64,000 nucleotides of DNA from positions 1 to 64,000 of the forward strand of contig JACUTU010000006.1 in NCBI GenBank assembly GCA_014859685.1, read 5' to 3'. Made by a program: the position numbers and the translations under genes. This DNA comes from Sulfurospirillum sp. Lineage in GTDB: Bacteria > Campylobacterota > Campylobacteria > Campylobacterales > Sulfurospirillaceae. The notes under the pieces are model-generated. The model was given only the letters and a program-made list of their open reading frames with translations, searched no databases and was not told the DNA's origin. Positions 1 through 64,000 of this stretch are shown here, piece by piece (the first letter of the stretch is position 1; every line of letters begins with the position of its first letter).

Positions 1-17
1 GCCGATGATACTTTCCC

Positions 18-1463
18 TTACTGGGATGGAAATGTAGGTCGCTGCCGGATTTGTGCTCGTTTTAAAATTCCTTCTATCATATTGTTAAAAACCAGCCAAT
101 GTATAGGTATTAGTGCATACCAGTACAATCTTCCCCATATGCCTTTTGGATAAAAGTAAGCTGATTGGATTAATTTTTTATCTTTTATTTTGAATTCTAA
201 CCAAGCATTTCCTGGTACTATCATCTGTGCATAAAGCAAAAGTCTCTCATCTTTTTTGATATCTATAACTCTCCAAAAATCTAAACAATCACTTATACGC
301 AAATCGCATTCACTTCTTCTTCCTCGTTTGAGTCCAACACCACCCATCATTTTGTCCATGATGCCACGAATTTCCCATAAAAAATCATAATCAAACCAAC
401 CATTTTCACCGCCAATTGCTGTAAATGAGTCAAATACTTCTTTATTGCTAAGATTATCAATGTTACGAACTTTTCTATCCATAAAGAGTGCGTTAGCAAA
501 CTCTTTTTCATGATCTCTGTCCCAAATTTTTCCAGCATTGTCATTCCATCTGCTGATAACTTGATTTTCCTTTATCTGAAAAATTGCTTTTTTAACAGCT
601 TTTTTATAAGATTGTGGATGTATGTTTGGAAAATATTTTTTAGCATTATCATTTTGAACTGTAACTTCTGATTTAAGACCCTCTATGAGTGCTTTTGCTA
701 CTTTAAATGGAACTGGCGTAAAGAGATTGAGCCAATATGACGAAAGGTTAATACTCATAAGTGGCACTGGAAAAATATATCGCTTTAAACCAAGTACACT
801 AGCGGTTTGAATCATCATATCTTTATAGCTCATCTGCTGTGATCCTATGTCAATAATGAGATTTTTATCAGTTTCTAAAGGTAGTGCTGCGATTAAATAA
901 GAAAGTACATCATCAACGCCTATTGGTTGAGCGAGTGTTGCAACCCATTTTGGTGTTATCATGAGGGGCAATTTTTCAGCTAAATGTCTGATGATTTCAA
1001 AACTTGCGCTACCAGAACCTATCACCACACCTGCTCTAAACCAAACAGTTTTGATATGTGCATTTGAGCTTAAAACTTCACCTGTTTCGAGTCTACTGAG
1101 TAAATGTTCGCTTGTATTAGCATTTTTGACACCAAGACCGCCTAGATAGATAACTTTCTTAACCTTACATGTAGCGGCTATATCAATAAAACTTTGGGCT
1201 AATTGTTTATCTTTTTGTTTATAATTTGATTCATTCAAAGAATGTAGAAAATAGTAAGCAACATCAATATTTTTGAGTGCTGCTCGCAGTGTTTGTGGAT
1301 CTTTTGCATCACCTTCGCAAATCTCTATATCATCTCGAAATTCCCCTGAAATACTCTGTTTGTGTCGCACTAAAACACGAATTTTTATATCAGGATTTTG
1401 CATTAATGCTAGCATTAAGCGCCTACCGATATATCCTGTAACGCCTGTTAATAATACATGCAT
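18..1463 (-). CDS. SDR-family NAD(P)-binding protein with DUF2867 C-terminal domain (YbjT-like)
   Basis: A 481-residue protein. The N-terminal half is an atypical short-chain dehydrogenase/reductase Rossmann domain with the glycine-rich dinucleotide motif TGVTGYIG at residues 6-13. The C-terminal third (about 340-475) has the DUF2867 signature: a GWFDYDFLWEIRG stretch, then GGVGLKRGRRS and DFWRVI. Together these match the large NAD(P)H-binding DUF2867 proteins whose substrate is not known. The SDR Tyr-x-x-x-Lys pair is not evident, so catalysis is uncertain. The gene stands alone on the minus strand, 88 bp beyond the acetyltransferase gene. The ATG directly precedes the Rossmann strand, which supports the start. 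Its coding sequence holds a TACATGTA palindrome at 1166; another lies just upstream at 1505. Confidence 0.85.
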   Translation of the reverse strand: MHVLLTGVTGYIGRRLMLALMQNPDIKIRVLVRHKQSISGEFRDDIEICEGDAKDPQTLRAALKNIDVAYYFLHSLNESNYKQKDKQLAQSFIDIAATCKVKKVIYLGGLGVKNANTSEHLLSRLETGEVLSSNAHIKTVWFRAGVVIGSGSASFEIIRHLAEKLPLMITPKWVATLAQPIGVDDVLSYLIAALPLETDKNLIIDIGSQQMSYKDMMIQTASVLGLKRYIFPVPLMSINLSSYWLNLFTPVPFKVAKALIEGLKSEVTVQNDNAKKYFPNIHPQSYKKAVKKAIFQIKENQVISRWNDNAGKIWDRDHEKEFANALFMDRKVRNIDNLSNKEVFDSFTAIGGENGWFDYDFLWEIRGIMDKMMGGVGLKRGRRSECDLRISDCLDFWRVIDIKKDERLLLYAQMIVPGNAWLEFKIKDKKLIQSAYFYPKGIWGRLYWYALIPIHWLVFNNMIEGILKRAQIRQRPTFPSQ

Positions 1464-1551
1464 GTTTATACCCCAGTTAAATTTTTAAAAAAGTATAGCA
1501 CCTTTACATGTAAGCTTGTAGCTTTACAGTGTTCTTTGGTTTTTAAAGACT

Positions 1552-2010
1552 TTAAAACTCCTCTTCAAAAAGGCGATAAGGAGTTTTTTTCATACCGAGT
1601 GTTTCGTACTGTTTTTGAGTCTTTTTATCGTCTTTATCTACATACAATCTGATACCACACACATCATCATGTTCTTTTGCAAGACTTTTTGCTTTTTGAA
1701 AAATAGCATCGTGTATTTGTGTTGCATGCTCTTCGTTGCTCACGAAAATTCCTTGGATACAATAATACGCCCCATTGCTCCAATCGCTCCATTCACGAGT
1801 AACCATACTGATGCCAACGATTTGTTTTCGCACTTCTGCCACAAGATAGAAACCATTGTTAAAACTTGAAAAAACTTTATGTACACCCTCTTTTGTGGTT
1901 TGTAAAGAGAGGTTTTTGTTGATAGTTTCTTTAGCAAAATTTACATTAAATTCGGCAATTTTTTTTGCATCGTCTCTTGTGGCTATGCGTACTTGTATGG
2001 CTTCATTCAT
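1552..2010 (-). CDS. GNAT-family N-acetyltransferase
   Basis: A 152-residue protein with the layout of GCN5-related acetyltransferases. It opens with an IRIATRDDA-type strand (residues 7-14), followed by a substrate-side helix region. A central strand pair, VAEVRKQIVGISMV, leads to IQGIFVSNEEHA, the usual position of the acetyl-CoA loop and helix. The C-terminal RLYVDKDD...YETLGM is the typical N-alkyltransferase end motif. The acceptor substrate cannot be told from sequence. It is the last gene of the ftsW-murG group: its ATG lies 2 bp after the stop of the upstream 78-residue membrane protein, so co-transcription is likely. Confidence 0.85.
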   Translation of the reverse strand: MNEAIQVRIATRDDAKKIAEFNVNFAKETINKNLSLQTTKEGVHKVFSSFNNGFYLVAEVRKQIVGISMVTREWSDWSNGAYYCIQGIFVSNEEHATQIHDAIFQKAKSLAKEHDDVCGIRLYVDKDDKKTQKQYETLGMKKTPYRLFEEEF

Positions 2011-2012
2011 TT

Positions 2013-2249
2013 TTAATCCCTTTTTGTTCGTATGATTTTATAGATTCGATAACTTAATGCAAGGAGAGTATAGATAATGCCTAAAGCTATAAAAAAATTG
2101 ATCATAAGTTGCTTGTATTGCCCATCAAGACCAAAATACCCACCAGCAGATGCGAGTGCTATGAGTGTGACAATGATGGCAAATCCTATGATAATATCCC
2201 CTATAATAGGAATTTTGGCTACATTTGAGAAGAATTTTTTTGAACTCAC
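2013..2249 (-). CDS. small two-helix membrane protein, unknown function
   Basis: A 78-residue protein with two predicted membrane segments (about 14-37 and 47-67), a short glycine-rich link between them and a basic C-terminus (YKIIRTKRD). I recognise no family. The start ATG overlaps the murG stop by 4 bp (ATGA) and the next gene starts 2 bp after its stop, so it is translated within the ftsW-murG operon. That position hints at a cell-envelope role, but this is inference from neighbours only. Confidence 0.7.
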   Translation of the reverse strand: MSSKKFFSNVAKIPIIGDIIIGFAIIVTLIALASAGGYFGLDGQYKQLMINFFIALGIIYTLLALSYRIYKIIRTKRD

Positions 2250-3268
2250 TTGTCGTCCTTGAGTATAATATCTACTATCTTTTTCATACCATTTCTTCCT
2301 ATACTCAACAGTAGTTTTTGTGATATTTTTTCAAGCGGTATTTGGTAAATTACACTCATAAAATCTTTTTTCGATAATTCTTCTTGGCGTAAAATAGTAG
2401 CTAAACTTAAATTGCTTAAGCTTTTTGCATTGCTATATTGGTGATCATTTGCCGCATATGGATAAGGGATAAAAAGTGCTGGCAAGGCATTAGCACATAA
2501 TTCCCAAAGCGTGCTAGCGCCAGCCCGACTTATAGCAAGATCTGCTTTTTGAATGCTTTTAATAATCTCTTTTGAAAATGCAAAACACTCTACATGTAAG
2601 CCTTGTTTGCTATAAAATTGGCTTACTCGTTCAAAGTCGCCTTTGCCTGTTTGATGTATTATTTGCACGCCTTTATCAAGAAGATTTTTGGCATTATACA
2701 TCGCGAGTTCATTGATAAAGTTAGCTCCTTGTGAGCCGCCTAGAAAAATGATAGTTTGCAACTCTTTTCTTACTCTTTTGTGTTGGAAAAATAGTTCACT
2801 TACGGGGTAGTCTTGTACTTTTGAGCGAGGATCGTATGAGGAAAAAAATTCTTTTGCAAAAGGTTTGAGTAGTTTATTGAGAGTGCCTATAGTTGCATTT
2901 TGTTCGTGTATATATAAAGGTTTGCGTAAAAGTATACTAGCAATTGATGCAGCAGCTCCAGAATAGCCACCAACACAAAATACAGCATCTATCTTGTGTA
3001 GTTTGAAAATCTGCTTACATGTAAGTACGGCTTTAAAAATATCTACAAGCACTGCTATTTTTTTGAAGCCTTTTTTGTTCACAACTCCCTTTGTGTTTAA
3101 AAAATAGCTTGATAAAAATCCAGTATCTTGCTCAAACCAATCCCTATCTTGTCCATGTTTTGAGCCAATATAAATAGGCTTTAATCCCCTCAAACCTAAT
3201 TCTTCTCGCATCGCTTTGATTATGGCAAGATGTCCGCCAGTTCCACCGCCCGTGAGTGCTATATTCAT
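2246..3268 (-). CDS. murG: UDP-N-acetylglucosamine--LPS-type lipid I GlcNAc transferase MurG
   Basis: MurG adds GlcNAc to lipid I at the cytoplasmic face of the membrane, making lipid II. The 340-residue product shows GGGTGGH at residues 7-13, GGSQGA in the second half and the nucleotide-sugar site ISRAGASTLWELCANALPALFIPYPYA split over two strands, all MurG hallmarks. An in-frame ATG 48 bp further upstream exists, but it would add a 16-residue tail inside ftsW. The chosen start at 3268 gives the standard N-terminus and a 4-bp ATGA overlap with the ftsW stop. Coupling to ftsW makes sense because FtsW uses the lipid II that MurG makes. A TACATGTA site at 3016 encodes a TCK tripeptide. Confidence 0.95.
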   Translation of the reverse strand: MNIALTGGGTGGHLAIIKAMREELGLRGLKPIYIGSKHGQDRDWFEQDTGFLSSYFLNTKGVVNKKGFKKIAVLVDIFKAVLTCKQIFKLHKIDAVFCVGGYSGAAASIASILLRKPLYIHEQNATIGTLNKLLKPFAKEFFSSYDPRSKVQDYPVSELFFQHKRVRKELQTIIFLGGSQGANFINELAMYNAKNLLDKGVQIIHQTGKGDFERVSQFYSKQGLHVECFAFSKEIIKSIQKADLAISRAGASTLWELCANALPALFIPYPYAANDHQYSNAKSLSNLSLATILRQEELSKKDFMSVIYQIPLEKISQKLLLSIGRNGMKKIVDIILKDDK

Positions 3269-4425
3269 AATTTTGCTCTCTTGCTGATCATAAGTACCAT
3301 GCCCATTCCAAAACAAAGTGCAAGCAAAGAACTACCACCATAACTTAAAAAAGGAACAGCGATACCTTTTATAGGTGTGATGGAAGTGATGCCATAAGCA
3401 TTCATCAAAAAGGAAAATACTATAAGTAAGCCCATGCCTAACGAAAAAAGATAAAAAACACGGTTGGAGCTTCTGCTAGAGATGCGAAAAATGCGGTAAA
3501 TGATGAGAAATATAATGCAAGTTAAAAAAGTCACACCAATCGCCCCTATCTCCTCAGCTATACCTGCCAATACAAAGTCTGTATGTACTTCACTTAAGTA
3601 ACCTAGTTTAAAAATGCCTCCCCCAAGTCCCTCGCCAAACAATCCGCCATGTCTTATGGCATTGAGTGAATGCGATATTTGGTAGGGTTCTGGAGCATTT
3701 TCAACTCGAAGTGCGTGAGCAATCTGTGTTGGAAAGAGCGAAAGCACCATATCTTGTATCGTTGCCCACCAAGTTTTTATCCGCAACATTCTATGATCTG
3801 ATGTTATGATTGCAATAATAAAAATAACAATCGCACTTGAAACACTAATAACAAATAGTTTTACGCTTGTGCCTGCGAAAAATATCATGACAGCAAGTGT
3901 AAGCGCAAGTACAACAACTTGCCCAAGATCATTTTGTAGCACCGCTATGAGATAAATGACGATTAAAAAAACACCGACATAAGGAACGATGAGTTTAATC
4001 TCCTCTTTGAGTGTTTTTTTACTTTCATCAAGTTTTCTCGCAAAACTCCACGCAAGAAAATAAACAAAACCAATCTTAAAAAATTCAACAGGTGCAAATG
4101 AAAATCCCGGAAGTCGTATCCATCGTTTTGCACCACCAGCACTTGTGACTAAACTCTCTGGCAAAAAGTGCATAATGCCCATCAAAAAAAGACAAAGAAA
4201 AAATATGCCAAGTCCTAAAAAAGAGAGATGACGATCAGGATTGAGTCTTGAAAGAGACCACATCAAAAAAATCCCAACCATTCCCACAGTAAATTGACGC
4301 ACAAAAAAATGCCATTCATTGTAGTTAAAATACAGTGTCGTAAATACAGGCAAAGAAAGTGAAAAAACGATACCTACAAAAATACAAAAGGTAGATAAAA
4401 TAAAAAGTGTTTTATCGGTAGCCAT
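3265..4425 (-). CDS. ftsW: SEDS-family peptidoglycan polymerase FtsW
   Basis: A 386-residue polytopic membrane protein of the SEDS family (FtsW/RodA/SpoVE), which polymerises lipid II into glycan strands with a class B penicillin-binding protein. Visible family motifs are the loop GLFGEGLGGGIFKLGYLSEVHTDFV (as GEGLGGG, then HTDF and EEIG) and SYGGSS near the C-terminus. About ten hydrophobic segments are apparent. Pairing with murG and proximity to a class B PBP (5788-7563) favour FtsW over RodA. The same ftsW, flgB, flgC, fliE, PBP order is known, as I recall it, from Helicobacter pylori. It is divergent from the flagellar rod operon. Confidence 0.9.
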   Translation of the reverse strand: MATDKTLFILSTFCIFVGIVFSLSLPVFTTLYFNYNEWHFFVRQFTVGMVGIFLMWSLSRLNPDRHLSFLGLGIFFLCLFLMGIMHFLPESLVTSAGGAKRWIRLPGFSFAPVEFFKIGFVYFLAWSFARKLDESKKTLKEEIKLIVPYVGVFLIVIYLIAVLQNDLGQVVVLALTLAVMIFFAGTSVKLFVISVSSAIVIFIIAIITSDHRMLRIKTWWATIQDMVLSLFPTQIAHALRVENAPEPYQISHSLNAIRHGGLFGEGLGGGIFKLGYLSEVHTDFVLAGIAEEIGAIGVTFLTCIIFLIIYRIFRISSRSSNRVFYLFSLGMGLLIVFSFLMNAYGITSITPIKGIAVPFLSYGGSSLLALCFGMGMVLMISKRAKL

Positions 4426-4491
4426 CTTGCTCTTTTCTCTATTTTTTTATCATTCTACAAAAAAAATCTTTAAAATGTGATTGAAAAAAAA

Positions 4492-4505
4492 GGAATAAAT
4501 ATTGC
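4492..4505 (+). promoter_or_regulatory. candidate sigma-54 (-24/-12) promoter for flgB-flgC-fliE
   Basis: A GG dinucleotide at 4492-4493 is followed after exactly 10 bases by GC at 4504-4505, in the context AAAGGAAT...ATTGCTT. This fits the GG-N10-GC core and the TTGCT -12 element of RpoN promoters, although the -24 box lacks the usual TGGC. The site is 35-48 bp before the chosen flgB start. In Campylobacter and Helicobacter, rod and hook genes belong largely to the RpoN/FlgSR regulon, which makes the site plausible. Confidence 0.45.
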
Positions 4506-4539
4506 TTATATTGCACTAGAAATATACAAAGGTAAAAAG

Positions 4540-4968
4540 ATGTTTAGCACAACAAAAGCAAAACCACTTATGGAACAAGCACTCAATGCAAGGGCTTTGC
4601 GTCAAGAACTTATAGCTAGCAATATAGCAAATATCGATACACCTTTTTATAAAGCAAGAGATGTTGATTTTGAAACAACACTTATACAAGCCACACATAA
4701 GATGTATGATAAAGATGTTACTTCAAAACTTGCACTAGCTAAAACAAACGGCGCACATCTTGATGCACCACAACAAAGTGCTAGCGCAAAGGGTACAATT
4801 TTTTTGCGTGATGGACATATGGCGAGAAACGATGCAAATACGGTTGATCTTGATGTGGAAACAACTGAGATGGGCAAAAATGACATTATGTTCAACGCGC
4901 TCACCGCCGCACTCAAAAAAAATAGTGCAATTTTTAGAAGTGTTATCGATGCATCAAGTAAAGTTTAA
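4540..4968 (+). CDS. flgB: flagellar basal-body rod protein FlgB
   Basis: A proximal rod subunit of the flagellar basal body, 142 residues. The rod-family motif ASNIANIDTPFYKARD lies at about residues 26-41, and the C-terminal helix (FNALTAALKKNSAIFRSVI) is the region that packs in the rod. An upstream GTG at 4477 is in frame. The ATG at 4540 is preferred because it gives the canonical short N-terminal helix and leaves the candidate sigma-54 promoter upstream of the gene. It is the first gene of flgB-flgC-fliE; flgC follows after 10 bp. Confidence 0.95.
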   Translation: MFSTTKAKPLMEQALNARALRQELIASNIANIDTPFYKARDVDFETTLIQATHKMYDKDVTSKLALAKTNGAHLDAPQQSASAKGTIFLRDGHMARNDANTVDLDVETTEMGKNDIMFNALTAALKKNSAIFRSVIDASSKV

Positions 4969-4978
4969 GGAAAATTAG

Positions 4979-5473
4979 ATGGGATATTTAAGCGATTTTG
5001 ATATAAGTGGATACGGACTTTCAGCACAACGCTTTCGTATGAATGTTATTAGTTCAAACATAGCAAATGCAAATACGACAAGAACCAGTGAGGGCGGACC
5101 TTATCAGCGAAAAGAGGTACTTTTTAAAGCTTTTGATTTTCAAAAAGAACTCAACGAACAAATTGCAGAACAAAACAGTATGTTACAATATGAAAATCCA
5201 CTCAATGATCCATTTTTGCAAAGCGATGCAAAACCTGCTATAATGAGCGTTTTAGTGGATAAAGTTGTGCGAGATGATAGTGATTTTATACTCAAGTTTG
5301 ATCCAAGTCATCCAGATGCAAACAAAGAAGGTTATGTAGCATACCCAAATATAAATCCAGTCATTGAAATGGCCGATTTGATTGAAGCAACAAGGGCATA
5401 TCAGGCCAATGTTGCCGCTTTTCAAAGTGCAAAAGCGATGGCAAATAGTTCCATAGATATGTTGCGAGGATAA
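4979..5473 (+). CDS. flgC: flagellar basal-body rod protein FlgC
   Basis: A 164-residue proximal rod protein. The N-terminal helix and SSNIANANTTRTSEGGPYQR motif (from about residue 24), plus the C-terminal ATRAYQANVAAFQSAKAM helix, are diagnostic of FlgC and FlgG-type rod proteins. The ATG is preceded by AAGGAAAA. It assembles with FlgB and FliE to join the MS ring to the rod. Confidence 0.95.
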   Translation: MGYLSDFDISGYGLSAQRFRMNVISSNIANANTTRTSEGGPYQRKEVLFKAFDFQKELNEQIAEQNSMLQYENPLNDPFLQSDAKPAIMSVLVDKVVRDDSDFILKFDPSHPDANKEGYVAYPNINPVIEMADLIEATRAYQANVAAFQSAKAMANSSIDMLRG

Positions 5474-5476
5474 AAG

Positions 5477-5779
5477 ATGCAAAATAGTATAGATAAATTA
5501 TCAGGCTTACAAGCACTCAACAAAACGCTTGATGCCAATACAAAAATAGAACAATCAGGAACAGACTTTTCAAAAGTACTGCAAGATTCACTTAATGAGC
5601 TCAATACAACACAAGTGCAAAGCGACAAAGCGATGGCAGATATAGCTACCGGAGAGGTAAAAAATCTCCACCAAGCAGCACTCGCTATCGGCAAAGCTGA
5701 AACAAGTATGAAAATGATGCTTGAAATTAGAAACAAAGCGTTAAGTGCCTATAAAGAGATCTCAAGAACCCAACTATAA
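5477..5779 (+). CDS. fliE: flagellar hook-basal body complex protein FliE
   Basis: A 100-residue FliE, the adaptor between the FliF MS ring and the rod. The conserved C-terminal half has the pattern DFSKVLQDSLNELN...VQSDKAMADIATGEV and ends in KMMLEIRNKALSAYKEISR, the classic FliE terminus. It starts 3 bp after the flgC stop and is followed after 8 bp by a class B PBP, the order known from Helicobacter and Campylobacter. Confidence 0.93.
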   Translation: MQNSIDKLSGLQALNKTLDANTKIEQSGTDFSKVLQDSLNELNTTQVQSDKAMADIATGEVKNLHQAALAIGKAETSMKMMLEIRNKALSAYKEISRTQL

Positions 5780-5787
5780 TTGACCTC

Positions 5788-7563
5788 ATGGAACACTCCG
5801 ATACCCGTAAAATCAAAATATTATTTTTATTTACTATTGTTTTTTTTGGGTTTATCATTTTTTTGGGTACGCTTTTTTATTGGGCGCAAATCGACAGAAG
5901 ACTTCCAACTTTAAGCTATGAAGAAAATGATTTTGCCTCACGAGGGAGCATCATAAGTAGTGATGGATTTAAGATTGCTACGAGCAAAAAACTTTATAAA
6001 GCCAGCGTCGATACACGCAATATTGATCCCGACAAAAGAACATTGTTTTTGAAGCTTTACTCTTTGTATAGCGGCGATCCTATTGAGCAAATAGATAAAA
6101 TTCTCAAATCAAACAATGGCATTGTTGTGCTTTCATACAAAATAGATGCCAAAAAAGCAAAATATATTCAATCATTAGCTAAAAAACTTATCAGATTAGG
6201 CGTTTTTAGGAGCTATGAAGATCCAAAAACAAAAGTAACATTCACGCATGGTTTAAGTGTTGGAGAAAGTGGTGAAAATCGTTTGTATCCTGCAAAAACA
6301 AGTATGACGCCGCTGGTTGGTTATATAAAAAAAATAGAGCAAGATTCCATCACAAAAGTTATGGGTGTGAAGGGGATTGAACGCTATTATGAAGATAAGC
6401 TTTTAGCGATTCAAGACTCATTTACACAAGGGCAAAGAGATCTTTCAAATGCCATCATTCTTAATGGAAAAAGCGTCAGTTTAGACAAGATAGACGGGTA
6501 TGATATCCATCTCAGCATCTCTTTAAAATTGCAAAAATTACTTGAAAATCTTTTGGATGAACGAAAAAAAGAGTTTGATGCAAAAGAGATTGTTGTTGCG
6601 GTTATGCATGCAAAAAGTGGGGCAATTTTAAGTTTGGCAAGCTCAAATCGTTATGATCCGAATTTTATCAAACGAGAAGATTACAATGCACTCAATCCAT
6701 CAAGCATTGAAGATGTATTTGAGCCAGGATCTGTGATGAAATCTATTATATTTTCACTTTTATTGCGAGAAAATAAGGTAAATCCTTATGATATCGTTCG
6801 TGTATATGGTGGCAAGTTTAAATTGGGCAAACAAGTTATAACAGATACGCATGATTATGAATGGTTGAGTGCTGAGGATGTTATCGTGCATTCAAGCAAC
6901 ATAGGTATGGCACAACTTGCACAAAACCTTGATGCTATTGAGTTTTATCAGGGGCTAAAAGATTTTGGATTTTCGCAAAAAACAAATATTGATTTACCAT
7001 ATGAAGCTAAAGGTATGATTCCTCCGATACAAAAATTAAAATCCCAAACTTATAAGGCAACCGTGTCTTATGGTTATGGTTTAAGCACTACTTTTATGCA
7101 GATTTTAAAAGCGTACAATGTTTTTAACAACAATGGCAGGATGGTCACGCCTTCTCTTGTTTCGCATATTGCCTTACAAAATGGCAAAAAATATGAAATG
7201 CCAAGCAGTAATGAAAAAGAAATTTTGCCGATATCAGTTGCCAAAAGAATGCAAAAAATCCTCATAAAAACTGTAAAAAAAGGAACAGGTACTCGTGCGG
7301 CGTATGAGGGATTGCAGATCGGTGGTAAAACAGGAACGGCGCACATTGCATCTGATGGGGGTTATGCAAATAATTACAATAGTTCATTTGTGGGTTTTGC
7401 AAACGATGATAAAAACAAATTTACAATCGGTGTTTTAGTGCGAGAACCAAAAAAGCGATACTATCATTTTGCTTCACTCAATGCAGTACCTATCTTTAGA
7501 GAAGTCGTTGCGAAGCTTGTTGATGAGGGCTATTTGCAGCCAAATCTTACGAGTGAACAATAA
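5788..7563 (+). CDS. ftsI: class B penicillin-binding protein 2 / FtsI-type peptidoglycan transpeptidase
   Basis: A 591-residue monofunctional DD-transpeptidase that crosslinks peptidoglycan in the periplasm. It has one N-terminal membrane anchor (about 9-32), a dimerisation/pedestal domain (50-230) and a transpeptidase domain (about 260-580). The three penicilloyl-serine motifs are present: S315-VMK, S369-S-N371 and K514-TG. Its length and simple architecture fit the FtsI/PBP3 division enzyme, the usual partner of FtsW encoded divergently nearby. A PBP2 (elongation) role is less likely but not excluded. The last 17 bp overlap the convergent hemH gene, so there is no room for an intergenic terminator. 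Confidence 0.9.
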   Translation: MEHSDTRKIKILFLFTIVFFGFIIFLGTLFYWAQIDRRLPTLSYEENDFASRGSIISSDGFKIATSKKLYKASVDTRNIDPDKRTLFLKLYSLYSGDPIEQIDKILKSNNGIVVLSYKIDAKKAKYIQSLAKKLIRLGVFRSYEDPKTKVTFTHGLSVGESGENRLYPAKTSMTPLVGYIKKIEQDSITKVMGVKGIERYYEDKLLAIQDSFTQGQRDLSNAIILNGKSVSLDKIDGYDIHLSISLKLQKLLENLLDERKKEFDAKEIVVAVMHAKSGAILSLASSNRYDPNFIKREDYNALNPSSIEDVFEPGSVMKSIIFSLLLRENKVNPYDIVRVYGGKFKLGKQVITDTHDYEWLSAEDVIVHSSNIGMAQLAQNLDAIEFYQGLKDFGFSQKTNIDLPYEAKGMIPPIQKLKSQTYKATVSYGYGLSTTFMQILKAYNVFNNNGRMVTPSLVSHIALQNGKKYEMPSSNEKEILPISVAKRMQKILIKTVKKGTGTRAAYEGLQIGGKTGTAHIASDGGYANNYNSSFVGFANDDKNKFTIGVLVREPKKRYYHFASLNAVPIFREVVAKLVDEGYLQPNLTSEQ

Positions 7564-8494
7564 TCTCTTTGAGCATTGCAACAAAAGCATCCGCATCATT
7601 TGGGCATTTCGCAACGCGATATTCTTCGTAACCTAACGCATGTGCAACTTCTCTGTATTCTATATCAAGTTCAAATTCCGTCTCAGAATTGTCAATTGTA
7701 AAAGAGAGTGGGGCAATGAGAACTTTCTTACATGTAAGACTTTTGAGTTTCTCTTCAAGTGAAGGTTCAAGCCATTTTACAGGTCCTAATTTTGATTGGT
7801 ACGCTACATGTACGCCTTGAAATACTATCTTCTTAGCTTGCAACATTGCTTTGATATGTTCTACATGTAAGAGGATTTCTCGTTGGTACGGATCACCTTT
7901 ATCGACGATCTTTTGCGGGAGAGAGTGCGCCGAGCAGATGAGCGTAAAATCTTTTGGATCCTGATCTCCAAGAGCTTCTAAAATCCTTTGTATGAGCAAC
8001 TCGTTGTATCGTTCATTGCCAAAAAATCGCTTGATAGAGGAAAGTTTTAAATCCATTTTTTTTGAACGCATAAGTGTGCGAAAATCTTCCAATGAAGATT
8101 TAGTGGTTGTCGTTGAGAAGTGCGGATACAAAGGCAAAAGAAATACTTCCTTAATCCCTTTTTCTTGAATCTGTGCTAAAGCTTCATCGCCAAAAGGAGG
8201 CGTATAACGCATAGCAAAAGTGATGAATGTATCGTCAAACTCTTTTTGCAATTTCGCAACAAGTGCTTTAGTGTAGCCAACAATTGGTGATTTGCCACCA
8301 ATTTGTGAGTAATTTTTTTTGGCCGCTTTACTTCTAGAAGTCACGATCATAAAAGCTATAAAAGAGCGAAGAAAATCACTTTTTACTGTGATGATATTTT
8401 TATCATTGAACATATTATGTAAAAAAACTTTTACTTCATCAAGATTGTTTGGTCCTCCCATATTGAGTAAAACTACAGCTTTTTTTTGCATCAT
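7547..8494 (-). CDS. hemH: ferrochelatase HemH
   Basis: HemH inserts ferrous iron into protoporphyrin IX in the last step of heme synthesis. The 315-residue protein opens with VVLLNMGGP, the family N-terminus. It has SAHSLPQKIVDKGDPY, whose His is the metal-side ligand, and SFTIDNSETEFELDIEY, whose acidic residues face the active site. It is convergent with and overlaps the PBP gene by 17 bp. Three TACATGTA sites (7729, 7805, 7862) lie in its C-terminal half. Confidence 0.93.
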   Translation of the reverse strand: MMQKKAVVLLNMGGPNNLDEVKVFLHNMFNDKNIITVKSDFLRSFIAFMIVTSRSKAAKKNYSQIGGKSPIVGYTKALVAKLQKEFDDTFITFAMRYTPPFGDEALAQIQEKGIKEVFLLPLYPHFSTTTTKSSLEDFRTLMRSKKMDLKLSSIKRFFGNERYNELLIQRILEALGDQDPKDFTLICSAHSLPQKIVDKGDPYQREILLHVEHIKAMLQAKKIVFQGVHVAYQSKLGPVKWLEPSLEEKLKSLTCKKVLIAPLSFTIDNSETEFELDIEYREVAHALGYEEYRVAKCPNDADAFVAMLKEIIVHS

Positions 8495-8612
8495 GTCTAG
8501 CCCTTATGTCCAAAATTTAGGTGATATCTTAGCAATAAAGGGTAAATAATTATGCTATTTTAAAATGCTTTTGGCTAAAATAAGAGAATTTTTAAACACA
8601 ATAGGAAAAACG

Positions 8613-11159
8613 ATGGATATTCGAGCAGAATTTTTGAATTTTTTTGAAAAGAAAGGACATAAAATTGTTGCAAGTGCGCCACTTGTACCACAAGATGCAA
8701 CATTATTGTTTGTTAATGCGGGCATGGTTCCTTTTAAGAGTATTTTTACGGGTGAAATTCCAAGGCCAACTCCTCCAAGAGCCACAAGTTGCCAAACTTG
8801 TATCCGTGCCGGCGGCAAGCACAACGACTTAGACAATGTCGGCTACACAGCCCGTCACCATACATTTTTTGAAATGTTGGGCAATTTTTCTTTCGGAGAT
8901 TACTTTAAGGAAGATGCCATTTCACACGCATGGGAATTTATCACTGAAGTGTTACAGTTGCCAAAAGAGAAACTTTGGGTTACCGTACACGAAAGTGATG
9001 GTGAGGCGGAAGAGATTTGGAAAAAGCATATTGATGTGAATCGTATTTTGCGATTTGGTGATAAAGACAATTTTTGGCAGATGGGCGATGTTGGTCCTTG
9101 CGGTCCTTGCAGTGAAATATTTATCGATCAAGGCGCAGAGTTTTTTCACTCACCACAAGATTGTATGGGCGGTGATGGCGACCGCTTTTTGGAGATTTGG
9201 AATCTTGTTTTTATGCAATACTATAGGGATGAAGTTGGCAAACTTACCCCGCTTCCAAAGCCTTCAATCGATACTGGCATGGGGTTGGAACGAACGGTTG
9301 CTGTGTGTGAGGGAGTACGAAGCAATTATGACTCTTCACTTTTTATGCCACTTATCAATGCCGTTGCAAAACTCTGCAATAAGACATATATTTATGAGGG
9401 TGGAGCGAGTTTTCGTGTGATAGCTGATCATATTCGTTCAGTTGCTTTCTTGTTAGCACAAGGTGTAAATTTTGATAAAGAAGGACGCGGTTATGTTTTG
9501 CGTCGCATCGCTCGAAGAGCCATTAGACATGGGTATCTTTTAGGAATTAAAGAGCCATTTATGTTTAAACTACTCGATACGCTCAATGAACTTATGGGGG
9601 TACAATACCCATATCTTCTTGAAAAAAAAGAGGTTATTGCCGAGCAGATTAGGCTTGAAGAGGAGCGATTTTTAAAAACTATCGCCGATGGCATTGCACT
9701 TTTTGAAGCCGAACTTGCAAATACGCAAGATATTTTTAGTGGTGCTGTTGCTTTTAAATTGTATGATACTTTTGGATTTCCGCTTGATCTAACTGAAGAT
9801 ATGTTGCGTGAAAAAGATTTACATGTAAATATTCAAGAGTTTGAAGCGCTTATGAATGAGCAAAAAATGCGTTCAAAAGCTTCATGGAAAGGTAGTGGCG
9901 ATAAGATAGCTCATGGAGATTTTAAAGCTTTGCTCGAGCGAGTCGGCTGTAATGAATTTATCGGTTATGAATATCCGCAAGCAGATGCTTGTGTAGTTGC
10001 ACTTATGGATGAAGATTTTTTGGAGGTGCAAACGCTTAAACAGAGTGGTTGGGTTATGTTTGATAAAACGCCTTTTTATGCACAAAGTGGCGGGCAATGT
10101 GGTGATATAGGTGTGGTAAAAGATTATGGAATTATCGATGATACAAAGAAATTTTTTGATTTGAACCTCTCACATGTAAGCCTTGAGAACAAACTTTGCA
10201 TAGGCGATAAAGTGAGCGTGAAAGTTGATACAGCAAGGCTTGAAGTGCAAAAACATCATTCCGCTACGCATCTTTTGCATGCAGCTTTGCGAAAGATTTT
10301 GGGAGAACATGTAGCGCAAGCTGGTAGTTCAGTTGAAAAAGATAAATTGCGATTTGATTTTTCGCATCCAAAAGCGATGAGTACACAAGAAATACAAGCG
10401 GTGGAAGAGCATGTTAATGTCATTATTGCAAGTGGCGTGGATGCACAAACGCAAAATATGAGTATTGAAGATGCAAGGCAAACAGGTGCGATGGCGCTTT
10501 TTGGTGAAAAATATGGTGATGTAGTGCGGGTTGTTTCTTTTGGAGATGCTAGTGTAGAGCTTTGCGGTGGCACACATGTACAAAATGTTGCCAACATAGG
10601 CAGTTTTTTTATCACTAAAGAAAGTGGAGTAAGTGCTGGCGTGAGACGCATCGAAGCAATATGTGGTGCGAGCGCACTTGTATATGCAAAATCTTTGCGA
10701 AAAACCTTACAAGAAGTGAGCGAAACGCTTAAGCATAATGATCCAATTTTAGCAATAGAGCGATTGAAAAATGAGATAAAAGAGCTTAAATCTGAGGTGC
10801 AAGCACTCCAAGGCAATGCTGGAAAATCTATACAAAGCGTAGTGATAAATGGTGTTGATCTTATCGTAAATACCCTCGAAGTCGGTGATATAAAACAGGC
10901 AATTGATGCGTATAAAAATACCAAAGAAAAAGTGGCAATCCTACTTTTTCAGATTAAAGATGACAAAGTTATGATCGCAGCTGGTATAAAAAATGCACCA
11001 CTAAGTGCTGGAGATTGGATCAAAAAAGTTGCACCGATTGTTGGTGGTGGTGGCGGTGGTAGAGCTGATTTTGCACAAGCTGGAGGCAAGGATCCATCAC
11101 AAGTTGATGCAGCGATAAAAGTTGCTTTGCAATTTGCTAAAACAGCGCTCGAGGCTTAG
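8613..11159 (+). CDS. alaS: alanine--tRNA ligase AlaS
   Basis: Charges tRNA-Ala and clears mischarged Ser/Gly. The 848-residue product has the class II catalytic core at the N-terminus. The editing domain carries HSATH (first zinc-binding pair) and CGGTH (second). The C-Ala domain ends with a glycine run ([16 protein letters not shown]). An in-frame start 48 bp upstream exists, but 8613 gives the conserved [16 protein letters not shown] start and sits 4 bp after AGGAAAAA. It is the first gene of a run of same-strand genes to 15923. Confidence 0.96.
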
Positions 11160-11162
11160 ACT

Positions 11163-11660
11163 TTGGAGGCATTTTTTCTCGATTTTTTTGGATCATTTGC
11201 ACGCATTATCATTTTTTTACATGTACTAGCAGCAGCTGTGCTGATAGGTGGTATGGTTGTTTTGCGTTTTGTACTCAAGCCGACGCTTGTATCAAAGGAT
11301 AAAGAAGAGATAAAATTTGCAAGATGTTTGCAAATACTTGATAATTTTCTCAAGATTATGTTGCCTTTTATGCTTATTTTGATTTCAGCTTCGTGGCTGA
11401 TGCGTGTTGGTTTGGGATTTGCGTATGCAAGTCCCATCATCGAAACTTTGCTCCATGTAAAAGAGGCTTTGTGGATGATTTTAGCGTTTAATTTTAGTGT
11501 GGCATACTGGAAATTTTTGAACGCGAAGGCATTTTATAAGAAAAGAGCTTACTTTGAAGTTGGTGAAAATATCTCACTTATCATCAACTATCTTATACCA
11601 GTTAATCTTGTTTTTGCTTTGATTGGCGTGTATCTTGGCGTTATTATGCGAGGTTATTAG
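11163..11660 (+). CDS. four-helix integral membrane protein, unknown function
   Basis: A 165-residue protein with four predicted membrane helices (about 10-37, 60-84, 95-115 and 135-160). The first helix has a small-residue pattern, FLHVLAAAVLIGGMVVL, reminiscent of the CopD/DUF4149-like membrane families, but I cannot assign it firmly. The start is a TTG 3 bp after the alaS stop; no in-frame ATG is available before the first helix. It abuts maf, so it is probably part of the alaS-maf transcript. Confidence 0.7.
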   Translation: MEAFFLDFFGSFARIIIFLHVLAAAVLIGGMVVLRFVLKPTLVSKDKEEIKFARCLQILDNFLKIMLPFMLILISASWLMRVGLGFAYASPIIETLLHVKEALWMILAFNFSVAYWKFLNAKAFYKKRAYFEVGENISLIINYLIPVNLVFALIGVYLGVIMRGY

Positions 11661-12221
11661 ATGGTGCCGATCATTTTAGCTTCAAATTCTTCTACAAGAG
11701 CAGATATCTTAAGGGAAGCTGGCGTGAGTTTTGAGCAAAAAACTGCTTTTTTTGATGAGGAAAGTTTGGATATACAAGATCCAAAAGAATTTGTTTATAG
11801 AGCAACTTTAGGCAAGATGAACGCATTTTTACAAGCATTTTCACTCACGCAAACACCCATACTTTGCGCCGATACGGTAGTGAGTGCGAGGGGAGTAGTC
11901 TTGCGAAAAGCAAAAGATGTGAGTGATGCACGAGCGATCTTGCTTGCGCAAAGTGGACAAATCGTTTCGATTCTCTCTTGTATGGTGCTCAAATCATACG
12001 CTTATGAGTTTGTGGATCTCTCAAGCACTGAATATACTTTTAAGCCCTTTGACCCGCAAGATTTGGAAGCGTATTTGCAAACAGATGACTGGAGGGGTAA
12101 AGCTGGCGCTTGCATGGTTGAGGGTTTTTGTAAAACTTATATCGATAAAGTGCAAGGATTCCAAAGTACAGCTATGGGGCTTTGTGTGGAAAAATTGCTC
12201 CCATTTTTAAAAGAAAGATGA
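11661..12221 (+). CDS. maf: Maf-family nucleoside triphosphate pyrophosphatase
   Basis: A 186-residue Maf protein, a house-cleaning pyrophosphatase that hydrolyses dTTP, UTP or modified NTPs to monophosphates. The N-terminal ILASNSSTRADILREAG corresponds to the phosphate-binding SxSxR motif. CADTVV contains the catalytic Asp region, and DWRGKAGACMVEG matches the conserved YxxKAGxYxIQG segment. Historically it is linked to septum inhibition. It begins directly after the preceding stop and overlaps the next gene by 4 bp. Confidence 0.88.
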   Translation: MVPIILASNSSTRADILREAGVSFEQKTAFFDEESLDIQDPKEFVYRATLGKMNAFLQAFSLTQTPILCADTVVSARGVVLRKAKDVSDARAILLAQSGQIVSILSCMVLKSYAYEFVDLSSTEYTFKPFDPQDLEAYLQTDDWRGKAGACMVEGFCKTYIDKVQGFQSTAMGLCVEKLLPFLKER

Positions 12222-13312
12222 TGTATCAAAAAGAGTTAGATGCACTACAAAAAGCACATCGTTTTCGTCAAAAAACAGCGCATCCAACTGGACTTATTGA
12301 TCTAGCTTCCAATGATTATTTGGGCTTAGCTGGTAAAAAGCAACTACTAAAAAGAGCATATCAAAGCGTGGCTTTTTACGATGTGCATGCTCCAAAATCC
12401 TCCTTGATGGTCAATGGTTATCACCAAATTCATAAAGATTTTGAAAATTTTTTATGCAGACAAAATGGTTTTGAAGCCGCACATTTGCTTGGCAGTGGTT
12501 TTTTGGCAAATCTTTCCTTGCTAGAGGCATTGCCTAGGCGTGGTGATATGTTGTTGATTGATGAAGAGTATCACGCTAGTGGTGTTATGGGTTCAAAATT
12601 GTGTAATGCTAAGGTGATATTTTTTAGGCACAATGATGCCTTACATGTAAGGCAAATTTTGCAAACACACTCCTATGAAAGAGTGATCATAGCGGTTGAG
12701 GGAATTTACTCTATGAGTGGGGATATTGTTGATCGAGAATTTTTTGATATTGCTACTGAATATGAAGCCCTCTTGATTGTTGATGAAGCGCATAGCAGCG
12801 GCATTTTAGGAGTAAATCTTTTGGGTGTTTTTGAGCATTATGGCATTGAAATTAAACAAAATTTTATCAAAATGGGAACCTTAGGCAAAGCATATGGTAG
12901 TTATGGTGCATATATTCTTTGCTCCTTACATGTAAGCCTATTTTTGCAAAATCGAGCTAAAGCAATGATCTATTCCACGGCTGTTTCTTTGTTTGATATA
13001 GCATTGGCACATCAAAGTATGCTTTACATACAAAAACATAAAAAAGAGCTGGCCTTGCAAATTGCTAAAAGGCAGATGTTAGTGCGTGAGTATTTTGATC
13101 AAGATATGGCAGGTTTGATTCTCAAGCTTGAGGTTGGTTCATCCAAAGAAGTTTTGGCATTGCAAGCTATACTGCGTGAGAAAAACTTTTTTGTAGGTGC
13201 CATAAGACCGCCAACTTATCCAAAAGCAATGTTGCGGGTGATACCAAAAATCGATGTTTCTCTTGAACTGACTTGTGAACTTTTTGCAAGCATTAAAGAG
13301 GAGGGGTTATGA
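12218..13312 (+). CDS. bioF: BioF/KBL-type PLP-dependent acyltransferase (probable 8-amino-7-oxononanoate synthase)
   Basis: An alpha-oxoamine synthase of 364 residues. It has IDLASNDYLGLAG near the N-terminus, LLIDEEYHASGV and LLIVDEAHSSG for cofactor binding, and the PLP lysine in GTLGKAYGSYGAY. BioF condenses pimeloyl-ACP with alanine in biotin synthesis; bioD is present at 41843, which supports a biotin role. 2-amino-3-ketobutyrate CoA ligase is the main alternative, though the protein is somewhat short for it. ATG at 12218 overlaps the maf stop by 4 bp; a second ATG follows immediately at 12221. Two TACATGTA sites occur, one within a perfect 16-bp palindrome at 12638-12653. Confidence 0.8.
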   Translation: MMYQKELDALQKAHRFRQKTAHPTGLIDLASNDYLGLAGKKQLLKRAYQSVAFYDVHAPKSSLMVNGYHQIHKDFENFLCRQNGFEAAHLLGSGFLANLSLLEALPRRGDMLLIDEEYHASGVMGSKLCNAKVIFFRHNDALHVRQILQTHSYERVIIAVEGIYSMSGDIVDREFFDIATEYEALLIVDEAHSSGILGVNLLGVFEHYGIEIKQNFIKMGTLGKAYGSYGAYILCSLHVSLFLQNRAKAMIYSTAVSLFDIALAHQSMLYIQKHKKELALQIAKRQMLVREYFDQDMAGLILKLEVGSSKEVLALQAILREKNFFVGAIRPPTYPKAMLRVIPKIDVSLELTCELFASIKEEGL

Positions 13313-14004
13313 GTTTTTGTTGCGAAAAATTACTGATTTATACAAGCGTACAAACGATTGTAGATATCTCATTTTCATTTGAACATTCTTTTGCTCTTAT
13401 AGGCGAAAGTGGTAGCGGTAAAAGTTTGACGCTCAAGGCATTGCTTGGAATGCTTGCAAATAACCTTACATGTGAGATTACATGTAAGAATGATTTTGAA
13501 CTCAAACGAGGTAAAACAGTTGCTATTGTGCCACAAAATCCTTTCACAGCACTTTCTCCACTGACAAAGATACAAGATCAATTTTTTGTGGCAGATGATG
13601 TAGCGGCGTATTATTTTAAGCTTGTGGGTTTGGAAAAACAGATGCTTACAAGGTTTCCAAGTGAGCTGAGTGGTGGACAGTTGCAACGCGTTGTTTTAGC
13701 GTTTGCACTCAGTCTTAAACCTCGTTTACTTTTGTTAGATGAGCCAACAACAGCACTTGATAGTAAATCAAAAAAAGAGATTTTGGAGCTTATAGCACGC
13801 ATACAAAAAGAGGAAAATTTTTATCTTCTTTTTGTAACGCACGATATAAACGCAGTGGTTGGGGTGTGTGAAGATGTCGGAATTTTAAGAGGTGGAAAAA
13901 TGATAGAAAATGGTAGAACAGAAGAGATTTTGCAAAATCCAAAAAATGAGTACACGAAAAACCTTATCGAAGCTGGATTTCAAAACAGAAAGTTTCGTTT
14001 ATGA
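13309..14004 (+). CDS. OppD/DppD-type ABC transporter ATP-binding protein, no permease alongside
   Basis: A 231-residue ABC ATPase with Walker A GESGSGKS (about 32-39), Q-loop region VPQNPFTALSP, signature LSGGQLQR, Walker B LLLLDEPT and switch His in THD. The Q-loop sequence and the C-terminal ILQNPKNEYTKNLIEAG resemble the oligopeptide/nickel importer ATPases. No permease or binding protein is adjacent: it is translationally coupled to the BioF-like gene (ATGA) and to the PBP1A gene (4-bp overlap). Either its partners are elsewhere or it serves another process. It lacks the C-terminal oligopeptide-transporter extension with its iron-sulfur cysteines. Confidence 0.82.
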   Translation: MSFCCEKLLIYTSVQTIVDISFSFEHSFALIGESGSGKSLTLKALLGMLANNLTCEITCKNDFELKRGKTVAIVPQNPFTALSPLTKIQDQFFVADDVAAYYFKLVGLEKQMLTRFPSELSGGQLQRVVLAFALSLKPRLLLLDEPTTALDSKSKKEILELIARIQKEENFYLLFVTHDINAVVGVCEDVGILRGGKMIENGRTEEILQNPKNEYTKNLIEAGFQNRKFRL

Positions 14005-15923
14005 AATACATCATCACTCTTTTGTTTGTCATACTTTTTGCTTTGTTTGGCGGGTTTTTATATGTGTATTCGCAGGTAAGATTTGATGCGTATCAAATCA
14101 TCGATTATAAACCAAAACTTACTACGCAGATTTTTGATAAAAATGATGTACTGATAGCCAATATATTTGAGCAAGAACATCGCTTATATGCCTCTTATAG
14201 TGAGATTCCTCCTAAATTAATAGAAGCACTTATTGCCATTGAGGATACCTCTTTTTTTGAACATGAGGGCATCAATGTAGAGGCGATTTTTAGGGCTATC
14301 ATCAAAGACATCAAAGCTATGAAACTTGTTGAGGGTGCAAGTACAATTACACAACAACTTGTGAAAAATACCATTCTCTCGCGAGAAAAAACTTTTATGA
14401 GAAAGATAAATGAAATGGTATTGGCTTTCAAAATTGAGAGTGAACTTGGCAAGGAAGAAATCTTAGAGCGATATTTAAATCATGTTTATTTCGGGCATGG
14501 ATATTATGGTATTAAAACGGCAGCTAAAGGGTATTTTCATAAGGATTTAAATGCTTTGAGCCTCAAAGAAATTTCGATGCTTGTAGGCTTGCCTAAAGCT
14601 CCAAGTGCGTATGATCCTACAAGAAATATAGATCTGTCATTGAGTAGGGCCAACCGAGTGTTGTTCCGTCTATTTTCTCTAGGTTGGATTGGTGAAGAGA
14701 GTTATGCAAAAGGCTTGCGTGAAACGCCTATTGTGTATGATGAAACGCTTACACAAAACAAAGCACCTTATGTTGTTGATGAGGTTATCAAAACACTTAC
14801 TCCCCGCTATGAGGATTTTAAAACAGGTGGATACAAAATCTTTTTGAGTATCGATCTTGAATTACAAAATCTTGCAAAAGATGCCCTTAAAATTGGATAT
14901 GCTGCCATTTTTACAAGACATCCAGATGCAAATGCAACACTACTCAATGGCGCTTTGGTGGCACTTGATCCACAAAATGGTGCAGTGCTAGCGATGGTTG
15001 GTGGTGTGGATTATGAAAAATCAAAATTCAACAGAGCAACACAAAGCAAAAGACAGCCAGGAAGTAGCTTTAAGCCTTTTATCTACCAAAAAGCCCTCGA
15101 TCTTGGCTATTCTACGATGAGTTTGATACCAGATATCTCAAGAATTTACACAGATACAACAAAAGAAGAAGATTGGAAACCAAGAAATTATGAGGAAAAT
15201 TATGAAGGCCTCATTACGCTTAAAGACGCAGTTGTGCATTCACGCAATCTTGCAACGATTAATTTACTCAGCACACTCGGCATAGACAGTATTTATAAAG
15301 AATTGAAAAAAGATGGGTTTAAAGATCTTCCTTATGATTTACCTATGGCGCTTGGAAGTTTTGGTATATCGCCTTTGGAATTGAGTGGTTTTTACTCAAT
15401 ATTTCCAAATTATGGAGTAAAAGTCGAACCTCTTTTAATCAAAAAAATAGTCAATCGTTTTGATGATGTCACGCTTTTTGAAACAGTGAAAAAGAGAGTG
15501 ACTTCACCAGAACAAACTTACTTAATGCTTGATATTTTGAAAAATGTTGTCCTAAGAGGCACGGGGAGAAGCGCAAGGGTTGCGGGGATAGAAGTTGCTG
15601 GCAAAACAGGAACGACAAACAACAACATAGACGCATGGTTTTGTGGATTTACTCCACAGATTGAAGTGCTTGTGTGGTATGGACATGACAACAATACACC
15701 GATGCAAAAATACGAAACAGGTGGTCGTGTTGCAGGTCCTGCGTTTAATTATTTTGTTACACAATACCTCAAAAAATACCCACAAACTAAGCGAACATTT
15801 GATAAGCCAGAAGGAGTTTTTTCAAAAATCTATAATGGGTCTAATGAATATTTTACAAAAGATTCACCGCTTCCAAGAGCAAGTGCATCGAGCGAAAATC
15901 AAGAAAGCGGATTGATATTTTAA
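14001..15923 (+). CDS. mrcA: bifunctional penicillin-binding protein 1A (glycosyltransferase GT51 and transpeptidase)
   Basis: A class A PBP of 640 residues. It has an N-terminal anchor (3-25) and a GT51 domain with catalytic Glu81 in EDTSFFEHEG, then GASTITQQLVKN and ERYLNHVYFG. The transpeptidase has S355-SFK, S414-R-N416 and K535-TGT. It polymerises and crosslinks peptidoglycan in the periplasm. A short outer-membrane-facing OB-like insert as in the E. coli enzyme is not evident, consistent with the smaller size. The ATG overlaps the ABC ATPase stop. A hairpin follows the stop codon closely. Confidence 0.93.
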   Translation: MKYIITLLFVILFALFGGFLYVYSQVRFDAYQIIDYKPKLTTQIFDKNDVLIANIFEQEHRLYASYSEIPPKLIEALIAIEDTSFFEHEGINVEAIFRAIIKDIKAMKLVEGASTITQQLVKNTILSREKTFMRKINEMVLAFKIESELGKEEILERYLNHVYFGHGYYGIKTAAKGYFHKDLNALSLKEISMLVGLPKAPSAYDPTRNIDLSLSRANRVLFRLFSLGWIGEESYAKGLRETPIVYDETLTQNKAPYVVDEVIKTLTPRYEDFKTGGYKIFLSIDLELQNLAKDALKIGYAAIFTRHPDANATLLNGALVALDPQNGAVLAMVGGVDYEKSKFNRATQSKRQPGSSFKPFIYQKALDLGYSTMSLIPDISRIYTDTTKEEDWKPRNYEENYEGLITLKDAVVHSRNLATINLLSTLGIDSIYKELKKDGFKDLPYDLPMALGSFGISPLELSGFYSIFPNYGVKVEPLLIKKIVNRFDDVTLFETVKKRVTSPEQTYLMLDILKNVVLRGTGRSARVAGIEVAGKTGTTNNNIDAWFCGFTPQIEVLVWYGHDNNTPMQKYETGGRVAGPAFNYFVTQYLKKYPQTKRTFDKPEGVFSKIYNGSNEYFTKDSPLPRASASSENQESGLIF

Positions 15924-15927
15924 GGTT

Positions 15928-15953
15928 AAGAGGGGGGGGGAGATTCCCCTCTT
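15928..15953 (+). terminator. GC-rich hairpin after PBP1A, containing a run of nine G
   Basis: AAGAGGGG (15928-15935) pairs with CCCCTCTT (15946-15953), five bases after the PBP1A stop. The following bases (atttgct) are only weakly U-rich, so intrinsic termination is plausible, not certain. The arm and loop include nine consecutive G at 15932-15940, so several pairing registers are possible and the length may vary between cells or reads. Confidence 0.5.
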
Positions 15954-15962
15954 ATTTGCTGG

Positions 15963-16118
15963 TGTTACGCACTAAAGCAAACGCGTCTGTTTTTCTAAAG
16001 AAACTGCGTTTGCGACAAGAACAAATGTCCCTATAAACCCTCTAAAGCTACGAAAAGGGTACTTTTCGAGAAAATAAGAGGTATTTATGAACTTTTTTGC
16101 AAAAGTGCATAAGATCAG
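15963..16118 (-). repeat. MITE-like dispersed repeat, copy 1 (inverted relative to copies 2, 3 and 6)
   Basis: About 156 bp between PBP1A and glnA. It begins TGTTACGCACTAAA and ends with GCATAAGATCAG, the two element ends. Inside are the element's hallmark blocks: an ACAAATGTCC half-hairpin, CGAAAAGGGTACTTTTCG and GTATTTATGAACTTTTTTGCA. It lies 8 bp from the glnA stop codon and carries no open reading frame of note. Confidence 0.8.
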
Positions 16119-16125
16119 TTATTTG

Positions 16126-17556
16126 TTAGCAAGAATAAGTTGTTTTAAACTCAAATGCAGTTGGTCTAGCTTCATCTGGCCAAACTTGTGTTTCAAATTT
16201 GTATCCTTGATAAGTATCGATAAAATCTTGAGTCATTACAGGTTTGAGATATTCATTGTCGCGAATAAGCGCTTCAAGTGAGCCTCTAAGTGTATGTGGC
16301 ATTTGATTGATACCTTTTTCACGAATCTCTTTGAGTGATAATTCAAACAGATCTTCATCCATAGGGCCAATCGGTTCAGTTTTCTTTTTAACACCATCAA
16401 TGCCTGCAAGCAAGAGTGCGGCAAATGCAAGATATGGACAAGCTGTAGAATCAGGAAAACGCATTTCAACACGAACAGATTTTTCACCAGCACCATAAGG
16501 GATGCGACAACTTGCACTTCTGTTTTGCATAGAATAAGTTAGAATAGAAGGCGCTTCAAAACCAGGAATCAATCTTTTGTAAGAGTTAGTTGATGGATTT
16601 GTGAAAGCCGCCAAACTTCTTGCATGTGCCAAAACCCCACCTATATAATTGCGTGCCATATCGCTAAGATTTGCATATGCACCAGCTTTGTAAAACAAGT
16701 TTTTGCCATGTTTCCAAATTGACATGTGCGTGTGCATGCCACTACCATTGTCACCATAAAGTGGTTTTGGCATAAATGTTGCTGTTTTGCCATTGAGATG
16801 TGCAACCATTTTTATAACATATTTGTATTTTTGTACATTATCAGCAGCTTCGATGAGTGTTCCAAACTTTACACCAATTTCACCTTGTGCTTGTGCAACT
16901 TCGTGGTGTACTACAAAAGTTTCAAGTCCAACTTGTTCAAGTACTTGAACCATTTCAGCACGCAAATCTACCATAGAATCTGTTGGCTGACATGGAAAAT
17001 ACCCACCTTTTGTGCGAGGTCTGTGTCCTGAGTTGAAACCATCTGGATAGATAGTATCATCATTCCATGCACCTTCTTCAGAATCTACTTTATAGTATGC
17101 GCAGTTGATCTCATCTTTGATTTGTATATCATCAAATACAAAAAATTCATTTTCAGGACCAAAATAAGCTACATCGCCCAAGCCAGTTTCACCAAGGTAT
17201 TGCAGTGCTTTTTTAGCGATACTTCTGGGGCATTTTTCATACATTTGTCCTTTATAGATATCAAAAACATCACAAAAAACAACAACGGTTGCATCAGCAG
17301 TAAATGGATCCAAAAATGCAGTTTCAACTTCTGGTTTCAAGAGCATATCTGATTTGTTGATCGGTTGCCATGCGTCTATGGATGATCCATCAAACGGAAT
17401 ACCAGACTCAAAACTTTCTGTATTTATTGCTGGCATTGTGTAAGTTAAATGGTGCCATGCACCTTTTATATCTGTAAAACGGAAGTCCACAAATTGAACC
17501 TCATTTTCTTCACAGTATTTAAAAAACTCTTCTACGCTACTGACAAATTTGCCCAT
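16126..17556 (-). CDS. glnA: type I glutamine synthetase GlnA
   Basis: Makes glutamine from glutamate, ammonia and ATP in the cytoplasm as a dodecamer. The 476-residue protein has PFDGSSI, the metal-site strand [14 protein letters not shown], and the glutamate flap and ATP segments in [17 protein letters not shown], typical of GSI-beta length enzymes. The adenylylation loop that reads NLYDLP in enteric enzymes is EDLFELS here, with Phe404 in place of the modified Tyr. Control by GlnE-type adenylylation is therefore unlikely, as reported for H. pylori GS. The start has a strong AAGGAGA site. A TACAAT box 29 bp upstream of the start (17585-17590, minus strand) may be its -10 element. Confidence 0.96.
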
Positions 17557-17624
17557 AAGGTCTCCTTGACATAATTTTTCAAGTATTGTATCTAAAAAAA
17601 AATCATAGGGTACTTGTGTTTTGA

Positions 17625-18404
17625 TTAAAAATTAACCATTTTTCGCTCTTTATTTGAAAAAGTTGCACATTTTTTATATCCATAGTTTTTTGCATATGCT
17701 AGAATTTCCTCTTGCGCAAAGCCTACATGTAGGACTTCGTGTGCATCTGAACCAAATGTAATGGGTATCTCTTGTTCACTTAAAAGTTCCATCAGTGGGC
17801 AACTCGGATATGCTTCGCTGATAGGTTTTCTCAAACCAGCCGCATTTATTTCAACAACTAAATCAGCTTTTTTGATAGCTTTGATAGCATTTTTTGCGAT
17901 CAGTCTTACATCTTTTTTTGGTAAAAATTTAAACACTTTGATAAGATCAAGATGTCCAACGATCTGGAATAATCCAGAGTTTGCAAGTGCTTCGATACTA
18001 TCAAAATACTCTTGCCAAATGTGATCAATGTCTTTGCTTGCAAACCCCCCGATAAACTCTGGATTATCAAAGCCCCATTTGCCCAAAAAATGCACAGAGC
18101 CGATAAGATAATCCACCTCTCTTCGCAAAACACTTTCATCTATATAGCCATCAAGAAAATCAACTTCATATCCCAAAAGAATGGTGATTTGATCTTTAAA
18201 TTGCTCTTTGAGGTGTAAAATATCTCTTTCATACAGGGGCATTTGCGTAAAATCCATACGATATTTTTGATCAAAATGCATAGGCGCATGATCGCTAAAG
18301 CCAAAATGATCGATATTGTTATTGATTGCTTGTTGTATGTAAGCTTTTGGTGTGCCTGAGGCGTGATTGCATAAAGGTGTATGATTGTGTAAATCTATAC
18401 GCAT
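17625..18404 (-). CDS. hisK: PHP-family histidinol-phosphatase (HisK type)
   Basis: A 259-residue polymerase-and-histidinol-phosphatase (PHP) domain hydrolase. Metal-binding motifs are visible in order: [11 protein letters not shown] at 4-14, FSDHAPM around 36-42, [22 protein letters not shown] and the C-terminal FGSDAHEV. It dephosphorylates histidinol phosphate in histidine synthesis. No other his gene is nearby. It sits 68 bp upstream of glnA on the same strand and is divergent from the cheZ-like gene. A TACATGTA site at 17724 falls in its C-terminal part. Confidence 0.85.
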
Positions 18405-18455
18405 AATTTTCCCTTATTTTGAGATGACTAAAGTAAAATTATATATAAATTCATA

Positions 18456-18461
18456 TATAAT
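18456..18461 (+). promoter_or_regulatory. candidate -10 box upstream of the cheZ-like gene
   Basis: A perfect TATAAT within the AT-rich stretch 18434-18470, 34 bp before the start codon at 18496. An AGGAGA ribosome site stands at 18484-18490. No clear -35 box is seen, which is usual for Campylobacterota vegetative promoters. It probably drives the long block that follows. Confidence 0.4.
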
Positions 18462-18495
18462 GTAACATAAATCTATTGTTTTTCAGGAGAAACGC

Positions 18496-19227
18496 ATGAC
18501 ACAAGAAGAACTTGATGCACTCATGGCAGAGGAATTGAATGATGATGCAACGCAAGAAGAAAAGGACGATAGCATAGCAGAAACACTCGAGATTGATGAT
18601 GCAATCGGGGATGATGATGTAACGCAAAAAACACAAGAAGCACCGCTCAAGGAGATGCACGAGTACAGGACTTCAGCAGATATGTCTTGGCCTCCACCAC
18701 CACCAACTGATGATCATAAGATGGTGTATCAACTCGATGATGTTACAAAAGATTCGGAACTTAAAGCCGGTCAAGTATTTGATAAGCTTGAATCTGTAAA
18801 TAGCTTTATGATGGATGCAGAAACCAATGCAAATGAAGTTATTGCTCTTATTGATGGCAATATTGAACTTTTCAACTCTTTATGTGAAAAATTTCCAAAG
18901 ATAGAACAGTTTGCACAAGCACTCAGCGACAATAAAAACATGAAAGCAAAAGTGGAAGATCTTATTGTAAATGCGCAAAGTGCTGAAGATGAAATTATGA
19001 TGACTATGGATATCATGCAGTATCAAGATATACATAGACAAAAAATAGAGCGAGTTATCAATGTTATGCGAGCTCTTTCGAAATATATGAGCAATTTATT
19101 TGAGGGCAAAGTTGATGATGAAAGAAGAGTAGGTAGTGCTGTGCATATTTACGGTGATGAAAGCACAGAAGATGTTGTTAGCAATGATGACATAGAAGCA
19201 CTCATAGCAACTTTGGGAAAAAAATAA
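18496..19227 (+). CDS. cheZ: CheZ-like chemotaxis phosphatase (Campylobacterota type)
   Basis: A 243-residue acidic protein. The core helix contains MQYQDIHRQKIERVINVM (about 174-191), carrying the D178-x-x-x-Q182 pair of CheZ/CheX/FliY CheY-P phosphatases; Gln acts on the aspartyl phosphate. H. pylori HP0170 is the known remote CheZ of this type, and gene order matches Cj0700-Cj0701 of C. jejuni as I recall it. The N-terminus MTQEELDALM resembles the CheY-P binding peptide at the FliM N-terminus, and the C-terminus NDDIEALIATLG has the same acidic-hydrophobic pattern. A proline run lies at 66-70. Confidence 0.85.
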   Translation: MTQEELDALMAEELNDDATQEEKDDSIAETLEIDDAIGDDDVTQKTQEAPLKEMHEYRTSADMSWPPPPPTDDHKMVYQLDDVTKDSELKAGQVFDKLESVNSFMMDAETNANEVIALIDGNIELFNSLCEKFPKIEQFAQALSDNKNMKAKVEDLIVNAQSAEDEIMMTMDIMQYQDIHRQKIERVINVMRALSKYMSNLFEGKVDDERRVGSAVHIYGDESTEDVVSNDDIEALIATLGKK

Positions 19228-20484
19228 GTGCATAAACCAGAACTTCTTTCTCCTGCTGGTAACTTTGAAAAACTCAAGATTGCCCTAGCATACGGCGCGG
19301 ATGCAGTATACGGTGGCGTGAGTCATTTTTCTTTGCGTTTGCGAAGCGGCAAAGAGTTTAGTTATGAAAGTTTTGCTGAGGCAGTGGATTATACGCACAA
19401 ACTTGGCAAAAAGATTTTTGTCACCATCAATGGCTTTCCTTTTAATGCTCAAATAGAACTGTTAAAAAAACACATAGAAAAGATGGCAGCTATGCAGCCA
19501 GATGCTTTTATCGTAGCAGCTCCTGGCGTTGTAAGGCTTGCTCAAGAATTGGCACCGCAAATTCCTCTGCATCTTTCTACGCAGGCAAATGTTTTGAATT
19601 ATCTTGATGCACAAGTTTTTTATGATATGGGCGTTAAACGGATAGTTGCAGCTAGAGAAGTGAGTTTGAAAGATCTTGCACAGATCAAAAAAATGATTCC
19701 GCAACTTGAGATAGAAGCTTTTGTACACGGCTCTATGTGTTTTGCTTATAGCGGCCGTTGTCTTATTAGTTCAGTGCAAAGCGGACGCGTTTCTAATCGT
19801 GGCAGTTGTGCAAATGATTGCCGTTTTCCTTACACTTTGTACGCACAAAATGAAGAGAGTGGTACGCTTTTTAAAATAGAAGAAGATGAAGCTGGAACGC
19901 ATATCATGAATGCGAAAGACCTGAATCTTTCTGGACATTTAGATGAGATTTTGCAAAGTGGTGTTATCGATGCGCTCAAGATTGAGGGGCGAACTAAGAG
20001 TGCGTATTATGCTGCTATCACGGCAAAAACTTACAGACAAGCTATTGATGAGTTCGCAACACCTCATTTTGAGACGAGCAAATATGTCCAAGAGTTAGCA
20101 ACTACAAAAAATCGAGGATTCAATGATGGATACCTTGTGAGCAAGCCTTATGAAAAACATGGTGAACAAAACTTAGAACACTCCATTAGCGAGGGAACAC
20201 ATCAAGTTTGTGCGCAGGTGAGTGAAGATGGGCTTACTTGCCTTAGCAAACATCTTTTGAGCTTACATGTAAAGTATGAACTTGTATTGCCTCGCAAGTT
20301 AGATTCATCGATAGACAATGCAACAGGCACTATAAGCTTTGAAGATGGTAAATGGATGATCGAGTTCAAAAAGTTGTGTACAACCAATAATAAGTTTTTT
20401 GATGCAGTGCATAGTGGCAATACAAATCCTATCGTATTGCCTTGTAAATTGCCAGCATTTACATTTTTGAGAATGAAGATTTAA
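19228..20484 (+). CDS. peptidase U32 family protein (TrhP/YegQ-like tRNA hydroxylation factor)
   Basis: A 418-residue U32 protein starting ELLSPAGNFEKLKIALAYGADAVY, the family signature. It has the cysteine-bearing segment CFAYSGRCLISS...RGSCANDCRFPY (about 172-200). Family members were called collagenases, but TrhP/YegQ proteins act in forming 5-hydroxyuridine at tRNA position 34, and the Cys set suits an iron-sulfur role. The start is GTG immediately after the cheZ-like stop, suggesting coupling. It is equivalent in position to Cj0701. Confidence 0.88.
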   Translation: MHKPELLSPAGNFEKLKIALAYGADAVYGGVSHFSLRLRSGKEFSYESFAEAVDYTHKLGKKIFVTINGFPFNAQIELLKKHIEKMAAMQPDAFIVAAPGVVRLAQELAPQIPLHLSTQANVLNYLDAQVFYDMGVKRIVAAREVSLKDLAQIKKMIPQLEIEAFVHGSMCFAYSGRCLISSVQSGRVSNRGSCANDCRFPYTLYAQNEESGTLFKIEEDEAGTHIMNAKDLNLSGHLDEILQSGVIDALKIEGRTKSAYYAAITAKTYRQAIDEFATPHFETSKYVQELATTKNRGFNDGYLVSKPYEKHGEQNLEHSISEGTHQVCAQVSEDGLTCLSKHLLSLHVKYELVLPRKLDSSIDNATGTISFEDGKWMIEFKKLCTTNNKFFDAVHSGNTNPIVLPCKLPAFTFLRMKI

Positions 20485-20493
20485 GGAGAAAGC

Positions 20494-20988
20494 GTGAAAT
20501 TTATCTCGATTGTCATGGGAAGCAAAAGTGATTTTGAGATCATGGAAGAAGCGGCAAAGATTTTAGAAAAATTTAGTGTAGCTTATGAGATGATCATATC
20601 CTCAGCGCATAGAAGCCCAGAGCGAACACATAATTACATTAAAACCGCTGAGCAAAAAGGCGCCAAAGTTTTTATAGCAGCAGCAGGTATGGCAGCACAT
20701 TTGGCTGGAGTAGTAGCTTCTTTTACAACAAAACCAGTTATAGGTGTACCGATGAGAGGTGGAGCAATGGATGGAATGGACGCTATGCTAAGCACCGTTC
20801 AAATGCCAGCTGGAATGCCAGTAGCGACCGTAGCCATAGGAAAAGCAGGCGCTATCAATAGTGCGTACCTTGCTATGCAAATCTTAGCTATCGAAGATGA
20901 AGAATTACGCATTAAACTCCTAGAAGATAGGATATTAAAAGCCAAAAAAGTTGCTTCAGATTCTTTAGAGATCGAAAAAATTATATAA
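20494..20988 (+). CDS. purE: N5-carboxyaminoimidazole ribonucleotide mutase PurE
   Basis: A purine biosynthesis enzyme of 164 residues (class I PurE). It has VMGSKSDFEIMEEAA at the start, SAHRSPERT (substrate phosphate and catalytic His region), AAAGMAAHLAGVVA and PVIGVPM. The start is GTG at 20494 with AGGAGAAAG upstream. No purK is in view. Confidence 0.94.
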   Translation: MKFISIVMGSKSDFEIMEEAAKILEKFSVAYEMIISSAHRSPERTHNYIKTAEQKGAKVFIAAAGMAAHLAGVVASFTTKPVIGVPMRGGAMDGMDAMLSTVQMPAGMPVATVAIGKAGAINSAYLAMQILAIEDEELRIKLLEDRILKAKKVASDSLEIEKII

Positions 20989-21005
20989 GCATTAAAGGTT
21001 AGGAT

Positions 21006-21485
21006 ATGCAAACTTGGCTGGAGATAGAAGAGTTTAGTAAGCTTGTGCATTTAGATATTGTTACGATTGAAGATATGATTGCAAGAGGCAAGCTACATGT
21101 AAAAGAAGAAGATGCCAAACGATACATTGAAGCATCTGCGGGAACAAATGAGATCATGCCTATGCAAAAATCCACGCAAACGCTCGATTCTGAAATAGTC
21201 ACTTTGCAAGGCGCAAATTTTATCGAAAAAACGATAGGTACTATTTTAGGTTTGCATGAAAAAGTGATGGATGCAAAAGATGAAACACTTGACGCTTTGC
21301 GGAGCGAAAATAGATTTTTAAAAGAGGCTCTTTTTTCGATGCAAGAGTTATATGATGAGGACAGAAAAGTCGTTGAATCTTTAACAAAACAGTTAGAATT
21401 GACACAAGAAGAATTAGAATTTACCCGTAGAAAATACAAACTGATGTGGAATAAAGCCGTCGATAATTATAAAAAAGAAAATTAA
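21006..21485 (+). CDS. DUF3972 family protein, coiled-coil, unknown function
   Basis: A 159-residue protein. The N-terminal 45 residues resemble a small helix-turn-helix-like recognition fold ([27 protein letters not shown]). The C-terminal half (about 85-150) is a heptad-rich coiled coil. The family occurs between purE and glyQ in Campylobacterota, and I know of no assigned function. A TACATGTA site at 21094 encodes its LHV tripeptide. Confidence 0.75.
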
Positions 21486-21531
21486 CTTACGACCGCAAGG
21501 TTGTGCAAAATTAAATAAAAAAGGAAGAGAG

Positions 21532-22395
21532 TTGTTGACATTTAGCCAAATGCTTTTAAAATTACAAAATTATTGGCAAGATGAAGGATGTACGATCGTA
21601 CAGCCTTACGATATGCCAGCTGGTGCAGGAACTTTTCACAATGCTACATTTTTGCGAAGTTTAGGTTCAAAACCGTGGGCAACAGCATATGTGGCACCTA
21701 GCAGGAGACCAACAGATGGAAGATATGGCGAAAATCCGAACCGTCTTGGTGCGTATTATCAGTTTCAAGTGCTTATCAAACCAAGTCCTGAAAATATACA
21801 AGAGTTATATCTTAAAAGTTTGGAAGCTTTAGGGCTTGATTTGCAAAAACACGATATTCGTTTTGTGGAAGACAATTGGGAATCTCCAACACTTGGTGCA
21901 TGGGGCTTGGGCTGGGAAGTTTGGCTAGATGGTATGGAAGTTACACAGTTTACCTATTTTCAACAAGTAGGTGGCATCGCTTGTGAGCCTGTTTCTGTTG
22001 AAATTACTTATGGCGTTGAGCGACTTGCTATGTATCTACAAGAAAAAGATTCCGTGTTTGATTTGATTTGGAATGAAAATAAATACGGCATCACAACTTA
22101 TGGAGATGTACACAAGCAAAGTGAATTTGAATTTAGCACTTATAATTTTGAAATTGCAGATACAAAAATGCTCTTAGAGCAATTTGAAAATGCAAAAGAG
22201 GAATGCCATCGGTGTTTGGATGCAAATTTACCTTTGCCTGCGTATGATTATTGTTTGGTGGCTTCACATACATTTAATGTACTTGATGCAAGAAAAGCGA
22301 TATCTGTAACACAAAGACAAAATTATATCCTCAAGATTCGAGAGCTTGCAAAAGGATGTGCTATCAAGTATAAAGAAGTGATTGATGCGGCTTAG
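21532..22395 (+). CDS. glyQ: glycine--tRNA ligase alpha subunit GlyQ
   Basis: The catalytic alpha subunit of the bacterial alpha2-beta2 glycyl-tRNA synthetase, 287 residues. It shows [38 protein letters not shown] and [13 protein letters not shown] (as [13 protein letters not shown]). The initiation codon is a TTG: 21532 follows AAGGAAGAG closely, and the adjacent TTG at 21535 would give MTFSQ, the more usual N-terminus, so the start is uncertain by one codon. glyS is not in the window, as expected for this group. Confidence 0.95.
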
Positions 22396-23107
22396 AGAAA
22401 TTTATGATTTTTTAGATACACTCAGTCCCTTTTCCTTGCAAGAAAAATGGGACAATAGTGGCTTGATAGTTGGAAATTTTGACCAAGAGGTGAGCGCTTT
22501 ACATGTAAGCCTTGATATTGATAGCCAATTGATTGAGCAAGTAGCGAATAATTCGCTTATCATTACGCATCATCCGTTGATATTTCAGCCACTTTCAAGG
22601 CTAGATTTTGCTTTGTATCCTGCCAATATCTTGCAAAAAATGGTACAAAAAAATATCTCCTTGATCGCCTTGCATACAAATTTTGACAAGACACATCTCA
22701 ATCATTTTGTCGCAAAAGAGATCTTGGGATTTGAAAAGATAGTGAGTGAGGGTTTTGTGTGCTATAGTAGCGTTACATGTAGCTTTGAAACTCTTGTGAA
22801 CCGCATAAAAAAAGCCTTACATGTAGATATACTTAAAACCACGCAAACAAAAGAGTTTATCCACACAGTTGCACTCACAACAGGAAGCGGCGGTGATCTT
22901 ATCGGTGAGATCAAAGCTGATTGCTTTTTGAGTGGAGATTTTAAATACCATCAAGCACTAGCAGCGATGGAAAATGGTTTGTCTTTGATAGACATTGGAC
23001 ATTATGAAAGTGAGCAGTATTTTGCACAAGCGATTGCTCCTCATTTGAAAAATTTGTCATTACAAGTTATAATGTCAAATTCAAAAAACCCGTTTCAGTA
23101 CAAATAG
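22385..23107 (+). CDS. NIF3/YbgI-like dinuclear metal-binding protein
   Basis: A 240-residue member of the NIF3 (DUF34) family. It has WDNSGLIVG near residue 23, TITHHPLIF-type metal site ([12 protein letters not shown]), ALHTNFD and the C-terminal GHYESEQ. The proteins form toroidal hexamers with two metal ions per subunit. Some are GTP cyclohydrolase or metal-insertion candidates, but the role is not settled. The start is ATG at 22385, overlapping glyQ by 11 bp. It contains three TACATGTA sites (22500, 22774, 22818). Confidence 0.85.
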
Positions 23108-23121
23108 AGGATAAAAAATAG

Positions 23122-23841
23122 ATGAATAAGTATTTAGAGCAATTAGTTGCACTTGCAAAGATTGATGAAGAGATAGATGCGTTTGTGCCTAAAATGAAGG
23201 CCGTCGAAAAGAAGTTACGAGTTGCGTTAGAGCAAGAAGATGCGATCAAGTCCCGTGTAGAGTCGTTTAAAAAAGAGATAGTTGAGGCAAAACTCAAAAA
23301 AAATAAAAATGAACTTCATCTTGCAGAACTCTCAGCCAAATTTAAAGATTTTTCAAAAAAAAGTGCGGCAATCAAAACAGACAAAGAGATGAAAGCTTTG
23401 CAACTAGAAGAGGAAATAGCAAAAGAACAATGTGATTTTGCAAACGAAGAGATAGCAAGACTTGATAGCTACATTGATGCTAAAAATAAAGACGTACAAG
23501 AAGCAGAAGCAACACTTAACGATGTTGCTGCACGCACACAAGAGATTAAAATTTCTATCGATGAACAAATCAAAGAGATCGAAGAGCAACGCACAAGAGT
23601 GTATGAAGACAAACAAAAACTCGTTGCCGAAATGAGTCAAAAAATACTCTCTTTTTATCAAAAAATACGCAAATGGGCAGGTAATACTACGGTTGTTCCT
23701 GTAAAAAAACATGCATGTTATGGATGTTTTATGCGTATCAATGATAAAACATACTCATCTGTTTTGCTCAAAGACGATATCATTACTTGTCCACATTGTG
23801 GCAGAATTTTATATAAAGATCTTGAGGAAGTTGAGGCATAG
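23122..23841 (+). CDS. flgZ: coiled-coil zinc-ribbon protein (FlgZ/HP0958-like)
   Basis: A 239-residue protein. Residues 1-185 form a long, highly charged coiled coil. The C-terminus is a zinc ribbon with C199-x-x-C202 and C223-x-x-C226. H. pylori HP0958 has this architecture and is needed for flagella: it stabilises RpoN and binds flaA mRNA. The surrounding order (glyQ, NIF3, this gene, waaA) is the same there. A flagellar or RNA-related role is therefore likely but inferred. RpoN relevance ties in with the candidate sigma-54 promoter at flgB. Confidence 0.8.
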   Translation: MNKYLEQLVALAKIDEEIDAFVPKMKAVEKKLRVALEQEDAIKSRVESFKKEIVEAKLKKNKNELHLAELSAKFKDFSKKSAAIKTDKEMKALQLEEEIAKEQCDFANEEIARLDSYIDAKNKDVQEAEATLNDVAARTQEIKISIDEQIKEIEEQRTRVYEDKQKLVAEMSQKILSFYQKIRKWAGNTTVVPVKKHACYGCFMRINDKTYSSVLLKDDIITCPHCGRILYKDLEEVEA

Positions 23842-23843
23842 GC

Positions 23844-24983
23844 TTGCGCGCCTTTTTTTATATGAGCCTTTTGACGCTAGTTTTTCTTCTAGCGTCTCCT
23901 TTTTTATACTTTTTTTCTCTCAAACAAAAATATAAAAAATCACTAAAATCCCGTTTCTTTTTGGTGGACAATCCTCCTTTTTTGCAAAAATCTGCGATTT
24001 GGTTTCATGCCTGCTCATTTGGAGAAGTAAACGCACTAGAGCCCATTATAGAGCAGATCAAAAAACCTGTTTCGCTTTCTGTGATTACAAATACTGGGTT
24101 TCAACGAGCATCATTAATCAAAAATGCAGAGGTGAGATATTTGCCTTTTGAGATTTTTTTACCTTTTTGGATAAACAAACCAAAGGTGCTTATTGTGCTA
24201 GAAGCTGAATTGTGGCCAATGCTTTTTCTTACTTGTAAGCAAAGGGGTGCCAAAACGATTTTGCTTAATGCTAGGATTTCTGATCGCTCATATGGTGCAT
24301 ATAAAAGATTTGCTTGGCTGTATCGGTGGATTTTTTCACATATAGATTTGGTATTTGCTCAAAGTGAGACTGATAAAAAAAGATTACAATTTATCGGTGC
24401 AAAAAAAGTTATAGTAAATGGCAATATCAAAACCATGCAAACACCAGTGCTTACATGTAAGCTAGAAAAACCAAACAAAGAAGTGATTACTCTTGCAAGT
24501 ACGCACGAGGGTGAAGAGGAATTTTTACTGAATGTGTTACAGCTCAAAAAAGAACAAATGCTCATTGTCGTGCCACGCCACCCCGAGCGATTTGCAAAAG
24601 TAGATATGCTTTTACGCCAATATGCCCAAAAGCATGGTTTGCTTTATGAAAAATGGAGTAGTAACAAGAGTTTAAGCGGTGATATAATTTTGTGTGATGC
24701 GATGGGTGAATTAATCAATATCTACGCAATTACGGATATCACTTATCTTGGAGGATCATTTATACCAAGTGTTGGCGGTCATAATCCGCTTGAGCCCGCT
24801 TTTTTTCATAATAAAATCATAAGCGGTGCATTTTTTTATAACCAAAAACCCTTGTATGCACTTGTAAAAAATATATACATAACTACAAATGATGCTTTAA
24901 AAAATATAGATTATAAAACAGTACAAAAATCAGAAGTTTTACACAAGGGCAATATAAAGGTTTTTTTAAAAGAGTTACCATGA
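23844..24983 (+). CDS. waaA: 3-deoxy-D-manno-octulosonic acid (Kdo) transferase WaaA
   Basis: Transfers Kdo to lipid A precursor at the inner membrane. The 379-residue GT30 enzyme has an N-terminal membrane segment, then IWFHACSFGEVNALEP with the catalytic Glu, LEAELWP, LLNARISDRSYG and the C-terminal nucleotide-sugar region TYLGGSFIPSVGGHNPLEPA. The start is probably TTG at 23844 (2 bp after the previous stop); ATG at 23862 is an alternative that removes six residues. A TACATGTA site at 24452 encodes TCK. Confidence 0.92.
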   Translation: MRAFFYMSLLTLVFLLASPFLYFFSLKQKYKKSLKSRFFLVDNPPFLQKSAIWFHACSFGEVNALEPIIEQIKKPVSLSVITNTGFQRASLIKNAEVRYLPFEIFLPFWINKPKVLIVLEAELWPMLFLTCKQRGAKTILLNARISDRSYGAYKRFAWLYRWIFSHIDLVFAQSETDKKRLQFIGAKKVIVNGNIKTMQTPVLTCKLEKPNKEVITLASTHEGEEEFLLNVLQLKKEQMLIVVPRHPERFAKVDMLLRQYAQKHGLLYEKWSSNKSLSGDIILCDAMGELINIYAITDITYLGGSFIPSVGGHNPLEPAFFHNKIISGAFFYNQKPLYALVKNIYITTNDALKNIDYKTVQKSEVLHKGNIKVFLKELP

Positions 24984-25063
24984 ATATAAATTATTTTGTG
25001 CAAGGCACAAGCTTGAGTGTAAGAAATTTAGCTTGGACTTTGTTTAAGCTAAAGGAGCTATAA
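24980..25063 (+). CDS. candidate 27-residue small ORF between waaA and the pseudouridine synthase gene
   Basis: ATG at 24980 overlaps the waaA stop as ATGA and the TAA at 25061 lies 2 bp before the next ATG, so this frame fills the gap exactly. The peptide is basic and moderately hydrophobic (MNINYFVQGTSL then VRNLAWTLFKLKEL). The AAAGGAG that serves the downstream gene is inside its last codons. It may simply couple translation between neighbours. No family is recognised. Confidence 0.35.
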   Translation: MNINYFVQGTSLSVRNLAWTLFKLKEL

Positions 25064-25065
25064 AA

Positions 25066-25797
25066 ATGACGACAGAAAAAGCATATAAACTACTTGCTTT
25101 GCAAGAAAATATATCGAACAGAGCAGCAAAAGATTTGATAGATCGAGGCGTTGTTTCACTAAGCGGACAAAAAGTTTTGCTAGCAAGAGCAGATGTCGAT
25201 GTTAAGAAAACATTTAAAATCCAACCCATAGCAAAAGCAAAGATACTTTTTGAAGATGACAAGATACTTGCTGTTGATAAACCAGCATTTTTGAGTACAG
25301 AAGAGGTTGCGAAAGATTTTCAAGCAACGCTTTTGCATAGACTTGATAAAGAAACTAGCGGTGTTTTGCTTTTTACAAAAGATGAAGAATTTCATGCTCA
25401 AGCCATCAAAGCTTTTAAAAATAAAGAAGTAAAAAAAGAGTACATCGCTGTAGTTTGTGGAAAATTAATCGAATCTTTAGAAATCGATAAACCACTCATT
25501 ACACTCAAAAAAGGAAATGTTGCTTATACAAAAGTAAGTAAACAAGGTAAAGAAGCCATCACATATGTAGAGCCTTTGATGCTCGAGGGGCATTATTCAA
25601 AAGTGCTAGTTTTTATACAGACAGGTCGAACACATCAGATCAGAGCGCATCTTAAAAGTGCCAATTTTCCGATTTTAGGAGATACGCTTTATGGCGGTAA
25701 GCCAGCAAAAAGAGTGATGCTACACGCTCATAAAATAGCACTTTTAGGTTATGAATTTACTTCAAAAGAACCAAAAGAATTTGCTAAGTTTATCTAA
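25066..25797 (+). CDS. RluA-family pseudouridine synthase
   Basis: Converts uridine to pseudouridine in rRNA or tRNA. The 243-residue product has an N-terminal S4-like segment (ISNRAAKDLIDRGVVSLSGQKV), catalytic Asp in HRLDKETSG, and the family motifs RTHQIRAHL and LGDTLYGG. This is the RluA family by the HRLDKETSG form. The exact target site cannot be read from sequence. A good AAAGGAG site precedes the ATG. In C. jejuni the same position (Cj0708) holds a pseudouridine synthase, as I recall. Confidence 0.9.
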   Translation: MTTEKAYKLLALQENISNRAAKDLIDRGVVSLSGQKVLLARADVDVKKTFKIQPIAKAKILFEDDKILAVDKPAFLSTEEVAKDFQATLLHRLDKETSGVLLFTKDEEFHAQAIKAFKNKEVKKEYIAVVCGKLIESLEIDKPLITLKKGNVAYTKVSKQGKEAITYVEPLMLEGHYSKVLVFIQTGRTHQIRAHLKSANFPILGDTLYGGKPAKRVMLHAHKIALLGYEFTSKEPKEFAKFI

Positions 25798-25877
25798 ATT
25801 AAAGCATATTTTCAGTACTATTGCATTCCTTTAATGGGGCAATATGTCAAAATTTATAATATAACAAGGGAAATTAT

Positions 25878-27221
25878 TTGTTCGAAATCCTAACCGATTC
25901 TTTTAAGAGTGCTATCAATAAAATACGATTTGCTGATGATGAAAAGTCTTTAAAAAAGGCGTTAGATACACTCAAAAAATCTTTACTCAAAGCAGATGTA
26001 CACTATAAAGTTTTAAAAGATCTTTTAAGTGTTGTTGAGATTGAAACAAAAAGAGATGGCATAGGACAAGTAAATTTTCTAAAATCACTCAAAAAAAACA
26101 TCACAGATATTTTGGTAGTTTCTGGAAAACAAGGTTTTGTATTCGCTCCCAAAGGGGTGACAAAAGTTTTGATGGCAGGATTACAAGGAAGTGGTAAAAC
26201 AACAACAACTGTCAAATTAGCAAACTATCTCAAATTGCGACAAAAAAAAGTTTTAGTTGCTGCTTGTGATTTGCAACGATTAGCGGCGGTTGAACAGTTA
26301 AAACAACTGTGCGTTCAAAGCGATATTGATCTTTACTTTGATGAACAAGAAAAAAATCCAGCAACTATCGCAAAACAAGCATTAAAAAAAGCAACAGATG
26401 GATTGTATGATGTGTTACTTATCGATACAGCAGGGCGTTTAGCGATTGATACAGAACTTATGGAAGAGCTTTTTAGTGTGCGAAAAGTGATAGAACCTGA
26501 TGAAGTTTTCTATGTAGCTGATTCTATGAGTGGACAAGATGCTGTGAGAAGTGCTGCTAGTTTTCATGAAAAAATAGGCATTAGTGGCGTGATACTCAGC
26601 AAATTTGATGGTGATTCAAAGGGTGGTGTTGCTCTTGGTTTGGCAAAACAAGTTGGTGTGCCTTTGCGATTTATCGGTGTTGGTGAAAAAGTTGCCGATC
26701 TTGAGATTTTTATACCTGAACGCATTGTAAATCGCCTTATGGGTGAGGGTGATCTTGAGGGATTGGCAGAAAAAACAAGCGCAATTATCGATGAAAAACA
26801 AGCAAAAGCTATCAATAAAAAGATCAAGAAAGGTGAATTTAACTTTAACGACTTTTTAGAGCAGATGGAACAGATGAAAAAACTTGGTAGTATGAAATCT
26901 ATTTTGGGTATGATCCCAGGTCTCTCATCAGTTGCAAACCAGCTCAAAGATGTGGATCTTGAAAACTCTGTTGAGATGAAACGCATCAAAGCAATGATCG
27001 GTTCTATGACAAAAAAAGAGAGGCTAGAGCCTGCTTTGCTCAATAACACGAGAAAGCGAAGAATAGCAACAGGTGCTGGACTGAGTGATGTGCAAGTTAA
27101 TAGATTTTTAAAACAGTTTAAAAATGCGTCTAAAATGGCAAAGCAGTTTTCAGGCAAAAAAGGAATGCAAGATTTGCAAAATATGCTATCGCAAACAAAT
27201 CGAGGCGGGATACCTAGATAG
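25878..27221 (+). CDS. ffh: signal recognition particle protein Ffh
   Basis: The SRP54 GTPase that binds signal sequences and 4.5S RNA for co-translational targeting. The 447-residue protein has the N-domain helices, G-domain G1 GLQGSGKTTT (about 107-116), DTAGR, SKFDGDSKGG and a methionine-rich M-domain with SGxG-like RKRRIATGAG for RNA binding. The start codon is TTG after ACAAGGG; the next in-frame ATG is deep in the G-domain. A TATAAT at 25855-25860 may be a -10 box, but would leave a very short leader. Confidence 0.96.
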   Translation: MFEILTDSFKSAINKIRFADDEKSLKKALDTLKKSLLKADVHYKVLKDLLSVVEIETKRDGIGQVNFLKSLKKNITDILVVSGKQGFVFAPKGVTKVLMAGLQGSGKTTTTVKLANYLKLRQKKVLVAACDLQRLAAVEQLKQLCVQSDIDLYFDEQEKNPATIAKQALKKATDGLYDVLLIDTAGRLAIDTELMEELFSVRKVIEPDEVFYVADSMSGQDAVRSAASFHEKIGISGVILSKFDGDSKGGVALGLAKQVGVPLRFIGVGEKVADLEIFIPERIVNRLMGEGDLEGLAEKTSAIIDEKQAKAINKKIKKGEFNFNDFLEQMEQMKKLGSMKSILGMIPGLSSVANQLKDVDLENSVEMKRIKAMIGSMTKKERLEPALLNNTRKRRIATGAGLSDVQVNRFLKQFKNASKMAKQFSGKKGMQDLQNMLSQTNRGGIPR

Positions 27222-27296
27222 TTATTTGTAGGGCTTATATCTGTATGTTTTTACATGTAGATCTAAACCGTATAAAATTTTAAGGAGACCATATTT

Positions 27297-27527
27297 ATGG
27301 CAACAGTAGTTCGATTGACAAGAATGGGAAGAAACAAGAAGCCTTTTTATAGGATTGTTGTTACAGACAGCAGAAAAAGAAGAGATGGCGGCTCTATAGA
27401 GTCTATAGGCTATTATAACCCACTAACACAACCAGCTACAGTCAAATTTGACGAGCAGAGACTTGCGTATTGGAAAAGTGTTGGTGCAAAACTTAGCGAT
27501 AGGGTAGCTAAAATCACGGCTAACTAA
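27297..27527 (+). CDS. rpsP: 30S ribosomal protein S16
   Basis: A 76-residue S16 with the usual start [19 protein letters not shown] and the SIGYYNPL segment. An AAGGAG site precedes the ATG. It heads the classic rpsP, KH protein, rimM, trmD, rplS operon. A TACATGTA sits in the upstream gap at 27252. Confidence 0.97.
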
Positions 27528-27529
27528 TC

Positions 27530-27778
27530 ATGATAGATAAATTTCTTGAAGATTTTGCAAAACTTTTGGTAGATAAGCCGGAGCTTGTGAGGGTTGAAAA
27601 AAACGATATTGATGAAACTTTTTGTGAAGTGATCGTGTATGCCGATAAGGTTGATACGGGAAAACTCATAGGAAAAGATGGAAAGATGATCAATTCACTC
27701 AAAACACTCATTTCTGGTTGTAAGGCGAAAGATGGAAAATCTTATAGGGTGAGCGTAAAAGCAAACGATGAATTATAG
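27530..27778 (+). CDS. khpA: KH-domain RNA-binding protein KhpA
   Basis: An 82-residue single KH domain with the GxxG loop as GKDG in LIGKDGKMINSLKTL. It is the usual companion of rpsP and rimM. KhpA binds RNA broadly and partners KhpB in many bacteria. It starts 2 bp after rpsP and overlaps rimM by 11 bp. Confidence 0.9.
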   Translation: MIDKFLEDFAKLLVDKPELVRVEKNDIDETFCEVIVYADKVDTGKLIGKDGKMINSLKTLISGCKAKDGKSYRVSVKANDEL

Positions 27779-28307
27779 TGATACTTCGCAACTAGAGGTC
27801 GCTCAAATAGGGCGGCTTGTAGGCTTGAGAGGTGAGTTGAAACTTCATATTCATAGTGATTTTCCTGAGCAATTTAAAAAAGGAAAAATTTTTACTACTC
27901 AAAAAAATATCTCCTTGCAAGTGCACTCTTTTAATCTCGAGCGTTCTCTTGTCAGCTTTGTTGGATATCTTGATCGCCAACTTGCATCTTCACTTGTAAA
28001 TTCTTTCTTGTTTAGTAGTGTCGAGCGAAGCTTGCAAGATTGTCATTTGCAAAAAGATGAATTTTTTTGGTTTGAACTCATTGCGGCACAAGTGTATGAT
28101 GGTGTGCTTCTTTTGGGCGTTGTAACTAACATTGAACGCATAGCAAATGTAAATTATCTTGTAATTCAAACAGATGCAGCATTGTTGCAAAAAGGGCATG
28201 TTGGTGAATTTTATATTCCTTATATTAGCCGTTTTGTTGATGATTTTTCAAAAGAAAAGAAGATCGTTAGCACGCATGATACATATGGTTTGCTTGAGAA
28301 CTCTTAG
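27768..28307 (+). CDS. rimM: ribosome maturation factor RimM
   Basis: A 179-residue 30S maturation factor that assists 3'-domain folding near S19. It has the N-terminal barrel ([17 protein letters not shown]) and the C-terminal PRC-barrel ([12 protein letters not shown]...[10 protein letters not shown]). Its stop TAG shares a base with the GTG start of trmD, indicating tight coupling. Confidence 0.88.
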
Positions 28308-28999
28308 TGAAATTTACTTTTGTCACGCTTTTCGAAAATCTAGTGTCTTTTTATTTTGATGACTCTATTTTAAAAAAAGCCATACAGAATAAACTCTTAC
28401 ATGTGGCGTATGTAAATCCTCGAGATTTTAGTGTTGATAAACATAAAAAAGTGGATGATTATCAAGTGGGCGGTGGTGCTGGCTTGTTGCTACAAACACA
28501 ACCTCTTTATGATGCTCTCAATCATATAAAGATAAAAAATCCTGACGCGTATTTTGTATTTGCGGCTCCTGCTGGAAAACCTTTTGTGCAGTTTGATGCA
28601 AAAAGATTGGCACGCAAAAAACATATTGTATTTGTGAGCGGTCGATATGAAGGAATTGATGAGCGAGTCGTGGAGAGTTTTTGTGATGAGGTATTTTCTA
28701 TCGGAGATTATATTCTTACAGGTGGAGAGCTGGCAAGTCTTGTGATGTGCGATGCTATCAGTAGAAATATCACAGGCGTTCTAGGCAATGAAAACTCTTT
28801 GGATGAAGAGAGTTTTGAACATCAGTTGCTTGAAGCACCATCTTTTGCAAAGCCAATAGTTTATGCAAATAAATCTGTTCCCTCAGAGTTTTTAAAGGGA
28901 AATCACGCTAAAATGTCAAACTTAAAAAATGAGCTGGCAAAATTGAAGACGCAATACTTCAGACCAGATCTATTTTTTCTCGCAAAAACGAGACGCTGA
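28307..28999 (+). CDS. trmD: tRNA (guanine-N1)-methyltransferase TrmD
   Basis: Methylates G37 of tRNAs to keep reading frame. The 230-residue SPOUT enzyme shows [28 protein letters not shown] and the trefoil-knot AdoMet site [13 protein letters not shown]. The start is GTG at 28307. A TACATGTG variant of the iterated palindrome occurs near 28399. Confidence 0.96.
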
Positions 29000-29019
29000 A
29001 AACAAAAAGGATCATTGAT

Positions 29020-29376
29020 ATGAGAAATAAATACATAGAAGCTTTCGAAAAAGCACAGATAGCAGAAAAAAATGTCCCAGATTTTAGAGCTGGAGATACA
29101 ATTAGAGTTGCTGTGAACATCAAAGAAGGCGAAAAAACAAGAGTTCAAAATTTTGAAGGTGTGTGTATTGCAAGACGCGGTAGCGGTACTGGTGAAACAT
29201 TTATGGTAAGAAAAATTGGTGCAAACTCTATAGGAGTTGAAAGAATTTTTCCTATCTATAGTGATAGCATTGACAGTATTACACTTGTAAGACGCGGACG
29301 CGTTAGAAGAGCAAAACTTTTCTATCTTCGTGAAAGAAAAGGTAAAGCTGCAAGAATTAAAGAACTTAAAAAATAA
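29020..29376 (+). CDS. rplS: 50S ribosomal protein L19
   Basis: A 118-residue L19 with [16 protein letters not shown], the conserved [12 protein letters not shown] and [23 protein letters not shown]. It is the last gene of the operon; a strong intrinsic terminator follows 12 bp after the stop. Confidence 0.97.
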
Positions 29377-29388
29377 TTCTTTCCTTAT

Positions 29389-29424
29389 GGAAAAACGGTT
29401 ATATTGCCGTTTTTCTACTCTTTT
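29389..29424 (+). terminator. intrinsic terminator after rplS
   Basis: AAAAACGG (29391-29398) pairs perfectly with CCGTTTTT (29407-29414) over an 8-base loop and is followed by CTACTC and then seven T from 29421. It closes the long plus-strand block that starts at the cheZ-like gene. Confidence 0.85.
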
Positions 29425-29552
29425 TTTATCTCATAATTCTTTCAACTTCCAAAAACTCATACAACTGATAAAACATATATTGAGTTATTTTCAAAAGTAC
29501 AATCATTCTAATAGAAATATTTCAATTGTATTGATGTATAGTTTTTTTGTAT

Positions 29553-29768
29553 TTATCTTTGTAACATTAGCCAAAGTTTTTCTACTTTTTCCCTTGCCCA
29601 CGGAGTGCGTCTAAGAAATTTGAGGCTTGATTTTATAGATGGATCAAAATTGAAAGAGTTTATTTTTACTAATCTACCTAGTTTTTCCCAGCCATAATGA
29701 GAAACTAATTCTGTAACAATTTGTTCTAGTTTTATCCCATGCAACGGGTTATTTGGTTGTTTATTCAT
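29553..29768 (-). CDS. VF530-family DNA-binding protein (DUF2132)
   Basis: A 71-residue protein with the whole family signature: [43 protein letters not shown]. The NMR structure of the Vibrio fischeri member led to the DNA-binding label; cellular role is not established. It stands alone between the rplS terminator and the RND gene, on the minus strand. Confidence 0.9.
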
Positions 29769-29807
29769 GATGATATTGTATCAAAATAAAACTAATTGAA
29801 AAGAAGC

Positions 29808-29891
29808 TTATAGTGTAAAAAAGGCATTTATCGCATATCCTCCAAAAATAAGCCATAAAAAAAGTATAAATCCAAGCAAAAAAACTCTCAC
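29808..29891 (-). CDS. possible 27-residue hydrophobic peptide
   Basis: GTG at 29891 opens a frame ending in TAA at 29808, giving a single hydrophobic helix (VFLLGFILFLWLIFGGYA) with a short polar end. The frame also reads LHV through a CACATGTA site, as real genes here often do. There is no clear ribosome site and no in-frame ATG, so it may be noncoding or the end of a decayed gene. Confidence 0.22.
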   Translation of the reverse strand: MRVFLLGFILFLWLIFGGYAINAFFTL

Positions 29892-29959
29892 ATGTAAGGC
29901 TAGAAAATATGAAATTTAAAAGAAAGTTTTATTGTGTGTATCATAAAAATAAATATAAA

Positions 29960-29992
29960 AACAAAGTCTTTGAACTTTTCAAAGACTTTGTT
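29960..29992 (-). terminator. 15-bp perfect inverted repeat, terminator for the RND gene
   Basis: AACAAAGTCTTTGAA (29960-29974) is the exact complement of TTCAAAGACTTTGTT (29978-29992) with a 3-base loop. Read on the minus strand it lies 17 bp after the RND stop and is followed by a T-rich stretch (29940-29959), so it fits a strong intrinsic terminator for that gene. Confidence 0.75.
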
Positions 29993-30009
29993 ACACACCG
30001 CATTGTAGG

Positions 30010-33000
30010 TTATTGATACCTTTTTTTGTGTAGCACAGCAAAAAATGTTGGTACATATACAAGATTAAGAATTGTTCCCCATGCCAAACCAAACCCGAGA
30101 GCAACAGCAAGTGTTTGAAAAATTGCCGCTTCACCTGATGGAAAAAACATGAGCGTAAAGAGTCCAAAAAGTGTGGTTATACTTGTAAGAAAAATAGGTC
30201 GAAGCCGCTTTGTGGCTTGTATGATAAGATCGTGAAGCGAGTGTGTTTCGCGAAGTTTTGTTATCATGATGATGCCATCATTTACAACAACTCCAGCAAG
30301 TCCAAGTGAGCCAACAATCGATGGCATCGTGAGGTTGAGCCCTAAAATCAAATGTCCTGCCAAAACTCCCAAAAAGGAAAAAGGGATAACAGACATGATG
30401 ATAAAAGTATCACGAAATGAGTTAAAAAGATACATCATGCTAAGAGCTATTAAAAGCAAGGCAATAATTGTCGCAGAAGTCATATCTCGCTTGAGGTCAC
30501 TTTTTCTCTGTTCTTCGCCTAAGAGTTTGAAGTTTATACCATTATTTCTAAGTTCATCCATGGCTGGTTTGAGTATTTTGATAACTTCGCCTGAAGTGAT
30601 GATTTTTGAATCCACATTGGCAAATACATAGAAAGTTTTTTGTCCAAAATCTTTTTCAACGCGTTCAAATGATTTGATGATTTCATAATCACTTACTTCT
30701 TTAAAAAGCACTTCTTTGCCATCATCGAGTCTTATTTTTAATTCATCAAGGATTTCAAGATTGTTTTTATTGCTGCTTTCTATTCTGATTTCTAGTAGAT
30801 TTTGCGCATCAAAAGCGGTTGTTTTTTTCTTTGATAAAAAAATGTTTGAGAGATGCTGTCCTATCTTTTGTTCATCAAGTCCAAGCTGTTCACCATATGT
30901 ATTTACTTTGAATTTTAACTCTTCAACGCCAAGATTTGCGGAATTGCTCACATTAAGTATGCCATTTATGGATTTGATTTTATTTTCAAGTACTTCTATG
31001 GCGTGGAAGATTTTTTGATCATCTAGTGAGATAACACCAATTTTTATGTCTGATTTTACAGGACCCGATTTTTTTTCTACGACATAGATTTCTTCAAGGT
31101 TAAATTTGTCTTTGTATTTTTTTTGTTCAATAAATTTTTTGAGTTTTTTAGATATAACAAAAGAAGTTTCTTTTCTGATGGCTTGTGAATTATCCTCATA
31201 AAAACTAAGATACGGCGTGATGTACTTATCTAAAAAGCTTTGTGGTTCAAGCTTGAAAAGCTCGAGCGTGATATAAGAAACATAAGGATAACTCTCTCGT
31301 GTTCCCTCGGTATTGCGTCGATAGCCTGCTACTGAACTCACTGTTTGAATGCCAAATTTTTCCTTACTTTTTACAAGATCTTGCGAGATGGCATTGAGGG
31401 TGACATATGATTGGTCTATGGTGGTGTTGATGTTTGATTTGATAGCTATGTTGATAGTGGTTGCATCAAATCTTGAAAACATTTGAAATTTTATCTGTTG
31501 TATGCCAAGCACAATAAGTACTGGTATAAAGATCAAAAAGAGTATTAGAAAAGTTTTTCTGAATTTTACATGTAAGGCAATTATCTTATAATATATCGCA
31601 TTTACTTTATCCCACGAAAGTGCTTTGGCTTCTTTTTTGAGTGTATGTATCGCATGCAACGGCAAAAAAATAAATGATTCGATAAGTGAAGCTACGAGCA
31701 ATGCAGAAACAGCTATAGGAATGAGTTTCATAAATTCACCAAGAGTGCCACTGAGCATTAAAAGTGGTATGAAAGTAAAAAGTGTGGTGAGCGAAGCCAT
31801 GATGACGGGTTTTGCCATTTCTGTCGTGCCTTTGATGGCGGCTTCATGCGGCTCCATGCCCTCTTCAATTTTTTGCTGGATATTTTCTGAAACTACTATC
31901 GCATCATCTACTACAATTCCAAGAGCTACAAGAACACCAACAAGAGAGATGAGATTGATCGTATGACCCACGAGATAAAAATATAAAGAAGCCATGATAA
32001 AAGAGGTTGGAATACCAAGGGCGACTATAAATGCCATGCGAGTATTGATAAGCACAATGAGTAAAAGTGTAACAAGAATAAGCCCTAAGAGGATATTTGA
32101 TCCTACGACATTGAGTCTATCGAGAATTCTTTGGGAGTTGTTGTTATGGGCTATAAATTCCACATCACTGTAGCGTTTTTTAAGCTTTTCTACAAGTGCG
32201 AGGATATTTTTTGTAGCAACAATTGCATTCCCATCTTCTATCTGTGAGATAGAAAGTGCTATCGAGCTCTTTGCATCAATAGAAGAGAGTGTTGTTGCAT
32301 CTTTGTATTTTTTAGAGATGGTTGCTATGTCTTTAAATAAAACATTTTTGCCATTAACCCGCAAAAGTGTCTCTTCCATAGCCTGTGCATCTTTTTTGCC
32401 ATTGTAGGTTGAGAGATAAAAGTGCTTATTTGCTGATTCGATTTTGCCGATTGGAAAGATGTAAGAGAGTCCTGATATAGCATTGTAAACAGCTGCTGGA
32501 TCAAGTCCTAAACTTTGTATTTTTTTCTCATCAAGCACGAGATTGTAATAAAGATCAGAATCGCCATAGATGCGAACTTCTGCTATATCTTTGATGCCCA
32601 AGATATCTGTTTTAATCTTTTTGGCATACTCTATGAGTTGCGTTATATCAACTTCGCTAGTCGTTAGAGAAATATCTATGAGACTTTTTCCTGTTACTGG
32701 TACTATAACTTTTGGATCATTCATGTCTTCTGGAAAATTTTGTTTTACATTGTCTATAGCATCTTTGATTTTCGAAGCGGTATCGTATTTGTTTACCCCT
32801 TTAATAAGTTCAAGCGAGATAGAAAAACTTCCAGGAGAGATCACAGTGGACATCTCAATGATGCCTTCTATGCTTCGCAATTCATCTTCTATCTCACGCA
32901 CTGCAATTTTATCAAGAATATCGATAGAAGCGCCGCTATAGCCCCCACTGATAGATATACGATCAAGCTCAAAAGTTGGAAATATTTCTTTTGGGATTTT

Positions 33001-33093
33001 TGTGTAAGAAATGATGCCAACAAGGCAAACGAGAAAAAAGAGCAAATAATTCATGCGAGAGTTATCTATAAAAAACCGTAAAATTTTTTCCAT
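30010..33093 (-). CDS. RND-superfamily efflux permease (AcrB/HAE-type)
   Basis: A 1027-residue inner-membrane proton-driven exporter with the doubled layout of six helices plus a large periplasmic loop in each half. Conserved features are IPKEIFP after helix 1, the proton-relay stretch LGIVVDDAIVVSEN in helix 4 and its counterpart LAGVVVNDGIIMITK in the second half. These proteins normally work with a membrane fusion protein and a TolC-type channel, usually encoded just upstream. Here neither is present: the 240 bp upstream holds a MITE-like repeat and then a glycine-zipper gene. The substrate is unknown. Confidence 0.93.
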   Translation of the reverse strand: MEKILRFFIDNSRMNYLLFFLVCLVGIISYTKIPKEIFPTFELDRISISGGYSGASIDILDKIAVREIEDELRSIEGIIEMSTVISPGSFSISLELIKGVNKYDTASKIKDAIDNVKQNFPEDMNDPKVIVPVTGKSLIDISLTTSEVDITQLIEYAKKIKTDILGIKDIAEVRIYGDSDLYYNLVLDEKKIQSLGLDPAAVYNAISGLSYIFPIGKIESANKHFYLSTYNGKKDAQAMEETLLRVNGKNVLFKDIATISKKYKDATTLSSIDAKSSIALSISQIEDGNAIVATKNILALVEKLKKRYSDVEFIAHNNNSQRILDRLNVVGSNILLGLILVTLLLIVLINTRMAFIVALGIPTSFIMASLYFYLVGHTINLISLVGVLVALGIVVDDAIVVSENIQQKIEEGMEPHEAAIKGTTEMAKPVIMASLTTLFTFIPLLMLSGTLGEFMKLIPIAVSALLVASLIESFIFLPLHAIHTLKKEAKALSWDKVNAIYYKIIALHVKFRKTFLILFLIFIPVLIVLGIQQIKFQMFSRFDATTINIAIKSNINTTIDQSYVTLNAISQDLVKSKEKFGIQTVSSVAGYRRNTEGTRESYPYVSYITLELFKLEPQSFLDKYITPYLSFYEDNSQAIRKETSFVISKKLKKFIEQKKYKDKFNLEEIYVVEKKSGPVKSDIKIGVISLDDQKIFHAIEVLENKIKSINGILNVSNSANLGVEELKFKVNTYGEQLGLDEQKIGQHLSNIFLSKKKTTAFDAQNLLEIRIESSNKNNLEILDELKIRLDDGKEVLFKEVSDYEIIKSFERVEKDFGQKTFYVFANVDSKIITSGEVIKILKPAMDELRNNGINFKLLGEEQRKSDLKRDMTSATIIALLLIALSMMYLFNSFRDTFIIMSVIPFSFLGVLAGHLILGLNLTMPSIVGSLGLAGVVVNDGIIMITKLRETHSLHDLIIQATKRLRPIFLTSITTLFGLFTLMFFPSGEAAIFQTLAVALGFGLAWGTILNLVYVPTFFAVLHKKRYQ

Positions 33094-33196
33094 ATATGTA
33101 CCTAATTTTTTTTGTTTATTTTAGCTGATATCTATAAATAAAACTACTGCAAAGAAAATAAAGTTTTACATTTTGCAGTAGTCAAAGAATTAGTAT

Positions 33197-33340
33197 CTGA
33201 CCTTACGCATTTTTAAAAAAGTTCGTAAATACCTCTAATTTTCTCGAAAAGTACCCTTTTCGTAGCTTTAGGGGGCGGCAAGGACATTTGTCCCTGCCGC
33301 TAAAACAGACGCGTTCGTTTTAGTGTATAATATCACTTAG
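33197..33340 (+). repeat. MITE-like dispersed repeat, copy 2 (fullest copy)
   Basis: Starts CTGACCTTACGCA and ends TTTTAGTGTATAATATCA. Internal structure: CGAAAAG (33245-33251) pairs with CTTTTCG (33256-33262). GCGGCA (33275-33280) and the inner GGACA pair with TGTCC and TGCCGC (33295-33300), making a long hairpin around GGACATTTGTCC. It occupies the gap between the RND gene and glycine-zipper gene 1, touching the latter's stop codon. Confidence 0.85.
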
Positions 33341-33849
33341 TATTCAAAAGTGTGTACAACAGTAATATAACTTTGTTTGTGTGGTGTAATCTTGATGATC
33401 TTTCTTCCCTGAAAATGCGCGATATTTTCATAACCTACAAATTCTCTAACATGATTTGTTTCATATCTTGTGCCACATCTTTGTTGCATCTGATAAGATG
33501 ACTCTTCGTAGTAATCGCCTCTATTGTTTGAAAGATTATTGCCAACTAGGCTTCCCACGATTGCTCCTCCTATTGTAGCTACTGTTCTGCCATTTCCTTT
33601 ACCGACTTGATTGCCTAAGATACCGCCCGCAACACCACCTATAAGTGTGCCGATAGGATCACTCGAATTTGAGCGATACGCCCCGCGTGTTGGAACTTGT
33701 ATGTCACGACATTCTTGGTAAGGAATCTGTTTTGTAACTGTTTCGTAGATAGGCCTTGAATTTGTGACTTTAATGTTTTGTGTTATGCTAAAAGACTCTG
33801 CACTCAAACTTAACGCTAGTGCTACTAGGATTAAAGATACTTTTTTCAT
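33337..33849 (-). CDS. glycine-zipper 2TM surface protein, paralogue 1
   Basis: A 170-residue exported protein: signal peptide 1-17 (cleaved near SAES), a basic-polar middle with YQECRDIQVP, then the glycine zipper IGGVAGGILGNQVGKGNG...IGGAIVGSLVG (about 70-105), and a C-terminal beta-rich part. This resembles the Rickettsia 17-kDa surface antigen zipper domain. No lipobox Cys follows the signal peptide. Its paralogue at 43577-44065 has the same plan and the same repeat-end sequence at its stop. Function unknown; an outer-membrane or periplasmic location is inferred. Confidence 0.8.
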   Translation of the reverse strand: MKKVSLILVALALSLSAESFSITQNIKVTNSRPIYETVTKQIPYQECRDIQVPTRGAYRSNSSDPIGTLIGGVAGGILGNQVGKGNGRTVATIGGAIVGSLVGNNLSNNRGDYYEESSYQMQQRCGTRYETNHVREFVGYENIAHFQGRKIIKITPHKQSYITVVHTFEY

Positions 33850-33979
33850 TTTCGACTCCTATTTTTGATGTATGAGCGAATCTTAAAACAAAAAAGTGAA
33901 ACAATTGTGAAAGTTTCTGGTATTTTTTAAACCTGCACATTATGCTATTGGCGTAAGTGTAGCGTACCTTTGGTGAACT

Positions 33980-36307
33980 TTATTGAGCCCCTCGTTTAAG
34001 TATAGAACATATTGCTTCTATATCTTTTTTATTAAATATCCCAACTACATTTTCTGCGGCGCCGATGTAATCGACAAGTTTTATATCATCTTCGGCAGAA
34101 ATGATAATAGTAGGGGTTTCAATCCCCTGCTCATCCATAAAAGAGAGTATATCAGCACTGATGCCATCTACTAAAAAGAAGTCTAAAATAATCTTATCAT
34201 AACTATTTTTACTCAGTAACTCTTGTGCTTTTACTATGGAGTTTGTAAGAGTGATGTTGTGCGTTGGATTGAGTTTGTTGATGAGGATATCTGCGTATTC
34301 TTGAGTATCCTCAACCACAAGTAGGTTAGGCGCATGTTTTTGCTGAGATGGAAGTATGGCTACTGTAGAGACCGCATCAGATATAGGAATAGTGATATAA
34401 AAACAGCTACCTTTGCCCACTTCACTCTCAACCCAAATGCGTCCTTGATGTAGATCTTCAACGATTCTTTTTGTGATAACAAGCCCAAGGCCGGTACCTT
34501 TTGAAGCAGATTGTAAGCCATTCTCAAGTTGCGTAAATGGGGTGAAAAGTTTTGAAATTCCCTCTTGTGACATTCCAACCCCAGTGTCACAAATGCTAAG
34601 GATAAACTCTCTATTGATTCCATCAAATTGTATATCAAGTGTGATTTTTCCTCCATTTGGAGTGAATTTGATAGCATTGGAGAAGATGTTTAAAAGTACT
34701 TGTTTGATAAGTTGTGGATCAACATAGAGTGCCAAAGAGATATCATTTGGAAAATTTATTTGGATATTTTTTGCATCAGCCAATGTGCTTATCATAGTAA
34801 AAACTTCATGCAAAATATCCGCAGCTAGTGTCATTTTGGGATGGTATGAGATTTTTCCAGCTTCAATTTTTGCAAAGTCTAAGATAGTATTGACTAGATT
34901 TAAAAGATTATTGCCTGCAATGGAGATTTTATCTATATAGGGGCGCAGATTTGAGGGGATATCTTGCTTTGTTTTGAGTATTTGTGAAAAACCGATAATA
35001 GCATTGAGTGGTGTTCGCAATTCGTGGCTCATATTTGACAAAAACATATCTTTTGCACGGTTTGCTGATTCGGCTTTATCGGCAAGTTTTAAGAGTGTGT
35101 ACTCTTTTTCTCTATTTATAAGTGTTGTTTTGAAGAGTTTTAAAAAAAGCCCAAGAACATCAAGAAGAAATTTTTTGTACGCTATGTCTTTTAAGTTGAT
35201 AGCGATATAAAATGTTTCATCTGAAAAAATGATTGTCTCGCTAAATTCATACTGTTTGAGCATCTGCTTTTCTTGAGTGATCTTTATCTCTGCTATAGCC
35301 CACTGCATAGAGCTTTTGAGCGTATTTGTGATTAGTTCTTGGGTAAAAATAAGCATCTTCTTAGGATTATTAAATGGGATATATTTTGTTTCATTTACGG
35401 CTGTGTTAAACTGTTGTAAAAATTGCATTCCAGATTTGATGGATAAAAATGTGATGGACGAACTATCTTCAAATGGCTTACCAACGGCTTGAAAAAGTTC
35501 GGTTGAGATTTTTTGGAGTTTCTCCATCTCTTTTGTAGCATCTGTATCGCTTTGTACAAGTTTGTAGAGTTGCTTTACGCCGTCGTGATATTTTTCGTGT
35601 AGCTGCTTGATGTTAATTATATCTAAGTGAAAAAATTTTAAGTCTGCAAATTGAATTTCAAACTGCTCGAGCAACTCACTAAATAAACAATCTTTGGACT
35701 CTGCAATAGGCAGCATTGCGCTATAAGGCGGGCGGAGTTCATTGCTTTTGAAAAGCTCCACCATCGCTGCATTTTTGTTTTTGTGGATAGTGAGCATTTC
35801 AAAAAGTAAACTGAGGGCATCTGTGATGGTCACTTTTGTATTTTGCCCATGGAGAATCTCTTTATTTTGCTCAAAATCTTCTTGTATGATAAAGGATGCA
35901 ATATCTAAAAATTTTAAAACTATTTTAAGATTTTTTTGTAAAGTTGCATTGATTGAAGCTATGTCGATGATACTATCTTGTAGGATTGAAAAAGCCGATG
36001 TGATAGTATGTTTAGAGATTCGAAATGGTATATCACTGTGCACGCGAGAGAGTTTATTTAAAAGCGATTCATCAAAATCATCATTAAAAAGCGATACTAA
36101 AAATTCTTTTCGCACTCGCTTTAGGCGTGCAATATCTACTTTATCTAAAAGCATTGCAAACTCAGGATCTGTAAGCAAATACTCATAAAATCGATCCACA
36201 ATCAAGGAAGCGAGTGATTCTATATAGAGTCCTGCCTCTTTTCTCTCTTCTAGGAGATGCTCATTTAGATGAAAAATTTTTTTGATGATTTCTATTTTGG
36301 ATTGCAT
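33980..36307 (-). CDS. hybrid histidine kinase with globin-like N-terminal sensor and C-terminal receiver
   Basis: A 775-residue soluble sensor kinase. Residues 25-150 resemble the globin-coupled sensor/protoglobin fold: FYEYLLTDPEFAMLL, then a helix ending LSRVHSDIPF with His90 in the place of the proximal heme ligand. A helical linker follows (180-400). HisKA has SHELRTPLN with His428; HATPase has NIFSNAIKFTPNGG, DTGVGM and GTGLGL. The C-terminal receiver (about 658-770) has Asp in KIILDFFLVDG. It is the last gene of the signalling cluster and overlaps the preceding kinase by 16 bp. Ligand binding (oxygen or other gas) is inference. Confidence 0.85.
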   Translation of the reverse strand: MQSKIEIIKKIFHLNEHLLEERKEAGLYIESLASLIVDRFYEYLLTDPEFAMLLDKVDIARLKRVRKEFLVSLFNDDFDESLLNKLSRVHSDIPFRISKHTITSAFSILQDSIIDIASINATLQKNLKIVLKFLDIASFIIQEDFEQNKEILHGQNTKVTITDALSLLFEMLTIHKNKNAAMVELFKSNELRPPYSAMLPIAESKDCLFSELLEQFEIQFADLKFFHLDIINIKQLHEKYHDGVKQLYKLVQSDTDATKEMEKLQKISTELFQAVGKPFEDSSSITFLSIKSGMQFLQQFNTAVNETKYIPFNNPKKMLIFTQELITNTLKSSMQWAIAEIKITQEKQMLKQYEFSETIIFSDETFYIAINLKDIAYKKFLLDVLGLFLKLFKTTLINREKEYTLLKLADKAESANRAKDMFLSNMSHELRTPLNAIIGFSQILKTKQDIPSNLRPYIDKISIAGNNLLNLVNTILDFAKIEAGKISYHPKMTLAADILHEVFTMISTLADAKNIQINFPNDISLALYVDPQLIKQVLLNIFSNAIKFTPNGGKITLDIQFDGINREFILSICDTGVGMSQEGISKLFTPFTQLENGLQSASKGTGLGLVITKRIVEDLHQGRIWVESEVGKGSCFYITIPISDAVSTVAILPSQQKHAPNLLVVEDTQEYADILINKLNPTHNITLTNSIVKAQELLSKNSYDKIILDFFLVDGISADILSFMDEQGIETPTIIISAEDDIKLVDYIGAAENVVGIFNKKDIEAICSILKRGAQ

Positions 36308-38196
36308 ATTTTTCCTTTTGGCAGGTGCATATCAAAACAACTTCCCTTGCCCAACTCGCTTTGTACTTTGATAAAACCATGGTGAAGATCCATAATCTTT
36401 TGAGAGATAGCAAGCCCAAGTCCTGTTCCTTTGATGGCTTCATTTTGATGTTCTTTTATTTGTGAAAAAGGTTTAAAAAGTTTTTCAAGCTGTTCACTTG
36501 AAAGACCAGGTCCCTCATCACAAACACTGATGATAACTTCTGCTTCATTTTCCTTACATGTAAGTGTTATTTTTTTACCTTGTGGTGTAAATTTAATCGA
36601 ATTTGAAAGCAGATTAAGCAACACTTGTCTGATAAGTTGCTCATCTGCTACCAATGTTTTGCCTGTAAAATTTTCTTGAGTTATGGATATATTTTTTTTA
36701 TTTGCTGCTGTTTCAACAAGTGTGCGTGTATTTGTCATAAAAGACTCAAGATCGATTTTTGCTGGATGTATTTCCATCTTGCCATCTTCTATCTTAGAGA
36801 AATCTAAGATATTGTTTACAAGTTCTAAAAGATGTTTGCCTGAAGTATAAATCTTTTCTATATAATTTTTCATACTCTCTTGTGGCATATCTGTTTTTTT
36901 CATCAAGATTTGAGAAAATCCTATGACTGCATTGAGCGGTGTTCGTAATTCATGGCTCATTGTGGCCAAAAAGGCACTTTTTGCTCTCTCGGCGGCTTGG
37001 GCTTCTGTGCGTGCATATTCGAGTTCACTGACATTTGTTAAGCTAGAGATGATAAATGTTTCTGTTTCTAATTGAACATGTTTTGCTTGGATTGAAAAAA
37101 TCAATTCATTGTTAAATTTGTCTTTCATTAAAACAAGATGAGAATTTTGTGGCTCTGATAATAAAATCTCTATCCATGTTTTCTCACCCATTATTTTATG
37201 TAAGTAACCCTCTTTAGGAATAAAAAGATCACAAATGCAATCGTGTTGTGAGAGAAAATCATTTTTATCAACAAAATTAAATATATCAAAAAAAGTTTGA
37301 TTGATCTGTATCATTTCAGCTCTACCATCATTCAAAGTGCTTAAAATAACGATATTGTTTTGAATATTAAAAAGAGTTTCTGCTCTTTGTGCTAATTTTC
37401 TTGCTTGCAAGGTTGCAAATTCTAATTGTTTATTGTTTTCCAAAATCTGCCTGATAACGATGGAGCCAAGGATAATTACAACCACCATAATCATAAAAGA
37501 AACAATAATTTGCAGTTTTTCATAGTATTGTGTTTCGATAAAAATATCTTTTTCAAGTTTATCAAGGTTATTTTTACTATCATAAAGCAGGCGATTTGCA
37601 TTTTCTTTCATACGGATAAATAAAGGAGAAATGCCTTTATAAAACATCTGTACTTCAAAGAGTTTATCGGCAACATCTGTTTGTGCAATCTTGCCACTAA
37701 TTAAATCATTTTTGAGTTCTATAATTTGATGCATTTCGCCAAATTTGTTTTCTATCGCTTGAAGTTTTGGCATAAGATCTATCGCTTCAAAAATAAAATT
37801 TACTTTATCTTTTGATACAAAAGTAATGATTTCTTTTGTATCATTTATACCAACTACATTGAGATCGATATAATTTTTTAAAGTTCCTCCGACTTCTAAT
37901 ATCCTAATTGCTTTTTTTATATCGGCGATCTCTTTTTGTATCTCTTTTTCGATAGTATTTAATCCTCGAATGTTGTAAACAGTTGCCATTTGATAGTAAT
38001 TCATTTGAATCATATCTATCTTTCTGACTATGTATTCGCCTATTTTATGCTTTGCAGATTCATTTTTAACATCTTGATCGAGGTTTTTAATGATATTTTC
38101 GAAAATCAAATGAAGCGCAATTATAGAGATAAATCCCAGTATAAAAACGCCCAAGAGTCCCAAAAGACTTTTTAAGAGATTGTTTTTATTTTTCAC
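36292..38196 (-). CDS. membrane-bound sensor histidine kinase with PAS-like domain
   Basis: A 634-residue kinase. Membrane helices at about 10-32 and 229-250 flank a 196-residue helical periplasmic sensor. A PAS-like domain spans about 272-392, then HisKA with His415 in MSHELRTP, and HATPase with NLLSNSIKFTPQG, DEGPGL and GTGLGL. There is no receiver, so it must pass phosphate to separate regulators such as those at 40160 and 40540. The C-terminal 230 residues are identical to those of the PAS kinase two genes upstream (see the duplicated block). The gene upstream encodes a periplasmic binding protein that could present ligand to the periplasmic domain. Confidence 0.9.
   Translation of the reverse strand: MKNKNNLLKSLLGLLGVFILGFISIIALHLIFENIIKNLDQDVKNESAKHKIGEYIVRKIDMIQMNYYQMATVYNIRGLNTIEKEIQKEIADIKKAIRILEVGGTLKNYIDLNVVGINDTKEIITFVSKDKVNFIFEAIDLMPKLQAIENKFGEMHQIIELKNDLISGKIAQTDVADKLFEVQMFYKGISPLFIRMKENANRLLYDSKNNLDKLEKDIFIETQYYEKLQIIVSFMIMVVVIILGSIVIRQILENNKQLEFATLQARKLAQRAETLFNIQNNIVILSTLNDGRAEMIQINQTFFDIFNFVDKNDFLSQHDCICDLFIPKEGYLHKIMGEKTWIEILLSEPQNSHLVLMKDKFNNELIFSIQAKHVQLETETFIISSLTNVSELEYARTEAQAAERAKSAFLATMSHELRTPLNAVIGFSQILMKKTDMPQESMKNYIEKIYTSGKHLLELVNNILDFSKIEDGKMEIHPAKIDLESFMTNTRTLVETAANKKNISITQENFTGKTLVADEQLIRQVLLNLLSNSIKFTPQGKKITLTCKENEAEVIISVCDEGPGLSSEQLEKLFKPFSQIKEHQNEAIKGTGLGLAISQKIMDLHHGFIKVQSELGKGSCFDMHLPKGKICNPK
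36325..37006 (-). repeat. 682-bp duplicated kinase-core block, copy A
   Basis: Apparently identical at the DNA level to 39056-39737 at a constant offset of 2731 bp, covering HisKA and HATPase from the EAQAAERAK linker to SCFDMH. Identity starts and ends sharply: to the left GCAG versus GAA, to the right GTGCGT versus TTTTGA. Even the TACATGTA site (36555) is shared. Confidence 0.9.
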
Positions 38197-38231
38197 CTAA
38201 AAATCCTGTTTGGTATTCAATAAAAGTTTCA

Positions 38232-39029
38232 TCAAAAAGATATTTTATCAAAATTTTTTCTATCCTCATCGTCTAAAAAGCCGTATTTGTAAAATACTTC
38301 TTGTCCTTCTTTGGAAGAGGCGTATTGCATAAACAATCGTACGAGCTCTTTATGTTTTGAAGTTTGCAAAAGATTTAAAACAAGCATTGCTTTTGGCGCA
38401 TCTTTTTCACTCAAAATTAAAGGTTCAACAAGTTTACTATTGTTATCCCAGAATGCGGTTGCATACCAGTTTAAAATAATATCTGCATCATCTTTTATTA
38501 ATGAATGTGTGAGTGTTCTTGAATCTGGAGAAAGAAAAATGGCATTGAGCATCGCCTCTTGAAAATTTCCATAGCGTGAAAGAATTTTTTTAGTTGCATT
38601 GCCTACACTACCGCTTGAGGCATTACCTAAAACGACTCGTAAGTCTTGACGCGTTAATTCATCAAGGCTAGCTTTTATATTTTTTGGATTACCTTTTTTG
38701 ACTACTAGTGCCATCTTGTTAAAACCTACAAAAACCCCCTCCAAAAGAAGTCCCTCTTTGAGATTTTCTTTTCTATAACTCAAAGAACCTGGAAAATACA
38801 AATCTCCAACTTGACTCATCTTGAGACTATCATAGAGATCTTTGCTGCCTCCTTGTAAAATTTTGATTTTGCAATTGTGCATTTTTTCAAAATTTTTTGC
38901 CAATTCATCGATAGGTTTTACCATCGTGATACCTATGTAAAAAAGTAGCTCTTTTTGCTCTTTTGCAAAAAGATTGATACTTAAAGCAAGCAGTATACAA
39001 GCTGCGAGTAGTTTTTTTGAAAAATTCAT
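38232..39029 (-). CDS. periplasmic ModA-like substrate-binding protein within the kinase cluster
   Basis: A 265-residue exported protein: signal peptide 1-22 (ending LFAKEQ) and a type 2 periplasmic binding fold. It has FYIGITMVKPIDELAKNF at the start, LQGGSKDLYDSL, and VVLGNASSGSVGNATKKIL in the hinge-side ligand region, most like the molybdate/phosphate-type oxyanion binders. No ABC permease or ATPase is near. It overlaps the PAS kinase gene by 4 bp and is 35 bp before the membrane kinase gene. That context suggests a sensory co-receptor role rather than transport; this is inference. Confidence 0.8.
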   Translation of the reverse strand: MNFSKKLLAACILLALSINLFAKEQKELLFYIGITMVKPIDELAKNFEKMHNCKIKILQGGSKDLYDSLKMSQVGDLYFPGSLSYRKENLKEGLLLEGVFVGFNKMALVVKKGNPKNIKASLDELTRQDLRVVLGNASSGSVGNATKKILSRYGNFQEAMLNAIFLSPDSRTLTHSLIKDDADIILNWYATAFWDNNSKLVEPLILSEKDAPKAMLVLNLLQTSKHKELVRLFMQYASSKEGQEVFYKYGFLDDEDRKNFDKISF

Positions 39030-40153
39030 AAATTCTCCTTTGTGTATTTTATGAAGTGCATATCAAAACAACTTCCCTTGCCCAACTCGCTTTGTACTTT
39101 GATAAAACCATGGTGAAGATCCATAATCTTTTGAGAGATAGCAAGCCCAAGTCCTGTTCCTTTGATGGCTTCATTTTGATGTTCTTTTATTTGTGAAAAA
39201 GGTTTAAAAAGTTTTTCAAGCTGTTCACTTGAAAGACCAGGTCCCTCATCACAAACACTGATGATAACTTCTGCTTCATTTTCCTTACATGTAAGTGTTA
39301 TTTTTTTACCTTGTGGTGTAAATTTAATCGAATTTGAAAGCAGATTAAGCAACACTTGTCTGATAAGTTGCTCATCTGCTACCAATGTTTTGCCTGTAAA
39401 ATTTTCTTGAGTTATGGATATATTTTTTTTATTTGCTGCTGTTTCAACAAGTGTGCGTGTATTTGTCATAAAAGACTCAAGATCGATTTTTGCTGGATGT
39501 ATTTCCATCTTGCCATCTTCTATCTTAGAGAAATCTAAGATATTGTTTACAAGTTCTAAAAGATGTTTGCCTGAAGTATAAATCTTTTCTATATAATTTT
39601 TCATACTCTCTTGTGGCATATCTGTTTTTTTCATCAAGATTTGAGAAAATCCTATGACTGCATTGAGCGGTGTTCGTAATTCATGGCTCATTGTGGCCAA
39701 AAAGGCACTTTTTGCTCTCTCGGCGGCTTGGGCTTCTTTTTGAGCTTTGATAAGATTTGTGATATCATCTCGAATCGCAACATAGCCTGTTATATTTTCT
39801 TTGTAATCTAAAAGAGGAAAAACGGTTGCATCAACAAAATAACTACCTCCCATTTTATGCTTGTTTTGCACGATGCCATGCCAAATCTGTTTTGCTTGGA
39901 TAGTTTGCCACAAATTTTTAAATACAGCAGATGGCATATCCGGATGACGCACAATACTGTGCGGTTTACCTATAAGTTCTTTTTTTGTGTATCCAGATAT
40001 CTTACAAAAAAGTTCATTTGCATTGGTGATAATTCCTCGCGGGTCAGTTTCGGAGATGATATAAGAGTGATCCATCGCCTTTTTATACTGGGTAAGAATG
40101 ACAAGAGAATTATCTTTTATATCTGTGAAATTTTGCACATTTTTTTGGCTCAT
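39026..40153 (-). CDS. PAS-domain sensor histidine kinase (soluble)
   Basis: A 375-residue kinase with no membrane helix. The PAS domain (about 28-135) has the Aer-like core IVRHPDMPSAVFKNLWQTI and a PAC end (GYVAIRDDITN). HisKA His157 and the HATPase motifs follow. From residue 140 it is identical to the membrane kinase at 36292. A redox or oxygen-sensing role would fit the Aer-like PAS, but cofactor residues cannot be verified. Phosphate is probably passed to the receiver encoded immediately upstream. Confidence 0.9.
   Translation of the reverse strand: MSQKNVQNFTDIKDNSLVILTQYKKAMDHSYIISETDPRGIITNANELFCKISGYTKKELIGKPHSIVRHPDMPSAVFKNLWQTIQAKQIWHGIVQNKHKMGGSYFVDATVFPLLDYKENITGYVAIRDDITNLIKAQKEAQAAERAKSAFLATMSHELRTPLNAVIGFSQILMKKTDMPQESMKNYIEKIYTSGKHLLELVNNILDFSKIEDGKMEIHPAKIDLESFMTNTRTLVETAANKKNISITQENFTGKTLVADEQLIRQVLLNLLSNSIKFTPQGKKITLTCKENEAEVIISVCDEGPGLSSEQLEKLFKPFSQIKEHQNEAIKGTGLGLAISQKIMDLHHGFIKVQSELGKGSCFDMHFIKYTKENL
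39056..39737 (-). repeat. 682-bp duplicated kinase-core block, copy B
   Basis: The partner of 36325-37006, in direct orientation 2731 bp away. The pair flanks the binding-protein gene and the N-terminal half of the membrane kinase, so recombination between copies would excise about 2.7 kb and leave one fused kinase. Confidence 0.9.
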
Positions 40154-40159
40154 ATGTAC

Positions 40160-40543
40160 TCAACTCTCAGCGCTGTTTTTGTTTGTAAGATATTTATCTA
40201 AAACCACTTCCAGCTCTCCCATGTCAATAGGTTTTGAGATGTATCCATCAAAACCGGCAAGCAAAGTTTTTTCCTTGTCGCCTTGAATCGCAAAAGCAGT
40301 TACTGCAACAGTGGGTGTTTGTAGTCTTAAATCTTCTCGTATTTTTTTGATGAGTTCATAGCCATCAAGTATAGGCATATTTATATCGCTCAAGATAAGA
40401 TTGAAGCTCTTTGTTTGTAGTATCTCGTAGGCAATCTGACCATTAGTGGCTGTTGTTATGTTTGCATCTGGATAAAAGATCCCGATCATCTCTTCAATTA
40501 CCATAAGATTGAACTCTTCATCTTCAACAAGTAAAATTTTCAT
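40160..40543 (-). CDS. single-domain response regulator (CheY-like receiver)
   Basis: A 127-residue receiver with acidic pocket VEDEE at 6-10, phosphoacceptor Asp53 in LILSDINMP, Thr in VAVTAFA and Lys in ISKPID. It has no output domain, so it is either a phosphorelay intermediate or acts by protein binding. Its start overlaps the HD-GYP regulator stop by 4 bp, and its stop is 7 bp before the PAS kinase start. Confidence 0.9.
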   Translation of the reverse strand: MKILLVEDEEFNLMVIEEMIGIFYPDANITTATNGQIAYEILQTKSFNLILSDINMPILDGYELIKKIREDLRLQTPTVAVTAFAIQGDKEKTLLAGFDGYISKPIDMGELEVVLDKYLTNKNSAES

Positions 40544-41646
40544 CTATACTCCTCAAGTAAATTTAGGATATGTGGCATTTCATCAAGATCTGGCAGCGCT
40601 TTTTGTATCTGCAAAAATTGTTCAATATTGTCTATAAAAAGATCAAGTAGATTTGCATCAAAGTGCGTTCCTCTACCTTCTTTGAGGATATTTAGCACTT
40701 TATCTAATGCAAAAGCTTCTTTATAAACTCTTTTGGATGAGAGTGCGTCAAATACATCAGCGATGGCAACGATTCTTGCATTTATGTCGATCTGCTCACC
40801 TGCAATCCTATTTGGATAACCACTGCCATCGTATTTTTCGTGATGTTGTGTAGCGATGATTTGACCTAGAGCTATGATGGGGTATTTTTGTCCATTGGCA
40901 AGCATTAAACCACCGATAGTGGTATGTTCTTGCATAAGCCTAAACTCTTTGTCGTCTAGTTTTCCAGGTTTGAGCAAGATAGCATCTGGTATGCCTATCT
41001 TGCCGATGTCATGCAATGGCGAAGCGTATAAAAGGAGTTGTTCTGCTTGTGCGTCCATGCCACTGAGTTTTCCTAAAAGTGCTGAGTAAGCACTCATGCG
41101 TTTGATATGCATTCCAGTTTCAAGATCCCTGTATTCACTTGCCATACCAAGTCGCAATGAAATCTCATATTCTGTTTCTTTGGCCAAGTTAAGGGCTTTG
41201 TTTAACTCTTCTGTTCTTGTAGCAACAAGAGCATCAAGATTTTTATTGATTATATCGAGTTGTTTGTGGGCTTTGTAAGATTTGGCGTGATTGATTGTGC
41301 GGAGTTTTAACTCTTCAACATCAACAGGTTTTGCTAAAAAATCATTTGCACCGAGTGCAAGTGCTGTGTGTTTTTCTTCACTATTTGCTGTTACAACGAT
41401 GATAGGTATCTCACAAAGTTTCGGGTCATCTTTGATGATCTTAAGTGCTTCAAGACCATTTAAAACAGGCATTCGTAAATCAAGCAAAACAACTTCAGCA
41501 TCGCAAGTTTGTAGTTTTTCAAGTGCATCTTGACCATTTATGGCTTGCGTGAGTTGTATTTGTGGGATATCTAAAAATGCAAGTTCAATCAAGTCTAAAT
41601 TAAATGGTTCATCATCAACTGCCAAAACATTTATAGTTTCCATCAT
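40540..41646 (-). CDS. response regulator with HD-GYP cyclic-di-GMP phosphodiesterase domain
   Basis: A 368-residue protein. The receiver occupies 1-125 with Asp56 in LLDLRMP and Lys in FLAKPVD. A coiled linker follows, then HD-GYP with ASPLHDIGKIGIPD, an intact HHEKYDGSGYP, and ADVFDALSSKRVYKE. With all catalytic motifs present it should hydrolyse cyclic di-GMP. It is the first gene of the minus-strand signalling cluster and its only recognisable enzymatic output. A longer frame from 41709 exists; the ATG pair at 41646/41643 after TTGGGGTT gives the normal receiver start. Confidence 0.92.
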   Translation of the reverse strand: MMETINVLAVDDEPFNLDLIELAFLDIPQIQLTQAINGQDALEKLQTCDAEVVLLDLRMPVLNGLEALKIIKDDPKLCEIPIIVVTANSEEKHTALALGANDFLAKPVDVEELKLRTINHAKSYKAHKQLDIINKNLDALVATRTEELNKALNLAKETEYEISLRLGMASEYRDLETGMHIKRMSAYSALLGKLSGMDAQAEQLLLYASPLHDIGKIGIPDAILLKPGKLDDKEFRLMQEHTTIGGLMLANGQKYPIIALGQIIATQHHEKYDGSGYPNRIAGEQIDINARIVAIADVFDALSSKRVYKEAFALDKVLNILKEGRGTHFDANLLDLFIDNIEQFLQIQKALPDLDEMPHILNLLEEYR

Positions 41647-41750
41647 AACCCCAATAAAATATTTTTCTTTAAAAGTCACTTGCAAAGACTTTAAAGGATA
41701 TTGTATCAAATATACCTTTTAAAAACCATACGCACATTTGGTATTTTATT

Positions 41751-41767
41751 TGAGTGCGTAACACTAG
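41751..41767 (+). repeat. remnant of the MITE-like repeat end
   Basis: TGAGTGCGTAACACTAG matches only the right end of the dispersed repeat (TTTAGTGCGTAACATCA). It lies between the divergent HD-GYP and bioD genes. Confidence 0.4.
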
Positions 41768-41807
41768 ATAAAATTAAAATTAATTTTTGCTCAACCCTTT
41801 CATATGC

Positions 41808-41813
41808 TACAAT
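41808..41813 (+). promoter_or_regulatory. candidate extended -10 box for bioD
   Basis: TACAAT preceded by TATGC, giving an extended -10 form, 30 bp upstream of the bioD ATG. No -35 is evident. The motif position fits a normal leader length. Confidence 0.35.
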
Positions 41814-41842
41814 ATCAGCTCAAAATAAAGTAAAGAAGTATA

Positions 41843-42487
41843 ATGCAGACTAAAACTATTTTTATCACAGCTACAAACACGGATGTTGGCAAAACATATG
41901 CCACATGTAAGCTTATACAAGAGTTTGCGAAAAGAGGGTTTCGTGTGGGAGTTTTTAAGCCTATTGAAACAGGTGTAATCGATAAACCACTTGATGGAAC
42001 TCTGCTTTTAGAGTACGCACAACGGGTAAATCCAGCTTTAAAAATGCTTACATGTAAGGATATAGTCCCTTTCCAATTTTCACTAGCAGCGGCACCATTT
42101 GTAGCAAAAGCACAAGATTCTATCGATAAAAAACTCTTGAAAACTAGTTTTGAGAAAATCGCAAAACACTGCGATATCGTCCTTATAGAAGGTGCGGGCG
42201 GATTGATGGTGCCTATCGATGAGGATTTTTACATGTATCATTTGATCAAAGAGTTTGATGCGAAAACGCTTCTCGTAACGCATGCAAATCTAGGTTGCAT
42301 TCATGACACGCTTTTAAATTTACAATTTTTGCAAAGCTTACATGTGGCACATGAATGGTGTGTCAATTTCAAAGACAATGAAGAGAAGTTTATGAGCGAG
42401 ACAATGCCCTTTTATGCAAGCCATTTTGATACGGTGTTTACACTGCAATATGACCTTGAAAAAATTGTTAATAAACTCCTTATATAA
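41843..42487 (+). CDS. bioD: dethiobiotin synthetase BioD
   Basis: Forms the ureido ring of dethiobiotin from DAPA, CO2 and ATP. The 214-residue protein has the modified P-loop ITATNTDVGKTYA at 8-20, FKPIETGV with the carbamate-binding Lys, and VLIEGAGGLMVPI. It is consistent with the BioF-like gene at 12218 as the preceding pathway step. It contains two TACATGTA sites plus variants, giving TCK twice. Confidence 0.9.
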   Translation: MQTKTIFITATNTDVGKTYATCKLIQEFAKRGFRVGVFKPIETGVIDKPLDGTLLLEYAQRVNPALKMLTCKDIVPFQFSLAAAPFVAKAQDSIDKKLLKTSFEKIAKHCDIVLIEGAGGLMVPIDEDFYMYHLIKEFDAKTLLVTHANLGCIHDTLLNLQFLQSLHVAHEWCVNFKDNEEKFMSETMPFYASHFDTVFTLQYDLEKIVNKLLI

Positions 42488-42507
42488 TAAAATTTAAATA
42501 TGATTAA

Positions 42508-42597
42508 CTGACCTTACGCACTTTTGTAATAAAGTTCGTAAATACCTCTAATTTTCTCGAAAAGTACCCTTTTCGTAACTTTAGTGTGTAACATCAA
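42508..42597 (+). repeat. MITE-like dispersed repeat, copy 3 (short form)
   Basis: About 90 bp, CTGACCTTACGCACTTTTG to TTTAGTGTGTAACATCA. It keeps the CGAAAAGTACCCTTTTCG hairpin but lacks the GC-rich GGACATTTGTCC arm found in copies 2 and 6. It lies between bioD and htpX. Confidence 0.85.
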
Positions 42598-42622
42598 TGA
42601 TTAAATTGTTCAGGAGTATAAA

Positions 42623-43543
42623 ATGGAACAGGTAAAAACAGTCGGTCTTTTAGTTTTTTTAACCCTAATTTTTGTATTTATCGGCAATCTTTTTGGTGGG
42701 CAAAGCGGTATGCTTATAGCACTTTTACTCGCAGGCGGTATGAATTTTTATGCGTATTATTTTTCAGATAAGATGGTTTTAGCACATTATAAAGGCGTAC
42801 AAGTGAACCGCACGAATGCAAGTGGACTCTATGCAATTGTGGAACGACTTGCTACAAAAGCCAATCTTCCTATGCCAAAAGTGTACATTGTCCCACAATC
42901 TGCCCCCAATGCGTTTGCAACAGGACGCAACCCGCAAAATGCAGCGGTGGCAGTTACTGAGGGGTTGCTTGATCTTTTAAACGATGAAGAGATAGAGGGC
43001 GTGATTGCACATGAACTCTCACATGTAAGGCATTATGATATTCTTATAGGCACGATTGCTGCCACTTTTGCAGGTGCGATTGCGTTTATTGCAAATATCT
43101 TACAGTTTGGTGCAATATTTGGCTCAAGAGAGAAAACTAGCAATCCTTTTTTGATGCTTGCTATGGCGATTGTGTTGCCAATAGCTGCGATGCTTATCCA
43201 AATGAGTGTGAGTAGAAATCGTGAATATATGGCAGATGAAGGAGCAGCACGACTTACCAAAAATCCTCAGTGGCTACAAAGTGCTTTGGTGAAATTGGAA
43301 AATTATGCGAAAAAAATTCCGATGCAAGAAGCTACTCCAGCCACAGCACATATGATGATCATCAATCCTTTTACAAAGTCAAATTTTTCCATGCAAACGC
43401 TCTTTCAAACACATCCAAGTGTGAGCGAGCGAGTTGTGAGATTGGAGAATTTAAAAAATGAATTGGGGATTTTTGATACGGATAAAAAAGCAAAACAAAA
43501 AAATGCAGGAGTGTACGATAGAGCTTTTGTAAGAAGAGCCTAA
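42623..43543 (+). CDS. htpX: membrane-bound zinc metalloprotease HtpX
   Basis: A 306-residue M48 protease that degrades misfolded membrane proteins. Two N-terminal helices (about 8-24 and 28-45) precede the zinc motif [10 protein letters not shown] at about 131-140 and two further helices. The third ligand Glu lies in [14 protein letters not shown] short GTG-free ATG start follows TCAGGAG. A CACATGTA variant lies inside the HExxH codons. Confidence 0.93.
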
Positions 43544-43553
43544 AAGACTCTTC

Positions 43554-43580
43554 TTAACTTTAGTGCGTAACATCACTTAG
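43554..43580 (+). repeat. remnant of the MITE-like repeat end beside glycine-zipper gene 2
   Basis: AACTTTAGTGCGTAACATCACTTAG contains the right end of the dispersed repeat, 10-30 bp after the htpX stop, running into the stop codon of the glycine-zipper gene. The same ATCACTTAGTA junction is found at 33331-33342 beside paralogue 1. Confidence 0.55.
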
Positions 43581-44065
43581 TAATTTACGCTGATAGTTAC
43601 ATCGATGCGATCAAGTGCGCGGTCACTGTATTTTGTGATCGTTTTACCTTTGTAATTTGCAATATTTTTATAACCTACAAGTTTTTCAGCACTATTTTCT
43701 TGATACTTTGTAACGCAGCGTCTTTGCATGGAACTTGATGGTCTTGAACCCTCAGAGAGATTTTTGCCAACAAGTGTTCCTGCTATAGCTCCGCCCACAG
43801 TTGCAACGGTTTTGCCATTGCCTCCGCCTATTTGATTGCCTAAAATTCCTCCAGCAATGCCTCCTATCAAAGCACCGATAGGACTTTCGCTTGAGCCATT
43901 TTGTGTTACTTCTTCATCCCAGCACTCTTGATATGGCGTTCTTGTGGTAATGGTTTTATAGATAGGCTCACTTTTGATGACATCTACCCTCTCTTGATAG
44001 CTGATAGATTCAGCTGCTAAAAATGTACCAAAAACTAAAATTGGTAAAAGTGTAAGTTTTTTCAT
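43577..44065 (-). CDS. glycine-zipper 2TM surface protein, paralogue 2
   Basis: A 162-residue exported protein with signal peptide 1-18, a PYQECWDEEV segment, the zipper IGGIAGGILGNQIGGGNGK...VGGAIAGTLVG and a C-terminal part with YKNIANYKGK. It is clearly homologous to the protein at 33337-33849 along its whole length, including the paired cysteines. Function unknown. Confidence 0.8.
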   Translation of the reverse strand: MKKLTLLPILVFGTFLAAESISYQERVDVIKSEPIYKTITTRTPYQECWDEEVTQNGSSESPIGALIGGIAGGILGNQIGGGNGKTVATVGGAIAGTLVGKNLSEGSRPSSSMQRRCVTKYQENSAEKLVGYKNIANYKGKTITKYSDRALDRIDVTISVNY

Positions 44066-44166
44066 GAAATCTCCTTTAAATAGAATTTTACAAAATAAGC
44101 ATAAACGGAGTGTTAATTAAGAGAAAAATTGGTAAAATCTTTCCAAATTTCTCTAAGGTTTGAACA

Positions 44167-45042
44167 TTGCAACATTTAATAACTACCCGTGATTTTACCA
44201 CACAAGAGATTAAGGCACTATTTGAAAGAGCAGAGGTTTTTAGTGATGAAAAACAAAGAGATATCCTTGCTGGCAAGATGATCATCACTATTTTCTTTGA
44301 AAATTCCACAAGAACGAGAAGTAGTTTTGAAGTCGCTGCGAAACGACTAGGGGCGCAAGTTGTAAGTTTGGATGTTTCTAGGAGTTCCTCAAGCAAGGGA
44401 GAAACACTTTTTGATACAGCAGCAAATCTCGATGCTATGGGGCCTGATGCTATAGTGGTTCGCCATAAAAATGCAGGCGTACCGCATATTCTTGCAAATT
44501 ATGTACACTGTCCTATCCTCAATGGGGGAGATGGTTCGCACGCACATCCTACGCAAGCTTTGCTCGATCTTTTGACTATAACGCGTTATTTTCCAGATCC
44601 AACAGGCAAAAAAATTGCCATCGTTGGAGATATCAAAAACTCTCGTGTTGCCAATAGCAATATAGAGTTACTCACCCGATTTGGGCTAGAAGTGATTCTT
44701 GTTGCCCCGCCGCATTTTTTACCAGAAACAAATTTACCCACAAGCCATAATATCAAAGAGGTCATAGGCGAGGTGGATATCATTATGAGTCTTCGTACGC
44801 AAACAGAGCGACACCAAAATCAGATATATGGTTCGCTAAAAGATTATGCACTTGATTTTTGCATCACAAAAGAGTTAGTGGGTGAACGAGATATCATCTT
44901 GTTGCATCCAGGCCCTGTGCATAGAAATGTAGATATTGATGATGCAATGCTCCGAGATTCCCGTTGCAAAATCCTTGAGCAAGTCAAAAATGGTGTAATC
45001 TTGCGTATGGCTGTTTTGGAGAAATTGATTGGTCATTCTTGA
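44167..45042 (+). CDS. pyrB: aspartate carbamoyltransferase catalytic subunit PyrB
   Basis: The committed step of pyrimidine synthesis, joining carbamoyl phosphate and aspartate. The 291-residue protein has [19 protein letters not shown] for carbamoyl phosphate, [16 protein letters not shown] and [12 protein letters not shown]. The start is TTG at 44167 after TAAGG, giving [10 protein letters not shown], the normal N-terminus. It overlaps pabB by 14 bp. In C. jejuni pyrB precedes pepF; here pabB and pabC lie between. Confidence 0.96.
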
Positions 45043-45982
45043 TGAATTTATAGACAAATTTAACGCCCTAGGAACCAAAAAAGAGCCTTTTTTCTTTGCG
45101 ATAGACTTTTTAGCAAAGCTAGCAATTCTCGGCGATGAGAAGGTGCTTTTTCGTTTAGATACAAAGCAAAACTATACAACCAAGAAAACTTCTCAACTTG
45201 CAAAGATAGAAAAAATTTTTACAAGTTTTAACGCATATCAGATCGCATTTGAAACGCTCAAGGATGAGATTAAAAAAGGCAATACCTATCTTCTTAATCT
45301 TACATGTAAGACTGCACTCAAAGGGGAAGTGGATCTTGAGGCGATTTTTCACCAATCAAATGCCCCTTTTAAAGTGCTTGTGCCAGATCATTTTGTCTGT
45401 TTTTCGCCTGAGCGATTTGTAAAGATTCAAGACAATATAATCAAAACATATCCCATGAAAGGCACCGTTGATGCTTCGGTGGAAAATGCAAGCGAAAAGA
45501 TTTTGGCAGATAAAAAAGAGATGAGTGAGCATGTGATGGTTGTAGATCTTTTGCGTAATGATTTGGGAATTGTGGCAAAAGATATAAAGGTTACCAAATT
45601 TCGCTACATCCAAAAGATACAAGCAGGGCAAAAAGAACTCTTGCAAGTAAGTTCTGAAATACAAGGCGATTTGGGTGAAAATTGGCAATGCAATATAGGT
45701 TCGATTTTAGCAAAACTTCTACCAGCAGGCTCAATAAGTGGTACGCCAAAGAAAAAAACCCTTTCACTTATCGAAGAAATTGAGGGGTATGAGCGGGGTT
45801 TTTTTACAGGAGTTTTTGGGTATTTTGATGGTGCAAATCTTGATAGTGCGGTGATGATCCGTTTTATTGAAAAAACAAAAGACGGGTATGTGTATAAAAG
45901 TGGCGGCGGTATAACGATCGACAGCGACTTACGCAGCGAATATCAAGAGATGATGGATAAAGTCTATGTTCCCGTGCTTTGA
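45029..45982 (+). CDS. pabB: aminodeoxychorismate synthase component I PabB
   Basis: A chorismate-binding enzyme of 317 residues that aminates chorismate for 4-aminobenzoate and folate synthesis. The catalytic core has [41 protein letters not shown] and [13 protein letters not shown]. The N-terminal domain is short. The start is a TTG at 45029 inside pyrB; no in-frame ATG gives a full protein. No pabA glutaminase is adjacent. Confidence 0.9.
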
Positions 45983-46529
45983 AACGCTTTTGGTGCAAAA
46001 CTTTACCATAGCAAATCTTACCTACCATCAAAAAAGATGCGACAAAACAAGACGCGAACTTTATGGCACGCATAAGCCTTTGAAGCTTGAATCACTGCTA
46101 CATGTAAATGATGCTAAAATATATCGAGCAAAGGTGATTTATGCAAAAGAATGCCTACATGTAAGTACTTCTTTATACGAAAACACGAGAATTTTTGAAT
46201 CATTCACGCTACAAGAGTCCGATTTTATCTATCCTTATAAATACCTTGAGAGAAAAAAACTTGATGGTTATGGCAAGGATATACTTTTTCACAAAAATAG
46301 CATCTTGCAGGATACAAATATAGCAAATATCGCACTTTTTATAGATGGAGTTTGGATGACACCCAAAGAGCCATTGCTTGAGGGGACAATTAGAGCAAGA
46401 CTTTTGGATGAGGGTTTTTTGAGAGTAGAAAAATTGGACACACATTGCTTAAAAATAGCAGAAAAATTTGCTATAATGAACGCTTTATTGGGATTTAAAA
46501 TTATAGAAAATGTGAGGATTGTATATTGA
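45966..46529 (+). CDS. pabC: class IV aminotransferase, probable aminodeoxychorismate lyase PabC
   Basis: A 187-residue protein in the fold-type IV PLP family, overlapping pabB by 17 bp. The lysine-bearing ERKKLDGYGK and the segment IALFIDGVWMTPKEPLLEGTIRARLLDEG match the cofactor and C-terminal motifs of 4-amino-4-deoxychorismate lyases. It is shorter than typical members (about 250), with a reduced N-terminal domain. The context with pabB makes the lyase step the best reading. TACATGTA sites at 46099 and 46156 both encode LHV. Confidence 0.8.
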   Translation: MFPCFETLLVQNFTIANLTYHQKRCDKTRRELYGTHKPLKLESLLHVNDAKIYRAKVIYAKECLHVSTSLYENTRIFESFTLQESDFIYPYKYLERKKLDGYGKDILFHKNSILQDTNIANIALFIDGVWMTPKEPLLEGTIRARLLDEGFLRVEKLDTHCLKIAEKFAIMNALLGFKIIENVRIVY

Positions 46530-48262
46530 ATTGGGATTTAAGTGCGTTGTATATTGATGATGAAGCTTTGGAGGTGGATGTAAAGCGGGTAGAACAAAAA
46601 GCAAAAACTTTTGAATCTTTGTATAAAAATAGACTCAAAATTTTATCTACAACTGATTTTTTAGAGGCTTTGAGCGAGTATGAAGCACTTTCGCAAACTT
46701 TTGGAAAATTTATGACTTATGCTTTTTTAAAATTTGCAACCGATAGTAGCAATGGGGGTTTTTATGCAAAATACCAAAATGCGTATGCAAACATAAGCGA
46801 GCATACACTCTTTTTTGAACTCGAATTCAACAAACTCACTAAGGCAAAACAGCAAGAATTTATAGAGGTTGCAAGTATATACAAATATTTTTTAACCTCC
46901 TTATTGGAACAAAAACCTTACCAACTCTCAAGCAAAGAGGAGCGCATACTACTCAAAAAAGACAACACAAGTGCTTCGGCTTGGAGTCGATTATTTGATG
47001 AACATTTTTCAAGATTGAAATTTGATTTTGACGGAGAGCAATTGTGCGAAGAGGAGGTTCTCTCAAAAATGCACAATTCCAATCGAGAAGTGCGTAAGAA
47101 GGCTGCAAATTCGCTGAGTAAAACACTGAAAAAACATCAAGACCTTATCGCTTACATTTACAATATGATCAAGGCAGATCATAAGGTTGATTGTGAATTA
47201 CGAGGCTACAAATCACCTGAAACATTTCGACATATGCACAATAAAATATCGCAAAAAAGTGTGGATGCGCTTGTGAAAAGTACTGAGGAAAGTTTTTCGC
47301 TAGTGCATGAGTATTATGCTAAAAAAGCGGAACTTTTAGGGCTTGAAAAGCTTTATGATTATGATAGATATGCTCCGCTTTCTAGCAAAGAGCGAGAGTA
47401 TGATTTTGAAAGTTCAAAAGCGATTGTACTGAGTGCATTTGAAAAATTTTCTCCAAAGATGGCTTACATAGCTCAAAAAGCTTTTGATGAAAAATGGATT
47501 GATGTGTTTCCCAAAGAGGGCAAAAGAGGTGGTGCATTTTCACACCCAGCAACGCCTGACGCACATCCTTATGTGCTTTTAAACCATACAAACCAAAGAC
47601 GAGATCTTTTTACTATGGCGCATGAATTAGGACATGCAATCCACCAATACCTTAGCCGCAATGTTGGCTATTTGGGAACAAATACACCACTTACCACTTC
47701 TGAAACCGCTTCAGTATTTGCTGAGATGCTTGTTTTTGACTCTATCAAAGATGACTTAAATGAGACTGAAAAAATAGCATTATATGCTAGCAAAATAGAA
47801 GATATTTTTGCCACACTTTATCGTCAAATAAATTTTACGACTTTTGAACGAGCTGTGCATGCAAGTGATGGAGAGTTAAAAAAAGAGGATTTCAATGCCC
47901 TTTGGATGGCAGAAAGCAAAAAGATGTTTGGCTCAAGCGTGGTGCTTAGCAAAAACTATGAAATATGGTGGAGTTATATCCCCCACTTTATCCATTCACC
48001 GTTTTATTGCTACTCTTATTCGTATGGACAGTTGCTTGTTTTGGCGTTGTATGGCTTGTATAAAAGTGGTAAAACGACTGATTTTGTCGAAAATTATAGT
48101 GCATTTTTAAGTGCTGGTGGGAGTAAAAGTCCCAAAGAGTTGATAGAACGATTCGGATTTGACATAGAAAGTGTAGAATTTTGGAAAATTGGAATTACAG
48201 AGATTAAAAAATTGCTCAATGAATTTAAAGGATTGCAAGATGCTTCAAGAACTTTTAAATGA
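46526..48262 (+). CDS. pepF: oligoendopeptidase F (M3 family)
   Basis: A 578-residue cytoplasmic zinc peptidase with MAHELGHAIHQYLS (zinc His pair and catalytic Glu), then TSETASVFAEM with the third ligand. The N-terminal helical oligopeptidase-F domain covers about 100-200. The start is TTG, overlapping the pabC stop by 4 bp. It has no TACATGTA site, despite its length. Confidence 0.93.
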   Translation: MNWDLSALYIDDEALEVDVKRVEQKAKTFESLYKNRLKILSTTDFLEALSEYEALSQTFGKFMTYAFLKFATDSSNGGFYAKYQNAYANISEHTLFFELEFNKLTKAKQQEFIEVASIYKYFLTSLLEQKPYQLSSKEERILLKKDNTSASAWSRLFDEHFSRLKFDFDGEQLCEEEVLSKMHNSNREVRKKAANSLSKTLKKHQDLIAYIYNMIKADHKVDCELRGYKSPETFRHMHNKISQKSVDALVKSTEESFSLVHEYYAKKAELLGLEKLYDYDRYAPLSSKEREYDFESSKAIVLSAFEKFSPKMAYIAQKAFDEKWIDVFPKEGKRGGAFSHPATPDAHPYVLLNHTNQRRDLFTMAHELGHAIHQYLSRNVGYLGTNTPLTTSETASVFAEMLVFDSIKDDLNETEKIALYASKIEDIFATLYRQINFTTFERAVHASDGELKKEDFNALWMAESKKMFGSSVVLSKNYEIWWSYIPHFIHSPFYCYSYSYGQLLVLALYGLYKSGKTTDFVENYSAFLSAGGSKSPKELIERFGFDIESVEFWKIGITEIKKLLNEFKGLQDASRTFK

Positions 48263-48686
48263 TGCCAAATTTGGTTTGATAATGCAAAAACATGTCAAAG
48301 AGTTGATAGAAAATCTTTTAGAAAAAGGTATTAGTTTCTCCATTTTGACAAGTATGTCCCAGATAAGTTTTGAACCAGAACTTCCAGATGAAATAAAACA
48401 AAATTTTAAGTCCATCACTATGTTTGTTTTGGCAGGCTATACTTTTGAGAGTTGCGTGATAGACGAAGAGAGTATGAGTTTTGAAGCTGGTTTTGGAGCA
48501 AACAATTTTGCATCTTGGGTGAGTGTGCCTTTGCTGGGCATCATGCAAATTATCCTAGATGAAACACCTATTTTTATCAATCTAGCAAGCCAAAATAAAA
48601 GTGCAAAAAAACAAAATAATGGCGTAAAAAGGTCGATGGAAGCTCTTCTTTCCAATCCTGAAAATAAAAAGCTTCTCAAAAAGTAA
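48240..48686 (+). CDS. conserved protein with SspB-like core, possible ClpXP adaptor
   Basis: A 148-residue protein. Start ATG at 48240 (overlapping pepF by 23 bp) follows AAAGGA and gives MLQELLNDAKFG. The stretch at about 80-115, MSFEAGFGANNFASWVSVPLLGIMQII, then ETPIFINL, has the spacing of the SspB core (beta strand with FxAxF, then VxVP and AI). The basic tail NPENKKLLKK could be a protease-docking tail. SspB delivers ssrA-tagged proteins to ClpXP. Alternatives: an uncharacterised Campylobacterota family with another role. The SspB reading rests on my pattern recognition alone. Confidence 0.6.
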   Translation: MLQELLNDAKFGLIMQKHVKELIENLLEKGISFSILTSMSQISFEPELPDEIKQNFKSITMFVLAGYTFESCVIDEESMSFEAGFGANNFASWVSVPLLGIMQIILDETPIFINLASQNKSAKKQNNGVKRSMEALLSNPENKKLLKK

Positions 48687-49592
48687 TTAGAGTCGGCGTT
48701 TACTCATAATGTAGTTGATGACATTGTCCATCAAAGGATCTTGTTTTCTATCTTTAAGATATGCTAGATAAAGTTTTCTTGTGAGCTTATATCCTTTGAG
48801 TCTACCTGCAAAAAGTTCTCCTTTTTGTAGGTCTTCTTCGATCATATGTTTTGAAAGCACAGAAACTGTGACTTGCACGCCATCACCCACTGGGGCTTTT
48901 AAGAGAGAATTTTTCACGGCAGTTGAGCTTGTTACTGTGCTTCTAAACTGAAAATTTTGACAATCCACACCCATTTTATCAAAAATTTCAAACACAATTT
49001 TTCTTGTGTTTGATTCTTCTTCTCTACAAATCCAGTTGTATGAGTAAAGATCTTCTTTTTTGAGTATCTTTGGCAATGGACTTTTGCTCACCACAACAAG
49101 CTCATCGTCCATCCATTCACGATATACTATGCCATCTTGAAAAGTAGGTGCTTCGATGAGTGCAAGATCAACTTTTTTTTCAATAAGCTCTTCGGTGATA
49201 CTATTGACATCGTTTACTTTAATCATGATGTCGTTATTGATAGCACTTTGGATTTCGCTGATACAATCTGGCAAGATATAATTGCCGATCATAAAAGAGC
49301 CACCTATGATAAAAACCATATCTTTATTGATGATTTTTAGTATCTCTTTTTCGGCATTGTATATAGATTTCTCAAGTTTTAATGCAATCTTATGCACCTC
49401 TTCGCCCGACTTTGTCAGACGGATACCATTTTTCTTTCTATCTACTATTTGTGTATCAAGATAGTCTTCTAAGAGTTTAATTTGCTGCGTAACCGCTGGC
49501 TGGGAAATACCGAGTTTTTTGGAAGCTTTTGAAAAACTTTTTTCTTTAACAACTGTTAAAAAGGTTTCTATCTTTGAAAAATCTTTTAACAC
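48687..49592 (-). CDS. LysR-family transcriptional regulator
   Basis: A 301-residue regulator. The winged-helix domain (1-65) has FLTVVKEKSFSKASKKLGISQPAVTQQIKLLE. The effector domain (about 90-295) is of the CysB-like periplasmic-binding type. Target genes are unclear; the convergent gene ends on the adjacent base and uvrD is divergent, 139 bp away. The LysR gene's own promoter must lie in that gap. Confidence 0.92.
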   Translation of the reverse strand: MLKDFSKIETFLTVVKEKSFSKASKKLGISQPAVTQQIKLLEDYLDTQIVDRKKNGIRLTKSGEEVHKIALKLEKSIYNAEKEILKIINKDMVFIIGGSFMIGNYILPDCISEIQSAINNDIMIKVNDVNSITEELIEKKVDLALIEAPTFQDGIVYREWMDDELVVVSKSPLPKILKKEDLYSYNWICREEESNTRKIVFEIFDKMGVDCQNFQFRSTVTSSTAVKNSLLKAPVGDGVQVTVSVLSKHMIEEDLQKGELFAGRLKGYKLTRKLYLAYLKDRKQDPLMDNVINYIMSKRRL

Positions 49593-49695
49593 AAATTATC
49601 CTTTTTATTATAAATTATTATGAAATTTCTCCATTATAACATACATTGATAATAAAAACAACAATTTTTTTTATTTTATAAGTAAAAAATTTTGC

Positions 49696-49701
49696 TATAA
49701 T
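49696..49701 (+). promoter_or_regulatory. extended -10 promoter box for uvrD
   Basis: TATAAT preceded by TTTGC, 30 bp before the uvrD ATG, in a very AT-rich gap (49593-49731) shared with the divergent LysR gene. No -35 box is seen. Confidence 0.5.
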
Positions 49702-49731
49702 AAATATAAACTATACAATAAAGTCAGGTCT

Positions 49732-51774
49732 ATGGAAAAAATCTTACAATCACTCAACAAAGCACAAAAAAATGCGGCGCAACATATTGATGGTCCCTTA
49801 TTGATACTTGCAGGTGCTGGAAGTGGCAAAACAAAAACTATAACTTCGAGGCTTGCATATCTGCTTTCTTTAGGTATAGATCCAGCTAGTACGCTTACGC
49901 TTACATTTACCAACAAGGCTGCAAATGAGATGCGTGATCGTGCTTTGGGTATGATCGAGAATGTCTCGTATCCTCCTCTTCTATGTACTTTTCATAAGTT
50001 TGGGTTGCTGTATCTCAAATTTCACATCGAAAAACTTGGCAGAAGAAACAATTTTGTAGTGATCGACACTGATGATAAAAAAAGAATTATTAAAAGTTTT
50101 GGTGTTGAGCTTTCTGCTGGATTGATAGCAAGTGAGATTTCAAGATATAAAAACAATCTTATAGATCCACAAATGGCACTTGAAAAAGCCGAGCAAGAGC
50201 AGTATAAAAAGATAGCACGCATATATGCCCAGTATGAAAATTATCTTGCGGATAATAATCTAGTGGATTTTGATGACTTGCTTGCACTTCCTTATAAGAT
50301 TTTAGATACTTTTGAAGAAGAAGCGATAGCTTTGAGCGAGCGGTATCGTTATATCATGGTAGACGAGTATCAAGATACGAATGATTTACAGTATAAATTG
50401 CTCCAAAAAATATGCACAACACATAACAATATCTGTGTGGTTGGCGATGATGATCAGAGTATTTATGGTTGGCGTGGAGCAAATATCAAAAATATTCTTG
50501 ATTTTTCAAGCTCTTTTGCGGATACAAAAGTGGTAAAACTTGAAGATAATTACCGCTCAACTACAAAAATCCTCAAAGCTGCCAATGAACTTATCGAACA
50601 CAATCGAGGAAGAATCGGTAAAATTTTAAATAGCACAAAAGGTGCGGGCAGTGATATAGAAGTGCTAGAATCAAGCGATGAAAATCAAGAAGCAAGCAGT
50701 GTTGCTAGAAAAATTAAAAAGCTCATTGAAGCCGGAGTCAATCCGAGAAATATCGCCGTACTGTACCGTATAAATGCTTTAAGTAGATCGCTAGAAGAGG
50801 GACTCAATCGCACTGGTATCGCTTACAATATGGTAGGTGGAGTGAAGTTTTATGAGAGAACAGAAGTAAAAGATCTCATCTCTTATCTTCGTATCGTTGC
50901 AAATCTGAATGATGATTTTTCATTTAAGAGAATTATCAACAGACCAAAAAGAGGTCTTGGCAAAGTAACTATCGATAAAATTATCAAATCAGCTTATGAT
51001 GCAAAACAGTCAATTTTTGAGTATCTAAGCTATAACCAAGACAATCTTGAAACGCTTGTGAGCAAAAAATGTGCGAGTGCCTTAAATGAATTTATACAAA
51101 ATATCCAAACCCTCGGCGAGGTTGCCTCAAGTGCAAGTTATAATGTTATCGATAAACTTGAAGAGCTTTTTGGCGTAAAAGCATACTATGCACAGCTTCC
51201 TGATGCACTTGAACGCGTTTCAAATATCGACGAATTTTTTGGGCTTTATCGCGATGTAATCAAGCAAAATCCACAAATGAGCGTGGATGATTTTCTTAAC
51301 GAGCTTGCATTGCAAAGCGATCAAGATACGATAAACGAGGAAAATATCTCCATCATGAGCATCCACGCCGCAAAAGGTTTAGAATTTGATCATCTATTTG
51401 TGATTGGTTTGGAAGAGGGTTTCTTCCCACTTATCGGAGATGGCAGTGATATAGAAGAGGAGCGCCGTTTAGGTTATGTGGCTATTACGCGTGCCAAAGA
51501 GGCATTGACGCTGAGTTATTCACAAAGCAGATTTTATAAAGGCAGGCGGACAGAACTTGGTAAAAGCCGCTTTTTAAATGAAGCAGGTGTTTGTGAGGGT
51601 TCGTTGCGCTTAGAAAAAACAACCTCCTTTCGAAAGGGTGATTTGGTGCGTCATAAAATCTTTGGTATAGGCAGGGTTGTAGAAGTTGCAAGGGTGAAGC
51701 GAGAGTTCAAACTCAAAATTAACTTTAGTGGTACTTTGCGTGATATCCTTGCAACTTTTGTGGAGAAAGTCTAG
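49732..51774 (+). CDS. uvrD: UvrD/PcrA/Rep-family ATP-dependent DNA helicase
   Basis: A superfamily 1A 3'-5' helicase of 680 residues for repair and replication restart. Motifs in order: Walker A AGAGSGKTKTITSRLAYL (about 27-44), TFTNKAANEM, VDEYQDTN, QSIYGWRGA, EDNYRST, SIHAAKGLEFDHLF and YVAITRAKEAL. A C-terminal Tudor-like segment (GDLVRHKIFGIGRVVEV) matches PcrA/UvrD rather than Rep. It begins the uvrD-truB-csrA-ispE-smpB operon; truB starts on the last base. Confidence 0.95.
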   Translation: MEKILQSLNKAQKNAAQHIDGPLLILAGAGSGKTKTITSRLAYLLSLGIDPASTLTLTFTNKAANEMRDRALGMIENVSYPPLLCTFHKFGLLYLKFHIEKLGRRNNFVVIDTDDKKRIIKSFGVELSAGLIASEISRYKNNLIDPQMALEKAEQEQYKKIARIYAQYENYLADNNLVDFDDLLALPYKILDTFEEEAIALSERYRYIMVDEYQDTNDLQYKLLQKICTTHNNICVVGDDDQSIYGWRGANIKNILDFSSSFADTKVVKLEDNYRSTTKILKAANELIEHNRGRIGKILNSTKGAGSDIEVLESSDENQEASSVARKIKKLIEAGVNPRNIAVLYRINALSRSLEEGLNRTGIAYNMVGGVKFYERTEVKDLISYLRIVANLNDDFSFKRIINRPKRGLGKVTIDKIIKSAYDAKQSIFEYLSYNQDNLETLVSKKCASALNEFIQNIQTLGEVASSASYNVIDKLEELFGVKAYYAQLPDALERVSNIDEFFGLYRDVIKQNPQMSVDDFLNELALQSDQDTINEENISIMSIHAAKGLEFDHLFVIGLEEGFFPLIGDGSDIEEERRLGYVAITRAKEALTLSYSQSRFYKGRRTELGKSRFLNEAGVCEGSLRLEKTTSFRKGDLVRHKIFGIGRVVEVARVKREFKLKINFSGTLRDILATFVEKV

Positions 51775-52598
51775 TGCAAAATAGACTTTTTGTTGCCTGC
51801 AAACCTCAAGGCATCTCATCAAATAGATTTTTAGGACAAATTAAACGAAAATATGGCGTAAAAAAAGCTGGTTTTTCAGGCACACTTGATCCTTTTGCAC
51901 AAGGTGTTTTGATCATCGCTTTTGGACAATTTACAAAGCTCTTTCGCTTTTTAAATAAAAAGAAAAAATCCTACAAGGCTACACTATGGCTAGGTGCAAG
52001 TAGCCCAACTTTAGATAGTGAAAAGATCGAATGTATACAAGAAATTTTGCCTTTTGCACAAGATTCACTCGATATTATCGCTAAAAGTTTGCAAGGGGAG
52101 ATAACTTATCTACCACCAAAATATTGTGCTAAAAAAGTTGATGGCACACGGGCTTATAAACTAGCTCGAAATGATGTAGATTTTGCATTGCAAAAGATTA
52201 CAAGTACGATTTTTGATTGTAAGATTTTGCACTATATGCATCCATTTTTAACATTTGAGATAACTATCAGCGAGGGTGGATATATCCGTTCAATTGGGCA
52301 AATCATCGCACAAAAATTTGGTTTTGATGGAGCCTTAACTTATCTTGAACGACTCAGCGAAGGGAATTTTGTCTATGAAGATGAAAAGCCACTCAATCCA
52401 CTTGATTTTTTAGAGATAAAAGACAATGTTTACAAGGCTGATATGCAAGATATAAAGCTTGGACGCAAACTCAATGCACAAGATTTTACATGTAGCGAAG
52501 ATGGATTTTATAAAATTGTAAGTCATGATGAGCTTGCGATAGTGCAGATAGAAGATTTTAGTGTGCAATACATACTCAATAAGGTGAAATTATGTTGA
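51774..52598 (+). CDS. truB: tRNA pseudouridine(55) synthase TruB
   Basis: A 274-residue enzyme making pseudouridine 55 in the T-loop. It has FVACKPQGISSNRF, the catalytic GFSGTLDPFAQGVLI, YKATLWLG and VDGTRAYKLAR. The start is GTG sharing a base with the uvrD stop. It overlaps csrA by 7 bp. Confidence 0.93.
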   Translation: MQNRLFVACKPQGISSNRFLGQIKRKYGVKKAGFSGTLDPFAQGVLIIAFGQFTKLFRFLNKKKKSYKATLWLGASSPTLDSEKIECIQEILPFAQDSLDIIAKSLQGEITYLPPKYCAKKVDGTRAYKLARNDVDFALQKITSTIFDCKILHYMHPFLTFEITISEGGYIRSIGQIIAQKFGFDGALTYLERLSEGNFVYEDEKPLNPLDFLEIKDNVYKADMQDIKLGRKLNAQDFTCSEDGFYKIVSHDELAIVQIEDFSVQYILNKVKLC

Positions 52599-52825
52599 TT
52601 TTATCAAGAAAAATAGGCGAGGGCATAGTGCTCGATGAAAAAGTGACTGTTCGTGTCATTGAGATCTCAAAAGGTGTAGTTAAACTCGGTTTTGACGCAC
52701 CTCATGATATGCTCATCTTAAGAGAAGAGTTAGAGCAAGAGGTGAAAAAAGCAAATACAATGGCAAGTGTCAAAGTAGATGAAAATACACTCAAAACACT
52801 CTCACTCAAGATCCAAAAAAAATGA
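52592..52825 (+). CDS. csrA: carbon storage regulator CsrA
   Basis: A 77-residue RNA-binding dimer that blocks ribosome binding at GGA motifs. The first strand MLILSRKIGEGIVLDE and the GFDAP...ILREEL segment carry the usual RNA-contact residues. In Campylobacter it represses flagellin mRNA and is held by FliW; fliW is not in the window. The order truB-csrA-ispE-smpB is the Campylobacterota arrangement. Confidence 0.95.
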   Translation: MLILSRKIGEGIVLDEKVTVRVIEISKGVVKLGFDAPHDMLILREELEQEVKKANTMASVKVDENTLKTLSLKIQKK

Positions 52826-53592
52826 CCATTAAAGCGTACGCAAAAGTCAATATCTTCTTAAAGATAGTGGGTAAAAGAGACAATTACCATGAAATTCTCT
52901 CCCGTTTTATGCTGGTAGATGATCTGTATGATACCTTACATGTAAGGGCAAAAACAACGCAAGATTATCTTGAGTTACATGGTGATTTTGGCTGTGAATC
53001 GGAGCAAAATACGATCTATAAAGCAGTGATGGAACTCAAAAATGCTGGTTTTAGTGATGCAGTAGATAGTTTTTGTGCCAAAAATTCCTTACATGTAAAC
53101 AAAAATATTCCCTCTTTCGCGGGTTTAGGTGGTGGGAGTAGTGACGCAGCGGCAACACTTTTACTTCTTTGCAAATACTTACATGTAAGCCTTTGCGAGG
53201 AAGAGTTGATGGCAATTGGAGCGCGTGTTGGTGCTGATGTTCCTTTTTTTCTCTCAGGTTATAAAAGTGCCAATGTTAGTGGTGTGGGCGAAATTGTGGA
53301 AGAATGTAATGAAGAATCTTTACCTTTGGAAATATGTACACCTAACATTCAATGCGATACGCCAAAAGTGTATCAAGCTTTTAGGCAACAGTACAAAATA
53401 GAACCAGATATTGCAAAAAAGATGACGCATATGCGTAGCGAGCAGTTACTGCAAAATTACGATGCGCAAATGCTCAATGACCTTTTAAACGCTGCTTTGA
53501 GTGTTTATCCAAAGCTGAGTGCTTATCAAAAAGAGGGCTGGTTTTTTAGCGGAAGTGGGAGTAGTTTTTTTAAGGTGAAATACAATGGGTGA
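52822..53592 (+). CDS. ispE: 4-diphosphocytidyl-2-C-methyl-D-erythritol kinase IspE
   Basis: A GHMP kinase of 256 residues in the MEP isoprenoid pathway. It has [21 protein letters not shown] at the start (catalytic region), the GHMP loop [20 protein letters not shown] and a C-terminal [10 protein letters not shown] glycine motif. It overlaps csrA by 4 bp (ATGA) and smpB by 8 bp. Three TACATGTA sites lie within about 250 bp (52937, 53090, 53180), all encoding LHV. Confidence 0.94.
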
Positions 53593-54046
53593 AACGATAG
53601 CAAGAAACAAAAAAGCACTGTTTGATTATGAGATATTGGAGAAATTTGAAGCCGGTATTGTGCTTGCTGGCAGTGAAGTAAAGGCGATCCGCAAAGGCAG
53701 GGTAAATCTCAAAGATTCTTTTGTGAAAATCATCAAAGGTGAAGCGTATCTTTTTGGGATGCATGTTTCCTATCTTGATACGGCAAATCCACACTTCAAG
53801 CCAGATGAGCGAAGAGACCGCAAGCTTTTATTGCATGCAAGAGAGATAGACAAACTTTTTGTAAAAGTTGCACAAGATGGACTATCTATTGTCGCTTTGA
53901 GCTTGTATTTTAATGCCAAAAACTTTGTAAAAGTACAGATAGCTTTAGCAAAAGGTAAGAAGTTGCACGATAAAAGAGAAAGCTTAAAACAAAAAGATGC
54001 CTTGCGAGAGGCGCAAACCGCGATGAAAAATCGCCAAAATGATTAA
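53585..54046 (+). CDS. smpB: SsrA-binding protein SmpB
   Basis: A 153-residue tmRNA partner in ribosome rescue. It shows [28 protein letters not shown] (in two halves), LKDSFVKI and the basic C-terminal tail [20 protein letters not shown]. It tags stalled peptides for Clp proteases, linking it to clpA downstream and perhaps to the SspB-like protein at 48240. No ssrA gene is in view. Confidence 0.96.
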
Positions 54047-54106
54047 ATTTAGATAATATTTATAAAATATTGCTAAAATCTCACAAATTTCAAAAAGGAA
54101 AGTATT

Positions 54107-54691
54107 TTGAGAGTTTTTTTATTTGTTTTGATGAGTTTATTTTTTGTTGCATGTTCACAAGAAGTAAAAACACAACCCAAAAAAAGTTTTACTGTAGGCG
54201 AAGAGATACATTTAAAAAGTGTTATGGGAAGTGAAGCAACATTGATTAGAAAAGAGCAAGGTTTTGTACTCAAAGGCAATGAGGATAAGATAATTATGTT
54301 TGATATCTTTGGTACTTTTTGCCAACCATGTAAAGAAGAAGCGGCTCATTTAATGGACTTGCAGATCAAAAATGCAGATGATGTGATGCTTATAGGCTTA
54401 GATCATTTAGAAGAGGTTAGTGACGCGTATATCGTCGATAATTTTTCAGGAAAATACAACGCATATTACTTCATCACAAATTCATCCCAAAACGAACAGA
54501 TTGTTGCAACTATTTTAGATGATATAAATTATAAGCCTATTTTGCAAATTCCATTTAAAGTAGTGTTAAAAAATGGTGCGTATCAATTGCTAACAGATAT
54601 ATACGAAAAAAATCCAGCAAACAATTTTTATCTAGGAAAAGTGCCGATACCAGTTATGCAAACTGATCTAGATGTAATAAAGAAGAAATAA
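54107..54691 (+). CDS. thioredoxin-fold periplasmic lipoprotein
   Basis: A 194-residue protein with a lipoprotein signal (FLFVLMSLFFVAC, lipidated Cys16) and a thioredoxin-like domain with C72-Q-P-C75 preceded by MFDIFGTF, and a cis-Pro region in LQIPFKVVL. It probably reduces or senses disulfides at the membrane. The start is TTG after AAAGGAA. It abuts clpS, matching the Campylobacter gene order. Confidence 0.85.
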   Translation: MRVFLFVLMSLFFVACSQEVKTQPKKSFTVGEEIHLKSVMGSEATLIRKEQGFVLKGNEDKIIMFDIFGTFCQPCKEEAAHLMDLQIKNADDVMLIGLDHLEEVSDAYIVDNFSGKYNAYYFITNSSQNEQIVATILDDINYKPILQIPFKVVLKNGAYQLLTDIYEKNPANNFYLGKVPIPVMQTDLDVIKKK

Positions 54692-54993
54692 TGCCAAAAA
54701 TAGAATTTGAACAGCAAATAAGTGGTGAAACGCAGGTAATAAAACCAAAACATTTTTTAGTATTTTTACTCAATGATGACTATACGAGTATGGATTTTGT
54801 GATGAATGTACTCATAAGTATCTTCCGAAAATCTCAATCCGAAGCGTATGAAATTATGATGAAAGTACACAAAGAGGGAAAAGCATTGTGCGGTGTTTAT
54901 ACTTTTGAAATAGCCGAGACAAAAGTTACACAAGTAGAAACTATAGCACGGAAAAACAGTTTTCCGCTGAAAGCTATCTGGGAGGAAGAGTAA
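54691..54993 (+). CDS. clpS: ATP-dependent Clp protease adaptor ClpS
   Basis: A 100-residue N-degron adaptor. It has LLNDDYTSMDFVMNVL, in which the DDYT/Met region forms the N-end residue pocket, and KVHKEGKALCGVYTFEIAETK, the ClpA-binding face. It directly precedes clpA, sharing the junction base. Confidence 0.95.
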   Translation: MPKIEFEQQISGETQVIKPKHFLVFLLNDDYTSMDFVMNVLISIFRKSQSEAYEIMMKVHKEGKALCGVYTFEIAETKVTQVETIARKNSFPLKAIWEEE

Positions 54994-57194
54994 TGATGGT
55001 ATCCCAAGAGTTAAATTCTGTATTTGCAGATGCAATCAATTTTGCAAAAGAAAATCGACACGAATATATAACAATAGAACATATTTTTTTCGCACTATTG
55101 CACAATCAAAGCATTCATGAGCTTCTTGAGGATTTAGGTTGTGATGTGAAATTTATGAAAGGAGCTTTACGGGATTATTTTCTCAAAAATATAGACCAAC
55201 TGAGCGACGGTATAAATTATGAGCCTTTTGAAACAGTATCACTTACAAGAGCCATAGAAAATATGATGCTACATGTAAAGAGTGCTGGAAAAGAGGAAGC
55301 AACGCTTTTTGATATGCTTGTGGCATTGTATGATGAATCACATTCTTTTAGCATCCGACTACTTAAAGAACAAAATGTCCAAAAGCTTGATTTGCTAGAG
55401 GCTATCTCTCAAGATGTTCATCTTTCAAATCCACAAGATGTGAACGCTGATAAAAAAAATGCCTTGCAACTTTACACGATAGATCTTGTGCAGATGGCAA
55501 AAAAACAAAAAATAGATCCGCTTGTTGGGAGATTTGATGAGGTGCAAAGACTCATGCAGATACTTTGCCGCAGAAAGAAAAACAATCCTATCTTGGTGGG
55601 TGAAGCTGGTGTTGGAAAAACAGCTATCGTAGAAGGACTTGCCTTAAAAATCGCAGCAGAGCAAACTCCAGAAATTCTCAAAAATGCAAAACTTTATGCA
55701 CTTGATATTGGTTCACTTATCTCAGGTGCAAAATATAGAGGCGATTTTGAAAAAAGACTTAAAGAAATATTAAACGAGTTAAAAAAACAAAAAAATGCCA
55801 TACTTTTTATCGATGAAATTCACAATATAGTAGGTGCAGGTGCGACAAGCGGTGGGTCGATGGATCTTTCAAACTTACTTAAGCCATCGCTTGCTTCAGG
55901 CGAGCTTAAATGTATAGGTGCCACAACTTATAGTGAATTTCGCAATTTTTTTGATAAAGATAAAGCTCTCTCCCGTCGTTTTTCAAAGCTTGATATAAGT
56001 GAGCCTAGCGTGGATGATGCTTATAAAATTCTTTTAGGATTGAAATCGCACTATGAAGAGCATCATCAAGTTATTTATCCTGTAAAAGTGCTGAAAAGTT
56101 CTGTTGAACTTGCAAAAAAATATATCAACGATAAATTTTTACCAGATAGTGCGATAGACCTCATCGATGAAGTGGGCGCATCTTTTCACTTGCAAAAGCG
56201 AAAGCGAAAAACGGTCAGCATTCACGATATAGAAAATATCCTAGCATCTATCGCAAATATACCAAACAGAACTGTAAGCAGCGATGAATCTACAATGATG
56301 CGAGGACTTGAAGAGAGACTGAAAGCAAAAGTTTTTGGACAAGATGAAGCGATAGATAAACTTGTAAAAGCCATCAAGCGATCTCGTGCTGGCTTGAGTA
56401 ATCCAACAAGTCCCGTGGGTTCATTTCTCTTTTTGGGACCAACAGGCGTCGGAAAAACTGAAGTTGCAAAACAATTAGCAAATGAACTTGGTGTGCATTT
56501 TGAGCGGTATGATATGAGTGAATATATGGAAAAACATACCGTTTCTCGTCTTATCGGGGCGCCTCCTGGATATGTTGGTTATGAAGAGGGCGGACAACTC
56601 ACTGAAGCGATTCGCAAACATCCATACTCATTGTTACTTTTAGATGAGATAGAAAAAGCTCATCCTGATCTGCTCAATATTCTTTTGCAGGTATTTGATA
56701 ATGCAACGCTTACTGATAACAACGGTTTGAAAACAGATTTTAGAAATGTCATCATTATCATGACTTCCAATCTTGGCACAAAAGAAGCACCGCAAGTTGG
56801 TTTTACAAAAGATGAGGGATATCAGAGTGAAGCGGCACTTAAAAACTTCTTTGCACCAGAATTTAGAAACCGCCTTGATGCGATGGTCAATTTTAAACCA
56901 CTCGATACCACGGTGATGATTAGTGTTGTAGAAAAACTTTTAAGCGAACTTGAAATGCAGCTTAAAGAGAAAAATGTCCAAATAGTTGCAAGTAAAAAAG
57001 CAAAAGAGTACTTGGCAAGCAAGGGCTACTCAAAAGAGTTGGGCGCACGCGTTATGCGACGCGTTATAGATGAAGAGATCAAAACACCACTGAGTGATGA
57101 GATCTTGTTTGGTGCCTTACAAAATGGTGGCGTTTGTAAAATTGATCTCAAAAAAAATGCGTTAAGTTTTGCATACGACAGTAAAAATTCCTAA
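54993..57194 (+). CDS. clpA: ATP-dependent Clp protease ATP-binding subunit ClpA
   Basis: A 733-residue Hsp100 unfoldase. The N-domain (1-145) binds ClpS; AAA1 has GEAGVGKTAIVEGLA and FIDEIHNIVGAG; AAA2 has GPTGVGKTEVAKQLA and LLLDEIEKAH. No ClpB-type middle domain is present, which identifies ClpA. The ClpP-binding loop seems to be VGF (in APQVGFTKDEG) where E. coli has IGL. ATG at 54993 is followed by a second ATG. Confidence 0.95.
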   Translation: MMVSQELNSVFADAINFAKENRHEYITIEHIFFALLHNQSIHELLEDLGCDVKFMKGALRDYFLKNIDQLSDGINYEPFETVSLTRAIENMMLHVKSAGKEEATLFDMLVALYDESHSFSIRLLKEQNVQKLDLLEAISQDVHLSNPQDVNADKKNALQLYTIDLVQMAKKQKIDPLVGRFDEVQRLMQILCRRKKNNPILVGEAGVGKTAIVEGLALKIAAEQTPEILKNAKLYALDIGSLISGAKYRGDFEKRLKEILNELKKQKNAILFIDEIHNIVGAGATSGGSMDLSNLLKPSLASGELKCIGATTYSEFRNFFDKDKALSRRFSKLDISEPSVDDAYKILLGLKSHYEEHHQVIYPVKVLKSSVELAKKYINDKFLPDSAIDLIDEVGASFHLQKRKRKTVSIHDIENILASIANIPNRTVSSDESTMMRGLEERLKAKVFGQDEAIDKLVKAIKRSRAGLSNPTSPVGSFLFLGPTGVGKTEVAKQLANELGVHFERYDMSEYMEKHTVSRLIGAPPGYVGYEEGGQLTEAIRKHPYSLLLLDEIEKAHPDLLNILLQVFDNATLTDNNGLKTDFRNVIIIMTSNLGTKEAPQVGFTKDEGYQSEAALKNFFAPEFRNRLDAMVNFKPLDTTVMISVVEKLLSELEMQLKEKNVQIVASKKAKEYLASKGYSKELGARVMRRVIDEEIKTPLSDEILFGALQNGGVCKIDLKKNALSFAYDSKNS

Positions 57195-57834
57195 ACTTTT
57201 AGAAGATACATATATCTTCCCAGATCCGCTAAGAGCCGATAAAAATGGGCTTTTAGCTTGGGGTGGAGATCTGCATCCACAAAGACTTTTGGAAGCCTAT
57301 GCACAGGGAATATTTCCGTGGTTTTCCAAAAATGATCCGCTGTTGTGGTGGTCGCCAGATCCTAGAGCTATCCTTTATCCGTATGAGCTGAAGATCTCAA
57401 AATCATTTCGACAAAGTATTGGTAAGTATGAAGTGCGATTTAATGTAGATTTTGCACAAATTATGGCTACATGTAAGGATATGCGGGCTGATACATGGAT
57501 TGATTGGCGAATGCAAGAGGCGTACTTGAAGTTGCACGAGATGGGATATGCGAAAAGTGTTGGCACTTATCTTGATGGCGTGCTGGTCGGTGGATTGTAT
57601 GGTGTGATGATGGGCGCTGTTTTTTGTGGTGAATCGATGTTTAGTAAAGAAAGAGATGCTTCAAAAGTCGCGCTTGCAAAATTGTGTGAAATGATGGTAC
57701 AAGCAGGTGGCGATTTTATAGATTGTCAAATGCCTACGGATCATCTACTTTCTTTGGGCGCTATCAAGATTTACCGCAAAGATTTTATAAAAAAACTCTC
57801 TATAAGTAGAGATAAAAAGGTCGTTTTTCTATGA
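57169..57834 (+). CDS. aat: leucyl/phenylalanyl-tRNA--protein transferase Aat
   Basis: Adds Leu or Phe from tRNA to N-terminal Lys/Arg, creating N-degrons for ClpS-ClpA. The 221-residue protein has LLAWGGDLHPQRLLEAYAQGIFPWF (as two motifs), LLWWSPDPRAILYP, GVYGV-type VGGLYGVMMGAVFCGESMFS and DCQMPTDHLLSLGA. The start is a TTG overlapping clpA by 26 bp. With clpS and clpA it forms a complete N-degron operon. Confidence 0.94.
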   Translation: MHTTVKIPKLLEDTYIFPDPLRADKNGLLAWGGDLHPQRLLEAYAQGIFPWFSKNDPLLWWSPDPRAILYPYELKISKSFRQSIGKYEVRFNVDFAQIMATCKDMRADTWIDWRMQEAYLKLHEMGYAKSVGTYLDGVLVGGLYGVMMGAVFCGESMFSKERDASKVALAKLCEMMVQAGGDFIDCQMPTDHLLSLGAIKIYRKDFIKKLSISRDKKVVFL

Positions 57835-58739
57835 TAGCACAGATTATGCCTGTATTTTTGTTTGTAGCACTTGGCTACGGGTTTAAGGTTTTTAAAAAAG
57901 ATATTTCAGAATCCCTGATTGATTTTGTGATCTATTTTTCTTTACCGGCACTTGCACTTGTGCAGATTCGAAAGATCGATTTTAACGATGCTATAATTGA
58001 TGTCATTGTGATTTCGTATTTGGCAATGATTGTGGCTGCCGTCGTTTCCTATGCTATAGGCAAAATGTTAAGACTCAATCGCAATATTCTTGCTTCCTTT
58101 ATGGTGGTTTCTATCTTTGGAAATACCGGTTTTGTGGGCTTTTCCTATACAGAATCACTATATAGTGCAAAAGAACTTGTGTACGCACTTGTGTATGATC
58201 AAATAGGTAGCTTTATTGCCTTGCTCACGATTGGGATGGTATTTATCGCTTGGGGCAGTGGCAGAGAAGAGAAATTGAGTTTATGGGGTAAAATCAAAAT
58301 TTTACTCACCCCACCGTTGCAAGCAATTATCTTTGCGATTTTATTACGGGATGTGACATTTCCAGCTTATGTAGATGGCATACTTGTCAAACTTGAAGCG
58401 ACACTTATACCGCTTGTGACGATGATTGTGGGTATGAAACTTGATATAAAAGCATTTAAAAGCTATTTTAAAGAGAGTGTTATTGCATTGGGAATCAAGA
58501 TGGTTGTAGTGCCTTTGTTACTACTCTTCGTACTCTATCCTTTTTATGATTTTAATCTAACTTATATGAAAGTGACATTTATAGAAGTAGCAATGCCACC
58601 GATGACGATGGCAACGGTGTTAGCTATCCGTGGCGGACTCAATAAAGATTTAGTTATCAATACGCTTGGACTTGGCATACTTGCCTCTTTTATCACGATT
58701 CCTTTGTGGAATTATTTAATCACTAATGTTACGCACTAA
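57831..58739 (+). CDS. AEC-family transporter (auxin efflux carrier/malonate-type permease)
   Basis: A 302-residue protein with about ten membrane helices and the AEC pattern: VALGYGFKVF after helix 1, FVIYFSLPALAL, VVSIFGNTGFVGF in the middle crossover and EVAMPPMTMATVLAI in the second. Substrate unknown. It overlaps aat by 4 bp. Its last codons (NVTH and the TAA stop) lie inside repeat copy 5, so the repeat has replaced or completed the original 3' end. Confidence 0.87.
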   Translation: MIAQIMPVFLFVALGYGFKVFKKDISESLIDFVIYFSLPALALVQIRKIDFNDAIIDVIVISYLAMIVAAVVSYAIGKMLRLNRNILASFMVVSIFGNTGFVGFSYTESLYSAKELVYALVYDQIGSFIALLTIGMVFIAWGSGREEKLSLWGKIKILLTPPLQAIIFAILLRDVTFPAYVDGILVKLEATLIPLVTMIVGMKLDIKAFKSYFKESVIALGIKMVVVPLLLLFVLYPFYDFNLTYMKVTFIEVAMPPMTMATVLAIRGGLNKDLVINTLGLGILASFITIPLWNYLITNVTH

Positions 58740-58830
58740 AACGAACTCATCCGTTAAAGCCACGAAAAGGGTACTTTTCTAGAAAATGAGAGATATTTAC
58801 GAGCTTTTTTACAAAAGTGCGTAAGGTCAG
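58727..58830 (-). repeat. MITE-like dispersed repeat, copy 5 (inverted)
   Basis: TGTTACGCACTAAAACGAACTCATCCG to GTGCGTAAGGTCAG, about 104 bp, with the CGAAAAGGGTACTTTTC hairpin. It supplies the last codons and stop of the AEC gene and forms the upstream part of the metK leader. Confidence 0.85.
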
Positions 58831-58956
58831 TTAATCAATATTTAATAAAGGATGGTTATAATTTGACTTCTGAAAAAATGGTGGACTTTTAAGTCTCAGT
58901 TCAAACTTTTAACTTTTATTTTAAACTTTTTGATTATCTAACAGAAAGTTTTCTCA

Positions 58957-59043
58957 AATGGAAAACAAAAGGATGGAAAACGAGTTTGCAAAGAGATATT
59001 GCAAACGGGAAAACAAAGAAATGGAAAACAAAATATGGAAACA
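58957..59043 (+). repeat. degenerate ATGGAAAAC repeats and overlapping upstream ORF in the metK leader
   Basis: The word ATGGAAAAC occurs at 58958, 58973 and 59021; a degenerate copy (cgggaaaac) is at 59006, and the metK start itself reads ATGGAAACA at 59035. The first three are in one frame and open a 60-codon frame (58958-59140, MENK...MENE...MENK) that runs over the metK start in another frame. A TATAAT at 58857-58862 could be the promoter. The rest of 58831-58956 is AT-rich with no other structure I can name. Confidence 0.6.
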
Positions 59044-60240
59044 CATTCCCACTACCTTTTTACAAGTGAAGTTGTCAGCGCTGGTCATCCAGATAAATGT
59101 GCTGATATTATTGCAGATAGTATTGTTGATGCTCTTTTGATAGCAGATGCAAACTCTCGAGTTGCGAGCGAAGTTTTCGTTGCAGGTAAACATGTTATAG
59201 TTGGCGGTGAAGTAAAAACAACAAATCACCCTGATTATGAACAAATTGTAAAGCAAGCACTCATTAAGATAGGCTATGATGGCAAGTCGGCATTCAGCAA
59301 AGAGCAGTGTTTGCATCCAGATGATGTTAAAGTGCAGATACTTTTAAACCAACAATCAAACGATATCAACCAAGGTGTAGATCAAAAAGACGGTGAGATT
59401 GGTGCTGGTGATCAGGGTATTATGTTTGGTTTTGCCTCTAGCGAAACAGCTGATTTGATGCCAGCTGCTATATTTTATGCAAGAATGCTGTGTGACAAGG
59501 TTTATAACTACGCACTGAAACATGGGCATAAACTCGGTGTTGATATAAAAACGCAAGTGACTATTGATTATGGCAATAAAGAGAATTTTGAAAATTGTAA
59601 ACCACAAAAAATTCACACTATAGTTATCTCAGCTCCTTCAGTCGAAACAATGCCAATAGAAGAAGTAAGAACGCTCATCAAAGGCTTGATCGATGATACT
59701 GGCTTGCCAGTTGAACTTTATGACCCACAAGATACGATCATCCACATCAATCCAACGGATCGTTATGTCAATCATAGCTCACTGCATGATAGCGGCTTAA
59801 CAGGACGCAAACTTATAGTAGATAGTTTTGGTGGATATGCACCGATAGGCGGTGGTGCGCAAAGTTCAAAAGATTATACAAAGGTCGATAGAAGTGGGCT
59901 TTATGCAGCCAGATGGATCGCTAAAAATATAGTAGCAGCCAGACTTGCAAAAAAATGCTCCGTACAGCTTTCTTATGCTATCGGAGTTGCAAAGCCAGTT
60001 TCTATAAGTGTTGATACTTTTGGCACATATACAAGTGCCAATGACGATGTTCTCTCTGCTTTTGTGATGAACAACTTTGCCCTCACACCTCGTTGGATAA
60101 TAAATAAATTTTCACTTGATAAGCCATCAGCTGATACCTTTTTGTACGCTGATGTAGCCGCACGCGGTCAAGTAGGTCAAAGTGATTATCCGTGGGAAAA
60201 ACTAGACGCTATAGAACTTTTCAAAACACTCCAAAACTAG
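59035..60240 (+). CDS. metK: S-adenosylmethionine synthetase MetK
   Basis: Makes AdoMet from methionine and ATP. The 401-residue product begins METHSHYLFTSEVVSAGHPDK with the ATP-site His, and has GAGDQGIMFGFA and the GGGAQSSKDYTKVDRSGLYAAR region (as GGGAQSS and KVDRSG). An in-frame TTG upstream at 58999 is rejected because the conserved protein starts at METHSH. There is no strong ribosome site before 59035; GGAAAAC copies precede it. Confidence 0.96.
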   Translation: METHSHYLFTSEVVSAGHPDKCADIIADSIVDALLIADANSRVASEVFVAGKHVIVGGEVKTTNHPDYEQIVKQALIKIGYDGKSAFSKEQCLHPDDVKVQILLNQQSNDINQGVDQKDGEIGAGDQGIMFGFASSETADLMPAAIFYARMLCDKVYNYALKHGHKLGVDIKTQVTIDYGNKENFENCKPQKIHTIVISAPSVETMPIEEVRTLIKGLIDDTGLPVELYDPQDTIIHINPTDRYVNHSSLHDSGLTGRKLIVDSFGGYAPIGGGAQSSKDYTKVDRSGLYAARWIAKNIVAARLAKKCSVQLSYAIGVAKPVSISVDTFGTYTSANDDVLSAFVMNNFALTPRWIINKFSLDKPSADTFLYADVAARGQVGQSDYPWEKLDAIELFKTLQN

Positions 60241-60272
60241 CTTACATGTAAGAGATGAAGATAGCATCGAAG

Positions 60273-60461
60273 CTATCCCTTTATATCAAGGGTTGCTCCG
60301 ATGCCTTGGTCTTTGAGTCCTGAGACGCTTTGCGTTTGTGTTGTACTTTGCGTTTGAAGAGAATTAAGGAGTTTGCCTATGATCTCTTCTTGAACTTTTG
60401 TAGCTTGCTTAAGCGCGTACATTTCAGGTCTCATCTGAGTTGTTGCATTGAGTGCATCCAC
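60273..60461 (-). CDS. small YjfB-like putative motility protein
   Basis: A 62-residue peptide. The core ALKQATKVQEEIIGKLLNSL resembles the YjfB_motility family (PF14070), small helical proteins of unknown action often near flagellar genes. The tail is Thr/Gln-rich and ends GATLDIKG. An AAGGAGTTC site precedes the ATG. No motility gene is adjacent here, so the label is weak. Confidence 0.55.
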   Translation of the reverse strand: MDALNATTQMRPEMYALKQATKVQEEIIGKLLNSLQTQSTTQTQSVSGLKDQGIGATLDIKG

Positions 60462-60504
60462 AATGAACTCCTTGTATCAATTGCAAAACTATATCATCTT
60501 TTTT

Positions 60505-61656
60505 TCAAAAAATATATTTGAGCGAGAGTGTTGCTGAAGTTTCACTGTGATCAACTTTGAATGCGCCTGTGACACCTTGTGTGTTGAGCGTATTTTTAAC
60601 TCCATAGACTATACCTAAGCCAAGTTCAAAATCTTTTGCAATCCGTGTTCCTGCACCAAAAGTATAGTGATCTTCTTGAGTAGCTGGAAAGAAAATATAA
60701 TTGAAAGTATTCATAATGGCTTTTATGTTTGAATTTGCACCATAATTGTTCGTAATTGGATTTTTAGCGTGATTATAACCCACAGCAAACCAAGTTCCCT
60801 CTTTTTCATATTTCGCACCTATTGCATACACATTTTGATCAACCCAGCCGAAATCTTTATATCCATCACTACTGCCCCATTTAATTTTTTTATAATCAGC
60901 TGAGATATTGAAATACTCTTTATCATAAGAAAAGCCTATGCCATATTCTTGCGGTTGCTCTAGATCATCACTTATTGCATTTGGTATAGTAGGCACAAAT
61001 GGTGCAGAAGCTACACTAAGAGTGTCTTTATAGTGCATTGCAATGGCTGATTGGTAAGTAAGCCCAATTCGTAGTTGTGGCGATACATCATACGCTGCGC
61101 CGAGTTTGTAGCCAAAGCCATAATCATCACTTTTGCCATTGCCAACAGGTGTGCCTGTGTTGCTATAAGAGATATTGAGTGAACCGTACTGGATAATTGG
61201 AGCGAAACCAAAAGAAAAGTTGTCTTTTTGGTAAGCAATGTTGGGCGTTACCTTCATAAGGATGAGGTTAGTTCGTGCTTCCATTAAAGAAGGATTGCCA
61301 CTATTCCTAAAATCAACACCCATGCCAGCTGAGCCGTACACACCAATACCATAAGAAAAATCTCCATCTTTGCCTTGTGAAAATGTAACATGCGGTATGA
61401 AGTTTTTATCAGCATCGCTTGTCGTACCACCTGTTTTTATGGTTGGAGCAAAATACATTACGCCAACATCAAGTTGTGAATTTTTGCCATATGAGAGGAG
61501 TGCTGGATTTGAGAGTGTATTTTCAGCTCCAAAATAAGTAGCGATACCAACGCCACCCATAGCGCGTGATTTGGAACCATTGCCTATGAGATTGTCACCA
61601 TTTGTTGCGTACAACGCAAGTGCGCTCATCCCTAAAGTAAGTACAATTTTCTTCAT
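60505..61656 (-). CDS. FadL/TodX-family outer-membrane transport protein (OMPP1)
   Basis: A 383-residue beta-barrel protein. Signal peptide 1-16; the mature N-terminus GDNLIGNGSKSRAMGGVGIATYFGAENTLSNPALLS is the FadL hatch motif (N-terminal plug with NPA). The C-terminus ends TLSLKYIF, a BAM-type terminal strand with final Phe. It imports hydrophobic compounds such as fatty acids or hydrocarbons. The ATG at 61656 after AAAGGGG is preferred to an upstream in-frame one; it is one base after the DUF4395 stop, so the two form an operon. Confidence 0.9.
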   Translation of the reverse strand: MKKIVLTLGMSALALYATNGDNLIGNGSKSRAMGGVGIATYFGAENTLSNPALLSYGKNSQLDVGVMYFAPTIKTGGTTSDADKNFIPHVTFSQGKDGDFSYGIGVYGSAGMGVDFRNSGNPSLMEARTNLILMKVTPNIAYQKDNFSFGFAPIIQYGSLNISYSNTGTPVGNGKSDDYGFGYKLGAAYDVSPQLRIGLTYQSAIAMHYKDTLSVASAPFVPTIPNAISDDLEQPQEYGIGFSYDKEYFNISADYKKIKWGSSDGYKDFGWVDQNVYAIGAKYEKEGTWFAVGYNHAKNPITNNYGANSNIKAIMNTFNYIFFPATQEDHYTFGAGTRIAKDFELGLGIVYGVKNTLNTQGVTGAFKVDHSETSATLSLKYIF

Positions 61657-61657
61657 T

Positions 61658-62098
61658 TTAACCCCTTTGTATATGTAATTTTTTAAAAATATAGTAAATC
61701 TTGCATCCAACACAATAGTTGAAAAGCACCTCTAAGCTACTACATGTAAGCAAAATAAAAGCAGTTACATGTAAGGCTACATGTAGATCAAATAGCCAAC
61801 AAAATATCATTAAGCCGATAAATACAAGTCCAAAATAAGCCGCCAATTTTTTTGCTGCACCATCAGTCATTTTCGTTTTGAGTCCAAATATCTTTTTAAC
61901 AAATCTTGAAGTTAAAAATACTAAAGAATAGTTGAGATATCCAGAAAGTCTTATGATAAAATCTAAAAATAAAAAATACAACAACCCTACTTGTGATGTT
62001 GCCAAAAAAAGCAATACAAGAGATGTTATCCAAAAGGCATTGATTCTTGCAATAGTGCCATCAACAAGCTTCAGTGAAATAGGGCAAGATTGAGACAA
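61658..62098 (-). CDS. DUF4395 integral membrane protein
   Basis: A 146-residue protein with an N-terminal CP motif (SCPISLKLVDGTIARINAF), four membrane helices and the C-terminal FNYCVGCKIYYIF, the paired-Cys signature of DUF4395. Related domains are found with thioredoxin and rhodanese genes, hinting at sulfur or redox chemistry, but the role is unknown. Three TACATGTA sites lie within 45 bp (61741, 61766, 61778), encoding TCS, LHV and LHV. Confidence 0.8.
   Translation of the reverse strand: MSQSCPISLKLVDGTIARINAFWITSLVLLFLATSQVGLLYFLFLDFIIRLSGYLNYSLVFLTSRFVKKIFGLKTKMTDGAAKKLAAYFGLVFIGLMIFCWLFDLHVALHVTAFILLTCSSLEVLFNYCVGCKIYYIFKKLHIQRG
61741..61785. repeat. cluster of three TACATGTA palindromes
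   Basis: Copies at 61741, 61766 and 61778, the densest cluster in the window, inside the DUF4395 coding sequence. Confidence 0.9.
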
Positions 62099-62252
62099 TT
62101 TTTATCCTTTTTATTAATTTTTAGAATTGTAGTGTTTTAAAATATAAATGTCAAGTAATTCTATAAAAATACTAAAGTATTAAAAATTGTGTCATTTATA
62201 AAGTATTTTAAGCAGAACGATAGAATGATGTCATAAAAACAAGGAGCATACA

Positions 62253-63107
62253 ATGTTTGCAGAAAAAATAGATACATTAGTACACGGTTTGTTGGTAAGC
62301 GATGCGTATTGCCTCGGGGCGCATTGGGTTTATGATGAGAAACAATTGCGTGAAGCAAAGATAAATTGGGATGGACTCAATGCACCTCTAGCTATTTGGC
62401 ACAAAGGTAAAGTTGCTGGCGATTTTACCCATTATGGCGATCAATTGCTCTGGTTTTATCAATTTTTGAAAGATAAAACAAGTTTTGACGCCGATGCGTA
62501 TCAAGATTTTTGGTTTGAAAAGATGCAGCACTATACAGGCTATATTGATGGAGCCACAAGGGTTAGTTTGGAAAATATAAAAAATGCTAAAAATCCAAGC
62601 GGCGCATCTTCAACCGACCTCTCTATCACCGCTCGCATAGTCCCACTTTTACAGGTTTCAAATACACCGCAAGAATTTTATGAAAATGTTTACAAGTTTA
62701 TACGCATCACGCACAACAGTGAACTTGCTCTTGCCTGTGGTGATTTTTTCGCAAAACTTCTCGTGCTAGTTCTTGAAGGAAATGAGATTTATGCTTCTAT
62801 CCAAAAACTCTTACATGTAAGCTCGCCTGAAATCCAAAAAATGGTGCAAAATGGACTTGAAAGCAAAGAAGCAGATACTTTTATCACGATTCGCGAGTTT
62901 GGACCAGCATGTGATATAAAAGAGGGTTTAAGTGGTGTTATACATCTGTTGTGCAAATATGATAACTTGCAGACTATGTTGCAAGAAAATGCTAAAGCAG
63001 GCGGTGATTCGAGCGCACGAGGAATGAATGCTACGATGATTTTTTTGGCAAAATATTCACTTGATGCACTTCCAAAAAAATGGCAAGCACTCAATGCTGG
63101 CATCTAA
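62253..63107 (+). CDS. ADP-ribosylglycohydrolase/crystallin J1-family protein
   Basis: A 284-residue all-helical protein of the ADP-ribosyl-(dinitrogen reductase) hydrolase superfamily. The N-terminal GLLVSDAYCLGAHWVYD stands where active enzymes have GDALG, FTHYGDQ replaces the TDDT metal motif, and AGGDSSARGMNATMI is the C-terminal metal motif. The altered N-terminal motifs resemble J1-crystallin-like members, so hydrolase activity is uncertain. ATG follows AAGGAG. It is followed after 13 bp by the PNPOx-fold gene. Confidence 0.85.
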   Translation: MFAEKIDTLVHGLLVSDAYCLGAHWVYDEKQLREAKINWDGLNAPLAIWHKGKVAGDFTHYGDQLLWFYQFLKDKTSFDADAYQDFWFEKMQHYTGYIDGATRVSLENIKNAKNPSGASSTDLSITARIVPLLQVSNTPQEFYENVYKFIRITHNSELALACGDFFAKLLVLVLEGNEIYASIQKLLHVSSPEIQKMVQNGLESKEADTFITIREFGPACDIKEGLSGVIHLLCKYDNLQTMLQENAKAGGDSSARGMNATMIFLAKYSLDALPKKWQALNAGI

Positions 63108-63120
63108 AAAGGATAAAAAG

Positions 63121-63504
63121 ATGGATCTATATAATTTATTTGAAAACACTATGGGAACCGGAGTATTAGCAACTGCTAGCAAAAGTGGCGAAGTAAACTG
63201 TGCTATCTATGCACGCCCGCATGTAAAAGGTGATAGTGTACGATTTGTTACTCTTGAGCGAAAAAACTTAGAAAACTTACGGGAAAATCCGTATGCGTAT
63301 TATTTATTTCGCACCGATGGGGGAGGTTACAATGGGGTGCGGTTAGAACTTTTATTGCAAGAGATACGAGATGATTTGCAAGAAGTGATAAGCCTGAGGC
63401 GACGGCATACTGAGATGCAAGAAAAAGAGTTTGTATTAGAGTTTAAAATCCTCAAAACTCACCCACTTATCGGCACTACATGTAACGAAGATGCACTTTT
63501 ATAG
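63121..63504 (+). CDS. pyridoxamine 5'-phosphate oxidase-fold protein
   Basis: A 127-residue small flavin-binding split-barrel protein: LFENTMGTGVLATASKSGEVNCAIYARPHV, then FRTDGGGYNGVRLELLLQE. Such proteins bind FMN or F420/heme; the partner is unknown. An in-frame ATG 60 bp upstream lies within the previous gene; 63121 after AAAAGGAT gives the proper barrel start. The stop overlaps the end of a truncated gene on the other strand. Confidence 0.8.
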   Translation: MDLYNLFENTMGTGVLATASKSGEVNCAIYARPHVKGDSVRFVTLERKNLENLRENPYAYYLFRTDGGGYNGVRLELLLQEIRDDLQEVISLRRRHTEMQEKEFVLEFKILKTHPLIGTTCNEDALL

Positions 63505-63587
63505 CCATCTTCTTGTGCTTTGGCGATATGCTTCATATGCTTTTTCAAAAAGCTCACTAAGGACTTGTTCCTCTTTGGGGATGATAA
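63499..63587 (-). pseudogene. truncated C-terminus of an isoprenylcysteine carboxyl methyltransferase-like membrane protein
   Basis: Reading the minus strand up to TAA at 63499 gives IIPKEEQVLSELFEKAYEAY then RQSTRRWL, the recognisable end of ICMT/PEMT-type methyltransferases (EExxL...F...YxxY...RW). The frame runs straight into repeat copy 6, which replaces the rest; the 49-codon ORF and helicase beyond the repeat do not supply the missing part. The element therefore seems to mark a deletion or insertion that removed the 5' end. The frame stays open through the repeat to an ATG, so a short hybrid peptide is possible. Confidence 0.6.
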
Positions 63588-63705
63588 CTGACCTTACGCT
63601 CTTTTGTAAAAAAGTTCGTAAATACCTCTTCGTAGCTTTAGGAGGTTGTGGGGACATTTGTCCCTGCCACTGAAACGCACAAGTTTGTTTTAGTGCCTAA
63701 CATTA
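63588..63705 (+). repeat. MITE-like dispersed repeat, copy 6
   Basis: CTGACCTTACGCTCTTTTG to TTTTAGTGCCTAACATTA, about 118 bp. It keeps the GGGGACATTTGTCCCTGCCAC arm but has lost the CGAAAAGTACCC half of the first hairpin (a 20-25 bp internal deletion relative to copy 2). It joins the truncated methyltransferase end to the small ORF at 63729. Confidence 0.85.
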
Positions 63706-63728
63706 GATGGTAACTTGTATTTTGTCTA

Positions 63729-63878
63729 TCAAAACGCATTTTTATCCACCCAATAATCACAAAAAATACTATTTGTCCACAAACCAAAAGACCAAAAAAA
63801 TTGTGCTAGTGCGCTACATGTAAAGAGAATGACAAATAACATCATCGGCTTTGGTTTGTAATTTTTTAGAGTATCCAT
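63729..63878 (-). CDS. 49-residue small membrane protein coupled to a helicase gene
   Basis: ATG at 63878 lies within the last codons of the helicase gene (13-bp overlap, ATGGATACTCTAA) and the frame stops at 63729. The peptide has a polar start (MDTLKNYKPKP), a hydrophobic helix with FVILFTCSALAQFFW and a short polar end. A TACATGTA at 63815 gives its TCS. No family is recognised; the overlap suggests real translation. Confidence 0.5.
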   Translation of the reverse strand: MDTLKNYKPKPMMLFVILFTCSALAQFFWSFGLWTNSIFCDYWVDKNAF

Positions 63879-64000
63879 AATTTAAAATTTTTCTTTTTAA
63901 TTTTTTTATTTTGCATAGTTTCAAAACACGCACGCACTTTTTCTTTTTTGATGGCTACATAAGCGTATTTGTCAAAAATATCTATATTTCCTATATCTTC
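63866..64000 (-). CDS. C-terminal fragment of a DbpA-like DEAD-box RNA helicase (runs off the window)
   Basis: The last 44 codons of a gene continuing past 64000. The sequence GNIDIFDKYAYVAIKKEK then KIKKKNFKLWIL has the pattern of the DbpA-type RNA-binding domain that ends some DEAD-box helicases (IGxIxIxDxxSYVAV...KIKGKxFRVxxL). The helicase core is outside the window, so the assignment rests on this tail. Confidence 0.65.
   Translation of the reverse strand, partial: EDIGNIDIFDKYAYVAIKKEKVRACFETMQNKKIKKKNFKLWIL

Follow-up and report, generated by a model that had tools for sequence, protein, structure and literature searches.

Histidine kinase domain shuffling by partial duplication, in which the core is copied, the sensor is exchanged, and the copies lie adjacent in one operon, is a form of lineage-specific expansion of two-component systems. 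In TorT-TorS and other kinases coupled to a periplasmic solute-binding protein (SBP), which serve here as a working analogy, the SBP gene lies directly upstream of the kinase gene, and the sensor lies between two predicted transmembrane (TM) segments; the locus described here shares both features. In Campylobacterota, an operon for a FIST-PAS kinase, a protoglobin kinase, and an HD-GYP regulator (L075, L076, G029, and G492) has the same gene order as the operon in the window (the whole 64-kb stretch of DNA that was analyzed), which contains orthologs of its HD-GYP regulator, receiver, PAS1-core, and globin kinase. However, the window operon lacks the FIST domain and the downstream 260-aa gene and carries an extra SBP and TM kinase.

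From its first gene to its last, the window operon encodes the HD-GYP regulator, the receiver, a PAS kinase, the SBP, a TM kinase, and the protoglobin kinase, and most of these genes overlap or almost touch (Table 1). The kinase genes are on the minus strand, which the initial annotation did not give. The HisKA and HATPase_c domains of the PAS and TM kinases score 74–100 bits in Pfam against cut-offs of about 26, and both translations contain the H, N, G1, F, and G2 boxes (MSHELRTPLN, NLLSNSIKF, DEGPGLS, FKPFSQ, and GTGLGLAIS). In the TM kinase, the TM sensor (residues 1 to about 261) is followed by PAS2 (residues 262–388) and then by HisKA-HATPase. The C-terminal receiver-like domain of the protoglobin kinase scores 21.4 as Response_reg, below the Pfam cut-off of 30.2.

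Table 1. Features of the kinase operon and of the repeat within it (positions in the window).
Feature	Position	Strand	Basis or remark
HD-GYP response regulator, predicted c-di-GMP phosphodiesterase, start codon uncertain	40540..41709	-	Pfam Response_reg, HD_5; HDIGKIGIP and GYP motifs
Single-domain response regulator	40160..40543	-	Pfam Response_reg
Cytosolic PAS histidine kinase, 375 aa; PAS1 Aer/NifL/MmoS-like	39026..40153	-	Pfam; PDB sequence search for PAS1
Repeat copy B, HisKA-HATPase core of PAS kinase	39056..39737	-	682/682 to copy A; Pfam HisKA, HATPase_c
Periplasmic solute-binding protein SBP_bac_11	38232..39029	-	Pfam PF13531; overlaps PAS-kinase stop by 4 bp
Transmembrane histidine kinase, 634 aa, GTG start	36292..38196	-	Helical TM sensor, PAS2, HisKA-HATPase
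TM sensor domain, SBP-coupled kinase family	37414..38196	-	45% to G353; 33-39% to the SBP-linked kinases G028, G273, G415
PAS2 domain, FIST-kinase type	37033..37413	-	About 46-50% to L075; 43-46% to the window genome's own FIST kinase (common alignment)
Repeat copy A, HisKA-HATPase core of TM kinase	36325..37006	-	682/682 to copy B; Pfam HisKA, HATPase_c
Protoglobin histidine kinase, 775 aa, C-terminal receiver-like domain	33980..36307	-	Pfam Protoglobin, HisKA, HATPase_c
Segment missing in KA11, 2049 bp, GC 30.6%	37007..39055	-	Gapless absence in KA11; composition
Span common to KA11 at 98.4%, minus one core and 37007-39055; sharp ends	33983..41680	-	DNA alignment to KA11

The initial annotation claimed an identical 682-bp kinase-core block with abrupt ends in two kinases with unrelated sensor halves. 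In a base-by-base comparison, the two copies are equal at every position with an offset of 2731 bp, and identity directly past both ends is at chance level, about 8–20 of 50 bases per bin; the domain and sequence comparison of the sensor halves agrees with the claim as well. Since a 30-mer scan of the 64 kb found just one other exact direct repeat, a 47-mer, the 682-bp repeat is not a product of chance. Across the 2.1-Mb genome, no DNA besides these two copies matches the core over its full length, and the runner-up is 66% identical. The repeat starts in the PAS/core linker ahead of HisKA, EAQAAERAKSAF, and ends eight codons short of the TM kinase stop; no mobile-element boundaries were seen at these ends, and no RNA element or Rfam family was found near the repeat. 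The C-termini of the two kinases are unlike (...CFDMHLPKGKICNPK and ...CFDMHFIKYTKENL). The C-terminal tail of the PAS kinase is replaced, with FIKYTKENL as its last residues and a 4-bp overlap with the SBP start codon.

A scan of GTDB genomes (one per species) with the TM kinase returned three loci, including L074 in the Sulfurimonas MAG KA11. The initial annotation had suggested comparing orthologous clusters in relatives, and the KA11 cluster, with an operon identity of 98.4%, contains a single core: alongside the HD-GYP regulator, the receiver, and the globin kinase, it encodes one PAS kinase, 376 aa long. When the window operon is joined at the repeat, with 2731 bp (one core and the 2049-bp segment) taken out, 4889 of 4967 bases are equal to those of KA11, with 78 mismatches and no gaps. 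The KA11 kinase has the N-terminus of the PAS kinase and the C-terminus of the TM kinase and overlaps the globin kinase as the latter does; the window TM kinase thus retains the KA11-type C-terminus and overlap. The 2049-bp segment, comprising a 30-bp joint with a ribosome-binding site, the SBP gene, the TM sensor, and PAS2, was not found in the KA11 genome, from which very small contigs may be missing. The search itself works, since it returns the housekeeping DNA of the window at 64–74%. The fused PAS-kinase allele predicted earlier as the outcome of excision between the repeats does occur in KA11; it may be an excision product, but we favor reading it as the ancestral state.

Since the operon is far more similar in the two genomes than the other matched genes (98.4% versus about 64–74%), it was exchanged horizontally. 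Its flanking genes differ between the window and KA11. The GC content of the KA11 operon (35.9%) is below that of its flanks (40–41%) and near that of the window (36.3%), so that transfer into KA11 from a window-like lineage seems the simpler direction. About 30 kb off in the window genome, the ychF-pepA interval contains an intact FIST-PAS1-PAS2 kinase (C12:69126-71813). Remnants of an HD-GYP regulator and of a receiver precede this gene, and a protoglobin pseudogene interrupted by four stops follows. This locus looks like a decayed native copy of the operon and would support horizontal transfer independently. A plasmid origin of the operon was rejected, as PLSDB gave only short matches of 67–78%.

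The two window cores differ at 0/682 positions, and either copy differs from the KA11 core at 8/682 (plain Fisher comparison, 0.008). These eight changes, five silent and three replacement (dS about 0.037), amount to a divergence that resembles that of the neighboring operon genes. If the copies had arisen before the window and KA11 operons split, and no conversion had occurred, about eight differences would be expected between them, and the simple Poisson probability of none is about 3e-4. By this count, the duplication, or the last homogenization, is therefore younger than that split, in line with the recent duplication or conversion claimed from silent-site identity; the clock argument breaks down if gene conversion acts.

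Judged by its domains and trees, the TM kinase is a chimera of a sensor from an SBP-linked family and a core of the operon's own FIST/PAS kinase lineage. In other Campylobacterota, this sensor family lies directly downstream of orthologous SBPs, and the window proteins fall within it (about 37–67% for the SBP and 26–45% for the sensor versus members). The core does not: in the core tree, the TM and PAS kinases are grouped together (support 100/99) within the FIST/PAS clade, and the cores of the SBP-sensor kinases G353, G028, and G027 form a separate clade (100/100). Two trees place the core with the FIST/PAS kinases of the globin-kinase operon. The FIST domain gave no hit in the window or KA11 kinases; it is present in L075, L076, and G029 and in the FIST-kinase paralog of the window genome itself. 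This paralog was rejected as the source of the TM kinase core, being only 57% identical.

The insert also differs from its surroundings in composition. In addition to the low GC content of the insert, PAS2 has a GC3 of 21.6% against 29.8 ± 3.3% for the window genes. It also matches L075 less closely (46%) than the core of the same kinase does (68%), whereas for the window genome's own FIST kinase the two domains give similar values against L075 (58% and 61%). Low GC, low GC3, and excess divergence point to foreign DNA that already held the SBP, the sensor, and PAS2. Neither a sample of about 400 genomes from the class nor one of similar size from the order contained a donor with the arrangement sensor-PAS2-core, and a sensor profile search of the PDB returned no related structure. 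The SBP gene between the kinases, their differing C-termini, the foreign composition of the insert, the chimeric TM kinase, and the transfer of the operon go beyond the initial annotation.

Across relatives, the kinase slot that follows the receiver and precedes the globin kinase contains FIST-PAS1-PAS2-core in L075, G029, and G492, an order also seen in the window genome's own FIST kinase, FIST-PAS1-core in L076, TM sensor-PAS1-core in G272, G169, and G357, PAS1-core in KA11, and two kinases in the window alone. Since PAS1-core without PAS2 occurs in KA11, L076, G272, G169, and G357, the KA11 kinase need not be a new fusion. We favor its single-core operon as the earlier state, given that PAS1-core is a common arrangement and that a 360-residue alignment of the window PAS kinase with PAS1-core of L076 contains no gap. 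In the tree of the remaining three operon genes, a long branch unites the window with KA11, and the two core trees fit a single loss of PAS2, several losses, or gain and loss alike. Therefore, the trees are also compatible with a deletion between the repeats in KA11 together with conversion in the window. Since PAS2 is of the FIST-kinase type and relatives have FIST-PAS1-PAS2-core, PAS2 could be native to the operon, which counts against the explanation we prefer, as do the failed donor search and the short-read origin of the KA11 operon.

That explanation, which we consider probable, is a partial gene duplication accompanying the insertion of an SBP-sensor cassette, by which periplasmic input was added to an existing pathway. 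The original operon, in a state still seen in KA11, would have contained one cytosolic PAS1-HisKA-HATPase kinase upstream of the protoglobin kinase, with the receiver and the HD-GYP c-di-GMP regulator as output. In the window lineage, we infer that a foreign low-GC segment with the SBP gene, the TM sensor, and PAS2 was then inserted into the PAS-kinase gene, and the 682-bp core would have been duplicated during that insertion or an associated event. The outcome would be a cytosolic PAS sensor and a new membrane sensor, each on an identical catalytic core. Incoming DNA may have used homology at one end, in the conserved HisKA region, and illegitimate joining on the sister chromosome at the other, or a circle may have integrated by one crossover; we consider these routes because foreign DNA between direct copies of a host segment is their expected product.

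Alternatively, both kinases may be ancestral, with conversion keeping the window cores identical and a crossover between the repeats having removed the SBP, the sensor, and PAS2 from KA11. Both conversion and deletion are favored where long direct repeats lie in cis, KA11 is the exact product of such a crossover, and a PAS2 of the FIST-kinase type would fit. We nevertheless consider this unlikely, since the 0 versus 8 differences would require conversion after the split, the inserted segment has a foreign composition, and none of the relatives scanned was found with two kinases in the slot. The same PAS2 affinity would suit an ancestral PAS1-PAS2-core kinase that was split by the SBP-sensor insertion, with PAS1 capped by a copied core and KA11 arising by later deletion. 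While the FIST kinases of L075, G029, G492, and the window genome have that domain order, and their PAS2 domains group with that of the TM kinase, the gapless match to L076 and the composition and divergence of PAS2, unlike those of the core, make this course of events very unlikely, and the identity of the cores would again require conversion.

An assembly effect, by which slightly different window copies were smoothed to identity or two KA11 copies were collapsed to one, seems highly improbable. KA11 comes from a Taman mud volcano metagenome assembled with metaSPAdes from HiSeq 2x150 reads (PMC8470020), which are shorter than the repeat, and the search covered contigs of 3 kb or more, so that a 2-kb orphan would escape notice. 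However, an unresolved repeat should break the contig, and the contigs of both KA11 (114.8 kb) and the window (142 kb) run through; moreover, both window junctions are in frame, with the linker and the 4-bp gene overlap intact.

The two kinases would respond to different signals. In a PDB sequence search, PAS1 matched 3ewk (2.6e-29), 8dik (2.1e-28), and 2gj3 (5e-13), all of them solved FAD-binding PAS domains. PAS1 thus resembles the redox-sensing, FAD-type PAS domains found in Aer, NifL, and MmoS and is a putative FAD binder. The SBP is PEB3/AcfC/ModA-like by PDB sequence search; its assignment as the molybdate-binding protein ModA was rejected (NCBIfam TIGR01256, 45.9 bits versus a cut-off of 62.5). 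A periplasmic ligand of the SBP may act via the TM kinase and the redox state via the PAS kinase, and the globin kinase is a predicted gas sensor. The operon probably signals through its single-domain receiver and its HD-GYP phosphodiesterase. Since the HisKA and HATPase domains are identical, both kinases should choose the same receivers; with identical phospho-acceptor helices, they would phosphorylate the single-domain receiver (40160-40543), the HD-GYP regulator, or both, and change c-di-GMP turnover. The HisKA/DHp domain reportedly sets dimer choice, so that mixed dimers of the cytosolic and membrane kinases are plausible. A broader idea, that the slot is a site of repeated input swaps, still reversible here, and that mixed dimers integrate redox and nutrient signals, seems to us quite unlikely; if true, recombination between the 682-bp repeats would excise the SBP sensor, and the PAS kinase left behind would still work.

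In the window, two sensors are wired to what is presumably the same output, and the KA11 operon without the extra sensor allows the two states to be compared. The locus opens the questions of whether freshly duplicated kinases with identical dimerization domains cross-dimerize and share receivers, and of how long such a repeat lasts before divergence or loss by recombination.

Compared with TorT-TorS-type kinases, the window TM kinase has a core from the FIST/PAS kinase lineage, and its identification as TorS was rejected, since NCBIfam TIGR02956 matches the core region only, with 242 bits, far below the cut-off of 676.5. The SBP-coupled kinases G353 and G028 carry a receiver or Hpt, and the window TM kinase has neither. 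Transformation-linked duplication, documented in Streptococcus pneumoniae (merodiploids, PMC3784515) and also expected from homology-facilitated illegitimate recombination, resembles the proposed event in that short incoming DNA with one homology anchor can leave host sequence duplicated around it; here it is a possible route only, as the sequence proves no transformation. The locus is a clean example of kinase domain shuffling, a known process, and differs from the usual outcome of partial duplication in the 100% identity of the copies and in the existence, in a second genome, of a near-identical operon that lacks the insert. It thereby offers a natural close-up of input addition, in which the core is unchanged letter for letter and the sensor is new.

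Across the loci compared (L204, L205, L206, L075, L076 and L207), the sensor upstream of PAS1 and the HisKA-HATPase core varies by lineage, being FIST, one of two kinds of TM sensor, or absent, while the remainder of the operon is retained. The window genome carries another version of the operon, in which the FIST-PAS1-PAS2 kinase is intact, the HD-GYP and receiver genes persist only as remnants, and the protoglobin gene is a pseudogene with four stops. This looks like a native operon version that has decayed.

What lies between ychF and pepA differs between genomes: an RR-SBP-kinase set in G353, the genome with the closest relative of the window TM kinase sensor, but the FIST kinase in the window genome. 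The interval may therefore be an exchange site for signalling genes. The G353 SBP gene adjoining that sensor relative is broken into two frames, by either a frameshift or decay.

Coordinates of the features
Feature	Coordinates	Position or genome
Small secreted proteins	window 33337-33849, 43577-44065	one each side of imported operon
Apparently decayed operon version	C12:68500-72110 (L065 10500-14110)	window genome, between ychF and pepA
ychF-pepA interval	L152 1718-8961	G353
ychF-pepA interval	L065 9422-15724	window genome
Broken SBP gene	L152 4306-4999	G353
Dispersed intergenic repeat (~115-145 bp)	window 33198-33320, 42505-42584, 16009-16121	

The two small secreted proteins have similar N-termini and are possibly paralogs. 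Two copies of the dispersed repeat flank the operon region. This repeat, with at least 41 copies in the window genome, is also present at many sites in the distant Sulfurimonas genome KA11 (best matches 92-94%). With its termini (TTACGCAC...GTGCGTAA) and folding into strong hairpins (z -3.3), it is MITE-like.
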